The notes beneath the pieces are model-generated. The model had not been told where the DNA came from. It saw only the letters and a program-made list of their open reading frames with translations, and made no database searches. A stretch of DNA of 64,000 nt from NCBI RefSeq assembly GCF_900113185.1, contig NZ_FOZD01000001.1, forward strand, positions 1,550,001 through 1,614,000, in the 5' to 3' direction. The stretch comes from Agromyces sp. CF514 (GTDB taxonomy: Bacteria > Actinomycetota > Actinomycetes > Actinomycetales > Microbacteriaceae). Of the stretch, positions 1 to 64,000 are shown one piece after another (positions within the stretch are counted from its first letter, which is position 1; the number at the start of each line of letters is the position of its first letter). The position numbers and the translations under genes were made by a program.

Positions 1-704
1 CGGGACCCGCTGCCGCGGCATCCGTCGACCGGTCGGCCCCGCTGCTCGCCGAGGTCATGGTCGCCTTCGCCCGCTGGGAGGCTCGCTGCAGCCTCGTCGA
101 ACCCCGTTCGGAACTCAGCCGCATCGCGCGCGGAGACCTCGCGCTGCACGCGGCGAGCGCGGAGGTGCGCGGCGCGTACGCGCTCGCGCTCGATTGGCGG
201 TCGCGCACCGGCGGTCGGTTCACGCCGCATCGCGGCGACGGCGTCATCGACCTGAACGGGGTGGTGAAGGCGCTCGCGGTGGCGGACGCGGGCGACGCGC
301 TCGACCGTGCCGGGCGCCTCGGCTGGGCGATCGATGCGGGCGGGGACATCCTCGTGGCGGCGGGAGCGCGCGTGCCCGTCGGCATCGCCGACCCGCTCGA
401 CCGGACCGCGCTGCTGGCTCGGTTCGATCTCGACGGCATGCGCCGGCGCGCGATCGCGACGTCGGGCTCGGCCGAGCGGGGCGACCACATCTGGACCGTC
501 GCGGGGATCGAGGGCTCGCCCTTCGTGCAGGTGAGCGTGGCCGCGGCCGACCTCGTCACGGCCGACGTGCTCGCGACCGGCATCGTCGCGGGCGGGCTCG
601 ACGGCCTGCACGACCTCTCGGCGCGGTTCGACGTCGACGTGCTCGCCGTGACGCTCGATCGTCGGCTCCTCGCCACCCCGGGCTGGCCGCGGTCGAGCGC
701 CTAG
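1..704 (+). CDS. FAD:protein FMN transferase (ApbE family), 5'-truncated by the window
   Basis: ApbE-type enzymes attach FMN covalently to target flavoproteins at the cell envelope. The reading frame is open from the first bases of the window, so the true start lies outside it. Visible family landmarks are the VIDLNGVVKALAV stretch (the family's D-GGIAKGYAVD block), WAIDAGGDILV (the NAGGDI block) and AIATSGSAERGDHIW (the TSG-Y-R-HI block). The stop codon lies in a ctag tetranucleotide that also holds the stop of the convergent VIT1-like gene, so the two genes overlap by 4 bases. The family assignment is firm; the protein target is unknown. Confidence 0.85.
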   Translation, partial: GPAAAASVDRSAPLLAEVMVAFARWEARCSLVEPRSELSRIARGDLALHAASAEVRGAYALALDWRSRTGGRFTPHRGDGVIDLNGVVKALAVADAGDALDRAGRLGWAIDAGGDILVAAGARVPVGIADPLDRTALLARFDLDGMRRRAIATSGSAERGDHIWTVAGIEGSPFVQVSVAAADLVTADVLATGIVAGGLDGLHDLSARFDVDVLAVTLDRRLLATPGWPRSSA

Positions 705-1423
705 ACGACACCGCCGAGCAGGCCGCCGATCACCCAGGTGACGACGAGGGCGAGCGCTCCGCCGATGACGACGCGGGCGACGGCCCGGCCGCGCGGGGCT
801 CCGCCGATCCACGCGGAGAGCCAGCCCGTCACCGCCAGCGCGATGACGACGGCAGCGAAGGTCGTCGCGATGCGCCACTCGGGAGGCGGCAGGAGGATCG
901 CGAGCATCGGCAGCACCGCGCCGACGAGGAACGACAGCGCGGATGCCCCTGCCGCGTGCCACGGGTTCACGACGTCGTCCTCGGCGATGCGCAGCTCGGC
1001 CTCGAGGTGGGCGGCGAGCGCGTCGTGCTCGGTGAGCTCGCGGGCGACCCGCTCCGCGGTCTCCGCGCTGAGACCCTTCGCCCGGTAGATCCCGGCGAGC
1101 TCGGCGAGCTCCTGCTCGGGCATCTCGGCGAGCTCGCGCGTCTCCTTCGCGATCAGCGCACGCTCGGTGTCGCGCTGGGTCGACACCGACACGTACTCGC
1201 CGAGTCCCATCGAGATCGCACCGGCGACGACCGAGGCGACGCCGGCGACGACGATCGCGCCGAGATCGGTGGTCGCGGCCGCGACGCCGACGACGAGCGC
1301 GGCGACCGAGATGATGCCGTCGTTCGCCCCGAGCACGCCCGCGCGCAACCAGTTGAGCTTCTCGTGCACCTTGGCATCGTGGGGGTCGGCCCCGTGTCGG
1401 GGCTCCGGCGAGGCATCCGTCAT
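701..1423 (-). CDS. VIT1/CCC1 family transporter (predicted Fe/Mn transport)
   Basis: A 240-residue membrane protein of the VIT1/CCC1 family, which moves Fe2+ or Mn2+ out of the cytoplasm. The N-terminal block containing KLNWLRAGVLGANDGIIS and the following GAISMGLGEYVSV are the family hallmarks (first membrane hairpin, residues about 18-75). A hydrophilic helical segment rich in Glu (about 80-135) corresponds to the cytoplasmic metal-binding domain and is followed by three more hydrophobic helices. I chose the ATG at 1421-1423 because family similarity begins about 18 residues later. The longer upstream extension is low-complexity and lacks support. Confidence 0.9.
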   Translation of the reverse strand: MTDASPEPRHGADPHDAKVHEKLNWLRAGVLGANDGIISVAALVVGVAAATTDLGAIVVAGVASVVAGAISMGLGEYVSVSTQRDTERALIAKETRELAEMPEQELAELAGIYRAKGLSAETAERVARELTEHDALAAHLEAELRIAEDDVVNPWHAAGASALSFLVGAVLPMLAILLPPPEWRIATTFAAVVIALAVTGWLSAWIGGAPRGRAVARVVIGGALALVVTWVIGGLLGGVV

Positions 1424-1522
1424 GGTCGCAGTATCGCAGCCGTCCGGGTGCCCGTTCGGTCGTGCGAAGGGCGCGTTCGGAGGCGACATGCGAGCGGAGT
1501 ACCATAGACCCCGGCCCCGGCG

Positions 1523-1544
1523 GATATCTCGACTTCGAGACATC
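1523..1544. promoter_or_regulatory. Operator-like palindrome upstream of sucC, matching the one upstream of icd
   Basis: The site has an imperfect dyad with half-sites TATCTCGA and TCGAGACA, 68 bases upstream of the sucC start. Its reverse complement matches the 29209-29230 site ahead of icd at 20 of 22 positions. The shape (inverted half-sites around a short centre) suits a MarR/TetR-sized dimeric regulator. From memory, Streptomyces TamR (MarR family) binds this kind of site at TCA-cycle genes; that identity is an inference. Confidence 0.6.
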
Positions 1545-1611
1545 CCGGTCGGGCATCACACCCACCAGCCACTGTGCGCGGTCGCGCGTGCGGACCGATT
1601 GGAAGTAGAGC

Positions 1612-2775
1612 GTGGATCTTTACGAGTACCAGGCCAGAGACCTGTTCGAACAGTACGGGGTCCCGGTGCTCCCGGGCATCGTCGCCGACACCGCCGAAGA
1701 AGTGCGCGCGGCAGCCGAGAAGCTCGGCGGCGTGGTCGTCGTCAAGGCGCAGGTGAAGACCGGCGGCCGCGGCAAGGCGGGCGGCGTCAAGGTCGCCAAG
1801 ACCCCCGACGAGGCGTTCGAGGCGGCGCAGGCCATCCTCGGCCTCGACATCAAGGGCCACGTCGTCAAGCGCGTCATGGTCGCCGGCGGCGCCCGCATCG
1901 CGCAGGAGTTCTACTTCTCGGTGCTGCTCGACCGGGCCAACCGCTCCTACCTCTCGCTCACGAGCGTCGAGGGCGGCATGGAGATCGAGCAGCTCGCGGT
2001 CGAGAAGCCCGAGGCGCTCGCCCGCATCGAGGTCGACCCCATCGCCGGCATCGACGCCGCCAAGGCCCGTGAGATCGCGGTCGCCGCGAACTTCCCGGCC
2101 GAACTGGTCGACAAGGTCGCCGACGTCTTCGTGAAGCTCTACGAGGTCTACAAGGGCGAAGACGCGACGCTCGTCGAGGTCAACCCGCTCATCCTCGACG
2201 AAGACGGCAACGTCATCGCGCTCGACGGCAAGGTCACGCTCGACGAGAACGCCGAGTTCCGTCACGCGAACCACGCGCTGCTCGAAGACAAGGATGCGGC
2301 CGACCCGCTCGAGGCGCAGGCGAAGGCCCTCGACCTCAACTACGTCAAGCTCGACGGCGAGGTCGGCATCATCGGCAACGGTGCGGGGCTCGTCATGTCC
2401 ACGCTCGACGTCGTCGCCTACGCGGGCGAGAACCACGGCGGCGTCAAGCCCGCCAACTTCCTCGACATCGGCGGCGGCGCCTCGGCCGAGGTCATGGCCA
2501 ACGGCCTCGGCATCATCCTCGGCGACCCGCAGGTCAAGAGCGTGTTCGTCAACGTCTTCGGCGGCATCACCGCGTGCGACCAGGTCGCGAAGGGCATCGT
2601 CGGCGCACTCGCCGAGCTGGGCTCGACCGCGAACAAGCCGCTCGTCGTGCGTCTCGACGGCAACAACGTCGTCGAGGGCCGTCGCATCCTCGAGGAGGCC
2701 GCGCACCCGCTCGTCACCCTCGCCGAGAACATGGACCAGGGCGCCGACAAGGCCGCCGAGCTGGCGAACGCGTAA
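1612..2775 (+). CDS. sucC: Succinate--CoA ligase [ADP-forming], beta subunit
   Basis: The beta subunit of succinyl-CoA synthetase, the TCA-cycle step that makes ATP from succinyl-CoA. At 387 residues it has the usual bacterial length. It opens with the ATP-grasp start [19 protein letters not shown] and carries [18 protein letters not shown] (nucleotide-binding region) and [10 protein letters not shown] plus FVNVFGGI in the C-terminal CoA-ligase domain. The start is GTG with GGAAG seven bases upstream. sucD follows after 13 bases, so the two subunits are co-transcribed. An operator shared with icd lies upstream. Confidence 0.97.
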
Positions 2776-2788
2776 GGGGCGCACAGAA

Positions 2789-3691
2789 ATGACGATCTTC
2801 CTCAACAAGGACTCCAAGGTCATCGTCCAGGGCATCACCGGCGGCGAGGGCTCCAAGCACACCGCACGCATGCTCGCCGCGGGCACCCAGGTGGTCGGCG
2901 GCGTGAACGCGCGCAAGGCCGGCACCACGGTGCTGCACACGGATGCCGCGGGCGCGCCCGTCGAGCTTCCCGTCTTCGCGAGCGTGGCCGAGGCCATCGC
3001 GGCGACCGGCGCCGACGTGTCGATCGCGTTCGTGCCGCCGGCGTTCACGAAGGACGCCGTGGTCGAGGCCATCGACGCCGAGATCCCGCTCCTCGTCATC
3101 ATCACCGAGGGCGTGCCCGTGCAGGACTCCGCCGAGTTCTGGGCCTACGCCAAGGAGAAGGGCGACGCGACGCGCATCATCGGCCCGAACTGCCCCGGCA
3201 TCATCAGCCCCGGTGAGTCGCTCGTCGGCATCACCCCGGCGAACATCACGGGCAAGGGCCCGATCGGCCTCGTGTCGAAGTCGGGCACCCTGACGTACCA
3301 GATGATGTACGAGCTCCGCGACCTGGGCTTCTCGACCGCCATCGGCATCGGCGGCGACCCCATCATCGGCACGACCCACATCGACGCCCTCGCGGCGTTC
3401 GAGGCCGACCCCGAGACGAAGGCGATCGTCATGATCGGCGAGATCGGCGGCGACGCAGAAGAGCGCGCGGCCGACTTCATCAAGGCGAACGTCACGAAGC
3501 CGGTCGTCGGCTACGTCGCGGGCTTCACCGCCCCCGAGGGCAAGACCATGGGTCACGCCGGTGCGATCGTGTCCGGCTCGGCCGGCACCGCGCAGGCGAA
3601 GAAGGAGGCCCTCGAGGCCGCCGGCGTCAAGGTCGGCAAGACGCCGTCCGAGACCGCGCAGCTGCTGCGCGAGGTCTACGCAGCCCTCTGA
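2789..3691 (+). CDS. sucD: Succinate--CoA ligase, alpha subunit
   Basis: The 300-residue alpha subunit that carries the phosphohistidine intermediate and the CoA-binding Rossmann domain. Visible motifs are [15 protein letters not shown] at the N-terminus, [10 protein letters not shown], and the active-site segment [14 protein letters not shown] with His256 as the expected phosphorylated residue. The ATG has only a weak purine-rich ribosome site (GGGGCGCACAGAA), so translation may be coupled to sucC. A hairpin that could terminate transcription follows the stop. Confidence 0.97.
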
Positions 3692-3698
3692 TCGGATG

Positions 3699-3730
3699 CC
3701 GCGGCCGGGCGCTGGTGCGTCCGGCCGCGG
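3699..3730 (+). terminator. Hairpin after sucD, probable terminator
   Basis: A perfect 10-bp stem, CCGCGGCCGG at 3699-3708 pairing with CCGGCCGCGG at 3721-3730, begins eight bases after the sucD stop. There is no T-tract, which is common for actinobacterial terminators. It separates sucCD from the next gene. Confidence 0.55.
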
Positions 3731-3875
3731 GTGTCCGCAGCGAACGCCCGTCCGCTGCCCCCGCCTCGGCGTGGGGGAGCGCACGGGCGTTTTCGCATCC
3801 TCCCGCGAAGAACGGCTGCGTTCGCCGCATCCGCGCCGATATGGTGTGGGAAACGCGGTACGTCGGGGGGACGGC

Positions 3876-5486
3876 ATGGCACAGACAGGCGATCAGGAAC
3901 TGCTGGCACGCATCGAGGCGCTCGAGACCGAGAACGCGCGGCTCCGCGTCGAGGTCGAGGCACCCGCCGCCGCGCCCGCGAAGCCCAGGCGCTCCGGCCG
4001 CGGTCGAGTCGCCGTCGCGACCGTGCTGGTGATCGTCGGCGTCTTGCTGGCGCCGATCGCCGTCCTCGGCGCCTGGGCGAAGACCCAGCTCGTCGACACC
4101 GACACGTTCGTCGCCACGTTCGCGCCGCTCGCCGACGACCCCGCCGTGCAGGCCTTCGTCGCCGAGGAGGCGACCACGGCCATCCTCGACTCCGTCGACA
4201 TCGAGGGCTACACCTCGGCCGTGTTCGACGCCATCAAGGACCTCGGTCTCCCGCCCAGGGCGGAGGAGGCGCTCGGCCTGCTCGAGGGCCCGGCGACCCA
4301 GGGCATCGAGTCGCTGGTCGGCCAGCTCGTGAACCGGTTCGTGACGTCCGACGCCTTCGGCGACATCTTCGAGCAGGCGCTGCGCGTCACGCACACGCAG
4401 ACGATCGCGGCGCTGCAGGGCGATCCAGACGCGGTGCTCGACATCAGCTCCTCCGGTGAGCTCGGCATCCAGCTGGGGCCGATCGTGGCCGAGGTCAAGC
4501 AGCGGCTCATCGATGCGGGCGTCGGGTTCGCGTCGGCGATCCCCGAGGTCGACCGCACGATCGTCATCGCCCAGTCCGACGCGCTCCCGACGGTGCGGCT
4601 CGTGTACGCCCTCGCGGTCTCGGCGGGCACCTGGCTGCCCTGGGTGGCGCTCGCGTTCCTCGTCGCCGGCATCCTGGTCGCGCCCAGACGACGGACCGCG
4701 ATCATCTGGACGTCGTCCGCGCTCGCGGTGTCGATGATCATCCTCGGCAGCGGATTCGGCGTGGCACGCCTCTACTTCCTCGGCACGATCGCGCCGGGCA
4801 TCATGCCTGCGGCGGCCGCCGAGGTGATCTACGACCAGATCGTCGACCGGATGGTCGCGACGACCGTGGCCCTGGCGATCTTCGCCGTCGCGGTCGCGCT
4901 GATCGCCTGGCTCAGCGGTCCGAGCGCGCTGCCGCGGAAGCTGCGCGGCTTCGTCGATTCCGGGTTCGGCGCGGTGCGCGGCGCCGCTGCCGAACGCGGC
5001 CTCACGACGGGGGCGTTCGGCGCCTGGCTCGGCCGGCAGCGCGTGCTCGTCTTCTCGGTGATCGCGCTCGGAGCGGTCGCCGTGATCCTCTTCTCGCGGC
5101 CGATCTCGACCGCACTCGTGGTCTGGACGATCATCATCGCGCTGCTGCTGGTCGCGCTCGTCGAGCTGCTGCAGCGCCCGGCCGACGAGGTCGCGGCGGC
5201 CGATGCCGCTGCGGCCGCCGCGTCGGAGGAGGCCGAGGCGGCCGCTGCCGCTGCGGCCGCCTCGGAAGAAGGGCTGGGCGACACCACGGTGCTCGACGAC
5301 GGCGTCGTCGGCCCGACCGACAGCGGCTCGAGCGACGCGGACACCGCCGTGCTGGTCGAGGCATCCGGTGCCGAGCTCGAGGGAGGCGTCGCCGAAGATG
5401 CGAAGGCGACCGACGTGCTCGACCTCGGCGGAGACACCGCCCCCAAGCCGACGGGTCCGAAGAAGCGCGGCCGTCCTGCCGAGTGA
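3876..5486 (+). CDS. Multi-spanning membrane protein with N-terminal coiled coil and Ala/Glu-rich tail, function unknown
   Basis: A 536-residue protein. Residues about 5-28 form a short heptad-like helix (LLARIEALETENARLRVEVE), and hydrophobic segments lie near 45-67, 228-250, 255-278, 312-335, 380-398 and 402-422. Between the first and second segments is a large region predicted to be outside the membrane. The last 110 residues are an Ala/Glu/Asp-rich low-complexity tail ending in KKRGRPAE. I recognise no enzyme motif. The start ATG is preceded by a G-rich run. Its place between sucD and DUF6350 is shared by relatives as far as I recall. Confidence 0.75.
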   Translation: MAQTGDQELLARIEALETENARLRVEVEAPAAAPAKPRRSGRGRVAVATVLVIVGVLLAPIAVLGAWAKTQLVDTDTFVATFAPLADDPAVQAFVAEEATTAILDSVDIEGYTSAVFDAIKDLGLPPRAEEALGLLEGPATQGIESLVGQLVNRFVTSDAFGDIFEQALRVTHTQTIAALQGDPDAVLDISSSGELGIQLGPIVAEVKQRLIDAGVGFASAIPEVDRTIVIAQSDALPTVRLVYALAVSAGTWLPWVALAFLVAGILVAPRRRTAIIWTSSALAVSMIILGSGFGVARLYFLGTIAPGIMPAAAAEVIYDQIVDRMVATTVALAIFAVAVALIAWLSGPSALPRKLRGFVDSGFGAVRGAAAERGLTTGAFGAWLGRQRVLVFSVIALGAVAVILFSRPISTALVVWTIIIALLLVALVELLQRPADEVAAADAAAAAASEEAEAAAAAAAASEEGLGDTTVLDDGVVGPTDSGSSDADTAVLVEASGAELEGGVAEDAKATDVLDLGGDTAPKPTGPKKRGRPAE

Positions 5487-5494
5487 CCCGCCCA

Positions 5495-5515
5495 CTCCGG
5501 GCTAAGCTCCCGGAG
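5495..5515 (+). promoter_or_regulatory. Small hairpin covering the ribosome-binding site of the DUF6350 gene
   Basis: CTCCGGG (5495-5501) pairs perfectly with CCCGGAG (5509-5515) around a 7-base loop. The right arm contains most of the GGAGG ribosome site (5512-5516), two bases before the ATG at 5518. The hairpin could limit translation or be a weak terminator for the upstream gene. Confidence 0.4.
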
Positions 5516-5517
5516 GA

Positions 5518-7065
5518 ATGAGACGCACCACGATCGCCATGCTCGCCTCGCTCGAGGCGGTCGTCGCAGCGCTCATCGGCTTCGCCCTGGCGCTCGTGCC
5601 GTTGATGCTGCTGTGGGCGGTGCACTTCGGGCTCGTGGTCGACGCGATGGTGTTCGTGCACGCGGCGGCAGGTGTGTGGCTGCTCGGGCACGGGGTCGAT
5701 CTCACGGCTCAGGTCGATGCCGTCACGGCATCGCGCATGGGCCTCGAGGGCGCGGGCGACCCGTTCACGATGTCGATCGCCCTGCTCGGCATCGCCCTGC
5801 TGACGTTCGCGGCCGGTCTCCGCATCGGTCGACGCTCGGCCGCCGCCGATCACGCGCTCACGGGAGCGATCGCCGCGATGGCGGTGTTCGCGCTCGCCGG
5901 TGCCGGCGCATGGGTGCTCGTCGACTCCCCGGCCCTGCACGCGACCCCCGGCTGGTCGATCGGCCTGCCCGCGTTCGTCGTCGGGCTCGGCGCGCTCGTC
6001 GGCGCGGTGGGGGAATCGGTGCGCAATCCGTCGACGGATGTCGCGCGGGCCGGGTTCGTGCGGCGCACGGTCGCCGAGCTGCCGCCGACCCTCGTCGACG
6101 TGGCCGCCGTGTCGGTGCGCGTCGGCGCCGGGGCGGCATTCGGGGTGCTGGCCGTCGCCGGCGTGCTGGTGGCGCTCGCGATCACGCTCGACTACGCGAC
6201 CATCGCCGGCCTGTACCAGGCGCTCGATCCGGGCGTCGACGGCGGCATCGCACTGACGATGGCCGAGCTCGCGCTGCTGCCGAACGTCGTCGTCTGGGCG
6301 GCGGCGTGGCTGCTCGGGCCGGGGTTCGCGCTCGGCTCCGGGTCGGTCGTTTCCTCCGGGGCGACCGTGCTCGGTCCGGTGCCCGGCATCCCGCTGCTCG
6401 GTGCGCTGCCCGAGGCGTCGCCCGCACTCGGCGGCCTGTGGCTCGTGGTGCCCGTGCTCCTCGGATTCGTCGGCTCCTGGATCATCGGGACGACCCGCCG
6501 GCGAGCCTCCGGTGGCGGCGGCGCCCAGTGGTGGTGGCCGCTCGCCGTCGCCGCGGGTTCCGCGCTCGTCGCGGGCGCGACGCTCGGGCTCCTCGCGAAC
6601 TGGTCGTCGGGAGCCGTCGGTCCCGGGCGGCTCGCCGAGGTCGGTCCCGACGGCGTCGCGGTCGGGCTCGTCGCCGCGGCGACGGTCGGCATCGGCACGC
6701 TGGCGGGCGGCTACGCGGCGTTCGCGCGCCGGCGCGAGGAGGCGGGCTCCGGTCTCGCGGTCCGCGACCGCTGGCGCGCCGATCCCGATCCCGCTCCCGT
6801 CGATCGGAGCGCTCCGGTGACCGCGCCGGCCTTCACCGCGGCGTCGGCCGGCCGCGCTGCACCGGCGCCTCGGGCCGAACCCGAGCGGCGGACCCCCGAG
6901 CCGGGCCATCGGCCCGAGCCCGTCGTCGCCCGACCGGTGACGCAGAGCGAGCCTGCGCCGAGGGACCCCGACGCCCCATGGTGGCGACGCGATGCGCCCG
7001 GGCGCGACCCCGTCACGCCCGGCGGCGACGAGCAGGACACCGAGGCCTTCGACACGACCCGCTAG
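5518..7065 (+). CDS. DUF6350 family integral membrane protein
   Basis: A 515-residue membrane protein with a dozen or so hydrophobic segments. It starts [20 protein letters not shown] and contains the conserved hydrophobic core seen in actinobacterial proteins annotated DUF6350, which regularly sit just upstream of purN-purH. The last 90 residues are a charged, Pro/Arg-rich cytoplasmic tail. The role is not established. Its stop lies 6 bases before purN, so it probably heads or joins the purN-purH unit. The ATG has a strong GGAGG site that is held in a hairpin. Confidence 0.8.
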
Positions 7066-7071
7066 GCTCGT

Positions 7072-7665
7072 ATGGTGCTGAAGCTCGTCGTGCTCATCTC
7101 TGGCACCGGATCCAACCTTCGTTCCCTCCTCGAGGCCGCTCGAGACGTCGAGTTCCCCGCTCGGATCGTCGCGATCGGCGCCGACCGCGACGCCGACGGC
7201 CTGGCGCTCGGCGAGGAGTTCGGCATCCCGACCTTCACGGTGCCGTTCACCGCGTACCCCGATCGCGATGCGTGGGGCGCCGAGCTCATCGAGCAGGTGC
7301 GCCTGTGGGAGCCCGACCTCGTGGTGCTGTCGGGGCTCATGCGGCTCGTGCCTCCCGCGGTCGTCGACGCCTTCTCGCCCGCGCTCATCAACACGCATCC
7401 CGCCTACCTGCCCGAGTTCCCGGGGGCGCACGGCGTCCGCGACGCGCTCGCTGCGGGCGTCGACCAGACCGGCGCGAGCCTCATCGTCGTCGACAACTCG
7501 GTCGACGGCGGCCCCATCATCGCCCAGGAGCGCGTGCCGGTGCTGCCCGACGACACCGAGTCGTCGCTGCACGACCGCATCAAGCCCGTCGAACGCCGCC
7601 TGCTGATCCAGGCGGTGCTCGACATCGCCAACTCCCACCTCGACTTGAAGGAGCTCGCCCGATGA
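7072..7665 (+). CDS. purN: Phosphoribosylglycinamide formyltransferase
   Basis: Transfers a formyl group from 10-formyl-THF to GAR in purine synthesis. At 197 residues it has the usual length. Visible are the N-terminal [18 protein letters not shown] (phosphoribosyl binding), the catalytic [13 protein letters not shown] (Asn and His) and VDGGPIIAQ (catalytic Asp). A TAGGCT hexamer at 7063-7068 sits so close that translation may instead begin leaderless at the in-frame GTG at 7075. The stop overlaps the purH ATG by 4 bases, which implies coupling. Confidence 0.95.
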
Positions 7666-9272
7666 GCGGACACACGATCGACCCGAGCCTCTACCGACCG
7701 CGCGACCTCGTGCCGGTGCGCCGGGCCCTCATCGCGGTGAGCGACAAGCGCGGCCTCGTCGAGCTCGCCACCGAGCTCGTCGCCGCCGGCGTCGAACTCG
7801 TCTCGACGGGCGGCACGGGCAAGGCCATCTCCGACGCCGGGCTCCCGGTCACGCAGGTCGCCGAGGTCACGGGCTACCCCGAGCACCTCGACGGGCGCGT
7901 GCGCACCCTGCACCCCGCCGTGCACTCGGGCCTGCTCGCCGACCTTCGGCTCGAGCACCACGAGACCCAGCTCGCCGAGCTCGACATCAAGCCGTACGAG
8001 CTCGTCGTCGTGAACCTCTACCCGTTCGCCGAGACGGTCGCCTCCGGCGCCGGCGAGGCCGAGGTCGTCGAGCAGATCGACATCGGCGGCCCCGCCATGG
8101 TGCGCGCCTCGGCGAAGAACCACGCGAACGTGGCCGTGGTCGTCTCGCCCGACCGCTACGCCGAGATCGCCGCGGCCGTCACGGCCGGGGGCACGACGCT
8201 CGCACAGCGGCAGGTGCTCGCCCGTGAGGCGTTCCGCCACACCGCGTCGTACGACGTGGCGGTCGCGTCGTGGATCGGGTCGGTCGTCGCACCCGACCAG
8301 CCCGCAGAGGAGTCGCCGTTCCCCGCATGGGTCGGCGGCACCTGGTCGAAGGACGCCGACCTGCGCTACGGCGAGAACTCGCACCAGAAGGCCGCGATCT
8401 ACGCCTCGAACGGCGGCAGGCCCGGCATCGCCCAGTCGGTCGTGCTGCACGGCAAGGAGATGTCGTACAACAACTACGTCGACGCCGACGCGGCTGTGCG
8501 CGCCGCGTTCGACTTCGACGCGCCCGCCGTGGCCATCATCAAGCACGCGAACCCGTGCGGCATCGCGGTCGCGTCGGCCGGGGCATCCGACCCCATCGCC
8601 GACGCCCACCGTCGCGCGCACGAGTGCGACCCGGTCTCGGCCTTCGGCGGGGTGATCGCGGCGAACCGCACCGTCACGCTCGAGATGGCGCAGACCGTCT
8701 CCGGCATCTTCACCGAGGTGCTCATCGCGCCCGCCTTCGAGGCCGAGGCGCTCGAACTGCTGACCCAGAAGAAGAACATCCGCCTGCTCACGCTGCCCGA
8801 GGGCTTCGCGCCGACGGCCGTCGAGCTCAAGCAGGTCTCGGGCGGACTCCTGCTGCAGCAGGCCGACCGCGACTTCGCGCCGGCCTCCGACTGGACCCTG
8901 GCCGCGGGTGAGCCGGCCGACGAGGCCACGCTCGCCGACCTCGAGTTCGCGTGGCGCGCGTGCCGTGCGGTCAAGTCGAACGCGATCCTGCTCGCCTCGG
9001 GCGGCGCATCGGTCGGCGTCGGCATGGGCCAGGTCAACCGCGTCGACTCGTGCAAGCTCGCGGTCGAGCGTGCGGGCGAGCGGGCCTCGGGCTCGGTCGC
9101 GGCCTCCGACGCGTTCTTCCCGTTCGCCGACGGCCTGCAGATCCTGCTCGACGGCGGCGTGCGCGCGGTCGTGCAGCCCGGCGGCTCGGTGCGCGACGAA
9201 GAGGTCGTCGAGGCGGCCCGCGCAGCCGGCGTCACGATGTACTTCACGGGCGAGCGCCACTTCTTCCACTGA
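7662..9272 (+). CDS. purH: Bifunctional AICAR transformylase/IMP cyclohydrolase
   Basis: Catalyses the last two steps of IMP synthesis. At 536 residues it is full length. The N-terminal MGS-like cyclohydrolase domain ([42 protein letters not shown]) is followed by the AICAR transformylase domain with [23 protein letters not shown] and the catalytic KHANPCG. It consumes 10-formyl-THF and AICAR (ZMP). The same genome carries a ZTP riboswitch at glyA (58.6 kb), so AICAR status probably links the two loci. Confidence 0.97.
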
Positions 9273-9325
9273 TCGCGGCCGATCGCCCGGGCACGCGCCC
9301 GGCGCATCCCACGACACGACGGCGA

Positions 9326-9357
9326 CGGATGCCGCGGGCGGCCGCCCGCGGCATCCG
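9326..9357. terminator. Perfect 32-bp palindrome after purH, terminator-like
   Basis: An uninterrupted self-complementary stretch, CGGATGCCGCGGGCGG followed by its exact reverse complement, 53 bases after the purH stop. It is one of several hairpins in this window built on the GGATGC/GCATCC word, placed at a gene end. Confidence 0.6.
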
Positions 9358-9463
9358 CCGTGCCCGCGTGGCACCGCCCGATCGCAGTATTCTTGTGGTG
9401 AAGGCGCTCAAGAGGCGCCGGCACCGTTCCGCCCACGAGGCGGATGTATAAGGAGAACGATCG

Positions 9464-10564
9464 ATGACGATCACCCACGCCCCCGCCCACCCGATGCAGG
9501 CCGGGGCGACCGCAGCAGCCCTTCCGCTCGACGCACCTGACCACGAGCGCGTGCTCATCTCGCACGGCCGCCGTTCCGGCCTCACGATCATCGTGGCCGT
9601 GCACTCGACCAAGCTGGGCCAGGCCCTCGGCGGCGCCCGCCTCTGGCGCTACGCGAGCTGGACCGACGGCCTCGCCGACGCCCTGCGCCTCTCGCAGGCC
9701 ATGACCATGAAGAACGCCGCGGCCGGCCTCGCGCGCGGCGGCGGCAAGTCCGTCGTCGTGATCCCCGAAGGCGTCGCGCTCGACGGACGCGCGATCCACG
9801 ACGCCATGCTCGACCTCGGCGATGCCATCGAGTCGCTCGACGGCGCGTACATGACCGCAGAAGACGTCGGCACGAGCGCCGAGCTCATGGCGGTCGTCGC
9901 CGAGCGCACCGAGCACGTGTGCGGGCTCCCGCCCGAGCAGGGCGGCGTCGGCGAACCGGCCGACGCCACCGCCGCGGGGGTGCACGCGTCGATCGTCGCG
10001 ACCGTCGAGCACGTCTTCGGCACGCGCGACCTCGCCGGTCGTCACTTCGTGATCTCCGGCCTCGGACAGGTCGGCGGCAGGCTCGCCCGCTCCCTCACCG
10101 CCGCGGGCGCCGAGCTCACGGTCACGGATGTCGCCGCCGACAAGCGCGCCCTCGCCGACGAGCTCGGCGCCGCGTGGGTCGACCCGGCCGACGCGCACCT
10201 CGTCGATGCCGACGTGTTCGTGCCGTGCGGACTGGGCGGCGTGCTCACGCCCGAGGTCGTGCGCGACCTGCGCGTGCGCGCCGTCGTCGGCGCGGCCAAC
10301 AACCAGCTCGCCTCGCGCGAGGTGGCCGGGCTGCTCGCCGCACGGGGCATCGTCTGGGCGCCCGACTTCGTCGTGAACGCCGGCGGGGTCATCTACCTCG
10401 ACGTCGCAAGCCGCCCGGGTGCCGACCAGGCCGCCCTCGACGCGCGCATCGCAGGCATCGGCGAGACCGTCGCCTCGGTGCTCCGATCGGCCGACGAGCA
10501 CGGCACGACCACGCTCGCCGCAGCCGACCGGCTCGCGCACGCCAGGCTCGAAGCCGCGAACTGA
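9464..10564 (+). CDS. Glu/Leu/Phe/Val dehydrogenase family protein (probably Leu or Val dehydrogenase)
   Basis: An NAD(P)-dependent oxidative deaminase of amino acids, 366 residues, the length of leucine/valine dehydrogenases rather than the longer glutamate enzymes. The catalytic region shows ALRLSQAMTMKNAAAGL and GGGKSVV with two Lys. A C-terminal Rossmann fold carries FVISGLGQVGGRLA and VGAANNQLAS, and VNAGGVIYL closes the domain. The start is supported by AAGGAGAA nine bases upstream. Substrate preference cannot be read from sequence; branched-chain amino acids are most likely. Confidence 0.88.
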   Translation: MTITHAPAHPMQAGATAAALPLDAPDHERVLISHGRRSGLTIIVAVHSTKLGQALGGARLWRYASWTDGLADALRLSQAMTMKNAAAGLARGGGKSVVVIPEGVALDGRAIHDAMLDLGDAIESLDGAYMTAEDVGTSAELMAVVAERTEHVCGLPPEQGGVGEPADATAAGVHASIVATVEHVFGTRDLAGRHFVISGLGQVGGRLARSLTAAGAELTVTDVAADKRALADELGAAWVDPADAHLVDADVFVPCGLGGVLTPEVVRDLRVRAVVGAANNQLASREVAGLLAARGIVWAPDFVVNAGGVIYLDVASRPGADQAALDARIAGIGETVASVLRSADEHGTTTLAAADRLAHARLEAAN

Positions 10565-10582
10565 GGGTGCGGCGGGGGCCGC

Positions 10583-10588
10583 TAGGCT
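10583..10588 (+). promoter_or_regulatory. -10 box of a leaderless promoter for the DDAH fusion gene
   Basis: TAGGCT followed by exactly 7 bases and then the ATG at 10596, with no ribosome-binding site. This spacing puts the transcription start on the initiator codon. The same layout recurs at several genes in the window. Confidence 0.55.
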
Positions 10589-10595
10589 CGTGGCC

Positions 10596-11849
10596 ATGAC
10601 GTCCCCCGCCGCCACGCCCGCCACCCCTGCCCGGTTCAGACCCGAGCCGACGCTCGGACGCCGGGTCCTGGCGGTGTTCGCAGCCTCCGCGGCCGTCGCC
10701 GGGCTCGCGGGCGTCGTCGCCGTGCTGGCGTTCTTCATCGGCAACGCGCAGTCGCCGCAGGCCTTCGGCCAGATCTCGGGCCATTTCGCGCTCATGGCGT
10801 TCATCACCTGGGCGCTGCTGTCGGTCGGCAACGCCGCGGGTGCGACGCGTGCGTGGTTCCTCACCCTCATCACGGGCTTCACGTCGGCGTGCCTCGCCTC
10901 GCTCATCGGCACGACGATCACGGCGACCTCGATCGGGTATCCCGTCTCGGCTCCGCTGTTCCTGTTCGTCATCGGCTCGCTCGTGAGCCTCAACCTGCTC
11001 TTCATCCTCGCGGTCGTGGTCGGCGAGATGTTCCTCGCGCCGCGCGTGCTGCGCGGAATCCTCGACTACGCCCCCGAGCGCGCACCGCGCCGCATCGCGC
11101 TCGTGCGCATCCCGGCGACGAACCTCGACGAGGGCCTGCTCACGCACGTCGAGCGCCGACCCGTCGACCACGCGCTCGCCGACGACCAGTGGGACAACTA
11201 CTGCGCGGCGCTCGTCGCCGAAGGCTGGGAGACCATCGAGGTCGACGCGGCGCCCGACCTCGCCGATTCCGTGTTCGTCGAAGACGCCGTCGTGATGTTC
11301 GGCGACCTCGCCGTCATCGCGCACCCGGGCGCCGAGTCCCGCCGCCCCGAGACCGAGGCGGTCGAGCGCGCGGTGCGCTCGATCCAGGGCGTCACGGTCG
11401 CGAGCATCCTCGCCCCCGGCACCCTCGACGGCGGCGACGTGCTGAAGGTGGGCTCGACGGTCTACGTCGGCGCCAGCAGCCGGACGAACGCCGAGGGCAT
11501 CCGCCAGCTTCGCGCACTGCTCGCGCCGCACGGCTACGAGGTCGTCGCGGTGCCGTTGACCAAGGCACTGCACCTGAAGAGCGCGGTGACGGCGCTGCCC
11601 GACGGCACCGTCATCGGCGATCCCGAGCGCATCGACGTGCCGAGCCTGTTCCCGAGGTTCCTCCCGGTCCACGAGCCCGAGGGCGTCGCGGTCGTCGCCC
11701 TCAGCGACGAGTCGCTGCTCATGTCGTCGGCGGCGCCGCGCACGGCCGCCATGCTCTCCGACCTCGGCTACCGAGTGGTCACGGTCGACATCAGCGAGTT
11801 CGAGAAGCTCGAGGGCTGCGTCACGTGCCTGTCGGTGCGGGTGCGCTGA
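10596..11849 (+). CDS. Membrane-anchored dimethylargininase-like protein (four-TM domain fused to DDAH)
   Basis: A 417-residue protein in one continuous frame. Residues 24-48, 63-80, 86-108 and 118-145 are hydrophobic helices. From about residue 165 a complete DDAH/arginine deiminase-superfamily domain follows (RRIALVRIPATNLDEGLLTH). Family catalytic elements are present: TLDGGDVL at 277-284, His326 in ALHLKSAVTALPDG, and Cys411 in the C-terminal GCVTCLSVR. DDAH hydrolyses methylated arginines to citrulline and methylamines. Typical DDAHs are soluble and about 255-285 residues, so the N-terminal membrane domain is the oddity. It overlaps the convergent ABC gene by 29 bases. Confidence 0.82.
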   Translation: MTSPAATPATPARFRPEPTLGRRVLAVFAASAAVAGLAGVVAVLAFFIGNAQSPQAFGQISGHFALMAFITWALLSVGNAAGATRAWFLTLITGFTSACLASLIGTTITATSIGYPVSAPLFLFVIGSLVSLNLLFILAVVVGEMFLAPRVLRGILDYAPERAPRRIALVRIPATNLDEGLLTHVERRPVDHALADDQWDNYCAALVAEGWETIEVDAAPDLADSVFVEDAVVMFGDLAVIAHPGAESRRPETEAVERAVRSIQGVTVASILAPGTLDGGDVLKVGSTVYVGASSRTNAEGIRQLRALLAPHGYEVVAVPLTKALHLKSAVTALPDGTVIGDPERIDVPSLFPRFLPVHEPEGVAVVALSDESLLMSSAAPRTAAMLSDLGYRVVTVDISEFEKLEGCVTCLSVRVR

Positions 11850-12525
11850 CCCGATCGGCGCGCGCCGCCCCGTCGTGCAGCTCGAGCATGCGGTCGGCCC
11901 GACGCGCGAGCGCCGGGTCGTGCGTCGTGACGACCGCCGCGACGCCTCGCGCGTGCACGAGTTCGCCGATGAGGTCCATCACGGTCGCCGCGGTGCCGCT
12001 GTCGAGCTGACCCGTCGGCTCGTCGGCCAGCAGGAGTCGCGGCCTCGCAGCGAGGGCCCTGGCGATGCCGACGCGTCGCTGCTGGCCGCCCGAGAGCTCG
12101 TAGGGCCGTTGTGCGCCGTGCGCGCCGAGACCCACGGCCTCGAGCGCTTCGGCCACGCGCGACTCGCGCTCGGCGGGCTGCATGCGCAGCAGGCGCAGCG
12201 GCACCTCCACGTTCTCGGCTGCGGAGAGCACCGGAATGAGCCCGAACGACTGGAAGACGTAGCCGAGCTGCTCGCGTCGGATCGCCGCGAGGGCGTCGTC
12301 GCCGAGCGTCGAGAGGTCGGCGTCGCCGAGCAGCACCCGGCCCGAGGTCGGTCGGTCGAGCCCGCCGAGCAGGTTCAGCAGGGTCGTCTTGCCGGCGCCC
12401 GACGGGCCCGTGACGACGAGCAGTTCACCGGGGCGCACCTCGAGCGACACGTCGGCGACCGCATGGACGTCCCCGGCGTCGGTCGTGAAGGTGCGGCTGA
12501 CGTGTTCGGCGGCGAGCGTGCTCAT
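11821..12525 (-). CDS. ABC transporter ATP-binding protein (MacB/LolD-like)
   Basis: A 234-residue ATPase with Walker A GPSGAGKTT, Q-loop YVFQSF, signature LSGGQQRR, Walker B LLLADEPTGQLD and H-loop TTHD. The DEPTG-LDS pattern is typical of MacB/LolD-type ATPases that work with FtsX-like permeases. It is the last gene of a four-gene minus-strand unit whose permeases fit that role. Its ATG overlaps the stop of the upstream ATPase gene by 4 bases. Its 3' end runs 29 bases into the convergent DDAH gene. Confidence 0.93.
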   Translation of the reverse strand: MSTLAAEHVSRTFTTDAGDVHAVADVSLEVRPGELLVVTGPSGAGKTTLLNLLGGLDRPTSGRVLLGDADLSTLGDDALAAIRREQLGYVFQSFGLIPVLSAAENVEVPLRLLRMQPAERESRVAEALEAVGLGAHGAQRPYELSGGQQRRVGIARALAARPRLLLADEPTGQLDSGTAATVMDLIGELVHARGVAAVVTTHDPALARRADRMLELHDGAARADRVSAPAPTGT

Positions 12526-13547
12526 CGCGACTCCTCGTTCGGCTCGGGCGAGGGCTCGGGTGACAGATCGGGCGAGGGCTCGGGCGTGCTCTCGGGCCCC
12601 GGCGCTGCCCCGGCCGTCGGCTCGGGCGCGGGATCGGACCCGGCGGATTGCCCGGGCGGTCGTCGGACGCCGCCGGGCCAGACGCCGACGTGGTCGGGTT
12701 CGAGCGCGAGGCGGACTCGGTCGCGCAGGTCGAGGCGCTGCACGAACTCGTGCGGCAACTGCAGGCGGCCGACGCGGTCGAGCACCGCGAACTCCTCGGC
12801 CACGTGCTCCTCTGCGCCGTGCTCGTCGACGCGCGTCGAGCGCAGCACCTCGGTGGAGGTGCGGCCGTCGCGGATCTGCACGGTGCGTCGCACATGCCCC
12901 GAGACCGTGGGGTCGTGGGTCACGATGAGCGTCGTCACGCCGAGTTCCTCGTTGACGCTGCGCATGGCCTCGAGCACGGCAGACGAGGTGGCCTCGTCGA
13001 GCTCGCCGGTCGGTTCGTCGGCGAGGAGCACGAGCGGGTCGTTCGCGAGGGCGACCGCGATGGCGACCCGCTGCTGCTGGCCGCCAGAGAGGTCGGCGGG
13101 CCTGCGGTCGCGAACGTCGCCGACGCGCAGGAGGTCGAGCAGCTCGCCCACCCGTGCGGCGCGTGCGGAACCGCCAGAGGTGCCGGCGATGCTCATGGCG
13201 AGGGCGACGTTCTCGGCCGCCGTCAGGTAGGGGAGGAGGTTCCGCGACGCCTGCTGCCACACGAATCCGACCGTGTGCCTGCGATACTGCACGCGCTCGC
13301 GCGAGCCCATGGCGAGCAGGTCGTGCCCCGCGACGCTCGCACTGCCCGCCGTGGCGGTGTCGAGGCCCGAGAGGATCGTGAGCAGCGTCGACTTCCCAGA
13401 GCCCGAGGCGCCGATGACGGCGACCATCTCGCCGGGCTCGACGCGCAGGTTCAGACCCTGCAGCGCCTGCACCTCGACGCCGTCGGCCGTGAAGATGCGC
13501 ACCAGGTCGGTGCACAGGATGTGCGGGTGGGTCAGCGTGTCTGCCAC
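12522..13547 (-). CDS. ABC transporter ATP-binding protein with AbrB-like C-terminal extension
   Basis: A 341-residue protein. Residues 1-230 form a standard MacB/LolD-type ATPase: Walker A GASGSGKST (46-54), signature LSGGQQQR (153-160), LLADEPTGELD, and H-loop VTHD. An extension follows: residues about 251-290 (EEFAVLDRVGRLQLPHEFV and on) resemble the swapped-hairpin beta unit of SpoVT/AbrB domains (D-x-x-GR-x-x-x-P). Then comes a 50-residue Pro/Glu/Ser tail. A second ATPase in the same unit lacks the extension, so the two may form a heterodimer in which this one carries a regulatory or docking part. Confidence 0.88.
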   Translation of the reverse strand: MADTLTHPHILCTDLVRIFTADGVEVQALQGLNLRVEPGEMVAVIGASGSGKSTLLTILSGLDTATAGSASVAGHDLLAMGSRERVQYRRHTVGFVWQQASRNLLPYLTAAENVALAMSIAGTSGGSARAARVGELLDLLRVGDVRDRRPADLSGGQQQRVAIAVALANDPLVLLADEPTGELDEATSSAVLEAMRSVNEELGVTTLIVTHDPTVSGHVRRTVQIRDGRTSTEVLRSTRVDEHGAEEHVAEEFAVLDRVGRLQLPHEFVQRLDLRDRVRLALEPDHVGVWPGGVRRPPGQSAGSDPAPEPTAGAAPGPESTPEPSPDLSPEPSPEPNEESR

Positions 13548-13551
13548 GTGA

Positions 13552-16302
13552 TCATCCTTCCTCCTCCTTGCGCATCGCGCGCGCCACGTCGATGCGCGAC
13601 CCGGGCGAGGCGGCCAGCGCCGACGCGACGACGGTGACGACGACGGATGCCGCGAGCACCGCCGAGATGAGCAGCGGGTCGTAGGCGACCGCCGGCTGGG
13701 CGTCGCCGCCGGTGAACGCGCTGAGGTCGATGCCGCCCAGCACGACGAACGGCAGCACGGCGCCGAGCACGGCGCCGACGACGAGGGACACCGCCGTGAC
13801 CGGCCCGATCTCCCACGCCACGAGCCCGCGCTCGCCGCGCCGGTCGAGCCCGAGCGTCGCGAGCAGCGGCAGCAGGCGCTCGCGCGCCGGGCGGCCGACG
13901 ACGAGGGTGAGCACGATCGCGAGCGCCGTCAGCAGGCTCGAGAGCACGATCGCGGCGATGAGCGCGGCGACGAGTCCCTGCACGGTCGGGCTCGAGTTCA
14001 GCGTCTCGGCGACGCTCCAAGGGGTCTCGACCGCGCTGTCGGGGGCGATGCGCTCGAGCTCGGCGACGACGTCGGCCGGGTCGGCGCCCTCGTCGAAGCG
14101 CACGAGCACGGTGCGGGGCACGAGCGTGTCGGTGTACGGCTCGGCGTTCGCGCGGTCCATGAGCATCCAGTTGGCGCGCGGCGAGTAGGCGGTGGTCCCG
14201 TCGACGACGCCGAGCACGGCGTACGGGTCGCCGTCGAGCTCGATCTCGTCGGCGTCCGCGGTCACCGCAGCCACGACACCGGACACGAGCACCGGCACTC
14301 CGTCGGCGGACGGAGGATCGGCGAGCGCGTCGGGCAGCGGCGTCGCATCGGGGCGGCCCTGCTGCACGGCCTGCATCTCGGCGACGTCGATCACGACGAG
14401 CGTCGTCGTGCGCTGTCGTCCGTCGATCGAGATCGAGGCGTTCCTGGTCGAGTAGACCGGCGCGATCGCCTCGACGCCGGGCGCGTCGCCCAGTTCGCCG
14501 AGCTGCGCCTGCGTCAACGGCACGCCCGACACCGAGGCATCCGCCCCGACCCGATGGGATGCCGCGGCGTCGACCCCCGAGCGGATCGTGCCGAGCAGCA
14601 CCGACGAGAACACCGCGACCGACACGCCGACGACGACCGCGAGCACGGGCACGAGCCCGGCGGAGGGGTCGCGCAGTGCGCGCGCGGACCCGAGGAAGCC
14701 GACGAGCCCCGGCCTGGCCGCCATCGAGCGCGCGACGCGCGCGAGGGGAAGCGGGTAGATGCGGAGCACGACGAGGCAGGCGGCCAGCGAGAGCAGCAGC
14801 GGCACCGCCGCGAGGAGCGGGTCGACGCCGACCGAGGCGGCGGAACCCGCGAGTCCCCGCCGCAGGAGCAGCACGACGGATGCCACGGCGAGCAGCAGGA
14901 CCACGAGCTCGCCGATCCAGCGCAGGCGGCCGCCGGCCGAGGCGCCCAGATCGGCGCGCGCACGCCGCAGCGGGCTGAGCGACGGGGCGGACGCGACGAG
15001 CAGGGCTGCCGGCGTGGCCGCGAAGACCACGGCGACGAGCCAGCCGACCGGCCGGCCGTCGGCGTCGAACGCCAGCGTTCCCGCGACGGCTCCGACGATC
15101 GCGGCCGGCACGCCGACGAGGCCGCCCTCGAGCGCGAGGATCCCGCGCAACTGGCCGGTCGATGCGCCGCGCGCCGCGACCAGTTCGAGGCCGGCGCGGC
15201 GTCGTTCGAACACCACGCGTGCGCCGAGCACGAGCACGGCGACCATGACGCCGATCGGGCCGGATGCCACGGTGGCCAGCAGTGCGTCGCTCGCCGTGGC
15301 CGCGGCGGTCGCGATCGCGAGCTCGTCGCGGAGGGTGCTCGAGAAGCCGAGCTCGCCGACCGTGTAGTACTCGTCGACCCAGCCGCCGTCGCCGACGACG
15401 TGCAGGTCGCTCGAGAACCGGCCGAGCATGGTCTGCAGGTCAGGTGCTGCGTCGGCGGTGAGGCTCGCGGTGTCGACGGGGATCCAGACCTCGAGCGTCA
15501 GCGGCACGCTCACCCGTGCGAAGTCCGACCACGAGGCGGGGTCGAGGAAGGCGACCGCGGTGATCTCGGGAGGCGCGAGCCCGTTGTCGACCACGGAGGG
15601 CTCGAGAGCGGGCACGATGTGGGTCCAGACGCCGTCGTCGGGGTCGATGGGCGCGACGGTGCCGGACAGCACGACCGGCTGCGGGGCTCCGTCGACGTCG
15701 ATGACCCGCTGCTCGCCGATCGTCCACTCCATGCGTTCGGCGACCGCGTCGGCGAGCACGAGTCCGATGGGGGAGGCCGAGGGCACGGGGGCCTCGACGG
15801 GTGCGGGCCAGTCGCCCGAGGTGAGCTCGACGTGCTCGCGCAGCCGTGGGTCGAAGCCGGGCATGATGCGGTAGGACGGCGAGCTGGGGCTCGCACCGGG
15901 CACCTGCGCCCGGATGGGCGCGATCGTGAGCATCGCGAGCGGCGGTTCGGTGATCGCGGCGAGCGGCGCGGGCATCTCGTCGACGATCGCCGCGAGCCGG
16001 TCCTCCTGCGCGCCCCACACGTCCTCGACGTCGTCATCGAGCGTCGTGGTTCCGGCCGACGGCCCGACGCCCGGCCGCTCACGCGAGGTCGCCGTGAGGT
16101 CGAGCTCGGCCGCGGGCACCGAGGCGAGCTGCTCGTGCAGGGCCGCGGTGTGCAGCGCAGTGGCCGCGCGCGGCACGGCCGTCGCGAGGAACGCGCCCGT
16201 CAGCACGAGCAGGGCGAGCAGGATCGACGCACCGGGGGCCGTGGTCAGGTGCCGGCGCAGCAGGCCCGCGGTCGACAGGCGCGATCGATGTGCGGCGCTC
16301 AT
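13552..16302 (-). CDS. FtsX-like permease, large
   Basis: A 916-residue permease with one N-terminal membrane helix (about 25-50) and a big extracytoplasmic domain with many acidic residues (about 50-330). Clusters of hydrophobic helices follow at about 345-500 and 540-580, with a second soluble domain and four C-terminal helices ending in a basic cytoplasmic stub. This is the duplicated FtsX/MacB permease plan. It partners with the two ATPases encoded 4 bases and further downstream. Cargo is not evident; related systems export lipids, lipoproteins or peptides, or act as mechanotransmitters. Its start overlaps the upstream permease gene by 4 bases. Confidence 0.85.
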   Translation of the reverse strand: MSAAHRSRLSTAGLLRRHLTTAPGASILLALLVLTGAFLATAVPRAATALHTAALHEQLASVPAAELDLTATSRERPGVGPSAGTTTLDDDVEDVWGAQEDRLAAIVDEMPAPLAAITEPPLAMLTIAPIRAQVPGASPSSPSYRIMPGFDPRLREHVELTSGDWPAPVEAPVPSASPIGLVLADAVAERMEWTIGEQRVIDVDGAPQPVVLSGTVAPIDPDDGVWTHIVPALEPSVVDNGLAPPEITAVAFLDPASWSDFARVSVPLTLEVWIPVDTASLTADAAPDLQTMLGRFSSDLHVVGDGGWVDEYYTVGELGFSSTLRDELAIATAAATASDALLATVASGPIGVMVAVLVLGARVVFERRRAGLELVAARGASTGQLRGILALEGGLVGVPAAIVGAVAGTLAFDADGRPVGWLVAVVFAATPAALLVASAPSLSPLRRARADLGASAGGRLRWIGELVVLLLAVASVVLLLRRGLAGSAASVGVDPLLAAVPLLLSLAACLVVLRIYPLPLARVARSMAARPGLVGFLGSARALRDPSAGLVPVLAVVVGVSVAVFSSVLLGTIRSGVDAAASHRVGADASVSGVPLTQAQLGELGDAPGVEAIAPVYSTRNASISIDGRQRTTTLVVIDVAEMQAVQQGRPDATPLPDALADPPSADGVPVLVSGVVAAVTADADEIELDGDPYAVLGVVDGTTAYSPRANWMLMDRANAEPYTDTLVPRTVLVRFDEGADPADVVAELERIAPDSAVETPWSVAETLNSSPTVQGLVAALIAAIVLSSLLTALAIVLTLVVGRPARERLLPLLATLGLDRRGERGLVAWEIGPVTAVSLVVGAVLGAVLPFVVLGGIDLSAFTGGDAQPAVAYDPLLISAVLAASVVVTVVASALAASPGSRIDVARAMRKEEEG

Positions 16303-19300
16303 CGCTCCTCCTCGCGGATGCCGGGCGTCGCCGCCAGCCGTCGGACGGACGCCGCGGCGACGAGGCCGACCGCGGCGGCGACCGCGCAGAACGCGAGCAG
16401 TCCGATCGCCCAGGGCACCACGTCGAGGCCGAGGTCGACGGAGAGCATGGCCGGCGCGCCGGCCACGCCCGCGCGCGCGAGCTCGCGGACCGTCGCGACG
16501 GAAGCGACGGCGCCGACGATCGCGCCGACCGCGACGGCCGTGCAGACCGCCGTCGCGAGCTCGGCGAACCGGGCCCGTGCCTGCAGGGCCGACGGCATGC
16601 CGAGCGCGCGCAGCACGACGACCTCGCCGAACCGCGTGCGGGCGAGCGCTGCGGTGAGCGCGGCGAGGGCCACCGCGGCGAAGAGCAGCGCGCCGCCCGC
16701 CCCGGCCCAGAGCGCTGCCACGGCCGGCCCGATCAGCGGCGCTGACGAGACGTCGGCCTGGGTGGTCGCCACGAGTGCCGTCGTGCGCCCGTCGCGGATG
16801 TCGTCGGCGACACCGGTCGGATCGGCCGTCGCGATCCAGCGTTCGGTCGAGGCCGGCACTCCGGCGTCGGCGAGGAACGCCGCCTCCGAGAGGGCGCCGA
16901 GGTCCGTGAGCATGCCCGAGTCGCCGGCACCGGGGATCGCCGGGATGATGCCGGCGACGGTCGCCCGGACATCCGCACCGCCCGTGACCACGCGGAAGGC
17001 GATCGAGTCGCCGGTCGCGGCGCCCAGGCGCGACGCGAGAGCCGCGCCGAGCATGACCGGAACGGGCTCGGCCCCGGCCTCGCCGCCGACGGCCGTGCGG
17101 CCGGTCGGGCGCTTGGCGCTCAGGTGCACGCGGTCGTGCGCCTCGACGTCCGGTTCCGAGGTCGTGCCGTCGAAGGAGACGGCGCCGAAGCCCACCTCGA
17201 CCTCGCCGAGTCCTCGGGACCCGGTGAGCGTCGCATCGAAGCCGAGCAGACGCAGCCCCTCGACCGCCGGCAGCGCGACGACGCCTTCGCCGCCGCCGGA
17301 GGCGACCTCGAACGTGCCGGCGGGCAGCCGGCTCGCGTCGCCGGCGGGACCGAGCACCCAGGCGGACACGGCGACTTCGCCCGGAACCCCTGCCGAAGCG
17401 GAGACGGTCACCGGGACCTCGATCTTCGACGTGCCGCTCGGGACGCCGCTCGAACCCGATTCGTGCGCGAGCACGTCGGCGGCGCCGGCGGGGACCATGC
17501 CGGCCTTCGTCGCCTCATCGACCGGGATCGCCACGAGGGTCGCGGGATCCGAACCGATCCGGGCCTCACCGCGGAACACCGGGAGGCTCGCGTCGACCCC
17601 GGCGACCCCGGCGAACGGGTCGTCGAGGGCGAGCGGATCCGGCCCGCCCACGACCGACCTGCCCGCGAACGCGACCCGGACGTCGCCGCCGAGTTCGGCG
17701 GCCGCGGCCGCGCGGTCGAAGGTCTGCCAGCTGCCCGCGAACGCAGCGGTGAGGGTCAGGCCGCCGACGGCGAGCACGGTGACGAGCGAGGCCGATGCGT
17801 AGAGTCCGGCCCGGCGGGCCAGCTGCCGCATGGGCAGAGAGGGAACGAGGCCCGGCCTGCGCTCGGCGAGCCGCTCGAGGGCGTGCGCGACCGGACGCAT
17901 CAGGGCGTTGCCGACGAGCGCGAGCGCGACGAGCACGAGCACGGGGGCGAGCACCGCGACGGGGTCCACCTCGAGCGCGCCCGACGCGTTCGGCACGAGC
18001 GGTGAACCGTAGAGCCGGAACTGCCACAGCGTCAGCGCTGCGGCGACCGCGACGAACAGCACGCCGCCCGCGACGGCGGCACGCGGCATCCGCCCCACCT
18101 CGTCGCCCGAGCCGCGGAGCAGCGGACGCGTGGCCTCCCACCAGGCCCGGCCCCCCACGAGGACGATCGCCCCGAGCACGCAGGCGAGGCCGACGGTCGC
18201 CGCGGTCAGCGGTGAACGGGAGGTTCCGGGCACCACGGCGCCGAGCACGGCCCACGCGATCGCGACGCCCGCCAGCGCGGCCGGAACCGAGACGACGGCG
18301 ACCTCGCCGACGGTGCCGACGAGCAGTCGGAGCGCGGAGGCGCCGCGGGCGCGCAGCAGCACGGTCTCGCCCCGACGCGCGGCCGCGAGGAGCGCCGCGA
18401 GCCGGTCGATCGCGGCGAACCCGGCGAACGCGAGCAGCAGCACGGGCAGCGGAGCGATCGCACGCACCGTGGTCAGCCCCGCGAGCAGGCGATCGAGGGT
18501 CGAGACGAGACCTCCGGAGGAGGTGAGCCCGTCGGTGCCGATGCCGTCGGCGGCGCGCAGCGCGGGCTCGACGTTCGGGAGCGCGGCGCGCAGCCCGGCG
18601 ACGAGCGCGGGCGTCGCCGCGGCGGCGTCGACCGTCGCCGTCCAGCGCACGACGACCGCGGCGGGCACGTCGGCGAGGTCGCCGTCGTCGGCGACCACGA
18701 ACGGCCCGGCCGCGTCGTCGAGCAGGCCCGCCGCGACGATCGGCTCGCCGAACCAGGCCGGCTCCGACGCGTCGTCGGGCGCCCACGTGCCGACCACGAC
18801 CAGGCGTTCGGGATCGGGGCCTCCGAGTTCGACCACGTCGCCGATGCCCAGCCCGAGCGCCTCAGCGGCGGACGCCTGCACGGTCGTGGCGATGCCGTCG
18901 GGGTCCGCGCGCTCGGCCATCGCGACGGCCGCGGGGTCGTCGGGCCACGTGCCTCCGCCGAGCGTGGCGCGCCCGGGGATGCCCGGGTCCGCGAGGAGCA
19001 CCACGTCGACGGGCCGCCCGTCGACCACGGCCTCGACGGGTGTCGTCTGCACCGATCGGGCCCACGCCGCGCCGTTCGGCGCGAGCATGCGATCCAGCAC
19101 GGATGCCGCGGCATCCGCCTGCTCGACCGGATCGGCCGACATGCGGATCTGCCAGCGCGCGGCGCCGTCGACGCCGGTGGCAGCCGCGAGCCCGCTGCGC
19201 AGACCGCCGATCGAGGAGCCGGCCAGCGCATCGACGACCGCGGTGCCGAGCAGGGCGAGCACGAGCACGACGCTCGCGATCGCCGCGAACACCCCGCCGT

Positions 19301-19340
19301 GTGCGCGTGCGCGCGCCACTGCGGTCGACGTCGCTCCCAC
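16299..19340 (-). CDS. FtsX-like permease, large (second)
   Basis: First gene of the minus-strand FtsX/MacB-like unit, 1013 residues. It has an N-terminal helix (HGGVFAAIASVVLVLALLGT), a long extracytoplasmic domain, a central helix cluster around residues 315-470, a second extracytoplasmic domain, and C-terminal helices with an FtsX-like RTRFGEVVVLRALGMP loop. I chose the GTG at 19338-19340 because GAGGAG sits 5 bases upstream; a longer frame exists but has no ribosome site. A TAGGCT -10 candidate lies at 19422-19427 on the minus strand. It probably forms a heterodimeric channel with the downstream permease. Confidence 0.85.
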   Translation of the reverse strand: MGATSTAVARARAHGGVFAAIASVVLVLALLGTAVVDALAGSSIGGLRSGLAAATGVDGAARWQIRMSADPVEQADAAASVLDRMLAPNGAAWARSVQTTPVEAVVDGRPVDVVLLADPGIPGRATLGGGTWPDDPAAVAMAERADPDGIATTVQASAAEALGLGIGDVVELGGPDPERLVVVGTWAPDDASEPAWFGEPIVAAGLLDDAAGPFVVADDGDLADVPAAVVVRWTATVDAAAATPALVAGLRAALPNVEPALRAADGIGTDGLTSSGGLVSTLDRLLAGLTTVRAIAPLPVLLLAFAGFAAIDRLAALLAAARRGETVLLRARGASALRLLVGTVGEVAVVSVPAALAGVAIAWAVLGAVVPGTSRSPLTAATVGLACVLGAIVLVGGRAWWEATRPLLRGSGDEVGRMPRAAVAGGVLFVAVAAALTLWQFRLYGSPLVPNASGALEVDPVAVLAPVLVLVALALVGNALMRPVAHALERLAERRPGLVPSLPMRQLARRAGLYASASLVTVLAVGGLTLTAAFAGSWQTFDRAAAAAELGGDVRVAFAGRSVVGGPDPLALDDPFAGVAGVDASLPVFRGEARIGSDPATLVAIPVDEATKAGMVPAGAADVLAHESGSSGVPSGTSKIEVPVTVSASAGVPGEVAVSAWVLGPAGDASRLPAGTFEVASGGGEGVVALPAVEGLRLLGFDATLTGSRGLGEVEVGFGAVSFDGTTSEPDVEAHDRVHLSAKRPTGRTAVGGEAGAEPVPVMLGAALASRLGAATGDSIAFRVVTGGADVRATVAGIIPAIPGAGDSGMLTDLGALSEAAFLADAGVPASTERWIATADPTGVADDIRDGRTTALVATTQADVSSAPLIGPAVAALWAGAGGALLFAAVALAALTAALARTRFGEVVVLRALGMPSALQARARFAELATAVCTAVAVGAIVGAVASVATVRELARAGVAGAPAMLSVDLGLDVVPWAIGLLAFCAVAAAVGLVAAASVRRLAATPGIREEER

Positions 19341-19442
19341 GCGATCTCCTCGATTGGTCGTTCGGGCCGCCACGCAGGGGAGCGAAGCAGGGCGCCCCTC
19401 GAGCGCAGCACGAGTTCGCACAGCCTACTCGCACCCGGGGTG

Positions 19443-19472
19443 TTGCACGCCACGCCCGAATCGTCGTAGTCT
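19443..19472 (+). promoter_or_regulatory. Promoter for the leader ORF and ABC exporter operon
   Basis: TTGCAC (19443-19448), an 18-base spacer and TAGTCT (19467-19472) form a plausible sigma-70-type promoter. Transcription would start near 19479, about 60 bases ahead of a small ORF and more than 300 bases ahead of the exporter genes, leaving a long structured leader. Confidence 0.5.
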
Positions 19473-19537
19473 GTAGGGCTGGCTGCGCTCGCCGCGGCCC
19501 GCTGGTGAAGATGACGACGATGACGCAGGAGGACACC

Positions 19538-19624
19538 ATGCAGACAGACAGCTACGCCCGCCCGTTCGTGGCCGGTAGCGCTCTGCGTCCGGTCTCCTCG
19601 GCCAAGGGCGCGCTCGACGGGTAG
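19538..19624 (+). CDS. Candidate 28-residue leader peptide upstream of the ABC exporter
   Basis: ATG with a strong GGAGG site five bases upstream, encoding 28 residues (starting MQTDSYARPF, ending SSAKGALDG) and stopping at 19624. It is too short for a domain. Its position between a promoter and three consecutive hairpins ahead of a multidrug-type exporter fits a translated leader that controls attenuation. The alternative is a chance ORF. The strong ribosome site is the main evidence, and nothing confirms that the peptide is made. Confidence 0.45.
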   Translation: MQTDSYARPFVAGSALRPVSSAKGALDG

Positions 19625-19637
19625 CCAGACCCGGTCC

Positions 19638-19702
19638 GCAGGCTCCGCCTGCCCGATCAGCGGGTGCTCCTCATCAGAGGCCCGCACGGCGGTATCTCCG
19701 CC
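19638..19702 (+). promoter_or_regulatory. Three consecutive hairpins between leader ORF and exporter genes (possible attenuator)
   Basis: GCAGGC/GCCTGC (19638-19652); CGGG with CCTC pairing with GAGG and CCCG (19661-19684); and GGCGG/CCGCC (19688-19702) followed by TTCTCGTC. Stacked small stems after a short ORF are the usual plan of a ribosome-mediated attenuator. No alternative pairing was computed. Confidence 0.4.
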
Positions 19703-19794
19703 TTCTCGTCGTTCGCGACGCTGTTCCAGCTCACGCGCTGCCGATCCGCCATCCGAGTGCGGTCTTCGGCAACCGTTTCCGAAAGGGATCCGGC

Positions 19795-21738
19795 TTGTCC
19801 GCCACCCAGCACCACCCAGACCCCACTCCCATCGACCCCGCTGACGTCGTCGTCGAGCGCAACGCCGTGCGCGCGCTCTGGCGTCTGCGGCCCTTCATCG
19901 GGCGCGCCGCGCCCGCGTTCGTGCTGAGCGCCGTGTTCGCCTCGGCGGGCCAGCTCATCGGCCTCTCGATCCCGCAGGTGCTCGAGTCGATGGTCGACGG
20001 TCCGCTCGCCCACGGCGAGGCCGACGCCGTCGTGCCGTTCGCCCTGCTGATCCTCGGCCTCGGCACGCTCGAGGCCGTGTTCTACGCGCTTCGCCGCTGG
20101 GTCGTCGTCGGACCGGGCACGCGCGTCGAGTCGCGCATGCGCAATGCGCTCTACGCCAAGCTGCAGGACCTGCCCGTGAGCTTCCACGACAAGTGGCCGA
20201 GCGGGCAGCTCCTCTCGCGTGCCGTGAGCGACCTCGGCCTGATCCGCCGCTGGCTCTCGTTCGGACTCGTGTTCACGTTCGTGAACCTGCTCACGATCGT
20301 GGTCGGCACCGGCATCCTCATCTCGATGAACTGGATGCTCGGGCTCGTGTTCTTCGTGTGCGCGACGCCGCTCTGGATCGTCGGCTTCCGGTTCGAGGGC
20401 CGCTACTCCGCGCTGTCGCGCCGCAGCCAGGACCAGGCCGGCGACCTCGCGACCGCGGTCGAGGAGTCGGTGCACGGCATCCGCGTGCTGAAGGCGTTCG
20501 GGCGCGGCAAGCACGCGCTCTCGAGCTTCCGCGTGCAGGCCGAGTCGCTGCGCAGCACCGAGATCGAGAAGGCGCGCCTCGACGCGAACATCTGGGCGTG
20601 GCTGCTGCTCGTGCCCGCCCTGTCGATCGCGCTGTGCCTCGGCCTCGGCATCTGGCTCACGGCGAACGACCAGATGACGGTCGGTGCGCTCGTCGCGTTC
20701 TTCGCGACCGCGACGATGCTCGCGTGGCCGATCGAGTCGATCGGGTTCCTGCTCGCCTTCGCGCTCGACGCACGCACCGCCACCGACCGCTTCTTCGAGG
20801 TCATCGACAGCGAGAACACCGTCGTCGACCCCGAGGCCGCCCGCGTGCTCGACCGCCCGACGGGCGCGCTGAGCTTCACAGACGTGCGCTTCCGCTACCA
20901 GGACTCGCCCGAGCGGTTCGGCGACCTGCTGCAGGGCGTCGACCTCGACATCCGGCCGGGCGAGACCATGGCGCTCGTGGGCCTCACCGGCTGCGGCAAG
21001 ACGACCATGACGGCGCTCACCACGCGCCTCTACGACGTCACCGGCGGTTCCATCATGCTCGACGGCGTCGACGTGCGCGCCTTCACCCGCGAGGAGCTCC
21101 GCCGGCACATCGCCATGGCCTTCGAGGACGCGACGCTCTTCAGCGACTCGGTGCGCGCCAACGTGCTGCTCGGGCGCCCCGAGCTCGACGGCGACGCCGC
21201 CGAGCAGGTGCTGCACGAGGCGCTGCGGGTCGCGCAGGCGGGCTTCGCCTACGACCTGCCAGAGGGCGTCGACACGAAGGTCGGCGAAGAGGGCATGAGC
21301 CTGTCGGGCGGCCAGCGTCAGCGGCTCGCCCTCGCGCGCGCCGTCGCCGCGAAGCCTGCGGTGCTCGTGCTCGACGACCCGCTCTCCGCGCTCGACGTCG
21401 CGACCGAGGCCCGCGTCGAGGCCGAGCTCCGCTCGGTGCTCGCCTCGACCACGGCGCTCGTCGTCGCGCACCGCCCCTCGACGGTCATGATGGCCGACCG
21501 GGTGGCGCTGCTCGAGGACGGCCGCATCACCGCGGTCGGCACGCACTCCGAACTCCTCCGGGAGTCCGAGCACTACCGCTTCGTCATCTCGAGCCTCGAG
21601 GACGAGGCCGTGAACCAGCCGGGATTCGGCGACGTCGCGGCATCCGACGCCGAAGAGGCCGGTCGCGAAGCGGCCGAACGCGAACTCAGGTTGCAGAACA
21701 CCATGACCGGACCGATCAGCACGGGAGGCGCATCATGA
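19795..21738 (+). CDS. ABC exporter half-transporter, subunit with degenerate ATP site
   Basis: A 647-residue fusion of a six-helix exporter domain (about 30-310) and an ATPase domain. It has Walker [10 protein letters not shown], signature LSGGQRQR and H-loop VVAHRPS. Walker B is [12 protein letters not shown], with Asp in place of the catalytic Glu, as in the degenerate site of heterodimeric exporters such as TM287/288, BmrCD and LmrCD. The start is TTG with GAAAGGG 7 bases upstream. It overlaps the partner gene by 4 bases. Likely a multidrug or lipid exporter, substrate unknown. Confidence 0.92.
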
Positions 21739-23540
21739 GCGTGAGCGGCGTCCAGGGCGAAGAACGCCTCGACTACACGCGAGCCGAGTCGCGTGAGATC
21801 CGGCGCCGTTCGATGCGCCTGCTCGGGTCGCTGCTGCGGCCGCAGCGCTCACGACTGTGGCTCACGGCGCTCGCCGTGGTGCTCTCGTCGGCGGCGCAGG
21901 CGGCGGGGCCCGCGATCATCGCATACGGCATCGACAGCGGCATCCCCGCGCTGCTCGAGCAGGACTGGTTCCCGGCCGGGCTCTCGGTGCTCGCGTACCT
22001 CGCGACGGGCGTCGTCGGCGCGTTCCTCATCTCGGTGTACATCCGCCAGTCGGCCAGGGTCAGCCAGGCCGTGCTCATCGACCTGCGCACGCGCGTGTTC
22101 CTGCACACCCAGCGGCTGAGCCTCGAGTTCCACGAGTCGTACACGTCGGGCCGCATCATCTCGCGGCAGACGAGCGACCTCGACGCGATCCGCGAACTCC
22201 TCGACGAGGGGCTCGTGGTGCTCGTGCGCTCCTTCACCTACATGGCGTTCACGGCGCTCGCGCTGGTGCTGCTCGACCCGCTGTCGGGGCTCGTGCTGCT
22301 CGGCGCCCTCATCCCGATGACGCTCGCGACGCGGTGGTTCCAGGTGCGGTCGCAGGCGCTGTTCCGGCGTTCGCGGGTCGCCTCGGCGAGCCTCATCGTG
22401 AAGTTCGTCGAGACCATGACGGGCATCCGCGCGGTGCAGGCGTTCCGCACCGAGCAGCGCAATGCGCGCGAGTTCGGCGACCTCGTCGAGGACTACCGCG
22501 ACGTCAACGCCCGCGTGCTCGGGCTGTTCACGGTGTTCAACCCGGCGCTCGCGTTCATCGGCGCCGTCTCCGTGGCGGCGACGATCGTGCTCGGCGGGTT
22601 CCGGGTGGTCGAGGGCTCGCTCGCCATCGGCGCGCTGCTCGCGGCCGTGCTCTACGTGAAGCGCTTCTTCGACCCGATGGAGGACATCGCGGTGTTCTAC
22701 AACGGCTACCAGTCGGCGTCGAGCGCCCTCGAGAAGATCTCGGGCGTGCTCGAGGAGCGGCCCGGCGTGCCCGATCCGACGCACCCGGTCGACCTGTGGG
22801 AGGCGAAGGGCCACGTGCGGTTCGAGAACGTCGAGTTCGCGTACACGCCCGACCGCGTCATCCTGCCGCGCTTCGACCTCGACCTGCCCGCGGGCCAGAC
22901 GATCGCGCTCGTGGGTTCGACGGGCGCGGGCAAGACGACGCTCGCGAAGCTCATCGCCCGGTTCTACGACCCGAGCGACGGCGTGCTCGAGCTCGACGGC
23001 GTCGACCTGCGGGCGCTGCACCCGAAGGACCTCCGCCGCGCGATCGTCATGGTAACGCAGGAGGCGTACCTCTTCTCGGGTTCGGTCGCCGACAACATCG
23101 CGCTCGGCAAGCCCGACGCGTCGTTCGGCGAGATCGTCGCCGCGGCGAAGGCCGTCGGAGCGCACGAGTTCATCGAGGGCCTGCCCAACGGGTACGACAC
23201 CGACGTGAACAAGCGCGGCGGTCGCGTGAGCGCGGGGCAGCGTCAGCTCATCTCGTTCGCGCGGGCGTTCCTCGCGAACCCGGCCGTGCTGATCCTCGAC
23301 GAGGCCACCAGCTCGCTCGACATCCCGAGCGAGCGGCTGGTGCAGGAGGGACTGCAGTCGCTGCTCGCGGACCGCACGGCGATCATCATCGCGCACCGCC
23401 TCTCGACGGTCGCGATCGCCGACCGCGTGCTCGTCATGGAGCACGGCCGCATCGTCGAGGACGGCTCGCCGGCCGACCTCATCGGCGGCGACGGACGGTT
23501 CGCGGCGCTGCACGCGGCCTGGCGCGACTCGCTCGTCTGA
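21735..23540 (+). CDS. ABC exporter half-transporter, subunit with canonical Walker B
   Basis: 601 residues with an exporter membrane domain (about 30-310) and ATPase domain. Walker A is GSTGAGKTT and Walker B is the canonical [12 protein letters not shown] with catalytic Glu. The signature is altered to VSAGQRQ, so it would complete the degenerate site of the partner, while the partner's intact signature completes this subunit's active site. H-loop is IIAHRLS. The two genes are translationally coupled and must form an asymmetric heterodimer. A long hairpin follows the stop. Confidence 0.93.
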
Positions 23541-23563
23541 GCCGGCCTGGCGGCACGCGAACC

Positions 23564-23617
23564 GGCCGCCCGCGGCATCCGTCGTCACCATCGGGTGAGC
23601 GGATGCCGCGGGCGGCC
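23564..23617. terminator. Bidirectional terminator between convergent genes
   Basis: Arms at 23564-23581 and 23600-23617 are perfectly complementary over 18 bp around an 18-base loop and contain GCATCC/GGATGC. It lies between the ends of the ABC exporter and the convergent decarboxylase gene. Confidence 0.75.
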
Positions 23618-23634
23618 GTCGTGCGCCCGGTCCC

Positions 23635-25020
23635 TCAGTGCGCGGCGGGCTGCCCGTCGCGCCCGAGCACGTGGATGGGAGTGCGGTCGATGCCGTTGAA
23701 GCCCGTCGCGGTGGCCCAGGTGTAGGCGCCCATCATGGGGCTCACGAGCAGGTCGCCCGCGGCGAGCCTCGGCAACGCCGCTCCGCGGGCGATGACGTCG
23801 ACGCTGTCGCACGTCGGGCCGGCGAGCGTCACGGCCTCGAACGCGCGCTCGCGCAGGCGACGGACCGCCCGTTCGGTCGCCTCGTCGGACGGCGGCCGCT
23901 CCGTGAGCTCGGAGGCGTGGAACAGGAGCGCGTGCACGCCCTCGGCCGGGATGTTGGAGTACGAGCCGTACACGCCGTCGTCGAGATGCGCCCAGCGTCC
24001 GTCGGCCCGCTCGGAGGTGCCGATCACGCGGGTCGCGAGGGTCATCGCGGGCGCCGTCACGAACCGTCCGGGCTCGACGATCACGCGGTATCGAGCGGGG
24101 GCCGCGGCGAGGGCCTCGCGGATGCCGTGGGCGATGACGCCGAGCCCCGGAACCGGCTCGTCGTAGGCGACCGGGAAGCCGCCGCCGATGTCGAGCGTGT
24201 CGAACGCGATGCCGAACCGGCCCTCGAGGTCGCGCATGAGCCTCAGCGTGCGACCGATGGCGTGCTGCCACGGGCGTGCGCTCGTCGTCTGGCTGCCGAC
24301 GTGGAACGTGAATCCGGCGACCTCCCGCCCCGCTCGCAGGCAGTGCTCGACGAGGGCGGGCGCCGCGTCGGGGGCCACGCCGAACTTGGCGGAGAGGTCG
24401 GACGCGGCATCCGCGTTCGGGAACGAGAGGCGCACCAGCACGCGGGCATCCGAGGGCAGCCCCGAGAACTTGTCGACCTCGCCCGCGTCGTCGACGACGA
24501 AGGTTCGCACGCCCCGGAGGTAGGCGCCCGTGAGTTCCGCCGCCGACTTCACGGGGTGCGTGTGCACGCAGCGCGTCAGGTCGACGCCCTCGCGTTCGAG
24601 CAGGTCGAGCTCGCCGCGGGAGGCGACGTCGAAGCCCGCGCCGAAGTCGTCGACGGCCCGGATGAGCGCGCGATGGGGGAGCGCCTTCAGGGCGACGTGG
24701 ATGTGCGCACCCGGCAGCTGCTGCCGGAGCTCGAGCAGCTGCGCGGTGATCGCGTCGGGCTCGAGCAGGAGCAATGGCGTGCCGTGCTCCTCGACGAGGG
24801 CTGCGAGGTCGATGCGCCGGGCGTACTCGGCCAGGCGACGCCGCACGAGCTCGCGGTGCGGCGGCAGCTCGTGCGCCTCGGCGTGCCCGGCGGCCTCGGC
24901 GGCGGCCTCCGCCTCGGCCTCGCGTCGGGCTGTGCGTCGTTCGGCCCTCGTGAGGCGGCGCGCGACCTCGGCGCGCCGGCGGTCGGCGTGCCGGCCGTGC
25001 TCGGTGGTGGTGACGGTCAT
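23635..25020 (-). CDS. Type III PLP-dependent decarboxylase (ornithine/diaminopimelate decarboxylase family)
   Basis: A 461-residue alanine-racemase-fold decarboxylase. The N-terminal 60 residues are an Arg/Ala/Glu-rich helix not seen in typical members. The catalytic core then shows HVALKALPHRALI (PLP Lys), FGAGFDVASRGEL, FTFHVGSQ, DIGGGFPVAY, VEPGRFVTAPA and the second-subunit active-site motif GPTCDSVDV. The CDSxD form favours amino-acid decarboxylases of the ornithine type over diaminopimelate decarboxylase. It overlaps the following membrane-protein gene by 4 bases, suggesting a joint task. Exact substrate unknown. Confidence 0.85.
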   Translation of the reverse strand: MTVTTTEHGRHADRRRAEVARRLTRAERRTARREAEAEAAAEAAGHAEAHELPPHRELVRRRLAEYARRIDLAALVEEHGTPLLLLEPDAITAQLLELRQQLPGAHIHVALKALPHRALIRAVDDFGAGFDVASRGELDLLEREGVDLTRCVHTHPVKSAAELTGAYLRGVRTFVVDDAGEVDKFSGLPSDARVLVRLSFPNADAASDLSAKFGVAPDAAPALVEHCLRAGREVAGFTFHVGSQTTSARPWQHAIGRTLRLMRDLEGRFGIAFDTLDIGGGFPVAYDEPVPGLGVIAHGIREALAAAPARYRVIVEPGRFVTAPAMTLATRVIGTSERADGRWAHLDDGVYGSYSNIPAEGVHALLFHASELTERPPSDEATERAVRRLRERAFEAVTLAGPTCDSVDVIARGAALPRLAAGDLLVSPMMGAYTWATATGFNGIDRTPIHVLGRDGQPAAH

Positions 25021-25631
25021 CGGGAGGCTCCGGGGATCAGGGGCCGGGCGAGCGGCCCGGACGGCGTGGCGGTGCGGGCTGATGCGGTGCGGGAGGGCGC
25101 CGGCCGCGCGGGGGCCGGCAGGATGATGCGGCGACCCGACTCGAACGAGACGATCGCGATGGCGTAGAAGACGGCGTCCGCGACGAGCTTGCCGACGAGC
25201 CAGGCACCGGGATTCGGCCCCCAGAGCGCCCCGGCCATCCAGAGCAGTGCGGGACGCACGAGCAGGGAGTCGACGAGCTCCGCCGGACCGAACTCCACGG
25301 CGATGCTCCGGAGCGCGAGCCAGGCGATGGCGAGCGTCGCCCGACCGCGACCGTGCGCCGCGCGGATCGCTCGCACGCGCCCGGAGCCGGCGTGCCCGCG
25401 CACGGCGCGCACGACCACCGGCGTGTAGTAGCCGACCGTCTCGGCGAGGCTGCCGACGAGCGCCGCGAGGGCGAGCGAACCGGTGGCCTCGTGCGTGGCC
25501 CACGCCCCGGCCAGGGCGGCGACGGTGCCGAGCACCTCCGACGGGAGGTAGCGCAGCAGCCAGGTGCGTGCCCGGGCGCGGGGGATCGAGGTCATGCCGG
25601 CCAGCCTGTTCGACGCCCGCGCGCGCCGCAT
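25017..25631 (-). CDS. Membrane protein of unknown function, coupled to the decarboxylase
   Basis: A 204-residue protein with about four hydrophobic segments (near 28-48, 50-65, 90-108 and 128-160) and a basic, Pro/Ala-rich C-terminal tail. I place the start at the ATG at 25629-25631 because GGAGG lies 5 bases upstream; an internal ATG at 25593-25595 is possible. It is first in a two-gene unit with a PLP decarboxylase and overlaps it by 4 bases. A role in moving the decarboxylase substrate or product is an inference; I recognise no transporter family. Confidence 0.65.
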   Translation of the reverse strand: MRRARASNRLAGMTSIPRARARTWLLRYLPSEVLGTVAALAGAWATHEATGSLALAALVGSLAETVGYYTPVVVRAVRGHAGSGRVRAIRAAHGRGRATLAIAWLALRSIAVEFGPAELVDSLLVRPALLWMAGALWGPNPGAWLVGKLVADAVFYAIAIVSFESGRRIILPAPARPAPSRTASARTATPSGPLARPLIPGASR

Positions 25632-25698
25632 CGGTGCCTCCACGCACTCGTCGTCTGGGGCAGCACTGAGTGCGCCTCGGGGGCGCCGCCGGGGTCGC

Positions 25699-25717
25699 TA
25701 CCCCTAGTTTGGGGGTA
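25699..25717. promoter_or_regulatory. Inverted repeat ahead of the two-component system
   Basis: TACCCC (25699-25704) and GGGGTA (25712-25717) form a dyad with a 7-base centre in the divergent intergenic region, about 80 bases upstream of the response-regulator gene. A TAGGGT -10 candidate follows at 25740-25745. The site could be bound by the encoded NarL-type regulator. Confidence 0.4.
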
Positions 25718-25798
25718 CTGCGGGCGCGTGCGCTGGCGGTAGGGTCGCTCCAGCGGACAAGCCCGCCGCAGTGTGCCTGACGACCGGAGGGTGCCCCC

Positions 25799-26461
25799 AT
25801 GAACGACGCCCGCCCGCTTCGCGTCGCGATCGCCGACGATGCGCTCCTGCTGCGCGAAGGCATCGCGAAGGTGCTCGAAGGCGGCGGCATCGACGTGGTC
25901 GCCTCGGTCGGCACGGGCGACGAGCTCGTCGAGGCGGTGCGCGGCGGTGGCATCGACGCCGCGGTGCTCGACATCCGCATGCCTCCGACGCACCGCGACG
26001 AGGGCGTCCGCGCGCTCGAGACGATCCGCGCGAGCGGTTCGACGATCGGCGTGCTGCTCCTCTCGATGTACGCCACGCCCGAGTACGCGCTGCGCGTGAT
26101 GCAGGCGGGCAGCGGCACGGGCTACCTGCTCAAGGAGCGCGTGTCCGAGCCCGAGACGCTCGTGCGCGCGGTCGAGACGGTCGCGTCCGGCGGTTCGGTC
26201 GTCGACCCCGAGGTCGTCGAGCAGCTCGTCAAGCGCACCCGTGCCGACGACCCGATCTCGCGGCTCACCGAGCGCGAGCGCTCGGTGCTCGAACTCATGG
26301 CGCAGGGATACTCCAACGGCGGCATCGCGCAGACCCTGTTCCTGGGCCTGAAGACCGTCGAGACGCACGTGCGCAGCATCCTGCAGAAGCTCGACCTCGA
26401 GGAGTCGCCAGAGCACCACCGGCGCGTGCTCGCCGTGCTCACCCTCCTCGGCGAACGGTGA
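25799..26461 (+). CDS. Response regulator, NarL/LuxR family
   Basis: 220 residues. The receiver domain (about 8-125) has the acidic pair IADDALLLREG and the phospho-acceptor Asp58 in VLDIRMPP. A LuxR-type HTH at about 153-205 reads LTERERSVLELMAQGYSNGGI then TVETHVRSILQKL. The next gene, a histidine kinase, starts on the last base of this gene's stop codon, so they are a coupled pair. The upstream TACCCC dyad may be an autoregulatory site. Confidence 0.95.
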   Translation: MNDARPLRVAIADDALLLREGIAKVLEGGGIDVVASVGTGDELVEAVRGGGIDAAVLDIRMPPTHRDEGVRALETIRASGSTIGVLLLSMYATPEYALRVMQAGSGTGYLLKERVSEPETLVRAVETVASGGSVVDPEVVEQLVKRTRADDPISRLTERERSVLELMAQGYSNGGIAQTLFLGLKTVETHVRSILQKLDLEESPEHHRRVLAVLTLLGER

Positions 26462-28269
26462 TGGCCCCCGGCCGAAGAGGCCGGATCGTCAGACGCACCG
26501 TCACCATCACGCTGGCGGTGGCGCTCAGCCTCGCGATGGAGGTCGGCGGATTCCTCGCGACGCCTGCCGACCAGCACCCCGAGATCTCCTACACGACGCT
26601 GCACGCGATCGTGCCGCTCGTCTTCGCGGCCTGCGCCGGCGTCGCCTGGCACATCGGCCCGGCGCGCACGCCGGCGCGACTCATGATCGCGTTCGTCGTG
26701 CTCTGGATCCCGCAGTCGATCTACTACGTCATCGGCGGCTGGCAGTGGGTCTGGCCGATCGTGCGCGGCGTCGACCTCGCGTGGGCCGTGATCGCTGGCG
26801 TGCTCGTGCTCGTCTATCCCAAGGGCCGGCTGAGCGGCCGGTTCGACCGCTGGATCGCCGGAATCGCGATCGTGTCGTTCGTCGTGAACCTGCTCGTCGT
26901 GGTGCTGTTCGCGGGGCCCGGCGCGAACCCGTGCGGGTGCGCCCCCAACGGCTACCAGATCGCCGAGGCGCCCCTGCTGTTCGCCGTGACCGACCTCGGC
27001 TACCGCATCATCGGCGTCGGCCTCGCGCTGGTCATCGCCGGTCGCCTGCTCGTGCGCTGGGTCCGCGCGAGCGTTCCGGCCCGCACGGTCGCGTTCCTCA
27101 TGCCCGTCGCGCTCTTCGCGTGGGCGACCACGCTCGCCGCGCAGGCCGTGAGCTACCTCTTCTCGGCCGAGGCGGACATGGTGCTCGCCACGTTCTCGCT
27201 CATCGCGATCGCGTCGATCCCCGTGAGCTTCGACGCGGGCGTCGCGCACACCCGCAACATGCGCGCCCGAGTCGCCGACCTCATGCGCATCACGCGCGAG
27301 GGAGCCGACCGCGGGCTGTGGGCCGAGTCGCTCGCCCGCACGCTGCGCGACGCCTCGGTGCGCGTCTTCTGGTGGGACGAGACCAGGGGCCGGTATGCGG
27401 ATGCCGCGGGCGAGCCGATCGCCGACGAGGACATCGGGTCGCGGGCGGGCCACAGCATCCTCCCCGTGTCCTCGCCCCTCGGAGCGCCCATCGCGCTCAT
27501 CCGGCACGACCGCGTGCTGACCGACAACATGCGCCTCCTCGACGGCGTCTCGAGCGCGCTCAGGCTGTCGGTCGACAACGGCCGCCTGCGTTCGGAGATC
27601 GAGCGAACCCTCGAACAGGTCCGCCAGTCCCGTCAGCGCATCGTCGAGGCGGGCGTCGAGGCGCGGCGGCGCATCGAGCGCGACCTGCACGACGGCGCCC
27701 AGCAGCACCTCGTCTCGCTCGGCATGCAGCTCAGGCTCGCGGCGAACGCCGCGCGCGACGCCGGTCGCGCCGACATCGCCGACGACCTCGAGCGCACCAT
27801 CGTGACGCTCAACCAGGCGCTGCGCGAGCTCCGCGAGCTCGCGCACGGCATCCATCCGAGCCTGCTCAGCTCGGGCGGGCTCGCGCTCGCCGTGCCCGAG
27901 CTCGCGGGTCGCTGCCCGGTGCCGGTCGAGGTCGAGGTGCAGGGCGAGGGGCGTCTGCCCGAGCTCATCGAATCGACCGTGTACTTCGCGATCGCCGAGG
28001 CGCTCGCGAACGTGGCGAAGCACTCGTGGGCGACGCGGGCGTGGGTGCGCGCCGTCGTCGTCGACGGCGACCTCGTGCTCGAGGTGCGCGACAACGGCGT
28101 CGGAGGCGCCTCGGTCGACGGCGGCACCGGGATGCTCGGCATCGTCGACCGCATCGACGCCGTCGACGGCACGCTCTCGGTCGAGAGCCCGCCCGGCGCG
28201 GGCACCACGATCACGGTCAGGATCCCGCTCGGCGAGGCGAAGTGGGGGGCGTCCGCCTGGGGGCTCTGA
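26461..28269 (+). CDS. Sensor histidine kinase, NarL-partner type (HisKA_3)
   Basis: 602 residues with seven or so N-terminal membrane helices (residues about 15-265), a linker that resembles a GAF-like region, then the dimerisation segment RRRIERDLHDGAQQHLVSL with the phospho-acceptor His410. A C-terminal ATPase domain shows EALANVAKHS (N box) and VRDNGVGGA (G1). The membrane domain has few charged loops, pointing to sensing within or at the membrane. The PCGC segment near residue 160 is notable as a possible Cys pair. The signal is unknown. Confidence 0.93.
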   Translation: MAPGRRGRIVRRTVTITLAVALSLAMEVGGFLATPADQHPEISYTTLHAIVPLVFAACAGVAWHIGPARTPARLMIAFVVLWIPQSIYYVIGGWQWVWPIVRGVDLAWAVIAGVLVLVYPKGRLSGRFDRWIAGIAIVSFVVNLLVVVLFAGPGANPCGCAPNGYQIAEAPLLFAVTDLGYRIIGVGLALVIAGRLLVRWVRASVPARTVAFLMPVALFAWATTLAAQAVSYLFSAEADMVLATFSLIAIASIPVSFDAGVAHTRNMRARVADLMRITREGADRGLWAESLARTLRDASVRVFWWDETRGRYADAAGEPIADEDIGSRAGHSILPVSSPLGAPIALIRHDRVLTDNMRLLDGVSSALRLSVDNGRLRSEIERTLEQVRQSRQRIVEAGVEARRRIERDLHDGAQQHLVSLGMQLRLAANAARDAGRADIADDLERTIVTLNQALRELRELAHGIHPSLLSSGGLALAVPELAGRCPVPVEVEVQGEGRLPELIESTVYFAIAEALANVAKHSWATRAWVRAVVVDGDLVLEVRDNGVGGASVDGGTGMLGIVDRIDAVDGTLSVESPPGAGTTITVRIPLGEAKWGASAWGL

Positions 28270-28287
28270 GTCGGGGCCGGTCGAGGC

Positions 28288-28602
28288 TCAGCCGCGCCAG
28301 CGCGCGGTGCGGAGGTCGATGCGGTAGCCGTCGTCGTCGGTGGACGGCAGCAACGGCGTGCCCTCCGCCTCGTAGTGCACCCGCGCCGCGTCGGCATGCC
28401 CGGCCGGAGGGCGACCGCCTGCACGCACGACGCGCCACCAGGCGACATCCGACCCGTACCTGGACATGACCCCGCCGACCGCGCGTGCACCGCGCGACCC
28501 GAGCATCGCGGCGACGTCTCCGTACGTCGCCACCTGGCCAGGTGGGATGTCGGCGACCACGACGAGCACGGCCTCGACGAAGCCGACGGCCTGCTGCGGC
28601 AT
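28288..28602 (-). CDS. Alkyltransferase-like protein (ATL, MGMT family lacking the active Cys)
   Basis: A 104-residue protein with the MGMT DNA-binding domain: IPPGQVATYGDVAAMLG, then GARAVGGVM, then VAWWRVVRAGG. In true O6-alkylguanine transferases this last block is PCHRV. Here Trp replaces the reactive Cys, the defining change of ATL proteins, which flag alkylated bases for nucleotide excision repair instead of repairing them directly. The start at 28600-28602 has GAGGG upstream. Confidence 0.88.
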   Translation of the reverse strand: MPQQAVGFVEAVLVVVADIPPGQVATYGDVAAMLGSRGARAVGGVMSRYGSDVAWWRVVRAGGRPPAGHADAARVHYEAEGTPLLPSTDDDGYRIDLRTARWRG

Positions 28603-28643
28603 CCGCTCGCCCTCGAGGCTCGGAACCGGAATCGTCGTCGGGG

Positions 28644-29096
28644 TCAGAGCTCGAGCGCGCCGATGACGTCGCCGTACGCGGTCTCGCCGACGTCGGCGAA
28701 GCCGATGCGGTGGAAGAACGCCTCGGGGCCGTCTTCGCCGGGCTCCCAGAGCACGGTGATGCGGTCGAAGCCGCGGCGCTTGGCCTCTTCGGCGAGCGAC
28801 TGCGCGAGGAACCGGCCGACGCCCTTGCCCTGCGCGCCTGCGTCGACGTTGATGCGCCAGATGCAGGCGCGGAACTCGTCGTGCGTGTTCTCGGGGTCGA
28901 AGTTGCCGTGGATGAAGCCGACGACGCGCTCGTCGAGCGTGACGACGCGCTGCCACGAGGTGGCCGGGTTCACGACCGTCGCCTCTGCCGAATAGGTGAC
29001 GGGAGCGATGAACTGCTCCTGGCCGGGCTTCAACGAGAGCGTGTTCGCCGCCACGATGTTCGACGCGGACAGTTCTTCCAGTCTCAGCTCAGCCAT
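28644..29096 (-). CDS. GNAT family N-acetyltransferase
   Basis: A 150-residue GNAT acetyltransferase. The acetyl-CoA loop reads [21 protein letters not shown] (residues about 89-108), preceded by [11 protein letters not shown] and followed by ALEL at the end. Family resemblance is to small-molecule (polyamine or aminoglycoside-like) acetyltransferases, but the substrate is not readable. Upstream is TAGCCT, 7 bases, then ATG, with no ribosome site, indicating a leaderless transcript. Confidence 0.88.
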
Positions 29097-29208
29097 GCTG
29101 CCAAGGCTAACCCGACGAGGCCGTACCGGGAAAGCGCGGAAGTCTCGCCCGCAGCGAACGTGTCGTGAACGGGGGACGACGGCGTCCGACGGGTGCCGAG
29201 CCCCGCCG

Positions 29209-29249
29209 GATGTCTCGATGTCAAGATATCCCGACCGACACGGTAAACT
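29209..29249 (+). promoter_or_regulatory. icd promoter with the operator shared with sucC
   Basis: The 22-bp dyad at 29209-29230 has half-sites TGTCTCGA and TCAAGATA. A TAAACT -10 box lies at 29244-29249; 17 bases before it the -35 region falls inside the dyad, so a bound protein would block RNA polymerase. Reverse-complementing the site upstream of sucC (1523-1544) gives 20 of 22 identical positions. Confidence 0.65.
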
Positions 29250-29322
29250 GCCCGTTGGCGTTCGCGCGCCCTCTCGAGGCTTCCTCGATTCTTCCCGAAC
29301 GACCGCAAGGAGAACACGAACC

Positions 29323-30540
29323 GTGTCCAAGATCAAGGTTGAAGGCACCGTCGTCGAGCTCGACGGCGACGAGATGACCCGCATCATCTGGCAGGCCATC
29401 AAGGACCAGCTCATCCACCCGTACCTCGACGTGAACCTCGAGTACTACGACCTCTCGATCCAGAAGCGCGACGAGACCGACGACCAGATCACGGTCGACG
29501 CGGCCCACGCGATCCAGAAGCACGGCGTCGGCGTCAAGTGCGCGACCATCACGCCCGACGAGGCCCGCGTCGAGGAGTTCGGCCTGAAGAAGATGTGGCG
29601 GTCGCCGAACGGCACCATCCGCAACATCCTCGGCGGCGTGATCTTCCGCGAGCCCATCATCATCTCGAACATCCCGCGTCTCGTTCCCGGCTGGAACAAG
29701 CCGATCATCGTCGGCCGCCACGCGTTCGGCGACCAGTACCGCGCCACCGACTTCAAGTTCGAGGGCGAGGGCACGCTCACGATGACCTTCACCCCGAAGG
29801 ACGGCTCGGAGCCGCAGTCGTTCGAGGTCTTCCAGTCGCCCGGTTCGGGCGTCGCCATGGGCATGTACAACCTCGACGAGTCGATCAAGGACTTCGCGCG
29901 CGCCTCGCTCAACTACGGCCTCTCGCGCAACTACCCGGTGTACCTCTCGACGAAGAACACCATCCTCAAGGCGTACGACGGCCGCTTCAAGGACCTCTTC
30001 CAGGAGGTCTTCGAGGCCGAGTTCAAGGAGGCGTTCGACGCCGCCGGCCTCACCTACGAGCACCGTCTCATCGACGACATGGTCGCGGCCAGCCTCAAGT
30101 GGGAGGGCGGCTACGTCTGGGCCTGCAAGAACTACGACGGCGACGTGCAGTCCGACACCGTCGCGCAGGGCTTCGGCTCGCTCGGCCTCATGACCTCGGT
30201 CCTCGCCACGCCCGACGGCAAGGTCGTCGAGGCCGAGGCGGCGCACGGCACGGTCACGCGCCACTACCGCCAGCACCAGCAGGGCAAGCCCACCTCGACG
30301 AACCCGATCGCCTCGATCTACGCCTGGACGCGCGGCCTCGCGCACCGCGGCAAGCTCGACGGCAACCAGGAGCTCATCGACTTCTCGCTGACCCTCGAAG
30401 ACGTCGTCATCAAGACGGTCGAGTCGGGCGCCATGACGAAGGACCTCGCGGCCCTCGTCGGCCCCGAGCAGGCCTACCAGACGACCGAGGAGTTCCTGCA
30501 GACCCTCTCCGACAACCTGAAGGCGCGCATCGCCGCGTAG
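29323..30540 (+). CDS. icd: NADP-dependent isocitrate dehydrogenase
   Basis: 405 residues, homodimeric type (subfamily of eukaryotic IDH1/2) rather than the monomeric 740-residue form common in other actinobacteria. Motifs include [30 protein letters not shown] (isocitrate binding), YWSTKNT-like [25 protein letters not shown] (metal Asp) and [12 protein letters not shown] (NADP binding). The start is GTG with AAGGAG 10 bases upstream. The promoter carries the sucC-like operator, and a very strong hairpin follows the stop. Confidence 0.97.
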
Positions 30541-30554
30541 TCGACGGTTTCGAG

Positions 30555-30588
30555 CGAAGGGGCGGATGCTGCGGCATCCGCCCCTTCG
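30555..30588 (+). terminator. Strong terminator hairpin after icd
   Basis: A perfect 15-bp stem (arms 30555-30569 and 30574-30588) closed by a TGCG tetraloop, beginning 15 bases after the icd stop. A smaller stem, CGGATGC/GCATCCG, follows at 30596-30613. Both contain the GGATGC word. Confidence 0.75.
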
Positions 30589-30626
30589 TCGTCTCCGGAT
30601 GCCGCAGCATCCGATCTCCGTGTCGC

Positions 30627-30655
30627 CCTGCCCGCCCGAGACCCTGGCGGGCAGG
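30627..30655 (+). promoter_or_regulatory. Hairpin just ahead of the P-type ATPase gene
   Basis: CCTGCCCGCC (30627-30636) pairs perfectly with GGCGGGCAGG (30646-30655) around a 9-base loop. The right arm ends 8 bases before the ATG and touches the weak ribosome site GGATGGAAG. It may influence translation of the transporter. Confidence 0.4.
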
Positions 30656-30663
30656 ATGGAAGC

Positions 30664-32625
30664 ATGGGACGCCTCCTCAAGCTCGCCCGCCGGTACTGGG
30701 CCGTCACGCTCACGATCGCGATCGGATGCCTCGGCATCGTGCTCGCCCTGACCGGCGCGGGCGCCGCGGTGGCGTGGTTGTTCAGCGCCTACGCGCTCGC
30801 GATCGCCGCGTGGCAGGCGGTGGGAATGGTCCGCGACATGCTGCGCGGACACTGGGGGCTCGATGTCCTCGCGATCACCGCGATCATCGCGACCGTGGCC
30901 GTCGGCGAGTACGTCGCGGCGCTGCTCGTGGTGCTCATGCTCACCGGCGGGGAGGCGCTCGAGGACTACGCGAACCGCCGGGCCAAGCGCGAGCTCGATG
31001 CGCTGCTCACTCGGGCGCCGCAGCTCGCGCACCGCATCGAGGGCGACGGCATCGTCGAGATCCACGCCGACGAGGTGCGGGTGGGCGACGTGCTGCTCGT
31101 GCGTCCGAGCGAGATCCTCCCGGTCGACGGCACACTGCGATCCGAGGCCGCGACCCTCGACGAGTCCTCGATCACGGGCGAGAGCGTGCCGGTCGAACGC
31201 GGTTCGGGCGAGGAGGTGCTGAGCGGGGCGGTCAACGGCTCGACCGCGATCGAGATCGTCGCGACCGCGACGGCCGCCGAGAGCCAGTACCAGCAGATCG
31301 TGGCGCTCGTCGCCGAGGCCGCAGAGTCGAAGGCGCCGGTCGTGCGGCTCGCCGACCGGTTCGCGGTGCCGTTCACGGTGTTCTCGCTCGCACTCGGCGG
31401 CGTCGCCTGGTGGATCTCGGGCGACCCCGTGCGGTTCGCCGAGGTGCTCGTGCTCGCGACGCCGTGCCCGTTGCTCATCGCGGCGCCCGTGGCGTTCATC
31501 GGCGGCATGAGCCGGTCGGCCCGAAACGGCGTGATCGTGAAGGGCGGGGGAGTGCTCGAACTCCTCGCCAGGGCGAAGACGGCGGTGTTCGACAAGACCG
31601 GCACCCTCACGCGCGGCGAGCCCGCGCTCGTGGCGATCAGGGCCGAGAACGGATTCGCCGACGACGAGCTGCTCGCCGCCGTGGCCTCGGCCGAGCAGTA
31701 CTCGTCGCATGTGCTGGCGCGCTCGATGATCGAGGCTGCGCGGGAACGCGGCCTCGCGCTCGTCGAGGCCGACGGGGCGCGCGAGACCGCGACGAACGGC
31801 GTGCAGGCGGTCATCGGGGGCCGGGACGTCGTCGTCGGCAAGTTCGCGTTCGTGCACGAGCACGCCGCGGATGCGGTGCGCACCGCGATCGCGCCCGGGG
31901 AGCTCGCGGTCTACGTGGCGATCGACGGGCGGTTCGCGGGCGCCCTGCTCGCCAGCGATCGCCTGCGCGACGACGCGCACGACACCCTCGCCCGGCTCGA
32001 TGCGCTCGGCGTGCACCGCACCGTCATGCTCACGGGCGACGCGAAGGCCACGGCCGACCACGTGGCCGCGGAGCTCGGCATCACGCGGGTGCGCGCCGAC
32101 TGCCTGCCGGCCGACAAGGTGCACGAGGTCGCCGCCATCGCGGAGCGCCCCGTGATCATGGTCGGCGACGGCGTGAACGACGCGCCGGTGCTCGCCGCGG
32201 CCGACGTCGGCATCGCGATGGGCGCTCGCGGCGCCACGGCGGCCAGCGAGTCCGCTTCGGCGGTGATCCTCGTCGACGAGATCTCGCGTGTCGCGAAAGC
32301 GGTCGAGATCGGGCGAGACACCGTGCGGATCGCCCTCCAGAGCATCTGGGTCGGCATCGTCGTGAGCGTCGCACTCATGTTCGTCGCCGCGTTCGGCGTG
32401 ATCCCGGCGACGATCGGCGCGCTGCTGCAGGAGGTCGTGGACCTCATCACGATCCTTGCGGCGCTGCGGGCCGTCGGCGGACGCCTGGATGCGCGCCCCG
32501 TCGCGCGGGCGGCCGCGGGCGGGGGAGCGGTCAGCGGTGCGGGCGGGGGAGCGGGCTCGGCCGGCTCGGCCGCCGGTGGCGCACCGGAGATCACGGCCGG
32601 GTCCGCTCCGGGTCCGGCCGACTGA
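30664..32625 (+). CDS. P1B-type (heavy-metal) translocating ATPase with TPC metal motif
   Basis: 653 residues, no N-terminal HMA metal-binding domain. It shows the actuator motif ITGES, phosphorylation motif DKTGTLT and hinge GDGVNDAP. The membrane metal site reads ATPCPLL, i.e. TPC instead of the CPC of Cu/Zn/Cd pumps. The usual P1B His-Pro locus is replaced by SSHVLA. These features place it in a less-studied P1B subgroup whose metal cannot be assigned from sequence. A Gly/Ala-rich tail ends the protein. No neighbouring metal regulator is visible. Confidence 0.88.
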   Translation: MGRLLKLARRYWAVTLTIAIGCLGIVLALTGAGAAVAWLFSAYALAIAAWQAVGMVRDMLRGHWGLDVLAITAIIATVAVGEYVAALLVVLMLTGGEALEDYANRRAKRELDALLTRAPQLAHRIEGDGIVEIHADEVRVGDVLLVRPSEILPVDGTLRSEAATLDESSITGESVPVERGSGEEVLSGAVNGSTAIEIVATATAAESQYQQIVALVAEAAESKAPVVRLADRFAVPFTVFSLALGGVAWWISGDPVRFAEVLVLATPCPLLIAAPVAFIGGMSRSARNGVIVKGGGVLELLARAKTAVFDKTGTLTRGEPALVAIRAENGFADDELLAAVASAEQYSSHVLARSMIEAARERGLALVEADGARETATNGVQAVIGGRDVVVGKFAFVHEHAADAVRTAIAPGELAVYVAIDGRFAGALLASDRLRDDAHDTLARLDALGVHRTVMLTGDAKATADHVAAELGITRVRADCLPADKVHEVAAIAERPVIMVGDGVNDAPVLAAADVGIAMGARGATAASESASAVILVDEISRVAKAVEIGRDTVRIALQSIWVGIVVSVALMFVAAFGVIPATIGALLQEVVDLITILAALRAVGGRLDARPVARAAAGGGAVSGAGGGAGSAGSAAGGAPEITAGSAPGPAD

Positions 32626-32665
32626 TCACGGTTCGGTAACAGCGAGGAAAAGCCCCGGCGAACTC

Positions 32666-32701
32666 TTGCAGTTTGTTTGTTCGTAAGCTTTACTAACAAA
32701 C
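32666..32701 (+). promoter_or_regulatory. Promoter and operator of the GlcNAc-type operon
   Basis: TTGCAG (32666-32671), 17 bases, TTTACT (32689-32694), 7 bases, then ATG at 32702: a leaderless promoter. A near-perfect 27-bp palindrome (32675-32701; arms GTTTGTT and AACAAAC, inner GTAAGC/TTTAC) covers the spacer, the -10 box and the transcription start. This is where a ROK/NagC-type repressor would act, so autorepression of the whole operon is likely. Confidence 0.7.
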
Positions 32702-33937
32702 ATGTCAACGGAGGCGCAGCGAGGTCAGACCCTCGAGAGCCCGACCCCCCCAGGGGTCGGCGCAGACGTGCTCACCGCGCCGTTCGACCAGGCCCCCCTC
32801 TTCACCAGGTCGCGCGCACTCCGGCCCACCGGCAAGGTGCTGCCCGAGCACGCGCGCAGCCACAACCGGGCCCTCGTGCTCCAGACCCTCTACTCGGCCG
32901 GGCCCCAGAGCCGAGCCGACGTGGCCCGCGAGACCGGGCTCACCCGCGTCACCGTCTCCGACCTCGTCGCCGAGCTCATCGCCGAGGGGCTCGTCGTCGA
33001 ACTCGGCCACCGCGAAGACGCCCGCCCAGGCAAGCCCGCGATCCTCATCGACGTCGACCGCGCCGCGTTCCAGATCGTCGGCATCGACCTCTCCGAGCAC
33101 GAGCGGTTCCTCGGCGCCGTCGTCGATCTCGACGGCGCGATCGTCGCACGGGCCGAACTGCCCCGCGACGGCGCCACCGGCGAGGCGGCCGTCGCACTCG
33201 TCGACGCGCTCGCCGCCCGACTCGTCGCCGCCGTGACCGCACCCGTGCTCGGCATCGGCGTCGGCTCGCCCGGTGTCGTCGACCCGCAGGGCGTCATCCG
33301 CTCCGCGCCCAACCTCGGCTGGCAGGACCTCGACCTGCGGGCTCGCCTGCAGGCCGCATTCGGCCTGCCCGTGCACGTCGGCAACGACGCGAACGTCGCC
33401 GTGCTCGCCGAGCACGGCGCCTCCACGAGCGACGACCTCCTGCTCATCAAGGTCGGCCACGGCGTCGGCGCCGGGATCATCATCGGCGGGCGCCCCGTCA
33501 TCGGCGGCGGCTTCGCAGCCGGCGAGATCGGCCACGTCGTCGTCGGCACCGACGGCGGTCCCCGCTGCGCGTGCGGCAAGCACGGCTGCCTCGAGACGTG
33601 GCTCGCCGTGCCCCGGCTCACCGCACAGCTCGACGCCCTCGAGCACACCGAGCACGAGGCATCCGATCGCGAAGCCATCCTCACCGAGGCCGGCCGACGG
33701 CTCGGCATCGTGCTCGCACCCGTCGTGGGTGCGCTCAACCTGTCGGAGGTCGCGCTCAGCGGCCCCGCCGAACTGCTTGACGGCCCCCTCGCCCTGGCGG
33801 CCGTCGAAACGCTCCGGACGCGGACGATGGCGGAACACAACCGTGATCTGAGGCTCCGGATGACCGAGCAGGCGCAGGACATCGTCCTTCGCGGCGCGGC
33901 CGTCATGGTCCTCTCCGGACAACTCGGGGTCTCGTAA
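32702..33937 (+). CDS. ROK family transcriptional repressor (NagC-like)
   Basis: 411 residues. A winged HTH at about 52-105 (NRALVLQTLYSAGPQSRADVA, TVSDLVAELIAEGLV) is joined to a ROK sugar-binding domain. That domain has GIGVGSPGVVD, VGNDANVAVLAE, GEIGHVVV and the zinc motif CACGKHGCLE. It heads a run of seven genes for import and breakdown of an amino sugar. A large palindrome directly at its start codon is the probable operator. An inducer such as GlcNAc-6-phosphate is inferred from the context. Confidence 0.92.
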   Translation: MSTEAQRGQTLESPTPPGVGADVLTAPFDQAPLFTRSRALRPTGKVLPEHARSHNRALVLQTLYSAGPQSRADVARETGLTRVTVSDLVAELIAEGLVVELGHREDARPGKPAILIDVDRAAFQIVGIDLSEHERFLGAVVDLDGAIVARAELPRDGATGEAAVALVDALAARLVAAVTAPVLGIGVGSPGVVDPQGVIRSAPNLGWQDLDLRARLQAAFGLPVHVGNDANVAVLAEHGASTSDDLLLIKVGHGVGAGIIIGGRPVIGGGFAAGEIGHVVVGTDGGPRCACGKHGCLETWLAVPRLTAQLDALEHTEHEASDREAILTEAGRRLGIVLAPVVGALNLSEVALSGPAELLDGPLALAAVETLRTRTMAEHNRDLRLRMTEQAQDIVLRGAAVMVLSGQLGVS

Positions 33938-34004
33938 GAGCACCCCACGCACCAAGGGTGCAGCGAACCCCCGCTGCCGCCCCACCCCATGAAAGGAAAC
34001 GCAA

Positions 34005-35249
34005 ATGAGGAAACTCGGCATCGTGGCCCTCAGCGCCGCTGCTGCGCTCACCCTCGCCGGTTGCAGCACCGGTGGCGGCGACACGTCCGCTGACGGCGGC
34101 GACATCACCGTCTGGGTCGTCGGCTCCGACACGCCCAAGGACGCGCGCGCATACCTCAAGGACACGTTCGAGGCTGAGAACGACGGCTGGACCCTCACGG
34201 TCGAGGAGAAGACCTGGGCCGACGTCAGCGACACGTACGCTGCGGCACTCCAGTCGAACGACTCGCCCGACGTGGTCGAGGTCGGCAACACCCAGACCGC
34301 GAGCTTCGCGGACCAGGGCCTGTTCCTGCCGCTCGAGGACTTCAACACCGACGACTACCTCCCGGGCCTCGTCGAGTCGGCGACCTACGACGGCGACCTC
34401 TACGCCGCTCCGTACTACGCCGGCGGCCGCATCGTGTTCTACAGCCAGCAGATCCTCGGCGACACGGCGATCCCCACGACGCTCGACGAGTACGTGGAGA
34501 CCGGCAAGGCGCGCAAGACCGACACCCTCTCGGGCATCTGGGCTCCAGGCCGCGACTGGTACAACGCCCTTCCCTACGTCTGGTCGCACGGCGGATTCAT
34601 CGCCGAGCAGGACGGCGACGAGTGGAAGGCCGGCTTCTCGAGCGAGGGCGGCATCGAGGGCCTGACCCAGCTGCAGGACGTCTACCTGAACGCGTCCAAC
34701 GCGGCCAAGGACGGCGACGAGACCGACCCGCAGGTTCCCTTCTGCGCCGGTGAGGACCTGTTCCTCTCCGCGCCGGCATGGGTGCAGTGGTCGATCAACG
34801 CTCCGGCCGACGCCGAGGCTCCCGGCTGCCCCGACACCTACGGTGCAGACCTGCACGCCTTCGCCCTCCCGGGCGAGACCGCCGGTGAGACCGCTCCGAT
34901 CTTCGCCGGTGGCTCGAACGTCGCCGTCGCGACGAAGAGCGCCAACCCCGAGCAGGCTCGCGCCGCGCTCGACATCATGGCCAGCGCCGGCTACCAGGAC
35001 CTCCTGGCCGCCGGTGGCCTGACCCCGGGCCTCACGGCTTCGGCGGCGCAGCTGCCCGACACCGAGATCGCCAAGGCCCAGGCCGTCGCGCTCGAGAACT
35101 CGAAGGTCACCCCGACCACCCCGAAGTGGGCTGAGGTCGAGGCTGCGCAGATCATCCAGGAGGCGCTCGTGAAGATCGCCCAGGGTGGCGACGTCGCGTC
35201 CATCGCGGCCGACCTCGACGCGCAGATCGAGGAGATCCTCAACAGCTGA
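34005..35249 (+). CDS. Sugar ABC transporter substrate-binding lipoprotein
   Basis: 414 residues with a lipoprotein signal (MRKLGIVALSAAAALTLAGC, lipid-attached Cys20) followed by a family 1 solute-binding fold (DITVWVVGSDTPKDARAYL near the N-terminus, YAAPYYAGGRIVFYS in the ligand cleft). Position in the operon with a GH3 enzyme and nagB suggests GlcNAc, chitobiose or a muropeptide-derived sugar. The ATG has AAAGGAAA upstream. A 12-bp hairpin after the stop probably sets it to higher expression than the permeases. Confidence 0.92.
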   Translation: MRKLGIVALSAAAALTLAGCSTGGGDTSADGGDITVWVVGSDTPKDARAYLKDTFEAENDGWTLTVEEKTWADVSDTYAAALQSNDSPDVVEVGNTQTASFADQGLFLPLEDFNTDDYLPGLVESATYDGDLYAAPYYAGGRIVFYSQQILGDTAIPTTLDEYVETGKARKTDTLSGIWAPGRDWYNALPYVWSHGGFIAEQDGDEWKAGFSSEGGIEGLTQLQDVYLNASNAAKDGDETDPQVPFCAGEDLFLSAPAWVQWSINAPADAEAPGCPDTYGADLHAFALPGETAGETAPIFAGGSNVAVATKSANPEQARAALDIMASAGYQDLLAAGGLTPGLTASAAQLPDTEIAKAQAVALENSKVTPTTPKWAEVEAAQIIQEALVKIAQGGDVASIAADLDAQIEEILNS

Positions 35250-35266
35250 CCCTGTTGAGCCCGACG

Positions 35267-35300
35267 CGGGGGGCGGAGACCCACACAGCTCCGCCCCCCG
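35267..35300 (+). terminator. Intra-operon hairpin after the binding-protein gene
   Basis: CGGGGGGCGGAG (35267-35278) pairs perfectly with CTCCGCCCCCCG (35289-35300). Such stems after binding-protein genes typically stabilise the upstream message or partly stop transcription, so more binding protein than permease is made. Confidence 0.6.
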
Positions 35301-35380
35301 TTCCCCTGCCGGGAACGCTCCCGCGCCAGTACCATCAGTCCCACCCGCGATCCCCTCGCGACCACCCCGAGGAGCAGCCG

Positions 35381-36364
35381 ATGAGCGCAACCCTCACGGA
35401 ACACGACGCAGCGCCGCGCACGCCCGGTACCCGTCCTCCGCAGCCCGGCCACTCGGCCGGCCGCGATCCGAAGAAGAAGAAGTTCCCGTTCGCGCCCTGG
35501 ATGCTGCTCGCCCCCAGCATCGTGCTGCTCGTGGTCATGGTCGTCTATCCGACCATCGTGATGTTCATCACGTCGTTCACCGATCTCGAGATCAAGAACA
35601 AGATGCTCGGCACGCCGGCGAACTTCGTCGGCTTCGACAACTACATCGAGGTCTTCACGAAGTCCGACTTCCCGGCCGTCCTGGCCCGGAGCCTCGCCCT
35701 CATGGTCATCCTGACCGTGCTCATCGTCGTCGGCGGCATGCTGATCGCCCTGCTCATGCTGCGGCTCACGAAGGGCATGCGCCTGCTCGTCTCGATCGGC
35801 CTGCTGCTCGCCTGGGCGATGCCGCCGCTCTCGGCGACCGTCGTCTTCGGCTGGATCTTCGACACCGACTACGGTCTCGTCAACTGGTTCCTGAACACGA
35901 TCACCCAGTCCAACGACTTCCGCGGCCACTCCTGGCTGATCGACCCGCTGTCGTTCATGTTCGTGCTCATCATCATCGTCGTCTGGCAGGGCATCCCGTT
36001 CGCGGTGTTCACCTTCTACGCCGGGCTGGGCCAGGTGCCCGACGAGGTGCTCGAGGCCTCGCAGCTCGACGGCGCCAACGCCGTGCAGCGGTTCCGTCTC
36101 ATCGTGCTTCCGTACCTCCGCAACGTGATCACCGCGGTGATCGTGCTCGAGACCATCTGGAACCTCCGCATCTTCACCCAGGTCTACGCGCTGCAGCAGC
36201 AGGGCGGCATCGCCTCCGAGACGAACGTGCTCGGCACGTACCTGTTCCGCCAAGGGCTCGGCGAGTTCGGCGTGACCGCCGCGATCGGCGTGTTCATGGT
36301 CATCCTGCTCATGGGCATCTCCTACTACAACGTCCGCTCCAGCCTGAAGGAGGAGGAAGCGTGA
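35381..36364 (+). CDS. Sugar ABC transporter permease (MalF-like)
   Basis: A 327-residue permease with six membrane helices. The EAA loop that docks the ATPase reads EVLEASQLDGANAVQRFRLIVLP in the C-terminal half. A charged 30-residue N-terminal arm ends in KKKK before the first helix. The ATG is preceded by GAGGAGCAG. It overlaps the second permease by 4 bases. No ATPase gene is present in the operon; a shared MsiK/MsmK-type ATPase encoded elsewhere is the usual solution in actinobacteria. Confidence 0.93.
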   Translation: MSATLTEHDAAPRTPGTRPPQPGHSAGRDPKKKKFPFAPWMLLAPSIVLLVVMVVYPTIVMFITSFTDLEIKNKMLGTPANFVGFDNYIEVFTKSDFPAVLARSLALMVILTVLIVVGGMLIALLMLRLTKGMRLLVSIGLLLAWAMPPLSATVVFGWIFDTDYGLVNWFLNTITQSNDFRGHSWLIDPLSFMFVLIIIVVWQGIPFAVFTFYAGLGQVPDEVLEASQLDGANAVQRFRLIVLPYLRNVITAVIVLETIWNLRIFTQVYALQQQGGIASETNVLGTYLFRQGLGEFGVTAAIGVFMVILLMGISYYNVRSSLKEEEA

Positions 36365-37290
36365 CCACGCAGATCTCTCCCGCCGTCCAGCTCGCCGAGA
36401 CCCCGGCGTCGGTGACGCCCCACACCCAGAAGACCCGGCGTACCCACCGGTTCGGCGCGCCGAAGATCGTGATCAACACGGTCGCGATCCTCGTGTTCCT
36501 GTGCTCGGTGTTCCCGGTCTACTGGATGGTGAACATGTCGTTCACCCCGTCGAACCAGATCATCAGCCGCAACCCGAGCTTCTTCCCGTTCGAGTTCACG
36601 ATGAAGAACTACGTGACGGCCTGGACCCGTGAGGCCGCACCAGGCCAGACCGACTTCCCGCACGCGCTCGGCTCGAGCATCATCGTCGCGATCGCCGTCG
36701 TCATCGTCTGCGCCCTGATCGCGTTCATCGCCTCGATCGCGATCGCCCGGTTCGCCTTCCGCGGCCGCTACGTCTTCATCGTCAGCGTGCTCGTCGTGCA
36801 GATGGTGCCCGGCGAAGCCATGATGTTCACGATCTACAACATGATCGACGACTGGCGCCTGATGAACACCCTCATCGGCCTGTTCATCGTGCACCTCGCC
36901 TCGGTCGTGCCCTTCACGATCTGGACCCTGCGCGGCTTCGTCGCCGGCGTTCCGGCCGACCTCGAGGAGGCGGCCCAGATCGACGGGTGCACCAAGGCCC
37001 AGGCCTTCTGGAAGGTCACCTTCCCGCTGCTCGCCCCCGGCCTGGTCTCGACCGGCATCTTCGCCTTCATCCAGAGCTGGAACGAGTTCACGATGGCGCT
37101 GCTGCTCATGAAGGGCTACAACCTCACGCTCCCGCCGTGGCTGAACTCCTTCCAGTCGGCCACCGAGGCGACGAACTGGGGTGCGGTCATGGCCGGATCC
37201 ACGCTCATCGCGCTGCCCGTCGTGATCTTCTTCCTCTTCGTGCAGGGCCGCATGACCGGCGGCCTCGTGAGCGGAGCCGTCAAGGGATGA
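36361..37290 (+). CDS. Sugar ABC transporter permease (MalG-like)
   Basis: A 309-residue second permease with six helices and the EAA loop PADLEEAAQIDGCTKAQAFW. The start is GTG at 36361, overlapping the preceding stop. It pairs with the upstream permease to form the membrane channel. Its stop overlaps the ATG of the GH3 enzyme gene, so import and first hydrolysis are translationally coupled. Confidence 0.93.
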   Translation: MTTQISPAVQLAETPASVTPHTQKTRRTHRFGAPKIVINTVAILVFLCSVFPVYWMVNMSFTPSNQIISRNPSFFPFEFTMKNYVTAWTREAAPGQTDFPHALGSSIIVAIAVVIVCALIAFIASIAIARFAFRGRYVFIVSVLVVQMVPGEAMMFTIYNMIDDWRLMNTLIGLFIVHLASVVPFTIWTLRGFVAGVPADLEEAAQIDGCTKAQAFWKVTFPLLAPGLVSTGIFAFIQSWNEFTMALLLMKGYNLTLPPWLNSFQSATEATNWGAVMAGSTLIALPVVIFFLFVQGRMTGGLVSGAVKG

Positions 37291-38816
37291 GCGCGCCGCA
37301 CCAGACCGGCGCGGGCGACGACCTGCGCCGGGACATCCATACGACCCTGCTTCCGGGCTTCGCAGGCACGAGCGCGCCGGACTGGCTGCTCGAGCGCCTG
37401 CGCGACGGTCTCGGCGGCGTCTGCGTGTTCGGCCCGAACATCGTCGACGCCGAGCAGCTTCGCACCCTCAACGCGAGCCTCCGCGAGGCGAACCCGCTCG
37501 CCGTCATCGCGATCGACGAAGAGGGGGGCGACGTCACGCGCCTCTTCTACGACCGCGGCGCGCCCTATCCGGGGAACGCCGTGCTCGGTCGCCTCGACGA
37601 GTCCGAGCTCACCGAGCGAGTCGCCCGCGAGGTCGGCGAGGCGCTCGCGGCGACGGGCTGCACCGTCACCTTCGCGCCGGACATCGATGCGAACTCCAAC
37701 CCCGACAACCCCGTGATCGGCGTGCGGAGCTTCGGCTCAGACCCCGAGCTCGTCGCACGCCACACCTCGGCGTGGGTGCGCGGCGTGCAGTCGACCGGCG
37801 TCGCCGCGAGCGCGAAGCACTTCCCGGGGCACGGCGACACCGCGACCGACTCGCACCTCGCCCTGCCGGTGGTCGACGTCTCGCTCGACACGCTCCGCGA
37901 GCGCGAGCTCGTGCCGTTCCGGGCCGCGATCGCCTCGGGAACGCGCACCATCATGACCAGCCACATCCTGCTGCCGCAGCTCGATGCGGACCACCCCGCC
38001 ACCCTCTCTCCTCGCATCCTGCAAGGCCTGCTCCGCGGGGAGCTGGGGTTCGAGGGCGTCATCGTCAGCGATGCCCTCGACATGAAGGGGGCGAGCGGCG
38101 TGCACGGCATCCCTGAGGCTGCCGTGCTCGCCCTCGCCGCCGGTTGCGACCTGCTCTGCATCGGCTCCGACAACTCCGACGCCCAGATGGACGAGATCGT
38201 CGACGCGGTCGAGGCTGCGATCGGAGCCGGACGACTTCCGGCCGAGCGCGTGCGCGAGGCCGCGGCGCGGGTGCGCGCGCTGAGCGCCGACCTGCCCGAG
38301 ATCCCCGCGATCTCGCCCGGTATCGAGCCCGAGCACGACCCGGAGCAGCTCGCCGCGTTCGCCGCCGCGTTCGAGGTCGCGGATGCCGCGCGCGCGCGAC
38401 TCGGGTCGGCTTCCCGCATCGGCACCGTCGTGCGCGTCGACACCGTCGCGAACATCGCGATCGGCGTCGCGCCGTGGGGGCCGTTCGCGGTCTCCCTCGT
38501 CGACGAGGCTCCGCAGTGGTTCGCGGATGCGGCGGTCGTGCCCGTCTCCGAGGCGGCGCCGCTCGCCGACATCCTCTCGCTCGCGGGCCCCGTGCTCGTC
38601 GTGGGAAAGGACCTGCACCGCCATCCGTTCGCCGTCGAGGCGATCCAGGGCCTGCGTGCGACGCGCGACGACGTCGTGACGGTCGACATGGGCTGGCCGT
38701 CGAACGACCGCGCCTACGCCGACATCGCCACGTTCGGCGCCTCGCGGCTCATCGGCTCGGCGTTGCTCGCCTTCGTGGGTTCGGCGCTCTCGCCCGAGAA
38801 GGCGGGGGTCGCATGA
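37287..38816 (+). CDS. GH3 family beta-N-acetylhexosaminidase or phosphorylase (NagZ/Nag3-like)
   Basis: 509 residues without a signal peptide, so it acts in the cytoplasm. The NagZ signature KHFPGHGDT (187-195) with SH at 199-200 supplies the His general acid/base, and Asp272 in VIVSDALDMKG is the nucleophile. An extra C-terminal domain of about 170 residues makes it longer than E. coli NagZ (341 residues) and similar in plan to Cellulomonas Nag3. From memory, that enzyme releases GlcNAc-1-phosphate by phosphorolysis. Hydrolysis and phosphorolysis cannot be separated from sequence alone. It lies between the importer and the sugar kinase. Confidence 0.88.
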   Translation: MSAPHQTGAGDDLRRDIHTTLLPGFAGTSAPDWLLERLRDGLGGVCVFGPNIVDAEQLRTLNASLREANPLAVIAIDEEGGDVTRLFYDRGAPYPGNAVLGRLDESELTERVAREVGEALAATGCTVTFAPDIDANSNPDNPVIGVRSFGSDPELVARHTSAWVRGVQSTGVAASAKHFPGHGDTATDSHLALPVVDVSLDTLRERELVPFRAAIASGTRTIMTSHILLPQLDADHPATLSPRILQGLLRGELGFEGVIVSDALDMKGASGVHGIPEAAVLALAAGCDLLCIGSDNSDAQMDEIVDAVEAAIGAGRLPAERVREAAARVRALSADLPEIPAISPGIEPEHDPEQLAAFAAAFEVADAARARLGSASRIGTVVRVDTVANIAIGVAPWGPFAVSLVDEAPQWFADAAVVPVSEAAPLADILSLAGPVLVVGKDLHRHPFAVEAIQGLRATRDDVVTVDMGWPSNDRAYADIATFGASRLIGSALLAFVGSALSPEKAGVA

Positions 38817-39739
38817 GACTCGGCATCGACATCGGCGGCACGAAGACCGCTGCCGTGGCGATCGGCGCCGACGGCGAGTTGAGCGACCTCGTGCAGCTGC
38901 CCACTGGCTTCGGAGCGCCCGAGGTCGTGTCCACCGCACTCCAGGTCGTGGCACGCATGAGCGAGCTCGCGGGGGTGCAGGCGACGAGCTTCTCGTCGAT
39001 CGGCATCGGCATCCCGGGGGCGGTCGACAGTTCGACCGGCCGGGTCGAGCACGCCGTCAACCTCGGTCTCGAGGGCCTCGACCTCGGCCCCCGGCTCTCC
39101 GACGAACTCGGCGTCGCAGTGCGCGTCGAGAACGACGTGAAGGCCGCCGCGCTCGGTGCGCATCACCTGCTCGGCGTCGCCGACGGCATCACCGCGCACT
39201 CGATGGCCTACCTGAACCTCGGCACCGGACTCGCCGCAGGCATCGTGCTCGACGGCGAACTCCTCCGCGGCGGCCACGGCGTCGCCGGCGAGATCGGGCA
39301 CATCCCGGTCGACCCGTCGGGCGTGGTCTGCGGGTGCGGCCAGCGCGGCTGCCTCGAGACGCTCGCGTCGGGCTCCGCCATCGCGCGCATGTGGCCGACC
39401 GTGCACCCGCTGCCGGCGATCGAGCTCTTCGACGCCGCGGCAGCGGGCGACGAGCGTGCGATCGGCGTGCGCGAGCAGTTCCTCCGCGGCGCCGCATCGG
39501 CCGTGCGCCTGCTCGCGCTGACCACCGATGTCGACGACATCGTGATCGGCGGCGGTCTCGCCTCGCTCGGCGAGCCGCTGCTGCTCGGCGTGCGCCGTAT
39601 CCTGAACGAGTGGGCAGGAAGCTCGCCCTTCCTGGCCTCGACCGACCTCGCGGAGCGGGTGCAGGTCATCCCGCTCGGATTCCCCGCGGCCGCCGTCGGC
39701 GCCGCCCTCGTTGGAGAACCCTCATGGCAGAACTCGTAG
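38813..39739 (+). CDS. ROK family sugar kinase (N-acetylglucosamine/glucosamine kinase type)
   Basis: 308 residues. Phosphate-binding DIGGTKTAAVAIG at the N-terminus, VENDVKAAALG (catalytic Asp), NLGTGLAAGIV, GEIGHIPVD and zinc motif CGCGQRGCLE are all present. There is no DNA-binding domain, unlike the repressor at the head of the operon. It probably phosphorylates GlcNAc or a related sugar freed by the GH3 enzyme. The start overlaps the GH3 stop by 4 bases, and nagB begins inside its last 16 bases. Confidence 0.92.
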   Translation: MRLGIDIGGTKTAAVAIGADGELSDLVQLPTGFGAPEVVSTALQVVARMSELAGVQATSFSSIGIGIPGAVDSSTGRVEHAVNLGLEGLDLGPRLSDELGVAVRVENDVKAAALGAHHLLGVADGITAHSMAYLNLGTGLAAGIVLDGELLRGGHGVAGEIGHIPVDPSGVVCGCGQRGCLETLASGSAIARMWPTVHPLPAIELFDAAAAGDERAIGVREQFLRGAASAVRLLALTTDVDDIVIGGGLASLGEPLLLGVRRILNEWAGSSPFLASTDLAERVQVIPLGFPAAAVGAALVGEPSWQNS

Positions 39740-40509
39740 TCGTCGAAGACGAGCTCGCGGCCGGCGACCTCGTCGCCGACTCGATCGTCTCGCTCATCCA
39801 CCGCAAGCCCGACGCGGTCCTGGGGCTCGCGACCGGCTCGACGCCGCTCGCCACCTACCGGGCCCTCGCCGGCCGCATCGCGGCCGACCGGATCGACGTC
39901 CGCGGCGTCCGCGGATTCGCGCTCGACGAGTACGTCGGGCTCCCCGACGGACACCCCGAGAGCTACCGGTCGGTCATCACCCGCGAGGTCGTCGAGCCGC
40001 TCGGGCTCACCCCCGAGCTCGTGCGCGTGCCGAACGGCGATCCCGGGCAGATCCAGCATGCGGGTGCCGACTACGAGGCGTCCATCATCGCCGCGGGCGG
40101 CATCGACATCCAGATCCTCGGCATCGGACGCACCGGGCACATCGGCTTCAACGAGCCAGGCTCGTCGCTCGCGTCGCTCACGCGCGTGAAGACGCTGACC
40201 GCGCCGACGCGCGTCGACAACGCCCGGTTCTTCGATTCGCCCGAAGACGTGCCGATGCACTGCATCACCCAGGGAATCGGCACCATCCTGCGCGCGCGAC
40301 ACCTCGTGCTCCTCGCGTTCGGCGAAGCCAAGGCCAAGGCCATCGCGGCGGCGGTCGAAGGCCCGGTCACGGCCAGCCAGCCCGGCTCCGCCGTGCAGTT
40401 GCACCCGCACACCACGGTGATCGTCGACGAGGCCGCAGCCTCGCTGCTCGAGAACGTCGACTACTACCGCCACGCGTGGAACAACAAGCCGGAGTGGCAG
40501 GGCATCTGA
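39724..40509 (+). CDS. nagB: Glucosamine-6-phosphate deaminase
   Basis: Converts glucosamine-6-phosphate to fructose-6-phosphate and ammonia. 261 residues with the family motifs LGLATGSTPLATYRAL, GFALDEYVGLP (catalytic Asp), GIGRTGHIGFNEPGSS (catalytic His region) and HLVLLAFGEAKA. The ribosome site GGAGAA and the ATG lie inside the end of the kinase gene. The deacetylase nagA that supplies its substrate is not in this operon but 5.6 kb away in the minus-strand amino-sugar operon, which ties the two systems together. Confidence 0.95.
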   Translation: MAELVVVEDELAAGDLVADSIVSLIHRKPDAVLGLATGSTPLATYRALAGRIAADRIDVRGVRGFALDEYVGLPDGHPESYRSVITREVVEPLGLTPELVRVPNGDPGQIQHAGADYEASIIAAGGIDIQILGIGRTGHIGFNEPGSSLASLTRVKTLTAPTRVDNARFFDSPEDVPMHCITQGIGTILRARHLVLLAFGEAKAKAIAAAVEGPVTASQPGSAVQLHPHTTVIVDEAAASLLENVDYYRHAWNNKPEWQGI

Positions 40510-40534
40510 GCCCGATCAGGGCGGGCCGGAGCCA

Positions 40535-41125
40535 TCAGCGGGGGAGCAGCTGGGGCAGCATCGCGATGTAGGCGTCGCCGTCGAAGTCGTCGATGAGCGC
40601 GCGCTGCAGCAGGAAGCCGGGCCCGAACCCGAGCACGACGGGCGCGGCCCGCTTCGCCCACTCGGTCGGGTCTCCCTCGATGCGATCGGGGTTCGCCTGC
40701 GCCCACGCCAGCACCCCGGACTCGAGGAGGCCGCGGAGCTTCGCGAACACGCTCTGCACCATCGACCGGATCTCGGGGTCGATGGCCGCATCGCCCCAGA
40801 GCTGCACGACGACGTCGGCGAACGGTTCGCGGCTCATGCCCCCGAGGAGCGAGGCCATGAGTTCGCCGGGCGAGGGGATCGCCCCGCCCTCTCCGAGCGC
40901 CTCGAGCTCCGCGGTCCGGGTGCCGAGCACGCGTTCGGCGACCGCGGCGAAGAGCTCCTTCTTGCCGGCGAAGTGCCCGTAGATCGCGCCCGCCGAGAGC
41001 CCGGACGCCTCGATGACGTCGGCCATCGACGTGCGCTGGATGCCGCGCTCGGCGAAGCTCCGCAGTGCCGCCTCGATGATCTCGTCGCGGCGGGCCGCGC
41101 GGTACTCGTCGGTGACCTTCGGCAT
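40535..41125 (-). CDS. TetR/AcrR family transcriptional regulator
   Basis: 196 residues. The N-terminal HTH reads ARRDEIIEAALRSFAERGI, then TSMADVIEASGLSAGAIYGHF. The C-terminal ligand domain is poorly conserved, as usual. It is divergent from a YhgE-like membrane protein and a 14-bp palindrome lies between them, so it most likely represses that gene and itself. I chose the ATG at 41123-41125 because GGGAG lies upstream and the HTH begins right after it. Confidence 0.92.
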   Translation of the reverse strand: MPKVTDEYRAARRDEIIEAALRSFAERGIQRTSMADVIEASGLSAGAIYGHFAGKKELFAAVAERVLGTRTAELEALGEGGAIPSPGELMASLLGGMSREPFADVVVQLWGDAAIDPEIRSMVQSVFAKLRGLLESGVLAWAQANPDRIEGDPTEWAKRAAPVVLGFGPGFLLQRALIDDFDGDAYIAMLPQLLPR

Positions 41126-41175
41126 CGGTGCTCCCCTCGAACGTGCACCCGCACGTGCAAACCGAACGGGCGTTC

Positions 41176-41222
41176 TTGACAAGCATAGGAGCTCGGCCCA
41201 CAATAAAGAACGAATATTCGTT
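41176..41222. promoter_or_regulatory. Divergent promoter with TetR-type operator
   Basis: On the plus strand TTGACA (41176-41181), 17 bases and CACAAT (41199-41204). A perfect 14-bp palindrome AACGAATATTCGTT (41209-41222) sits at the expected start of transcription. On the minus strand TTCTTT, 17 bases, TATGCT fits the regulator's own promoter and also touches the palindrome. This AT-rich spot stands out from its surroundings. Confidence 0.65.
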
Positions 41223-41237
41223 TTTATTGGAGGAATC

Positions 41238-42290
41238 ATGTCGCATCCGGATGCCACGACGGCGCACACGCCGATCGCGCGGGTTCTGGGGCTCGCCGTC
41301 GGGCTCGTCTCGCTCGTGGGCGTGCTCGTGCTCGCGTTCTCGTGGCCGACCGTCACGATGGACCCGAAGGACCTGCCCGTCGCGATCGCCGGGCCAGAGC
41401 AGGCCGTGACGGCCGCGACCGAGGCGATCGACGAGCAGGCCGACGGGGCGGTCGCGCTCGAGACGGTCGACGACCGCGACGCCGCCGTCGAGGCGATCCA
41501 GCACCGCGACGTCTACGGCGCCGTGATCCTCGGCGAGCAGCCAGAGGTGCTGGTCGCCTCGGGTGGAAGCCTCGCCGTCTCGCAGCTGCTCACGGGCGTG
41601 GCCGCCCAGCTCCAGCAGGGCGTCAACGCGCAGGCGCAGGCCGCCGCGGCAGCCGCCGGAGCGCCCGCACCCGACACGATCGTGGTCGCCGTGACCGACA
41701 TCGTGCCGCTCGCCGACACCGACGCCCGTGGCACGGGCATCGCGACGGCGATGTTCCCGCTCGTGCTCGGCGGCATGATCGGCGGCATCGCGATCTCGCT
41801 CGTCGTCATCGGAGCGCTGCGCCGGGTCATGGCCGTGGTCGTCTACGGAGCCGCGGGCGGACTGCTCCTCGCGTGGATCCTCGGCGGCTGGTTCGGCTCG
41901 CTGCAGGGCGACTACTGGGCGAACGCGGCCGCGATCGGCCTGACCCTCATCGCCATCGCCGCCCCGATCACCGGACTCGTCGCCCTCATCGGCCGCGCGG
42001 GCATCGCATTCGGCCCGGTCGTGATGCTGCTGTTCGCGAACCCGCTGTCGGCGGCCGCCGTGCCGAAGGAGTTCCTGCTCGCCCCGTGGGGCGCGGTCGG
42101 CCAGTGGTTCCCGCCGGGAGCCGCTGCGACGCTGCTGCGCGACCTCTCGTACTTCCCCGAGGCCGACGCGTCGTTCCCGTGGCTCGTGCTCGGGGCGTGG
42201 GCGGTCGGCGGGCTGCTGCTCTCGGTGGTCGGCCACTTCCGCACCGCAGGCGGCGCGGAGTCGGATGCCGAGGCGGCCCTCGCCGTCTGA
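41238..42290 (+). CDS. Membrane protein, YhgE/ABC-2-like, regulated by the divergent TetR
   Basis: 350 residues: one N-terminal helix (about 13-35), an extracytoplasmic domain of about 130 residues rich in Ala/Gln/Asp, then five helices (about 170-325). This layout resembles YhgE/Pip and ABC-2 export proteins. No ATPase is adjacent. The start has TTGGAGGAA upstream. Placement next to a TetR regulator suggests induced export or envelope defence, which is an inference. Confidence 0.72.
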   Translation: MSHPDATTAHTPIARVLGLAVGLVSLVGVLVLAFSWPTVTMDPKDLPVAIAGPEQAVTAATEAIDEQADGAVALETVDDRDAAVEAIQHRDVYGAVILGEQPEVLVASGGSLAVSQLLTGVAAQLQQGVNAQAQAAAAAAGAPAPDTIVVAVTDIVPLADTDARGTGIATAMFPLVLGGMIGGIAISLVVIGALRRVMAVVVYGAAGGLLLAWILGGWFGSLQGDYWANAAAIGLTLIAIAAPITGLVALIGRAGIAFGPVVMLLFANPLSAAAVPKEFLLAPWGAVGQWFPPGAAATLLRDLSYFPEADASFPWLVLGAWAVGGLLLSVVGHFRTAGGAESDAEAALAV

Positions 42291-42340
42291 CCCGACCGCA
42301 CCGAACGCCGCGACCCTGCCGCGTGCGGTGGCTGCTCGAC

Positions 42341-42385
42341 GGCGAGGGCCCCGGCATCCGACGATCGGATGCCGGGGCCCTCGCC
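42341..42385. terminator. Bidirectional terminator, 21-bp perfect stem
   Basis: Arms at 42341-42361 and 42365-42385 are exactly complementary over 21 bp with a 3-base loop. They contain CCGGCATCCGA/TCGGATGCCGG. It lies between the convergent ends of the YhgE-like gene and the YrdB-like gene. Confidence 0.8.
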
Positions 42386-42400
42386 GATGGTCGGGGGTGG

Positions 42401-42766
42401 TCAGTCGGCCAGCTGGCTGCGCCCGTGCAGGATGCCGCTCACGGCGGCGACGACGGCGAACTCGATCGCCACGACCGGCTGGCCCAGCGTCCACCAGGCG
42501 AGTGCGACCGTCGTGAAGATGACGATCTCGACGATCGCCCGGCCGAACACGTCGATGCGGAACACCGACTTCGGAGACAGGAACAACGCCCACGCCAGGA
42601 TCGCGAGGGCGGGCGCGCCGAGCCCGATGAGCACTCCGGGCCACGGGAGCGGGAACGACAGGAATCCCCAGATGCCGAGGCTCACGAACGCGAACAGCTC
42701 CAGCAGGAAGCGGAGGATGTCGTTCGGGCCGATCTTGGGCTGGGGCTGGGGGAGTGCACTGCTCAC
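42401..42766 (-). CDS. YrdB family (DUF2568) small membrane protein
   Basis: 121 residues, four predicted helices (near 18-38, 42-62, 74-92 and 96-114), matching the DUF2568/YrdB plan including the LELFAFVSLGIWGF first helix. Function unknown. The start is GTG, with TAGGCT 8 bases upstream and no ribosome site, so it is probably a leaderless transcript. Confidence 0.78.
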   Translation of the reverse strand: MSSALPQPQPKIGPNDILRFLLELFAFVSLGIWGFLSFPLPWPGVLIGLGAPALAILAWALFLSPKSVFRIDVFGRAIVEIVIFTTVALAWWTLGQPVVAIEFAVVAAVSGILHGRSQLAD

Positions 42767-42846
42767 GGGAGTCCAGCCTACTTCGCCCCGCGCCGTGCAA
42801 CCGCCTCGAACGGTGTCGACGGAGGGCCGCCCGCCGGCGGCATCCG

Positions 42847-42894
42847 CTCGCCCTCGCCCTCGCCCTCGCCCTCGTTCTCGCCCTCACCCTCGCC
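42847..42894. repeat. Hexanucleotide tandem repeat, 8 units of CTCGCC
   Basis: Eight consecutive 6-base units (six CTCGCC, one CTCGTT, one CTCACC) in the 149-base gap between the YrdB-like gene and purU, just past the purU stop. It is not inside a gene. Repeat number may vary between strains. Confidence 0.75.
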
Positions 42895-42915
42895 GGGCGA
42901 CTCGATGCCCAGAGC

Positions 42916-43788
42916 TCAGCGGAAGATGATCGTGCGCGCGCCGTCGAGCAGCACGCGGCGCTCGGCGAACCACTTCACCGCCTGGCTGAGCGTGCGGCTC
43001 TCTTCGTCCTGCCCGATCGCGACGAGCTCGGACACCGAGCGCGAGTGGTCGACGCGCACGACGTTCTGCTCGATGATCGGCCCCTCGTCGAGGTCGCTCG
43101 TGACGAAGTGCGCGGTCGCGCCGATGAGCTTGACGCCGCGCGCATGCGCCTGGCGGTACGGGTTCGCGCCCTTGAAGCCGGGCAGGAACGAATGGTGGAT
43201 GTTGATGCAGCGCCCAGCGAGCGCCTCGCAGAGCTCGGGCGAGAGGATCTGCATGTAGCGGGCGAGCACGACGAGTTCGATGTCGTGCGCGTCGACCGCC
43301 TCGAGCACGCGCGCCTCGAACGCCGCCTTCTCGTCTGCGTTCGTGACGGCGGACGCCTCGAACGGCACGCCGTAGAAGTCGACGAGGTCGCGCAGCGTGC
43401 CGTGGTTCGAGAGCACGAGCGGGATCTCGACGGGCAACTGCCCGGCCCGCTGGCGGAAGAGCAGGTCGTTGACGCAGTGGCCGGCGGTCGAGGCGAGCAC
43501 GAGCGTGCGCAGCGGCCGGCCGACCTCGTCGAGCTCCCACGACATCTGCCAGCGGGCGGTGACCGGCTCGAGCGCCGCCTCGAACTCGGCGCGCTCGGCG
43601 GGCGACTCGATCTGCACCCGCATGAAGAAGCTGCCGGTCTCGGTGCTCGCGAACTGCTGGCTCTCGGTGATGTTGCCGCGCGCCGCGACGATGGCTCCGC
43701 TGATGGCGTGCACGATGCCGGGCGAGTCGACGCAGCTGAGGGTGAGCACCCAGTGGTTCAGGTGGTCGGGCGAGGCAACGGAGGTCAT
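42916..43788 (-). CDS. purU: Formyltetrahydrofolate deformylase
   Basis: Hydrolyses 10-formyl-THF to THF and formate, balancing the one-carbon pool. 290 residues: an N-terminal ACT domain (WVLTLSCVDSPGIVHAISG, residues about 13-90) and a formyltransferase-like domain with LVLASTAGHCVNDLLFR, catalytic NIHHSFLPGFKGANPY and the downstream Asp in DLDEGPIIEQNV. A minus-strand TACGCT lies 6 bases before the ATG with no ribosome site, indicating leaderless initiation. Confidence 0.95.
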   Translation of the reverse strand: MTSVASPDHLNHWVLTLSCVDSPGIVHAISGAIVAARGNITESQQFASTETGSFFMRVQIESPAERAEFEAALEPVTARWQMSWELDEVGRPLRTLVLASTAGHCVNDLLFRQRAGQLPVEIPLVLSNHGTLRDLVDFYGVPFEASAVTNADEKAAFEARVLEAVDAHDIELVVLARYMQILSPELCEALAGRCINIHHSFLPGFKGANPYRQAHARGVKLIGATAHFVTSDLDEGPIIEQNVVRVDHSRSVSELVAIGQDEESRTLSQAVKWFAERRVLLDGARTIIFR

Positions 43789-43808
43789 CCGCCCAGCGTA
43801 GCCGTGAC

Positions 43809-45761
43809 TCAGTCTGCCTTCGTGACCTCTGCGGACGGGCCGGAGCGATCGTCGACGACGTAGCGCACGGTCACGTCGACGAAGTCGGAGATGAGGGCGA
43901 GGAAGGTTCCGGATGCCGCGGCGCGGCCGTTCGCGTCGAGGCGCACGTCGCTCGTGAACCACCCGCCGAGGTCGACGCGGACGACGGCGTGCGGTTGCCC
44001 GAGGTACTCGCCGCGCCACCGGAATCGATCCCACGTGAGCACGAGCTGCGGGCTCGTCAGCGTGACCTCGACCACCGTCGCCTCGGACACGTTGCCGGCG
44101 ACATCGGTCTGCGCGACGGCGAGCGGTGTGGTCGCGGCGGGCAGTCCGTCGGCGGTGAGCGACCATGCGCCCTCCGCAGTTGCCGTGGTCGCCCACGCTC
44201 GTTCGCCGGCGGTGACCCGGATGCCCGCTCCGGGCTCGGCGGTGCCCGAGAGGATCGGGTCGACGAGGCCGCCGGCGGTGTCGGGTTCGGCGACGACCGG
44301 GGGCAGGGCGATGACATCGACCGGGTCGACCGGGTCGACGGGGTCGACGGGGTCGACCGGGTCCACGGGGTCGACGGGGTCGACCGGGTCGACGGGATCC
44401 ACAGGCTCGACCGGGTCGACGGGATCCACGGGGTCGACGGGGTCGACGGGATCCACGGGGTCGACCGGGTCGACGGGATCCACCGGCGGACGGTCCGGCA
44501 GCGCGGGCGTCGACGGATCGGTGACGGCGGGCAGCCCCGGATCGGCCGGGGAGAGGCCGGGCGACGGAATCGGATCGGGTGCGACGACCGGCTCGGGTGT
44601 CACGGGCTCGGGGGCGGGCGGCGCGGAAGGCGGCACCGCGGACGGCCCCGTCGAGCCGCCGGACGGCACCTCCGCTGCCGCAGCGGGCGGCGCCGCCGCC
44701 GGTGAGGTCGGGGCGAGGTTCGGCGCGATGACCACGGCCGCCGCGACCGCTGCGGCGGCGAGTGCGAGCACGCCGATGCCGCCGCCGATCGCGACGCCGC
44801 TGACGCCGGCGGCGGCCGCGCCCGATCCGGCCGCGGTGCCCGTTCCGGTTCCGGCGGCGCCGGTGCCGCCGGCTCCGGAGGCAGCGGACGTGCCGCCGGC
44901 GCCTGCAGTGCCGCCTGCACCGGACGTGCCGGCCGCCGCTGCGCCCGCGCCGAGCGCGAAGTCCGCGACGGGAGCGCCCTGCGAGAGCCAGGCGGAGTAG
45001 GCGGTCGCCCCGCCGAGCCCGGCTGCGAGCGGCAGCAGCACGAGTGCGAGGCGGGATCCGACCTCGCGTGCCTCTGCCGCGATGATCGTGCACTTGGCGC
45101 ACCCGTCGAGGTGGTCTTCGAGGCGCGCGGTGTCGCGCGTGCCGAGCTTGCCGCGCGCGTAGGTGCCGAGTCGCTCGATGCTCCAGCCGCACTCGGGCTC
45201 GGTCTTCGCGTCGCGCAGGTGCGCACGGATCCAGGCCTGGCGGAGGCCCTCGCGCGCCCGGTAGGCGAGTGCCGCCGTGCTGTTGGCGCTCATGCCGACC
45301 AGCGGGGCGATCTGCTGCGGGGTCATGCCCTCGACCTCGGAGTACCAGAGCACCTCCTGCCAGCGCGTCGGCAGCGAACGGAACGCCCTCGCGGTCGTCG
45401 AGCGGTCGAGTGCGTCGAGCGTCGCGGACTCGGTCGTCGCGGGGTCCTCGAAGGACTCGAGGGTCTCGAGGTTGGTCTCGTGACGAGCGCGCCCCCAGCT
45501 CGATGCCGTGTTGCGGATCGTCGTGAACAGGTACGGGCGGAACGCTCCCTGCGGGCCGCCGCCCGCGAGCAGCATGTCGTAGATGCGGGTGAACGACTCC
45601 GAGACGAGATCGTCGGGGTCGAGTGAGCTGTAGGAGCGCGCGACCGTGCGTGCGGCGCCGGCGTGGCGCTGCCAGAGCTCGCCGTACGCGGTGCGGTCGC
45701 CTTTGCGGACGCGTTCGATGAGCGCGGCGTCGGCGGACGGCTCCTGGCGCAGGCGTGCCAT
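43809..45761 (-). CDS. ECF-type sigma factor fused to zinc anti-sigma motif, membrane helices, PVD-repeat stalk and Ig-like domain
   Basis: 650 residues. Residues 10-95 carry sigma region 2 (RTAYGELWQRHAGAARTVARSY) and 120-180 region 4 (PTRWQEVLWYSEVEGMTPQQIA). A zinc anti-sigma motif follows (H217-x3-C221-x2-C224). Helices lie at about 238-260 and 322-347, separated by a Gly/Ala/Thr stretch. Beyond is a Pro-rich segment, about 19 PVD repeats (from residue 426), and a C-terminal bacterial Ig-like domain (SGTAEPGAGIRVTA, TDVAGNVSEATVVEV). One polypeptide thus joins promoter recognition to a cell-surface probe. The start has AAGGAGG upstream. Fusions of ECF sigma factors with C-terminal membrane domains are known in actinobacteria; this exact set I have not seen described. 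Confidence 0.85.
   Translation of the reverse strand: MARLRQEPSADAALIERVRKGDRTAYGELWQRHAGAARTVARSYSSLDPDDLVSESFTRIYDMLLAGGGPQGAFRPYLFTTIRNTASSWGRARHETNLETLESFEDPATTESATLDALDRSTTARAFRSLPTRWQEVLWYSEVEGMTPQQIAPLVGMSANSTAALAYRAREGLRQAWIRAHLRDAKTEPECGWSIERLGTYARGKLGTRDTARLEDHLDGCAKCTIIAAEAREVGSRLALVLLPLAAGLGGATAYSAWLSQGAPVADFALGAGAAAAGTSGAGGTAGAGGTSAASGAGGTGAAGTGTGTAAGSGAAAAGVSGVAIGGGIGVLALAAAAVAAAVVIAPNLAPTSPAAAPPAAAAEVPSGGSTGPSAVPPSAPPAPEPVTPEPVVAPDPIPSPGLSPADPGLPAVTDPSTPALPDRPPVDPVDPVDPVDPVDPVDPVDPVDPVEPVDPVDPVDPVDPVDPVDPVDPVDPVDPVDVIALPPVVAEPDTAGGLVDPILSGTAEPGAGIRVTAGERAWATTATAEGAWSLTADGLPAATTPLAVAQTDVAGNVSEATVVEVTLTSPQLVLTWDRFRWRGEYLGQPHAVVRVDLGGWFTSDVRLDANGRAAASGTFLALISDFVDVTVRYVVDDRSGPSAEVTKAD
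44317..44485 (-). repeat. 9-bp tandem repeats encoding the PVD stalk
   Basis: About 19 units of a GGGTCGACC-like 9-mer, several with GGATCC or GGGTCC variants, encode consecutive Pro-Val-Asp (one Pro-Val-Glu) triplets in the sigma-fusion protein. Unit number may vary by slippage without breaking the frame. Confidence 0.9.
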
Positions 45762-45822
45762 GCCGCCTCCTTCGGGTCTGCGGGGCTACGGGCGTTCGTC
45801 TGAGAGACGCGTCGTCGGGCGG

Positions 45823-45887
45823 ATCATGACGCGGTTCAGCGCGGGTTGCAGTAGTTTCTCAGATTTCCTCGAAACCGGCGTCATGAT
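45823..45887. promoter_or_regulatory. Widely spaced inverted repeat upstream of the sigma-fusion gene
   Basis: ATCATGACGC (45823-45832) and its exact complement GCGTCATGAT (45878-45887) flank 45 bases of locally AT-richer sequence, 60-125 bases upstream of the sigma-fusion start. The gap between nagA and this gene (45762-46127) holds no convincing ORF. The repeat may mark a looped operator or paired binding sites for autoregulation. Confidence 0.45.
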
Positions 45888-46021
45888 TCCGGCTGTCCGT
45901 CGTCTTCTCTGGTGAGGGCATCCGAAGGGGCGCTCTTGCGAGCGACAGGTACCGGGCCCCGACCCGGTATCCGGTCGTTCGGCATGGTCGGTCGTCGCGG
46001 GGGCGGCGGTGCGATCGCCCA

Positions 46022-46065
46022 GAGCGGGTCCGGAGGTGAAGGGGAACACACCTGCGGACCCGCTC
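46022..46065 (-). terminator. Hairpin downstream of nagA, probable operon terminator
   Basis: GAGCGGGTCCG (46022-46032) pairs with CGGACCCGCTC (46055-46065), with an inner AGGTG/CACCT stem. It lies 63 bases past the nagA stop and ends the six-gene minus-strand operon. Confidence 0.6.
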
Positions 46066-46127
46066 GAGTGGTCAGCCGGCGACCGTGCCCACCCGATCCG
46101 GGCGCGGCTCGCAGGGCGGGGCGGGGC

Positions 46128-47288
46128 TCAGACCAGGCGGATGCCGGCGCCCCACACGCGCTCGACCTCGAGGTCGTCGGAGAGCAGCACGGCGTCGGCG
46201 GCGTAGCCGGCCTCGAGGCGGCCGAGATCGTGTGCGCGTCCCAGCGCGGCGGCAGGCACCTCGGTGAGCGCCGCGATCGCCGTGTGGAGCGGGAGGCCGC
46301 TCACGGCGACGGCACGCTGCAGCGCGACGTCGAGGGTCAGCGTGGAGCCGGCGATCGAACCGCCGTCGGCGAGCCGGGCGACCCCGTCGACCACGTCGAC
46401 CTCGAGCGAGCCGAGGATGTACCGGCCGTCGGCCGAGCCGGTCGCGGCCATCGCATCGGTGATGAGGGCCACCCGCCCGGGTGCACCCGCGAAGGCCAGC
46501 CGCACGACGTCTGGGTGCACGTGCACGCCGTCGTTGATGACCTCGAGCGTGACGTGCGGCGCGTGCATCGCCGCGACGACCGGCCCGGGCGTGCGGTGGT
46601 GGATGCCGCGCATGCCGTTGAACGCGTGGGTGAGCAGCGATGCTCCCGCCTCGAACGCGGCGAGGGCGGTCTCGAAGTCGGCGCCCGTGTGGCCGACCGC
46701 GACCCGCACGCCGGCGTCGACGAATCGGGAGATCGCCGCTTCAGCGCCGTCGTGCTCGGGCGCGATCGTCACCTGCCTCACCGTGCCGCCGCCGGCCTCG
46801 AGCAGGCGGTCGACGGATGCGGCGTCGGCGGCGCGCAGCAGCGTGGGGTCGTGCGCGCCGCGGAACTCGTGGTCGAGGAACGGCCCCTCGAGGTGCGAGC
46901 CGAGCACGCGGGGGTCGCGCGCGGCGATCGCGGCGATCGTCTGCACCTGCGCGGCGAGATCGTCGATCGAGGCGGTCACGAGCGAGAGCACCGAGCGGGT
47001 CGTTCCGTGCGCGTTGTGCACGGCGAGGATCCGCTCGACGGCGTCGGGCCCCTCGTCGGCAGCGGCACCGCCGGCGCCGTGGCAGTGCAGGTCGATGAAC
47101 CCCGGCGCGAGCAGCCGCCCCGCGGCATCCGTCACCTGATCAGGCGAACCGGCGTCGGACCCTGCCCACTCGCCGCCCGTGCCGACGGCGGCGATGCGGT
47201 CGCCCTCGAAGCGCACCCACGCGTCGTCGAGGATGCCGGAGGCGCGCACGAGGCGCGCGGAATGGATGACGGTCGTGCCGGAGCTCAC
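46128..47288 (-). CDS. nagA: N-acetylglucosamine-6-phosphate (or GalNAc-6-P) deacetylase
   Basis: 386-residue amidohydrolase. Metal ligands are visible in APGFIDLHCHGAGG, SHLEGPFLD (Glu), VGHTGADF and LTHAFNGM, with catalytic Asp in ALITDAMAATG. It removes acetate from amino-sugar 6-phosphates. It is the last gene of an operon with a DeoR regulator, aldolase, PfkB kinase, ROK kinase and SIS isomerase, which suggests GalNAc-6-phosphate as substrate. It is also the only deacetylase in the window that could feed nagB. The GTG start overlaps the DeoR stop by 4 bases. Confidence 0.93.
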   Translation of the reverse strand: MSSGTTVIHSARLVRASGILDDAWVRFEGDRIAAVGTGGEWAGSDAGSPDQVTDAAGRLLAPGFIDLHCHGAGGAAADEGPDAVERILAVHNAHGTTRSVLSLVTASIDDLAAQVQTIAAIAARDPRVLGSHLEGPFLDHEFRGAHDPTLLRAADAASVDRLLEAGGGTVRQVTIAPEHDGAEAAISRFVDAGVRVAVGHTGADFETALAAFEAGASLLTHAFNGMRGIHHRTPGPVVAAMHAPHVTLEVINDGVHVHPDVVRLAFAGAPGRVALITDAMAATGSADGRYILGSLEVDVVDGVARLADGGSIAGSTLTLDVALQRAVAVSGLPLHTAIAALTEVPAAALGRAHDLGRLEAGYAADAVLLSDDLEVERVWGAGIRLV

Positions 47289-48073
47289 GAGGCAACGATA
47301 ACGTCGTAGCCGTGCTCGCTGAGGCGCTGGCGCTGTTCGAGGGTCGCCCCCTCGTCGGTGATGATCGTGGTGAACAGCCGCCGCGGGCCGATCGCGGCGA
47401 ACGCGCGCTTGTCGATCTTCGACGAGTCGGTCACGATCACCGCGTGCGCGGCCCTCGATGCCATGAGCGTGTTGACCGCGGCTTCGCGCTCGTCGTGCGA
47501 GGTGGGCCCCACGATGTGGTCGATGCCGTTCACGCCGATGAACGCGAGATCGAGCGTGATGTTGCCGAGCACGGCGTCGACGTACGAGCCGACGAGCTCG
47601 TACGACCTGGGGTGCACGACGCCGCCGGTGACGACGGTCTTGATCTGCGGGCGCACCGAGAGCTGCATCGCGATGTTCAAGGCGTTGGTGACCACCGTGA
47701 GCCCCGGATCGGGCGCGGGCTCCATGATGTCGGCCCGCGCCATGAGCGCGTCGGCGATCGCGGTCGAGGTCGTGCCGCCGCAGAGGCCGATCACGGCGCC
47801 GCGCGGCACGAGCGCGCTCGCGGCGCGGGCGATGGCGGCCTTCGCGTCGGGATTCTGCTGGTTCTTGTAGCGCAACGGCAGGTCGTACGCGACCGAGTGC
47901 GCGACCGCTCCGCCGCGCGTCCTGGTGAGCAGCTGCTGCTGCGCGAGCGCGTCGAGGTCGCGCCGCGCGGTCGCGGGCGAGACGCCGAGCCGATCGACGA
48001 TCTGGTCGACCTCGACCTGGCTGCTCTCGGCGAGCAGGTCGAGCACGGCGCTCAGGCGCTCGGCACGGTTCAT
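47285..48073 (-). CDS. DeoR/GlpR family transcriptional regulator (AgaR-like position)
   Basis: 262 residues. The N-terminal HTH reads RLSAVLDLLAESSQVEVDQIV, then VSPATARRDLDAL. The DeoR C-terminal sugar-phosphate domain has VIGLCGGTTSTAIADAL, TVVTNALNIA and DLAFIGVNGID. Gene order inside an amino-sugar operon mirrors AgaR of the aga cluster, which senses sugar phosphate. It overlaps both neighbours by 4 bases. Likely targets are the divergent promoters near 52.0 kb. Confidence 0.92.
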   Translation of the reverse strand: MNRAERLSAVLDLLAESSQVEVDQIVDRLGVSPATARRDLDALAQQQLLTRTRGGAVAHSVAYDLPLRYKNQQNPDAKAAIARAASALVPRGAVIGLCGGTTSTAIADALMARADIMEPAPDPGLTVVTNALNIAMQLSVRPQIKTVVTGGVVHPRSYELVGSYVDAVLGNITLDLAFIGVNGIDHIVGPTSHDEREAAVNTLMASRAAHAVIVTDSSKIDKRAFAAIGPRRLFTTIITDEGATLEQRQRLSEHGYDVIVAS

Positions 48074-48924
48074 CCGTTGGGGTCCTTTCCGGCGGATCCG
48101 AAGAGTTCGAGCAGGCGTGCCGCCTCGCGTGCGATCGCGTCGCGCCCGGCGGCGAGGTACTTCCGCGAGTCTACGGCCGTCGGGTTCGCCTCGAGGTAGT
48201 CGCGGATCGCCGCCGTGAACTGCGCATTCAGGTGCGTGGACACGTTGACCTTCACCAGGCCCGATCGGATGCCGGCGACGATGAGGTCGTCCGAGACGCC
48301 AGAGGACCCGTGCAGCACGAGCGGCACCGGCACGGCATCGCGAAGCCGGGAGATGAGGTCGAGATCGATCGCGGCGACGCGCTCGGTCATCGCGTGCGAC
48401 GAGCCGACCGCGACCGCGAGCGCACCCACACCCGTCGCGTCGACGAAGCGTGCGGCCTCGTCGGGGTCGGTGCGCACGCCCGGCGCGTGGGCGCCGTCCT
48501 TGCCCCCGATCTCGCCGAGCTCGGCCTCGACCAGCACGTCGGATGCCGCGGCGTGGGCGACGACCCGTCGGGTGGTCGCGACGTTCTGCTCGAACGGGAG
48601 CTTCGCGCCGTCGTACATGACCGAGCCGAATCCGAGGTCGATGGCGCGCAGCGCGAGCTCGGCGTCTTCGGCGTGGTCGAGGTGCACGGCGACCTCCGCG
48701 CTCGAGGCGTCGGCGACGGCGAGCGTCGCGCGCGCGATCGGCTCGAGTCCGCCGTGGAACCTCACGCAGTTCTCCGACAGCTGCAGCACGACGGGCAGGC
48801 CGGTCTGCTCGGCGGCCGCGACGAGGGCCTCGGCCGTCTCGAGGTGGAGCACGTTGAAGGCGCCGATGCCGCGTCGTGCGGCGACCGCCTCGTCGAGGAG
48901 TCGCTGGGTGGGGGCGAGCGTCAT
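48070..48924 (-). CDS. Class II fructose/tagatose-bisphosphate aldolase family protein
   Basis: 284 residues, zinc-dependent aldolase of the KbaY/GatY/FbaA family. GAFNVLHLETAEALVAAA at the N-terminus, VHLDHAEDAEL (zinc His), VLVEAELGEIGG, VLHGSSGVSDD (zinc His) and VKVNVSTHLN are visible. Given the PfkB kinase and SIS isomerase beside it, tagatose-1,6-bisphosphate cleavage to DHAP and glyceraldehyde-3-phosphate is the probable reaction; fructose-1,6-bisphosphate cannot be excluded. It overlaps both neighbours by 4 bases. Confidence 0.9.
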   Translation of the reverse strand: MTLAPTQRLLDEAVAARRGIGAFNVLHLETAEALVAAAEQTGLPVVLQLSENCVRFHGGLEPIARATLAVADASSAEVAVHLDHAEDAELALRAIDLGFGSVMYDGAKLPFEQNVATTRRVVAHAAASDVLVEAELGEIGGKDGAHAPGVRTDPDEAARFVDATGVGALAVAVGSSHAMTERVAAIDLDLISRLRDAVPVPLVLHGSSGVSDDLIVAGIRSGLVKVNVSTHLNAQFTAAIRDYLEANPTAVDSRKYLAAGRDAIAREAARLLELFGSAGKDPNG

Positions 48925-49982
48925 GCGGGTTCCTCGGCGTTCTCGTGGAGCTGGAGCTGGAGCTGGTGGTGCGTGCTCGGCGACGGTTCGGTCGATGCCG
49001 GATCGACGACGACCTCGTGCTCGAGCGACTCGTGTTCGGGGGAGAGCGATCCCGCGACCGGCACCAGCACGGCAGATGCCGACCAGGCGACGGCCCTGCG
49101 CACGAGCATGCGGCGTGCGGCTGCGGCCTGCTCCGTGTCCGCGTCGAAGGGGATCGGGGCGACGATCGCGGCGGCGACGGCCGCCACGGCGGCGTCGCCA
49201 GCCCCCGTCGCGTTGCCGCGGAGCACCCTCGGCAGCCGGGCGGAGATCGGTCGGCCACCCTCGGCCCGGCTCACGAGCATCAGCCCGTCGCCCCCCATCG
49301 AGACGATGACGAGGGTCGCGCCGAGGTCGAGCAGCAGGCGTGCCCCCTCCAGCGGATCTGCGATGCCGGTGGCGGCGGTGAGCTCCTCGGCGTTCGGCTT
49401 CAGCACGTATGCGCCCGCGCGGGCGGCCTCGAGCAGCGCCGGGCCGCTCGTGTCGACGATGACGCGTGCGCGGGCCTGCGCCAGCCGGCGCACGAGCACA
49501 CCGATGCGTTCGGGCTCGTATCCGGGCGGCAGGCTGCCTGAGATCACGGCGATGTCGCGACGTCGGGCGGCTCGCGCCGCCGACGCGGCGGCCGCCGTGG
49601 TCGCGGCCTCGACCGTGACCGCGTCGAGGGCGTCCGCCTCGGCCGCGGTGAGCGTCGCGCCGCGCTCGTTGAGCACCGAGGTGTGCGCGGCATCCGTGTC
49701 GACGACGGCGATGCTGCGGCGCGTGGCCCCGGTCACCGGCACGAGGCGGTGCGGCACGCCGCCGACCGCGAGATCTGCGGCGAACTCGGTGCCGGTGGTC
49801 CCGCCGAACGTCGCGAGCGCGAGCACGTCGACCCCCTGCTCGTGCAGCACCCGGGCGACGTTGACGCCCTTGCCTCCCGCGCGTGTGATCCCGGCGGGCA
49901 CGCGATGCGTCTCGCCCGGCACGAGGCCGTCGACGTGCCAGGTGAGGTCGAGCGCCGGGTTCGGCGTCACGGTGACGATCAT
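48921..49982 (-). CDS. PfkB family sugar-phosphate kinase (1-phosphofructokinase/tagatose-6-phosphate kinase type)
   Basis: 353 residues. The start IVTVTPNPALDLTWHVD, GGKGVNVARVL and the ATP/catalytic block GNATGAGDAAVAAV are typical of LacC/FruK-type kinases that phosphorylate ketohexose phosphates. In this operon tagatose-6-phosphate is the expected substrate, feeding the aldolase encoded next. A 50-residue C-terminal tail rich in Glu, Ser and His (with QLQLQL) is unlike the family norm. It overlaps both neighbours by 4 bases. Confidence 0.9.
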   Translation of the reverse strand: MIVTVTPNPALDLTWHVDGLVPGETHRVPAGITRAGGKGVNVARVLHEQGVDVLALATFGGTTGTEFAADLAVGGVPHRLVPVTGATRRSIAVVDTDAAHTSVLNERGATLTAAEADALDAVTVEAATTAAAASAARAARRRDIAVISGSLPPGYEPERIGVLVRRLAQARARVIVDTSGPALLEAARAGAYVLKPNAEELTAATGIADPLEGARLLLDLGATLVIVSMGGDGLMLVSRAEGGRPISARLPRVLRGNATGAGDAAVAAVAAAIVAPIPFDADTEQAAAARRMLVRRAVAWSASAVLVPVAGSLSPEHESLEHEVVVDPASTEPSPSTHHQLQLQLHENAEEPA

Positions 49983-50947
49983 GCGCGGTCCTCCCGGGTC
50001 GGGCCCGAGACGAGGTCCCGGGCGGCGAGCGCCGTGCCGAGCAGGCCGGCGTCGTCGCCGAGGCGCGCACGGACGAGGGTCGGGCGGCGGTGGAAGCTCA
50101 GCCGGGCGTCCAGCCGTTCGCGCAGCGGGTCGAAGAGGGCGTCGCCGGCCTGTGACAGGCCGCCGCCGATCACGACGGCCTGCGGGGCGATCGTGGCGGT
50201 GAGCCTGGCGAGGGCGTCGGCGAGCGCGTCGAGCGCGTCGCTCCACACGGCCTCGGCGAGAGCGTCGCCGGCGCTCGCCGCGGCGAGCACCTCGCGAGCG
50301 CCCGAGACCGCGGTGCCGGATGCCGCGGCGTACCGTCGCGCGATCGCGCCGGCCGAGGCGATGGTCTCGAGGCAGCCGATGGCCCCGCACGCGCAGCGCT
50401 CGCCGGAGGGGTCGGCGAGCATGTGCCCGATCTCGCCCGCGAAGCCGCCGCCGACGAGCGGGCGCCCCGCGAGCATGATCGATCCGGCGATGCCCGTGCC
50501 GATGGCGAGCACGATCACGTCGTCGTACCCGCGCGCGGCGCCCAGCCGGTGCTCGGCGTCGCCGGCGGCGCGCACGTCGTGCCCGAACGCGACCGGCAGG
50601 CCGAGCACGCGCTCGGCGAGGTCGCGGATCGGTGCGTCGCGCCATCCGAAGTTCGATGCGAACACGCCGACGCCGTCGACCTCGTCGACGATGCCGGGCA
50701 CGCTGAGGCCCACGGTGGATGGTCGCACGCCCGGCTGCTCTTCGAGGTGGGCGCGCGCGAGGTCGGCGAGGGAGCCGACGACCGATGCCGCGGGGTCGGC
50801 CGGATCGATCGGCGTCGCCGTGCGACGCAGGCCGAGCACCCGGCCGTCGCGGTCGATCAGCGCCGACTTGGTGTCGGTGCCGCCGACGTCGAACGCGAGC
50901 ACGGCGGGCCCGGTGCCGAGCGCGAGGGGGAGCGGGTCGGCGGTCAT
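49979..50947 (-). CDS. ROK family sugar kinase (candidate N-acetylgalactosamine kinase)
   Basis: 322 residues without HTH. FDVGGTDTKSALID, FGHDVRAAGDAE (catalytic Asp), AIGTGIAGSIM, GEIGHMLAD and the zinc motif CACGAIGCLE mark a functional ROK kinase. Imported GalNAc arrives unphosphorylated through an ABC system, so an ATP-dependent kinase is required in place of the PTS of E. coli; this gene fills that step. Specificity is an inference from the operon. Confidence 0.9.
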   Translation of the reverse strand: MTADPLPLALGTGPAVLAFDVGGTDTKSALIDRDGRVLGLRRTATPIDPADPAASVVGSLADLARAHLEEQPGVRPSTVGLSVPGIVDEVDGVGVFASNFGWRDAPIRDLAERVLGLPVAFGHDVRAAGDAEHRLGAARGYDDVIVLAIGTGIAGSIMLAGRPLVGGGFAGEIGHMLADPSGERCACGAIGCLETIASAGAIARRYAAASGTAVSGAREVLAAASAGDALAEAVWSDALDALADALARLTATIAPQAVVIGGGLSQAGDALFDPLRERLDARLSFHRRPTLVRARLGDDAGLLGTALAARDLVSGPTREDRA

Positions 50948-50949
50948 GG

Positions 50950-51870
50950 TCAGGCGTCGAGGATGACGGAGCGCGTGAGGTTGCGCGGGGCATCGGGGTC
51001 GAGTCCGCGGGCGCGGGCGCGGGCGAGGGCGACGCGCTGGGCCCGGACGAGCTCGGCCATCGGGTCGAGGCCGCCGGCCTCGAAGCGGGCGCCCGTCGCG
51101 AGCACGTCGCCTGCGAGACCCGCGGGGGCCTCGCCGAACTGCCAGGTCACCCGGCCGGGAGCGGCGATCGAGATCGGGCCGTGGCGGTACTCCATCGACG
51201 GGTACGACTCGGTCCAGGACTGCGACGCCTCGCGCATCTTCAGCGCGGCCTCGTGCGCGAGCCCGACCGACCACCCCTGGCCAAGGAACGAGTACTGCTC
51301 GGCGCCGACCAGTTCGGGGTCGAGGTCCTCGACGAGGGCGGCCGCGGCATCCGAGATCGCGCCGTCGAGGTCCTCGCCGAGCGAGGCGCGGAAGAGGGCG
51401 AGCGCCGTGGTCGCGAAGCGCGTCTGCACGACCGACTGCTCGTCGGCGAACGAGAGGGTGATCGCGTCGTCGACGAGGTCGACGAGCGGAGACGTCGGGT
51501 CGCCGATGACGCCGATCGTGCGCACACGGCCGCGCAGGTGCTCGACGAGCTGGAGCACCTCGGTCGTCGTGCCGGACCGGGTGAGCGCGACGACGGCGTC
51601 GTAGCCGCGGTCGACGAACGCCTCGGAGGCCGTGAACGCGTCGGTCTCGCCGTGGCCGCCCGATTCGCGCAGCCACGCGTAGGACTGGGCCATGAACCAC
51701 GAGGTGCCGCAGCCGACGACCGCGATGCGCTCGCCGCGGGCGGGCAGCACGCGCTGCTCGGCGGTGAGGGCGGCGGCTCGGGCCCACGTCTGGGGCTGGG
51801 ACTCGAGTTCGGCGGCCATGTGCGCGGAAGGCGCCGTCGCGGTGGACTGGTGGTTGGGCGTGGAGGTCAC
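50950..51870 (-). CDS. SIS-domain sugar isomerase/deaminase (AgaS-like)
   Basis: 306 residues with two SIS domains: ERIAVVGCGTSWFMAQSYAW, ALTRSGTTTEVLQLV, and EYRHGPISIAAPG. This half of the GlmS fold without a glutaminase domain is typical of AgaS, which converts galactosamine-6-phosphate to tagatose-6-phosphate and ammonia. It is first in the operon; its GTG start has CGGGAG about 8 bases upstream, and the next gene follows after 2 bases. The divergent ABC importer shares its promoter region. Confidence 0.88.
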   Translation of the reverse strand: MTSTPNHQSTATAPSAHMAAELESQPQTWARAAALTAEQRVLPARGERIAVVGCGTSWFMAQSYAWLRESGGHGETDAFTASEAFVDRGYDAVVALTRSGTTTEVLQLVEHLRGRVRTIGVIGDPTSPLVDLVDDAITLSFADEQSVVQTRFATTALALFRASLGEDLDGAISDAAAALVEDLDPELVGAEQYSFLGQGWSVGLAHEAALKMREASQSWTESYPSMEYRHGPISIAAPGRVTWQFGEAPAGLAGDVLATGARFEAGGLDPMAELVRAQRVALARARARGLDPDAPRNLTRSVILDA

Positions 51871-52239
51871 GTGTTCTGCTCCCGGAGGCGTCGGGCTCGC
51901 GGTGCGAGCGTGATGGATACATGATCGCAGATGACTGGTCCGCCTGTCGAATGATCATTGGGACGCGCGTTTCGAAAGTCGGCGCTCAGGGCTTGCGGTT
52001 TGTGAAGATTCTGAACAAAATCGGTAACGATCGTTCTCAAGGGGTTGACGGCCGCTGGACGAGAGTCATAGGTTTTCCGCACCGGATGAACGCACCTGCT
52101 CGTTTGTTCGGAGAAACGCTCAGGAAACAGCATTCTTGGTGCCGTGAGGTGCTCGAAGAAGCTCGATCCGATCGCACGCACCGTGGCGTGGACGCTCGTC
52201 GACACCGGTGCACCACCCATCAGAGTGAGGAAAGCATCC
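51871..52239. promoter_or_regulatory. Divergent control region between the amino-sugar operon and its importer
   Basis: 369 bases without a gene and richer in A+T than the surroundings. Plus-strand promoter: TTGACG (52045-52050), 18 bases, TAGGTT (52069-52074), leaving a leader of about 160 bases. Palindromes: AATGATCATT (51950-51959), TTTCGAAA (51969-51976) and AACGATCGTT (52026-52035), the last just upstream of the -35 box. These are candidate sites for the DeoR regulator and a global regulator. A clear minus-strand promoter was not pinned down. Confidence 0.5.
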
Positions 52240-53484
52240 ATGAAGAAGTCACTGCGTCTCAGCGCAGCGGTCGCCCTCGCAGCCACAGCCTCGTTGACGC
52301 TCGCCTCGTGCGGGTTCGGCGGCGGCGGCTCCGACGACAGCGCGTCGGGCAAGACCACGATCGACCTGCTCGTCCCGAGCTACTCCGATGCCACCCAGGG
52401 CCTCTGGGAAGACGTCATCGACGGCTTCGAGGCCGAGAACACCGACATCGACGTCAAGCTCGAGGTGCAGTCGTGGGACAACCTCGAGACCGTCATCGCC
52501 ACGAAGATCCAGGCGGGCGAGGCACCCGACATCTACAACGGCGGCCCCTTCGCCGGCTTCGCGGCCGACGAGCTGCTCTACCCGGCCGAAGACGTCGTCT
52601 CGGCCGACACCTACTCCGACTTCCAGGAGTCGTTCCTCGCCAACGCCGAGGTCGACGGCACGGCCTACGCCCTGCCGCTCATCGCATCGGCCCGCGCCCT
52701 CTTCGTCAACAACGCCCTGCTCGAGCAGGCCGGCGTCGAGGCGCCCACCACGTGGGACGAACTGCTCGACGCGGCCACGAAGGTCTCCGCGCTCGGCGGC
52801 GGCGTCGCGGGCTACGGCATGCCGCTCGGCTCCGAGGAGGCGCAGGCCGAGGCGGCCGTGTGGCTCTGGGGCGGCGGCGGAACGTTCGGCGACGCCGACG
52901 CGATCACGATCGACGACCCGTCGAACCTGCCCGGCGCCGAGCAGATCAAGAAGATGATCGACGCGGGCGCGACCCAGGCCGACCCCGGTTCGACCGACCG
53001 CTCGCCGCTCATGGACATCTTCATCCAGGGCAAGATCGGCATGCAGGTCGGCCTCCCGCCGACCGTCGGCCAGATCGCCGACAACAACCCCGACCTGGAC
53101 TACTCGATCGTCCCGATCCCCACGAAGGACGGCAGCGCCTTCACGCTCGGCGTCATGGACCAGCTCATGGCCTTCCAGAACGACGGCGACAAGAAGGAAG
53201 CGATCACCAAGTTCCTCGACTACTACTACTCGGCAGACGTGTACGTGCCGTGGGTGCAGACCGAGGGCTTCCTGCCCGTCACGAAGTCGGGTGCAGAGGC
53301 GCTCGGCGGCGAGGAGTCGCTGAAGCCGTTCCTCGACGTGCTGCCCGGCGCGCAGTTCTACCCGTCGACGAACCCCGGATGGTCGGCTGCGGACTCCGCC
53401 TTCAAGGCGCTGTTCGGCCAGATCCAGACCAAGCCCGCGCAGGAGGTCCTCACCGAGGTCCAGGCGCAGGCCGACGCGGGTTGA
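52240..53484 (+). CDS. Sugar ABC transporter substrate-binding lipoprotein (second importer)
   Basis: 414 residues with a lipoprotein signal (SLTLASC, lipid-attached Cys24) and a family 1 solute-binding fold: TTIDLLVPSYSDATQGLW, TKIQAGEAPDIYNGG and GKIGMQVGLPP. I chose the ATG at 52240 because the signal peptide begins there and GAGGAAAG lies just upstream; the frame remains open further 5' but without support. It is divergent from the AgaS-type operon, so GalNAc or a GalNAc-containing oligosaccharide is the likely ligand. Confidence 0.92.
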   Translation: MKKSLRLSAAVALAATASLTLASCGFGGGGSDDSASGKTTIDLLVPSYSDATQGLWEDVIDGFEAENTDIDVKLEVQSWDNLETVIATKIQAGEAPDIYNGGPFAGFAADELLYPAEDVVSADTYSDFQESFLANAEVDGTAYALPLIASARALFVNNALLEQAGVEAPTTWDELLDAATKVSALGGGVAGYGMPLGSEEAQAEAAVWLWGGGGTFGDADAITIDDPSNLPGAEQIKKMIDAGATQADPGSTDRSPLMDIFIQGKIGMQVGLPPTVGQIADNNPDLDYSIVPIPTKDGSAFTLGVMDQLMAFQNDGDKKEAITKFLDYYYSADVYVPWVQTEGFLPVTKSGAEALGGEESLKPFLDVLPGAQFYPSTNPGWSAADSAFKALFGQIQTKPAQEVLTEVQAQADAG

Positions 53485-53546
53485 TCCCCGTCGAGCGCAT
53501 CCAGCACTGACCAGCACGACCCGGAGGGATCGGTGACCACCGACTC

Positions 53547-54551
53547 ATGAGCACCACGTCAGACGTGTCATCGACCCAGGCGGGGGCGGCCGAGCGCCGC
53601 CCCCGCTCCGGCGGGTCCGACCCCGGGTCGGGCACCGGCTCCAGCCCAGCGGGCGGGCGACGCCCGCGTGGCAGAGGCCGAGAGATCCTCTCTGCTCTGC
53701 CCTGGATCGGTCCGGCCCTGATCCTCATCTTCGGCGTCGTGCTCTACCCGGCCGTCGTCATGTTCTTCAACTCGACGCGCGACATCTCGCAGTCGGGCGT
53801 CGACAAGGGCTCGGTCGGCTTCGACAACTTCGTCGAGGTCTTCTCGTTCCCCTACTTCTGGCCGATCTTCGGACGCACCATCGTCTGGGTCGTCGTGGTC
53901 GTCGCGGCGACCGTGATCATCTCGCTCGGGCTCGCGCAGATCCTGAACAAGGCCTTCCCGGGGCGGCGCATCGTGCGTCTCGCCGTCATCATCCCGTGGG
54001 CGGCCTCGGTCGTCATGACCACGATGGTCGTCTACTACGGCCTCGAGCCGTACTTCGGCATCATCAACAAGTTCCTCGTCGACGTCGGCCTCGTCGACAC
54101 CCCTGAGGGGTACGGCTGGACCCGCAACCCCGAGACCGCGTTCGCGTGGTCGATCGTGGTCGCCGTGTTCGTGTCGCTGCCGTTCACGACCTACACGATC
54201 CTCGCGGGCCTCGCGACCGTGCCCGGCGACATCATCGAGGCCGCCAAGGTCGACGGGGCCGGACCCGCGCGCACCTACTTCAGCATCGTGCTGCCGCAGC
54301 TGCGCGGAGCGCTGAGCGTCGCCGTGCTCATCAACATCATCAACGTGTTCAACTCGCTGCCGATCCTGAAGGTCATGACCGGGTCGATCCCGGGCTACGA
54401 CGCCGACACGATCATGACGCTGATCTTCAAGTACATCCAGAACCAGCACAAGATCGACGTCGCGTCGGCGCTGTCGGTCGTCGCGTTCCTCATCGTGATC
54501 GTGATCGTGGCCGTCTACGTGCGGGTCGTCAAGCCCATGAAGGAGGTCTGA
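53547..54551 (+). CDS. Sugar ABC transporter permease (MalF-like, second importer)
   Basis: 334 residues, six helices after a disordered, Gly/Ser/Arg-rich N-terminal arm of about 48 residues. The EAA loop reads PGDIIEAAKVDGAGPARTYF. It sits 62 bases after the binding-protein gene, and the next permease starts 3 bases after its stop. As in the first importer, no ATPase gene is present. Confidence 0.93.
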   Translation: MSTTSDVSSTQAGAAERRPRSGGSDPGSGTGSSPAGGRRPRGRGREILSALPWIGPALILIFGVVLYPAVVMFFNSTRDISQSGVDKGSVGFDNFVEVFSFPYFWPIFGRTIVWVVVVVAATVIISLGLAQILNKAFPGRRIVRLAVIIPWAASVVMTTMVVYYGLEPYFGIINKFLVDVGLVDTPEGYGWTRNPETAFAWSIVVAVFVSLPFTTYTILAGLATVPGDIIEAAKVDGAGPARTYFSIVLPQLRGALSVAVLINIINVFNSLPILKVMTGSIPGYDADTIMTLIFKYIQNQHKIDVASALSVVAFLIVIVIVAVYVRVVKPMKEV

Positions 54552-54554
54552 GCG

Positions 54555-55487
54555 ATGACCGTCACCGAGACCCGCGCCATGCTCGCGACCGATGCCGGCC
54601 ACGGGGCCTCCGATCGCGGCTCGGGCGCCGTTCGCAAGCGCCGCTACACCGAGGACCAGGTCCCGCTCGGGCGCGTGCTGCTGCGCATGCTCGCCGGGCT
54701 CGTCGTGCTCGCGATCTTCGTGCTGCCGTACACGATCATGTTCTTCGGCTCCGTCAAGACGAAGGCGCAGATCCGGTCGGTCGACCCGACGTACTTCCCC
54801 CAGGAATGGCACTGGGAGAACTACATCACCATGTGGTCGACCCCTGAGACGCCGCTCGTGCAGAACCTCGTCTCGACGATCGTGATCGCCGTCTTCGCGA
54901 CGCTGCTCGTGCTGCTCGTCGCGATGCCCGCGGCGTACTACACGGCCAGGTACCTGTTCCCGGGGCGCATGCTGTTCCTCTTCCTCGTGATCGTCACGCA
55001 GATGCTGCAGCCCGCGGTGCTCACCTCCGGCCTGTTCCGCCAGTTCGTGGCCCTCGACCTCGTCGACACGTGGGCGGCGATGATCCTCATCAACGCGGCG
55101 TTCAACCTCTCGTTCGCCGTCTGGATCATGCACTCGTTCTTCGCCGGCGTGCCGAAGGAGGTCGACGAGGCCGCGCAGATCGACGGCGCCGGGCGGCTCA
55201 CGGTGCTCTTCCGCATCCAGCTGCCGCTCGTGTGGCCCGGCATCGTGACGGCGATCGTGTTCACCTTCGTCGCCTGCTGGAACGAGTTCGCCGCCTCGCT
55301 CGTGATCCTCTCGACCGCGGGCAACCAGCCCCTCTCGGTCGCGCTCACGAAGTTCGTCGGCCAGTACGAGACCTCGTGGCACTACGTGTTCGGCGTCTCG
55401 GTCGTGGCGATCATCCCGGTGGTGGTGCTCTTCATGCTCATCGAGAAGCGCCTGGTCGGCGGCCTCACCGCGGGCAGCGTCAAGTAG
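54555..55487 (+). CDS. Sugar ABC transporter permease (MalG-like, second importer)
   Basis: 310 residues with six helices and EAA loop PKEVDEAAQIDGAGRLTVLF. It completes the membrane channel with the preceding permease. It is the last gene of the unit; GGATGC-type hairpins follow. Missing ATPase implies use of a shared MsiK-like protein. Confidence 0.93.
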   Translation: MTVTETRAMLATDAGHGASDRGSGAVRKRRYTEDQVPLGRVLLRMLAGLVVLAIFVLPYTIMFFGSVKTKAQIRSVDPTYFPQEWHWENYITMWSTPETPLVQNLVSTIVIAVFATLLVLLVAMPAAYYTARYLFPGRMLFLFLVIVTQMLQPAVLTSGLFRQFVALDLVDTWAAMILINAAFNLSFAVWIMHSFFAGVPKEVDEAAQIDGAGRLTVLFRIQLPLVWPGIVTAIVFTFVACWNEFAASLVILSTAGNQPLSVALTKFVGQYETSWHYVFGVSVVAIIPVVVLFMLIEKRLVGGLTAGSVK

Positions 55488-55522
55488 GTTCCGGATGCCG
55501 CATTGCGGCCTCGATCGGGTGA

Positions 55523-55553
55523 CGGATGCCGCGGCGGCCCGCCGCGGCATCCG
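55523..55553 (+). terminator. Hairpin after the second importer operon
   Basis: CGGATGCCGCGGCGG (55523-55537) faces its exact complement (55539-55553) across one base. Two further partial GGATGCCGC/GCGGCATCC copies lie at 55494-55502 and 55577-55586. It is placed 35 bases after the last permease gene and before the convergent DUF559 gene. Confidence 0.6.
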
Positions 55554-55643
55554 CTCGCCCGTCGACGGCCCGCCGCCGCGGCATCCGTCGCCGCCCGCCG
55601 CCCGTCGCCGGCCCGCACAACGCCCGCGCTGCAGGCCATCGCA

Positions 55644-55684
55644 CGCTGTTCAGGCCGATGTCGCTCGAAACGGCCTGAGCAGCG
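55644..55684. repeat. Flanking hairpin repeat, copy at the 3' end of the DUF559 gene
   Basis: CGCTGTTCAGGCCG (55644-55657) pairs with CGGCCTGAGCAGCG (55671-55684), 14 bp with one G-U wobble and a 13-base loop. The stop codon of the DUF559 gene lies inside the left arm. The stem sequence matches the hairpin at the other end of the gene. Confidence 0.7.
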
Positions 55685-56564
55685 ACCGTCCGCCTGCTGC
55701 GCGGCCGTCGCGACCGAGGTGCAGCCCGATCGCCATCGCAGACCGAACCTCGAGTTCGACGCCGGCCCATTCGGCGAGCACCTGCTGATAGTCGAAGCGC
55801 AGCACCGTGAAGCCCATCAGCGCGAGGCGTCGATCGTGGGCGATGTCGCGGCGGCGGCTCGCGGCATCCCGGTGGAACCCGTAGCCGTCGAGCTGGATGA
55901 CGAGGTGCGATCCGATGAGACCGTCCACCGCGTGTCCGGCCAGCCGGACCTGCTGTCGCACCGGGATCCCGATGCTCCTGAGTCGGCTGAACGTGATCGA
56001 TTCGAGACCGGAGTCCGAGAGCTGTGAGGCGCAATCCCGCACGCGTCGCGCTGCCGCGTGACGGAGGGGGAGTTGCGCGAGGTACCCGGGGTCGACATTC
56101 CTGGTCCTCAGCGCCGACTCCCACGTGGCGAGGGCGTGCTCGAACGGCCGGCACGCGGCGATGTGCACGAGCGCATCGACGGGCGGCTCGAGGAGCTCGA
56201 AGCGGCCTGACGCGATGGGGCCTGCATTCCAGTGGATGCGCGCACCGGCAGCGTCGAATCTCGACGCGCCATGGGCCACGGCGAGATGCGGTCGGTCATC
56301 GTCGATGGTCCAGAGCCCGTGCATGCGGGCCGCCGTGATGCAGGCGACTCGGCCACCGACAAGCGCCGCGGCGCGGAGCATCGACGGTGCCGACGAGGTC
56401 GCGAGCCAGACGCGCCGGAGCCGCTCGACGGATCCTCCGGCCACCGCCTCGCGGATCGCGTATCTCGTGTATCCCGCACCCAGGGCCTGATCGACGTGCC
56501 TGATTCCGCCCTCGGCGTCGAGCCATTCGGTGAGCGATCTGCGCATCGACCGAGTGTCGTGCAT
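55650..56564 (-). CDS. DUF559 (Vsr-like fold) protein with AbiEi-type N-terminal domain
   Basis: 304 residues. The N-terminal half resembles the winged-helix region of type IV antitoxins (AbiEi-like): EGGIRHVDQALGAGYTRYAI, then LRRVWLAT. The C-terminal DUF559 domain has the endonuclease-fold pattern LVIQLDGYGFH, RRRDIAHDRRLALMGFTVLRF (Asp, His, Arg and Asp of the Vsr/PD-(D/E)XK type). Such genes are scattered in actinobacterial genomes with unknown role. No partner toxin gene is adjacent. Matching hairpin repeats lie at both ends, suggesting a discrete unit. Confidence 0.75.
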   Translation of the reverse strand: MHDTRSMRRSLTEWLDAEGGIRHVDQALGAGYTRYAIREAVAGGSVERLRRVWLATSSAPSMLRAAALVGGRVACITAARMHGLWTIDDDRPHLAVAHGASRFDAAGARIHWNAGPIASGRFELLEPPVDALVHIAACRPFEHALATWESALRTRNVDPGYLAQLPLRHAAARRVRDCASQLSDSGLESITFSRLRSIGIPVRQQVRLAGHAVDGLIGSHLVIQLDGYGFHRDAASRRRDIAHDRRLALMGFTVLRFDYQQVLAEWAGVELEVRSAMAIGLHLGRDGRAAGGRSLLRPFRATSA

Positions 56565-56674
56565 GACGAGGGCAGTGCCATTCGAGACCGGCCTGGCAGG
56601 AACAACCTCAGCGACACCCGATGGCGTGGAGGACGAGTCGCCGGTCTCGGGGCGGTGCGTCGGTCAGGCGTTCG

Positions 56675-56774
56675 CGCGCTGCTCAGGCTGATTCGGGCCG
56701 TTCAAGCCTGAGCAGCGCGTTCGTGCCTGAGCAGCGCGTAATGCAGCGCTTGCGTGCGTGCGTGAGCAGCGCAC
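56675..56774. repeat. Flanking hairpin and direct repeats, upstream of the DUF559 gene
   Basis: CGCGCTGCTCAGGC (56675-56688) pairs exactly with GCCTGAGCAGCGCG (56706-56719). The 15-mer GCCTGAGCAGCGCGT occurs at 56706-56720 and again at 56725-56739, and a degenerate copy lies at 56760-56774. The same motif occurs at the other end of the DUF559 gene (55644-55684). The 251-base gap here holds no convincing ORF. Confidence 0.75.
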
Positions 56775-56815
56775 GAGTGCCTGCGAACCGGATGTCGCGG
56801 GCGAGCGTCGCGCGG

Positions 56816-58471
56816 TCACTCGACCCAGGGCACCCCGCCGACCTTGCGGTACGAGACGCCGAGCGCGTCGAGGTGGGTGCCGAGCGCGGCGAGCCGGGCC
56901 TGGAACGACGCCTCGTCGCGCGCGCCGTCGGCCGGCGCCGGCGACCACGCGATCTCGGCGATCGCCGTGATGCGCGGGAAGACCATGAACTCCAGGTCGG
57001 GCGCCGTGCTGATGGTCTCGGTCCAGACGGGCGCCTCGATGCCGAGGATGTCGGACTCGGCGAGACCCGGCACGATGGCGGTGGGCTCCCAGGCGTAGGC
57101 CTCCTCGAGCGTGCTCGGGCCGTCGGCCCAGAGCTGTCCGAGCTTCGTGCCGAGGGGGCCGTCGGGGTCGTCGGGGTACTTCATGTCGAGGTAGGCGACG
57201 TCGGCGGGGGAGAGGATCACGCTGCCGCCCTGCTCGACGAACGAGGTGGTGAGCGCGGCGGCGTCGTCGCGAGGCGTCACGAAGTCCCAGTACTGGCCGA
57301 TCGTGTCGGCCGGCAGGTCGCGCGAGGCGCCCATCTCGTGCCAGCCGATGACGGTCTTGCCGGTCGCGGCGCCCGCCGCCGTGATGCGGCGCACGAGGTC
57401 GAGGTAGTCGGCCTCCGAGGTGGCGAGCGACTCGTCGCCGCCGACGTGCAGCCACGGGCCGGGCGTGAGGTCGGCGACCTCGCCGAGCACGTCGGCGAGG
57501 AACCGGTCGGTCGCCTCGGCCCGCTCGGGCGAGGCGCAGAGCGACGAGAAGCCGACCTCGATGCCCTCGTAGGGCTTCGGCGCGATGCCTTCGCAGTTGA
57601 GTTCGGGGTAGGCGCTGAGCGCCGCGTTCGTGTGCCCGGGCAGGTCGACCTCCGGCACGACGGTCACGAACCGCTCGGCCGCGTACTCGACGATGCGCCG
57701 GTAGTCGTCCTTCGTGTAGAAGCCGCCGCCGTCGCCACCGGTCGAGGTCGAGGCGCCGATGCCCGTGAGCTCGGGCCACGCGTCGATCTGCAGGCGCCAG
57801 CCCTGGTCGTCGGTGAGGTGCAGGTGCAGCACGTTGAGCTTCAGCAGTGCGATGCGGTCGATGTGGTCGAGCACGTCCTGCACCGGGAAGAAGTGCCGCG
57901 CCACGTCGAGCATCGAGCCGCGGTAGGCGAAGCGCGGTGCATCGGAGACGGATGCCGCGGGCACCGTCCATCCGTCGGCCGGCGCCTTCTCGGCATCCGT
58001 TCGCTCGATCTCGGCCGGCAGCAGCTGCCGCAGCGACTGGGTGGCCCAGAACAGGCCGGCGGGCGTGTCGGCTGCGAGCCGCACGCCGTCGGAGCCCGAC
58101 TCGAGCGTGTACCCCTCGGCCGCGCCGTCGGGTGCCTCGCCCGCGGCGACCACGAACGCGATGTCGGATGCCGCGCCCTCGGCCGAGTCGGTGCCGTCGA
58201 CGACGGGCAGCGGGTAGCCCGTCGACGTGCGCGCGAGCGCGGCGAACGTCTCCGCGACGCCTGCCGCACCCTCGCCGGACGCGACGAGGCGCGTGGTCTC
58301 GTCGAGTTCGAAGGGCGCCCGGTCGGGGTAGTCGGCGCTCACGGGCGCGGGCACGATGCCGGTCATGGGTTCTCCGTTCTGCGCCGGTGCGGTGCACGCG
58401 GTGAGGGGTGTCGCGAGGACGAGGGCGAGGGCGATCGCGGTCGGGTGTGCGATGCGGCTGCGTCGGGGCAT
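56816..58471 (-). CDS. Secreted GH20 beta-N-acetylhexosaminidase (lipoprotein)
   Basis: 551 residues. Lipoprotein signal with LTAC (Cys26), a GH20 N-terminal beta domain (about 35-160), then the catalytic barrel starting [18 protein letters not shown]. The catalytic pair Asp346-Glu347 sits in HVGGDES, with [11 protein letters not shown] and [13 protein letters not shown] around the site. It removes terminal GlcNAc or GalNAc from glycans outside the cell, supplying both importers in this window. GAGG lies 4 bases upstream of the ATG. Confidence 0.93.
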
Positions 58472-58607
58472 GCGTCCTCGGATGCTCGGTGGGTCGTCGA
58501 TATGGGAAGGATTCCTGACAAAGCGGAACGGAATCCATCATGGCATCCACGCCGACGCAGCGACAGGGCCTGCCGACATCCGCCGACGCGCCCGCGGCAT
58601 CCGTTGC

Positions 58608-58747
58608 TATGCTTGCGGGGTCGCGACTGGCGTTGAGATGGATTCCCATCGGGGAGCGACTGGCGAGTACACGACCGCACGCCTGGGCCGGTACGGATGC
58701 CTTGTCGCGCGAGTCGCACGACGAGGAACCCTCGTTTGGTCCGTACC
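58608..58747 (+). ncRNA. ZTP (pfl) riboswitch controlling glyA-folD
   Basis: TATGCT (58608-58613) is a -10 box, and transcription would begin near 58619 at the aptamer. The conserved ZTP elements appear in order: TCGCGACTGGCG (58621-58632), a small ATGG/CCAT hairpin, CGGGGAGCGA (58650-58659), and CCGCACGCCTGGGC (58675-58688). Beyond the aptamer GGTACGGA (58690-58697) can pair with TCCGTACC (58740-58747), ending 6 bases before the GAAGGAG ribosome site at 58754-58760; this is the likely expression platform. ZTP/ZMP accumulates when 10-formyl-THF is short. The class is known to precede glyA and folD. Confidence 0.88.
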
Positions 58748-58766
58748 GTCACTGAAGGAGCCAGTC

Positions 58767-60041
58767 TTGGCCGAGTCCGTTTTCAACGCCCCCCTCTCCG
58801 AGGTCGATCCCGAGATCGCCGAGGTCCTCGAGCTCGAGCTCGGTCGCCAGCGCGACTACCTCGAGATGATCGCGAGCGAGAACTTCGTTCCCGTCTCCGT
58901 CCTGCAGTCGCAGGGTTCCGTGCTCACGAACAAGTACGCCGAGGGCTACCCCGGCCGCCGCTACTACGGCGGCTGCGAGTACGTCGACATCGCCGAGTCG
59001 CTCGCCATCGAGCGCGCGAAGAGCCTGTTCGGCGCCGAGTACGCCAACGTGCAGCCCCACTCCGGTGCCACGGCCAACGCCGCGGTGCTCTCCGCGATCG
59101 CGACGCCCGGCGACACGATCCTCGGCCTCGAGCTCGCGCACGGCGGCCACCTCACGCACGGCATGAAGCTGAACTTCTCGGGCAAGCTCTACAACGCCGT
59201 CTCGTACGGCGTCGACCCCGAGACCTTCCTCGTCGACATGGACGTGGTGCGCGACAAGGCCCTCGAGCACAAGCCGCAGGTCATCATCGCCGGCTGGTCG
59301 GCGTACCCCCGTCACCTCGACTTCGCCGCGTTCCGCGCGATCGCCGACGAGGTCGGCGCGAAGCTCTGGGTCGACATGGCGCACTTCGCGGGCCTCGTGG
59401 CCGCGGGCCTGCACCCGTCGCCCGTGCCCTACGCCGACGTGGTGTCGAGCACGGTGCACAAGACGATCGGCGGCCCGCGCTCGGGCTTCATCGTCTCGCG
59501 CGACACCGAGCTCGCGAAGAAGCTGAACTCCAATGTGTTCCCGGGCCAGCAGGGCGGCCCCCTCATGCACGTCATCGCGGCCAAGGCCACGGCGTTCAAG
59601 ATCGCGGCATCCGCCGAGTTCAAGGACCGCCAGGAGCGCACCATCCGCGGTGCGCAGATCCTCGCCGCCCGCCTCACGGCCGACGACTCGCGCGAGGCCG
59701 GCGTCGACGTGCTCACGGGCGGCACCGACGTGCACCTCGTGCTCGCCGACCTGCGCAACTCGAAGATCGACGGCCAGCAGGCCGAAGACCTCCTGCACGA
59801 CGCGCTCATCACCGTGAACCGCAACTCGGTGCCGTTCGACCCCCGCCCGCCGATGGTCACCTCTGGCCTGCGCATCGGCACCCCGGCGCTCGCGACGCGC
59901 GGCTTCGGCGACGCCGAGTTCACCGAGGTCGCCGACGTCATCGCCGAGGTGCTCAAGGGCGAGGCGGATGTCGCGGCGCTCCGTGCGCGCGTCGAGGCCC
60001 TCACGGCGGCGTTCCCGCTCTACCCGGGCCTCGCGCAGTAG
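58767..60041 (+). CDS. glyA: Serine hydroxymethyltransferase
   Basis: Interconverts serine and glycine while loading one-carbon units on THF. 424 residues. [47 protein letters not shown] and the PLP Lys232 in [14 protein letters not shown] are present. The start is TTG, placed there because GAAGGAG lies 6 bases upstream and homology begins directly after; the frame is open further 5' across the riboswitch but that is not coding. folD follows 7 bases after its stop, under the same riboswitch. Confidence 0.97.
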
Positions 60042-60048
60042 GCCGCCG

Positions 60049-60924
60049 ATGACCGCCATCACGCTCGACGGCGTGGCCACCGCCACCGCCGTCAAGTCCG
60101 AGCTGGCCTCGCGCATCGCGGCGCTCCGCGCGAAGGGCGTCGTGCCGGGCCTCGGCACGCTGCTCGTCGGCGACGACCCCGGATCCCGGTCGTACGTCGC
60201 GGGCAAGCACCGCGACTGCGCCGAGGTGGGCATCGAGTCGATCCGCGTCGACCTGCCGGCCACGGCGAGCCCGGCCGACGTGCGCGCCGCGATCGCCGAC
60301 CTCAACGCGGCATCCGAGGTCACCGGGTACATCGTGCAGCTGCCGCTGCCCGCCGGCCACGACGAGAACGCGATGCTCGAGCTCATCGACCCCGACAAGG
60401 ACGCCGACGGCCTGCACCCGACCAACCTCGGGCGTCTCGTGCTCGGCGTCGCGGGTGAGCTCGCCTCGCCGCTGCCGTGCACGCCCGCGGGCATCGTCGA
60501 GATGCTGCAGCGCTACGACGTGCCGATCGCCGGCCGTCACGTCACCGTCGTGGGTCGCGGCATCACGGTCGGGCGCCCGCTCGGCCTGCTGCTCACCCGC
60601 AAGGGACTCGACGCGACGGTCACGCTCACGCACTCGCGCACGGTCGACCTGGCCGCCGAGGTTCGCCGGGCCGACATCGTGGTGGCCGCCGTCGGCGTGC
60701 CGCACCTCATCGAGCCCGACTGGGTCAAGCCCGGCGCCGCGGTGCTCGACGTGGGCATCACGCGCGTCGAGGACCCGGCCACCGGCAAGGGCCGCCTCAC
60801 GGGCGACGTCGACCCCGGGGTCGCCGCGGTCGCCGGCCACCTCTCGCCGAACCCCGGCGGCGTCGGGCCCATGACGCGCGCCATGCTGCTCGCGAACGTC
60901 GTCAAGGCGGCCGAACTCCGGTAG
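60049..60924 (+). CDS. folD: Bifunctional methylene-THF dehydrogenase/methenyl-THF cyclohydrolase
   Basis: 291 residues. Produces 10-formyl-THF from methylene-THF, the cofactor used by PurN and PurH. Visible are [15 protein letters not shown] (catalytic Lys), [37 protein letters not shown], the Rossmann motif [13 protein letters not shown] and [13 protein letters not shown]. The pairing with glyA under a ZTP riboswitch makes this a folate-repair operon that responds to stalled purine synthesis. A long hairpin ends the unit. Confidence 0.97.
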
Positions 60925-60942
60925 GCGCCGACGACCACGCAC

Positions 60943-60988
60943 GAGACGACGGATGCCGCGGGCCTGCGCCCGCGGCATCCGTCGTCTC
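60943..60988. terminator. Terminator after glyA-folD, 21-bp perfect stem
   Basis: Arms 60943-60963 and 60968-60988 are exactly complementary around a CTGC loop and contain GGATGCCGCGGGC. It lies between the convergent ends of folD and the next minus-strand gene. Confidence 0.8.
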
Positions 60989-61008
60989 CGGGGTGGTCGT
61001 CGTGAGGT

Positions 61009-61470
61009 TCAGACCCCGACCGACGACGCCTCGGCGAGCTTCTCGGCGCCCTCGGTGAAGGCCTTGCCGAGTTCGGAGTCGCCGAGCCGCGCCCCCAGGT
61101 TCGCGAAGACCATCGCCCCGACCGTGCGCCCGACGCTCACGTCGAGGTCGGTCCACTGCGGGCGCGGACGCGGCCCAGGCCACTTGCGGGGCCACGGCGT
61201 GCCGCACCAGTCGTCGATGAACTCCGTGACGAAGCCCGACGCCGACTCGCCGCGGACCTCGGCGTCGATCGCGAGCGACGCGATGTGGCTCGCCGCCTCG
61301 GCCGCGCCGAACGCGACCTCGGCGACCGGCGGGAGCGGCTGCGGGTTGAGTGCGACCGCGTCGAACCGGGCACGGAACGCGCCGGCGGGCAGGTGCGTGT
61401 GCGGGATGATCGCGTCCCACGCGGCCGGAGGGATCCGGCCCAGGTTGATGAGAATGTCGACGGCGCGCAT
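61009..61470 (-). CDS. Small protein of unknown function with NPQPLPP motif
   Basis: 153 residues, soluble, no signal peptide. It starts MRAVDILINLGRIPPAAWD and contains ALNPQPLPPVAEVAFG near residue 40, a Pro-rich signature that recurs in uncharacterised actinobacterial proteins as far as I recall. A central WTDLDVSVGRTVGAMVFANL segment is amphipathic. GGGAGG lies 6 bases before the ATG, so translation is likely. I do not recognise a function. It is convergent to folD and divergent from the neuA fusion. Confidence 0.7.
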   Translation of the reverse strand: MRAVDILINLGRIPPAAWDAIIPHTHLPAGAFRARFDAVALNPQPLPPVAEVAFGAAEAASHIASLAIDAEVRGESASGFVTEFIDDWCGTPWPRKWPGPRPRPQWTDLDVSVGRTVGAMVFANLGARLGDSELGKAFTEGAEKLAEASSVGV

Positions 61471-61687
61471 GGTGGCCTCCCGAGGTCGTGTGCAGCTGAT
61501 GCCCACGGTCTACGCCCCGCCGGTGCACGAGCCCAGCGGGGTGTCCCGGAGCCGCGCATCAGGACCCGCACTGAGACGACGGCCGGCGTGCGCGAGTGCG
61601 GCATCGTCGCCTCCCGGTCGCCGCGCGTTCACCCGGGCATCACCCAGGGGCAAGGGACCGGCAAGGCGCCGCTCGTAGCGTCGCAGC

Positions 61688-63022
61688 ATGCTCGAAGTCG
61701 GGCGGCCGTCGGGTCGCGCCATGCATCGCGAACCGCGGGTGGTCGCGGTGATCCCCGCGCGCGGCGGCTCGAAGGGGCTGCCGGGCAAGAACCTCGCCGA
61801 GGTCGGCGGGGTGCCGCTCGTCGCCCGCGCGGTGCGAGCGGCGGTCGCGGCCCGGAGCATCGACGCGGTGCTGGTCTCGACCGACGACGACGACATCGCC
61901 GAGGTCGCCCGCGCCGCCGGCGCCGGTGTCGTCCGACGCCCGGCCGGATTGTCCGGCGACACCGCGAGCTCCGAATCCGCCCTGCTGCACGCGCTGCACA
62001 GCGTCGCCGCGCACACGGGCGTCCGCCCGGAGGTGCTCGCGTTCGTGCAGGCCACCTCGCCGTTCATCGATCCGGCGACGCTCGACCGGGCCGTCGAGCG
62101 CGTTCGCGGCGGCGGCGAGGACGTCGTCTTCTCGGCCGTGCCGACCCACGTGTTCCTCTGGCGCGAGACGCGCGGCGGGGCCGGGGGCGTGAACCACGAT
62201 GCATCCGTTCGCCAGCGCCGCCAGGATCGCGAACCCGAGTTCGCCGAGACGGGCGCCTTCTACGTCATGCGCGCCGACGACTTCGAGCGCTCCGGTCACC
62301 GCTTCTTCGGCCGGGTCGGCATCGAACGCGTGCGCGCCGACCACGCGATCGAGATCGACGACGCCGACGACCTCGCCCGCGCCCGCCTGCTCGCCACGAC
62401 GGCCGACCCGCTCGCCGGGGTCGGCGATCCGCGGCATCCGATCGTCGACGTCGACGCGGTCGTCACCGATTTCGACGGCGTGCACACCGACGACACCGCC
62501 TGGGTCGACACGCTGGGCCGCGAGTCGGTGCGCGTGAGCCGCAGCGACGGGGCCGGCGTCGCCCGGTTGCGGGCGGCCGGCGTCCCGGTGCTGATCCTCA
62601 GCGCCGAGGCGAACCCGGTCGTCGCCCGCCGCGCCGAGAAGCTCGGCGTCGAGTGCCTGCACGGCGTCGATGCGAAGGGCGAGGCGCTCGCCGAATGGGC
62701 CGAGGCCCGCGGCGTCGACCTCGACCGCATCGCCTACGTCGGCAACGACCGCAACGACCTGCCCGCGCTCGAACTCGTCGGTTGGCCGGTCGCCGTGCGC
62801 GACGCGGTGCCCGACGTGCTCGCCGCGGCCCGGCACGTGCTCGAACGCCGTGGCGGGCACGGTGCGGTGCGAGAGCTCGCCGACCTGGTCCTCGCCGCGC
62901 GCGAGCAGACCCTCCGCGAACGGGCGACCCGCGACGCGGCGCGAGACGACGCGACCCGCGACGCGGCGCGAGACGACGCGACCCACGACCACCCCCACCA
63001 CGTGCGCGCCGCGGCGCGCTGA
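61688..63022 (+). CDS. Acylneuraminate cytidylyltransferase fused to a HAD phosphatase domain
   Basis: 444 residues. The N-terminal half (about 17-235) is a CMP-sialic acid synthetase type domain: VVAVIPARGGSKGLPGKNL, AFVQATSPFIDP and ETGAFYVMRADDF. The C-terminal half (about 255-410) is a KdsC-like HAD domain with the nucleophile pair Asp261/Asp263 in VTDFDGVHTDD and YVGNDRNDLPAL. Vertebrate CMP-sialate synthetases share this order. The NeuB-like synthase follows 16 bases later, so the fusion may dephosphorylate and activate a nonulosonic acid. TAGCGT lies 6 bases before the ATG, suggesting leaderless initiation. The C-terminus is repetitive. Confidence 0.88.
   Translation: MLEVGRPSGRAMHREPRVVAVIPARGGSKGLPGKNLAEVGGVPLVARAVRAAVAARSIDAVLVSTDDDDIAEVARAAGAGVVRRPAGLSGDTASSESALLHALHSVAAHTGVRPEVLAFVQATSPFIDPATLDRAVERVRGGGEDVVFSAVPTHVFLWRETRGGAGGVNHDASVRQRRQDREPEFAETGAFYVMRADDFERSGHRFFGRVGIERVRADHAIEIDDADDLARARLLATTADPLAGVGDPRHPIVDVDAVVTDFDGVHTDDTAWVDTLGRESVRVSRSDGAGVARLRAAGVPVLILSAEANPVVARRAEKLGVECLHGVDAKGEALAEWAEARGVDLDRIAYVGNDRNDLPALELVGWPVAVRDAVPDVLAAARHVLERRGGHGAVRELADLVLAAREQTLRERATRDAARDDATRDAARDDATHDHPHHVRAAAR
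62924..62977 (+). repeat. 27-bp tandem repeat at the 3' end of the neuA-like fusion
   Basis: Two exact 27-base units (62924-62950, 62951-62977) and the first 7 bases of a third encode ATRDAARDD repeated, forming a charged tail followed by a His-rich end. It is in frame, so copy-number change would only lengthen or shorten the tail. Confidence 0.85.
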
Positions 63023-63038
63023 ACGCGAGGAGCAGCTC

Positions 63039-63911
63039 ATGTCGGTGCGCATCGGACGATCCCTGATCGGCCCCGGAAACCCCGTCTACGTCATCGGCGA
63101 GATCGGCCTGAACCACAACGGAGACGTCGAGATCGCCAAGCGGCTCATCGACGTCGCCGTCGAGTCGGGTGCGCAGGCCGTGAAGTTCCAGAAGCGGACG
63201 CCCGAGATCGCCACGCCCGAGCACATGCGCGACGTGCTCCGCGAGACGCCGTGGGGCACGATGACCTACCTCGAGTACCGGCACCGCGTCGAGTTCGGCG
63301 AGGCGGAGTACCTCGAGATCGCCTCGTACGCGATGCGCGCGGGGGTCGACTGGTTCGCCTCGCCGTGGGACGTCCCCTCGGTCGCGTTCCTCGAGGGACT
63401 CGATGTCGTCGCCCACAAGGTGGCCTCGGCCTCGATCACCGACCTCGAGCTGCTCGACGCGCTCGCCGCGACGGGCAAGCCGATCATCCTCTCGACGGGC
63501 ATGTCGACCATCGAGGAGATCGACCGGGCCGTCGACCGCCTCGACCGCGACCGGCTCGTGCTCATGCACGCCACGTCGAGCTACCCGATGCCCGAGCACG
63601 AGGCGAACCTGCGCATGATCCAGACGCTGGGCTCGCGGTACCCGGGCGTGCCGATCGGGTACTCGGGCCACGAGCGCGGCCTCCAGATCTCGCTCGCCGC
63701 GGTCGCGCTCGGCGCCGTCGCCGTCGAGCGGCACATCACGCTCGACCGGGCCATGTGGGGGTCCGACCAGGCCGCCTCGCTCGAGCCGCAGGGGTTCGAT
63801 CACCTCGTGCGCGACATCCGCATCATCGGCGACGCCATGGGCGACGGCGTCAAGCGCGTGTTCCCCGGCGAGGAGGCACCGCGCGCCAAGCTCCGTCGCG
63901 TGCCCGCATGA
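63039..63911 (+). CDS. N-acetylneuraminate synthase family protein (NeuB-like) without SAF domain
   Basis: 290 residues. The TIM-barrel catalytic domain is complete: YVIGEIGLNHNGDVEIAKRLI, AVKFQKRTPE, KVASASITDLELL, IILSTGMST, LMHATSSYPMPE, GYSGHERG and VERHITLD. It condenses phosphoenolpyruvate with an N-acetylated sugar to form a nine-carbon acid. Classical NeuB/LegI proteins (about 340-350 residues) continue with an antifreeze-like SAF domain that closes the partner's active site; here the protein ends right after the barrel. GAGGAGCAG precedes the ATG. It overlaps the next gene by 4 bases. Confidence 0.92.
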   Translation: MSVRIGRSLIGPGNPVYVIGEIGLNHNGDVEIAKRLIDVAVESGAQAVKFQKRTPEIATPEHMRDVLRETPWGTMTYLEYRHRVEFGEAEYLEIASYAMRAGVDWFASPWDVPSVAFLEGLDVVAHKVASASITDLELLDALAATGKPIILSTGMSTIEEIDRAVDRLDRDRLVLMHATSSYPMPEHEANLRMIQTLGSRYPGVPIGYSGHERGLQISLAAVALGAVAVERHITLDRAMWGSDQAASLEPQGFDHLVRDIRIIGDAMGDGVKRVFPGEEAPRAKLRRVPA

Positions 63912-64000
63912 TGTTCGACCGGTCGAGGTCCGCAGGTGCAACGGATGCCGCGGGCCGGCGCCTGCTGGTCATCGCCGACTCCGACTCGTACGTGAAGTGG
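63908..64000 (+). CDS. DUF6716-type putative glycosyltransferase, 3'-truncated by the window
   Basis: Only the first 31 residues are inside the window: a short basic arm, then RRLLVIADSDSYVKW, the opening beta strand of a GT-B-like fold that I associate with DUF6716 putative glycosyltransferases found beside neuB-like genes in Microbacteriaceae. It starts at the ATG overlapping the neuB-like stop. If correct, it would transfer the CMP-activated acid to a surface glycan; the evidence is short and partly contextual. Confidence 0.55.
   Translation, partial: MMFDRSRSAGATDAAGRRLLVIADSDSYVKW

Follow-up and report, generated by a model that had tools for sequence, protein, structure and literature searches.

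A DUF559 gene of Agromyces between two four-box palindromes of a kind dispersed in Agromyces genomes

The window, a stretch of 64,000 nucleotides from Agromyces sp. CF514 (genome G000 of our set), contains a gene that is enclosed by two copies of a 67-bp palindrome. As modelled, the encoded protein has a DNA-binding module of the AbiEi type with a nuclease domain of the Vsr/EDxHD type behind it. In the order, homologues often lie between palindromes of other spelling. Palindromes of the TCAGG and GGAGG classes (named after the box spelling) are scattered through Agromyces genomes, for the most part in intergenic DNA, with a concentration in those that carry the orthologous gene. On balance, we consider it probable, if by no means certain, that the gene provides the enzyme for a nuclease-palindrome partnership that propagates slowly and is independent of RAYT. 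The features of the locus are as follows.

55631 to 55697, no strand: downstream palindrome, GCAGG-N14-TCAGG-N19-CCTGA-N14-CCTGC (pattern search over the inner 41 bp with 1 mismatch, reading, and box scan)
55650 to 56564, minus strand: gene of the AbiEi-DUF559 (Vsr-like) protein, 304 aa, stop codon within a box of the downstream palindrome
55719 to 56012, minus strand: Vsr/EDxHD-type nuclease-like domain, residues 185-282 (model versus 3r3p I-Bth0305I, Pfam DUF559)
56022 to 56546, minus strand: AbiEi-like module, residues 7-181, predicted to bind DNA (model versus 6y8q, PADLOC AbiEi)
56664 to 56730, no strand: upstream palindrome, TCAGG-N14-TCAGG-N19-CCTGA-N14-CCTGA (exact match), ending 100 bp before the start codon
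56761 to 56784, no strand: possible extra decayed single arm, CGTGA-N14-CCTGC (read from the sequence)

The repeat unit is a palindrome of four 5-bp boxes in the arrangement box-14-box-19-box-14-box, with identical spacing in both copies. Spelled as CAGGC/GCCTG, all eight boxes are exact across both palindromes (box scan, L012, 40/40), and the stop codon (55650-55652) lies within the inner box of the downstream copy. The original prediction had placed matching hairpin repeats on both sides of the gene, and this is borne out: GCCTGAGCAGCG occurs exactly at 55673, 56677 (minus strand), 56706 and 56725 and with one mismatch at 55644 (minus strand) and 56760, and its 6 matches compare with a mean of 1.37 in shuffled sequence, 6 being reached in 1 of 100 shuffles. 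The perfect 14-mer arm pair expected 5' of the gene (56675-56688 and 56725-56738) and the two exact copies of the 15-mer GCCTGAGCAGCGCGT (by reading) were likewise recovered, and the loops between the paired 12-mers are indeed equal, with 17 nt at either end of the gene. The 14-bp hairpin described for the 3' end stands insofar as the stop codon lies in an arm, but the 12-mer pair carries one mismatch there. All of these repeats exist; they are, however, parts of the longer four-box palindrome rather than a hairpin unit of their own. The 12-mer was rejected as repeat unit: its inner pair alone occurs at 2 places of the genome, or at 4 if up to 3 mismatches are allowed (control 1), compared with 7 for the four-box pattern.

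The spacers within the arms pair more than shuffled sequence (z of 3.5, 3.0 and 3.7); pairing of the 19-bp centre does not exceed that of shuffles (z of 1.0, -1.6 and -0.5). Among copies within a genome, conservation falls, in this order, on TCAGGA, on CG and GC inside the spacer and on TCAGGACG. A T-run terminator was looked for and not found. A further palindrome pair, GGATGCCGCGGCGG...CCGCCGCGGCATCC at 55523-55592, adjoins the downstream palindrome, and GGATGCC/GGCATCC hairpins resembling this pair are seen in several Agromyces flanks.

For the 304-aa protein, Pfam reports DUF559 (E = 9.2e-7) and, below the respective family cut-offs, MTES_1575 REase (1.4e-6) and AbiEi_4 (0.014). The protein also matches PADLOC AbiEi (E = 2.9e-4) and the EDxHD/Vsr nuclease fold (hmmsearch, E = 8.4e-5). 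In the predicted structure (mean pLDDT 89.1, pTM 0.83), residues 7-181 align with the AbiEi antitoxin 6y8q (VIA-align Z = 9.1, 174 residues), and residues 183-282 with the homing endonuclease I-Bth0305I (3r3p, Z = 13.8, 96 residues), the best structural match, as well as with NGO0050 (Z = 12.9); from residue 181 onwards the model aligns with Vsr (Z = 10.6). The Vsr-like DUF559 domain and the antitoxin-like part read from the translation are thereby recovered, and E188, D214, Q224, D226, D240 and D244 are invariant in an alignment of 36 sequences. We note that likeness of the model to the AbiEi and Vsr-type folds is, taken alone, no proof of function. Conservation of the boxes, lack of pairing in the centre and the AbiEi fold suggest that the protein would recognise the double-stranded palindrome rather than a hairpin.

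No HUH/Y1 tyrosine transposase was found in the protein, Pfam giving DUF559, MTES_1575 and AbiEi only. The immediate neighbours of the gene encode a sugar ABC permease (BPD_transp_1) and a GH20 hexosaminidase, and no AbiEii (DUF1814) toxin gene is among them. With respect to a mobile intron, Rfam returned only sub-threshold matches over 55400-57000; the gene sits between two genes.

Reading of the flanks of 12 relatives suggested paired palindromes of other spelling at most of them. In the flank test, the upstream flank of each gene was compared with its own downstream flank by best local alignment, and flanks of different loci served as cross pairs. The Agromyces-centred set consists of 102 loci (97 from Agromyces and 5 from other families). 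Here, own flanks score 47.7 on average, compared with 23.3 (sd 4.4) for cross pairs, and rank first in 42 loci. A score above 37 is reached by 51 of the 102 loci but by only 6 of 223 control genes taken from 400 kb of genome G012 (mean 25.2, maximum 149); the 32 other genes of the window average 23.8, with a maximum of 34. The 223-gene control was also used for a named set (80 loci, 73 of them usable outside Agromyces duplicates), because near-identical species inflate the cross pairs of that set (99th percentile 104); 52 of the 73 loci score above 37, and 32 rank first. Among the 37 loci from outside the family, 18 score above 31, the 99th percentile of their own cross pairs, and 20 rank first; 5 of the 37 are also counted among the 102. 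Paired flanks are therefore far more frequent than around control genes. Absence of the repeats around homologues would speak against a link, and 51 of 102, 21 of 73 and 19 of 37 loci, respectively, fail the test. Flank alignment also overlooks some loci with palindromes visible on both sides; L023, for example, ranks 102 of 102.

The four-box design itself was sought by a scan for four equal boxes with a period of 17-20 and a threshold of 36/40. It is found at 80 of 177 loci (24 of the 102 Agromyces-centred loci and 56 of the 75 others) and at none of the 223 control genes, whose maximum is 35. An earlier control, which used neighbouring loci of the list as mismatched pairs, was flawed because such loci share spellings (maximum 40), and was replaced by the 223 other genes. 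The box period is 18 in 42 loci and 19 in 38. In the 80 four-box loci, the upstream copy ends a median of 119.5 bp before the start codon and the downstream copy begins a median of 25.5 bp past the stop codon, which it overlaps in 11 cases. Spellings among the loci include TCAGG, GGAGG, GCAGG, CGAGG, ACAGG, GTAGG, TTCGG, GTCGG and TGCGG. Several other loci, which the scan does not count, combine, by reading, a gene-specific outer motif with a common inner motif (CGACACGCCG or close to it). Compared with L079, L024 (G020:C8:832821-833501) is missing its N-terminal part and some 220 bp of upstream sequence, and is a decaying gene.

The exact TCAGG four-box pattern is present in 143 copies in 20 of 60 Agromyces genomes (reversed control pattern: 1 copy), and the GGAGG pattern in 104 copies in 17 of the 60 (reversed control: 0). 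The orthologous gene, here called clade A (at least 48% identity, one tree group), is found in 12 genomes, which hold 7, 10, 9, 4, 24, 10, 21, 19, 3, 11, 6 and 0 TCAGG copies; the 48 genomes without it hold 19 in total. At least 3 TCAGG copies occur in 11 of the 12 clade-A genomes versus 1 of the 48 others (Fisher p = 4e-10, Mann-Whitney p = 1e-8, kinship being ignored and copies at the gene being counted), and at least 3 GGAGG copies in 7 of 12 versus 5 of 48 (p = 0.001, kinship being ignored). The clade-A genome without TCAGG copies, G003, has palindromes of the GGAGG class at its gene and holds 12 GGAGG copies. Repeats unlinked to DUF559 genes would likewise count against a partnership; a link is seen across the genomes, with exceptions in G060 (8 TCAGG copies without a clade-A gene) and in G024, G053, G065, G071 and G007 (11, 10, 9, 5 and 3 GGAGG copies without a clade-A gene).

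Of 40 placed sites, among which two pairs are orthologous, 36 are intergenic under a simple ORF rule; 15 lie between convergent, 19 between co-directional and 2 between divergent genes. No DUF559 homologue was found within 1.0-1.5 kb of 54 dispersed-copy loci. The genome of the window also holds 14 GGAGG four-box palindromes (L297-L310), and no DUF559 homologue was found for these beside the copies or among the collected loci; we offer the reading that they are remnants of a lost gene or are served by another protein. A search for the CGAGG class gave matches in 12 of 60 genomes, with the class consensus, by reading, in G055 (4), G017 (3), G049 (1) and G050 (1); the matches of the other 8 genomes were set aside as coding-like, also by reading.

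The gene and its palindromes differ in their stability. In 11 of 12 Agromyces loci, the clade-A gene adjoins the same GH20 hexosaminidase and sugar ABC permease genes, and the same neighbourhood is found in Leifsonia sp. Root4 and Glaciibacter flavus. The sole Agromyces clade-A gene away from it, L014 (G009:C1:312161-313006), belongs to a genome with 21 TCAGG copies and has possibly been relocated. At the constant locus, the boxes vary between TCAGG, GCAGG and GGAGG, and the stop codon lies in a CCTGA box at L012, L062, L063 and L064. In a comparison of the sister species G012 and G053 (88.3% identity in 294 kb of alignment), two G053 palindromes of a CAGGA class are missing at the orthologous places in G012 and one GGAGG palindrome is common to both; palindromes are thus gained or lost while the gene stays at its locus. 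The two empty sites give no clear target duplication of the kind typical of insertion sequences and MITEs, their junctions not being sharp enough. In the 400-kb comparison, the two TCAGG sites of G012 have flanks that are unalignable or alignable on one side only. The CAGGA-class palindrome lies at G053:C4:693331 and 777768 (L280-L296 region), and a gene for it was not found beside the copies or among the collected loci of that genome. Of the six TCAGG sites of the window's genome that are not at the gene, three are shared with G063, two with G066 and one with both. The protein has no homologue among 72,556 plasmid records (E of 1e-10) or 50,697 phage records (E of 1e-6).

The partnership would work like RAYT/REPIN with an unrelated enzyme. 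One monomer may bind each 24-bp arm, so that a pair of nuclease domains would come together above the unconserved 19-bp centre, where they would cut or nick; arms that face each other across such a centre are the layout expected if two monomers place their nuclease domains over it. Break repair or replication might occasionally copy the palindrome to a new place, such that the palindromes would be non-autonomous elements whose population changes slowly and is served by a nuclease inherited vertically. The upstream palindrome is perhaps also the operator of the gene, as in AbiEi. We know of no route by which a nuclease of this type would copy a palindrome, which counts against the partnership. 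Extended to the order, the proposal is more tentative and may well not hold: AbiEi-Vsr nucleases, an undescribed gene class, would sit at fixed loci between two 24-19-24 palindromic targets of their own, propagating and pruning a genomic target population whose spelling changes jointly with them, that is, REPIN-like dynamics evolved independently with an enzyme of the homing-endonuclease type.

The available parts of PMC3116915 and PMC8049555 describe RAYT genes as flanked by palindromic repeats that are also dispersed extragenically as inverted doublets, the enzyme being single-copy and vertically inherited, and genomes with the enzyme holding more copies. The Agromyces gene resembles these in its flanking repeats (window and homologues versus controls, as above), in the dispersed, extragenic, inverted doublets and in its vertical inheritance (synteny, no plasmid match). 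It differs in its enzyme, which is AbiEi plus Vsr-like rather than an HUH tyrosine transposase, in the four-box 67-bp unit with its 24-bp arms and fixed centre, and in having tens rather than hundreds of copies. The absence of an HUH transposase therefore excludes the locus from RAYT/REPIN. The predicted REP/RAYT-like pairing is supported in part: homologues are bracketed far above control genes, if not at every locus, and copy number tracks the orthologous gene, with the exceptions given above. TIRYTs and TIRtrons, in the sections available of PMC3733652, are RAYT-like genes between long terminal inverted repeats, some forming dispersed families, and CGTC REPs have no known transposase there; an enzyme gene between inverted repeats, some of them dispersed, is common to TIRYTs and our locus, but TIRYTs are tyrosine transposases and the tags differ from the palindromes found here. 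As excerpted, PMC7319586 reports that the DNA bound by AbiEi-family proteins consists of 23-bp inverted repeats ahead of their own gene, AbiEi binding two of these 3 bp apart, and that the Rv2827c promoter has two inverted-repeat pairs with 13-bp gaps. The fold of the N-terminal two thirds of our protein and the length of the 24-bp palindrome arm are similar, whereas the additional nuclease domain, the lack of an adjoining toxin gene and the downstream and dispersed palindromes are not; without an AbiEii toxin beside it, the gene is therefore not part of an AbiE operon. I-Bth0305I, which dimerises on a target of nearly 60 bp (PMC3943268, in part), shares the nuclease fold, as does Vsr (Z scores above); our gene differs in not being found in an intron and in having target copies that flank it and are dispersed. 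The MTES_1575 Vsr-type REase domain, the same domain family, is named in the accessible text of PMC3710099 within a large HEPN multidomain protein, a setting unlike ours. None of the families compared is matched fully in its defining features; the layout itself resembles RAYT/REPIN. Titles and abstract openings of the open-licence papers listed for DUF559, MTES_1575, REPIN/RAYT and Microbacteriaceae repeats do not describe a nuclease-palindrome association.

The arrangement of a gene between palindromes that are also scattered in the chromosome has hitherto been known from an unrelated family of enzymes. If the partnership is true, the coupling of dispersed palindromes to a single enzyme gene has originated at least twice, each time with an unrelated enzyme, and the REPIN way of life is therefore not peculiar to HUH transposases. 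It would also predict a target for DUF559/MTES_1575, a domain that is widespread but of unknown function, and explain where one class of intergenic palindromes of actinobacteria comes from. Since a gene's flanks often reveal the spelling of its target, binding and cleavage lend themselves to direct testing, and the many pairs of spelling and protein offer natural data for specificity change of a DNA-binding module.

The main rival is a host regulator or chromosome-organising nuclease, which we regard as unlikely but of real weight. The dispersed palindromes would then be functional sites (operators, programmed nicking, anchoring), the copies at the gene would autoregulate it, and turnover would be ordinary regulon evolution. 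AbiEi antitoxins repress their own genes by binding to inverted repeats (PMC7319586, in the part available), and copy numbers are low, with a maximum of 24. At one site common to five genomes, including G020, which has no clade-A gene, the arms are 93-100% identical, the centres 42-89%, and the flanks fall below the arms in 7 of 7 pairs; this conservation of the arms but not of the centre hints at selection on the site itself, which also weighs against the partnership. The spacers of other shared sites are, however, only 46-86% identical, the spelling differs between congeners at one locus, autoregulation needs no downstream copy at the stop codon, and divergent genes enclose no more than 2 of 40 sites, compared with 15 for convergent genes.

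A homing-type selfish gene, for which a single palindrome is the empty target and cutting followed by repair from the occupied allele leaves palindrome-gene-palindrome, the scattered copies being off-target or former sites, appears improbable to us. The best structural match is a homing endonuclease, two full palindromes enclose the gene, and L014 is placed away from the locus of its orthologues; but one locus is kept by 11 of 12 clade-A genes, both flanking targets are intact after insertion, unlike a homing site, and Rfam gives only sub-threshold matches at the locus. We think it very improbable that the gene is AbiE-like, acting in defence or as part of a toxin-antitoxin pair, with operators of its own: the AbiEi fold would fit, but the neighbours are a permease and a hexosaminidase rather than an AbiEii toxin, and the gene stays at fixed loci while the palindromes are dispersed. 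The suggested role in genome defence is also unsupported by the analyses run. Hardly any credence is due to ordinary bidirectional terminators or mRNA-end hairpins that are alike by chance. Such elements would be intergenic, often between convergent genes, and palindromic, as the sites are, but the four-box spacing is fixed, the box spelling is common to both flanks and absent in controls, the centre is unpaired beyond shuffles, and a T-run was not found. We retain the nuclease-palindrome partnership as the preferred reading.

Individual loci show further arrangements. At L352, L356 and L369 (G153 and G139, a family of lower GC content), the palindromes on either side of the gene hardly differ (in L352, 64 of 64 bp agree), which suggests recent copying or conversion, judging by identity. 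In the genome that carries L352, a 400-kb sample of 1.94 Mb, taken outside this gene, has 2 palindromes spelled near those of L352 (control 0). In G066:C1:1077156-1077580 (L315, L318), two TCAGG palindromes take turns with two GGAGG palindromes inside 425 bp, as tandem duplication of a mixed unit might leave them.
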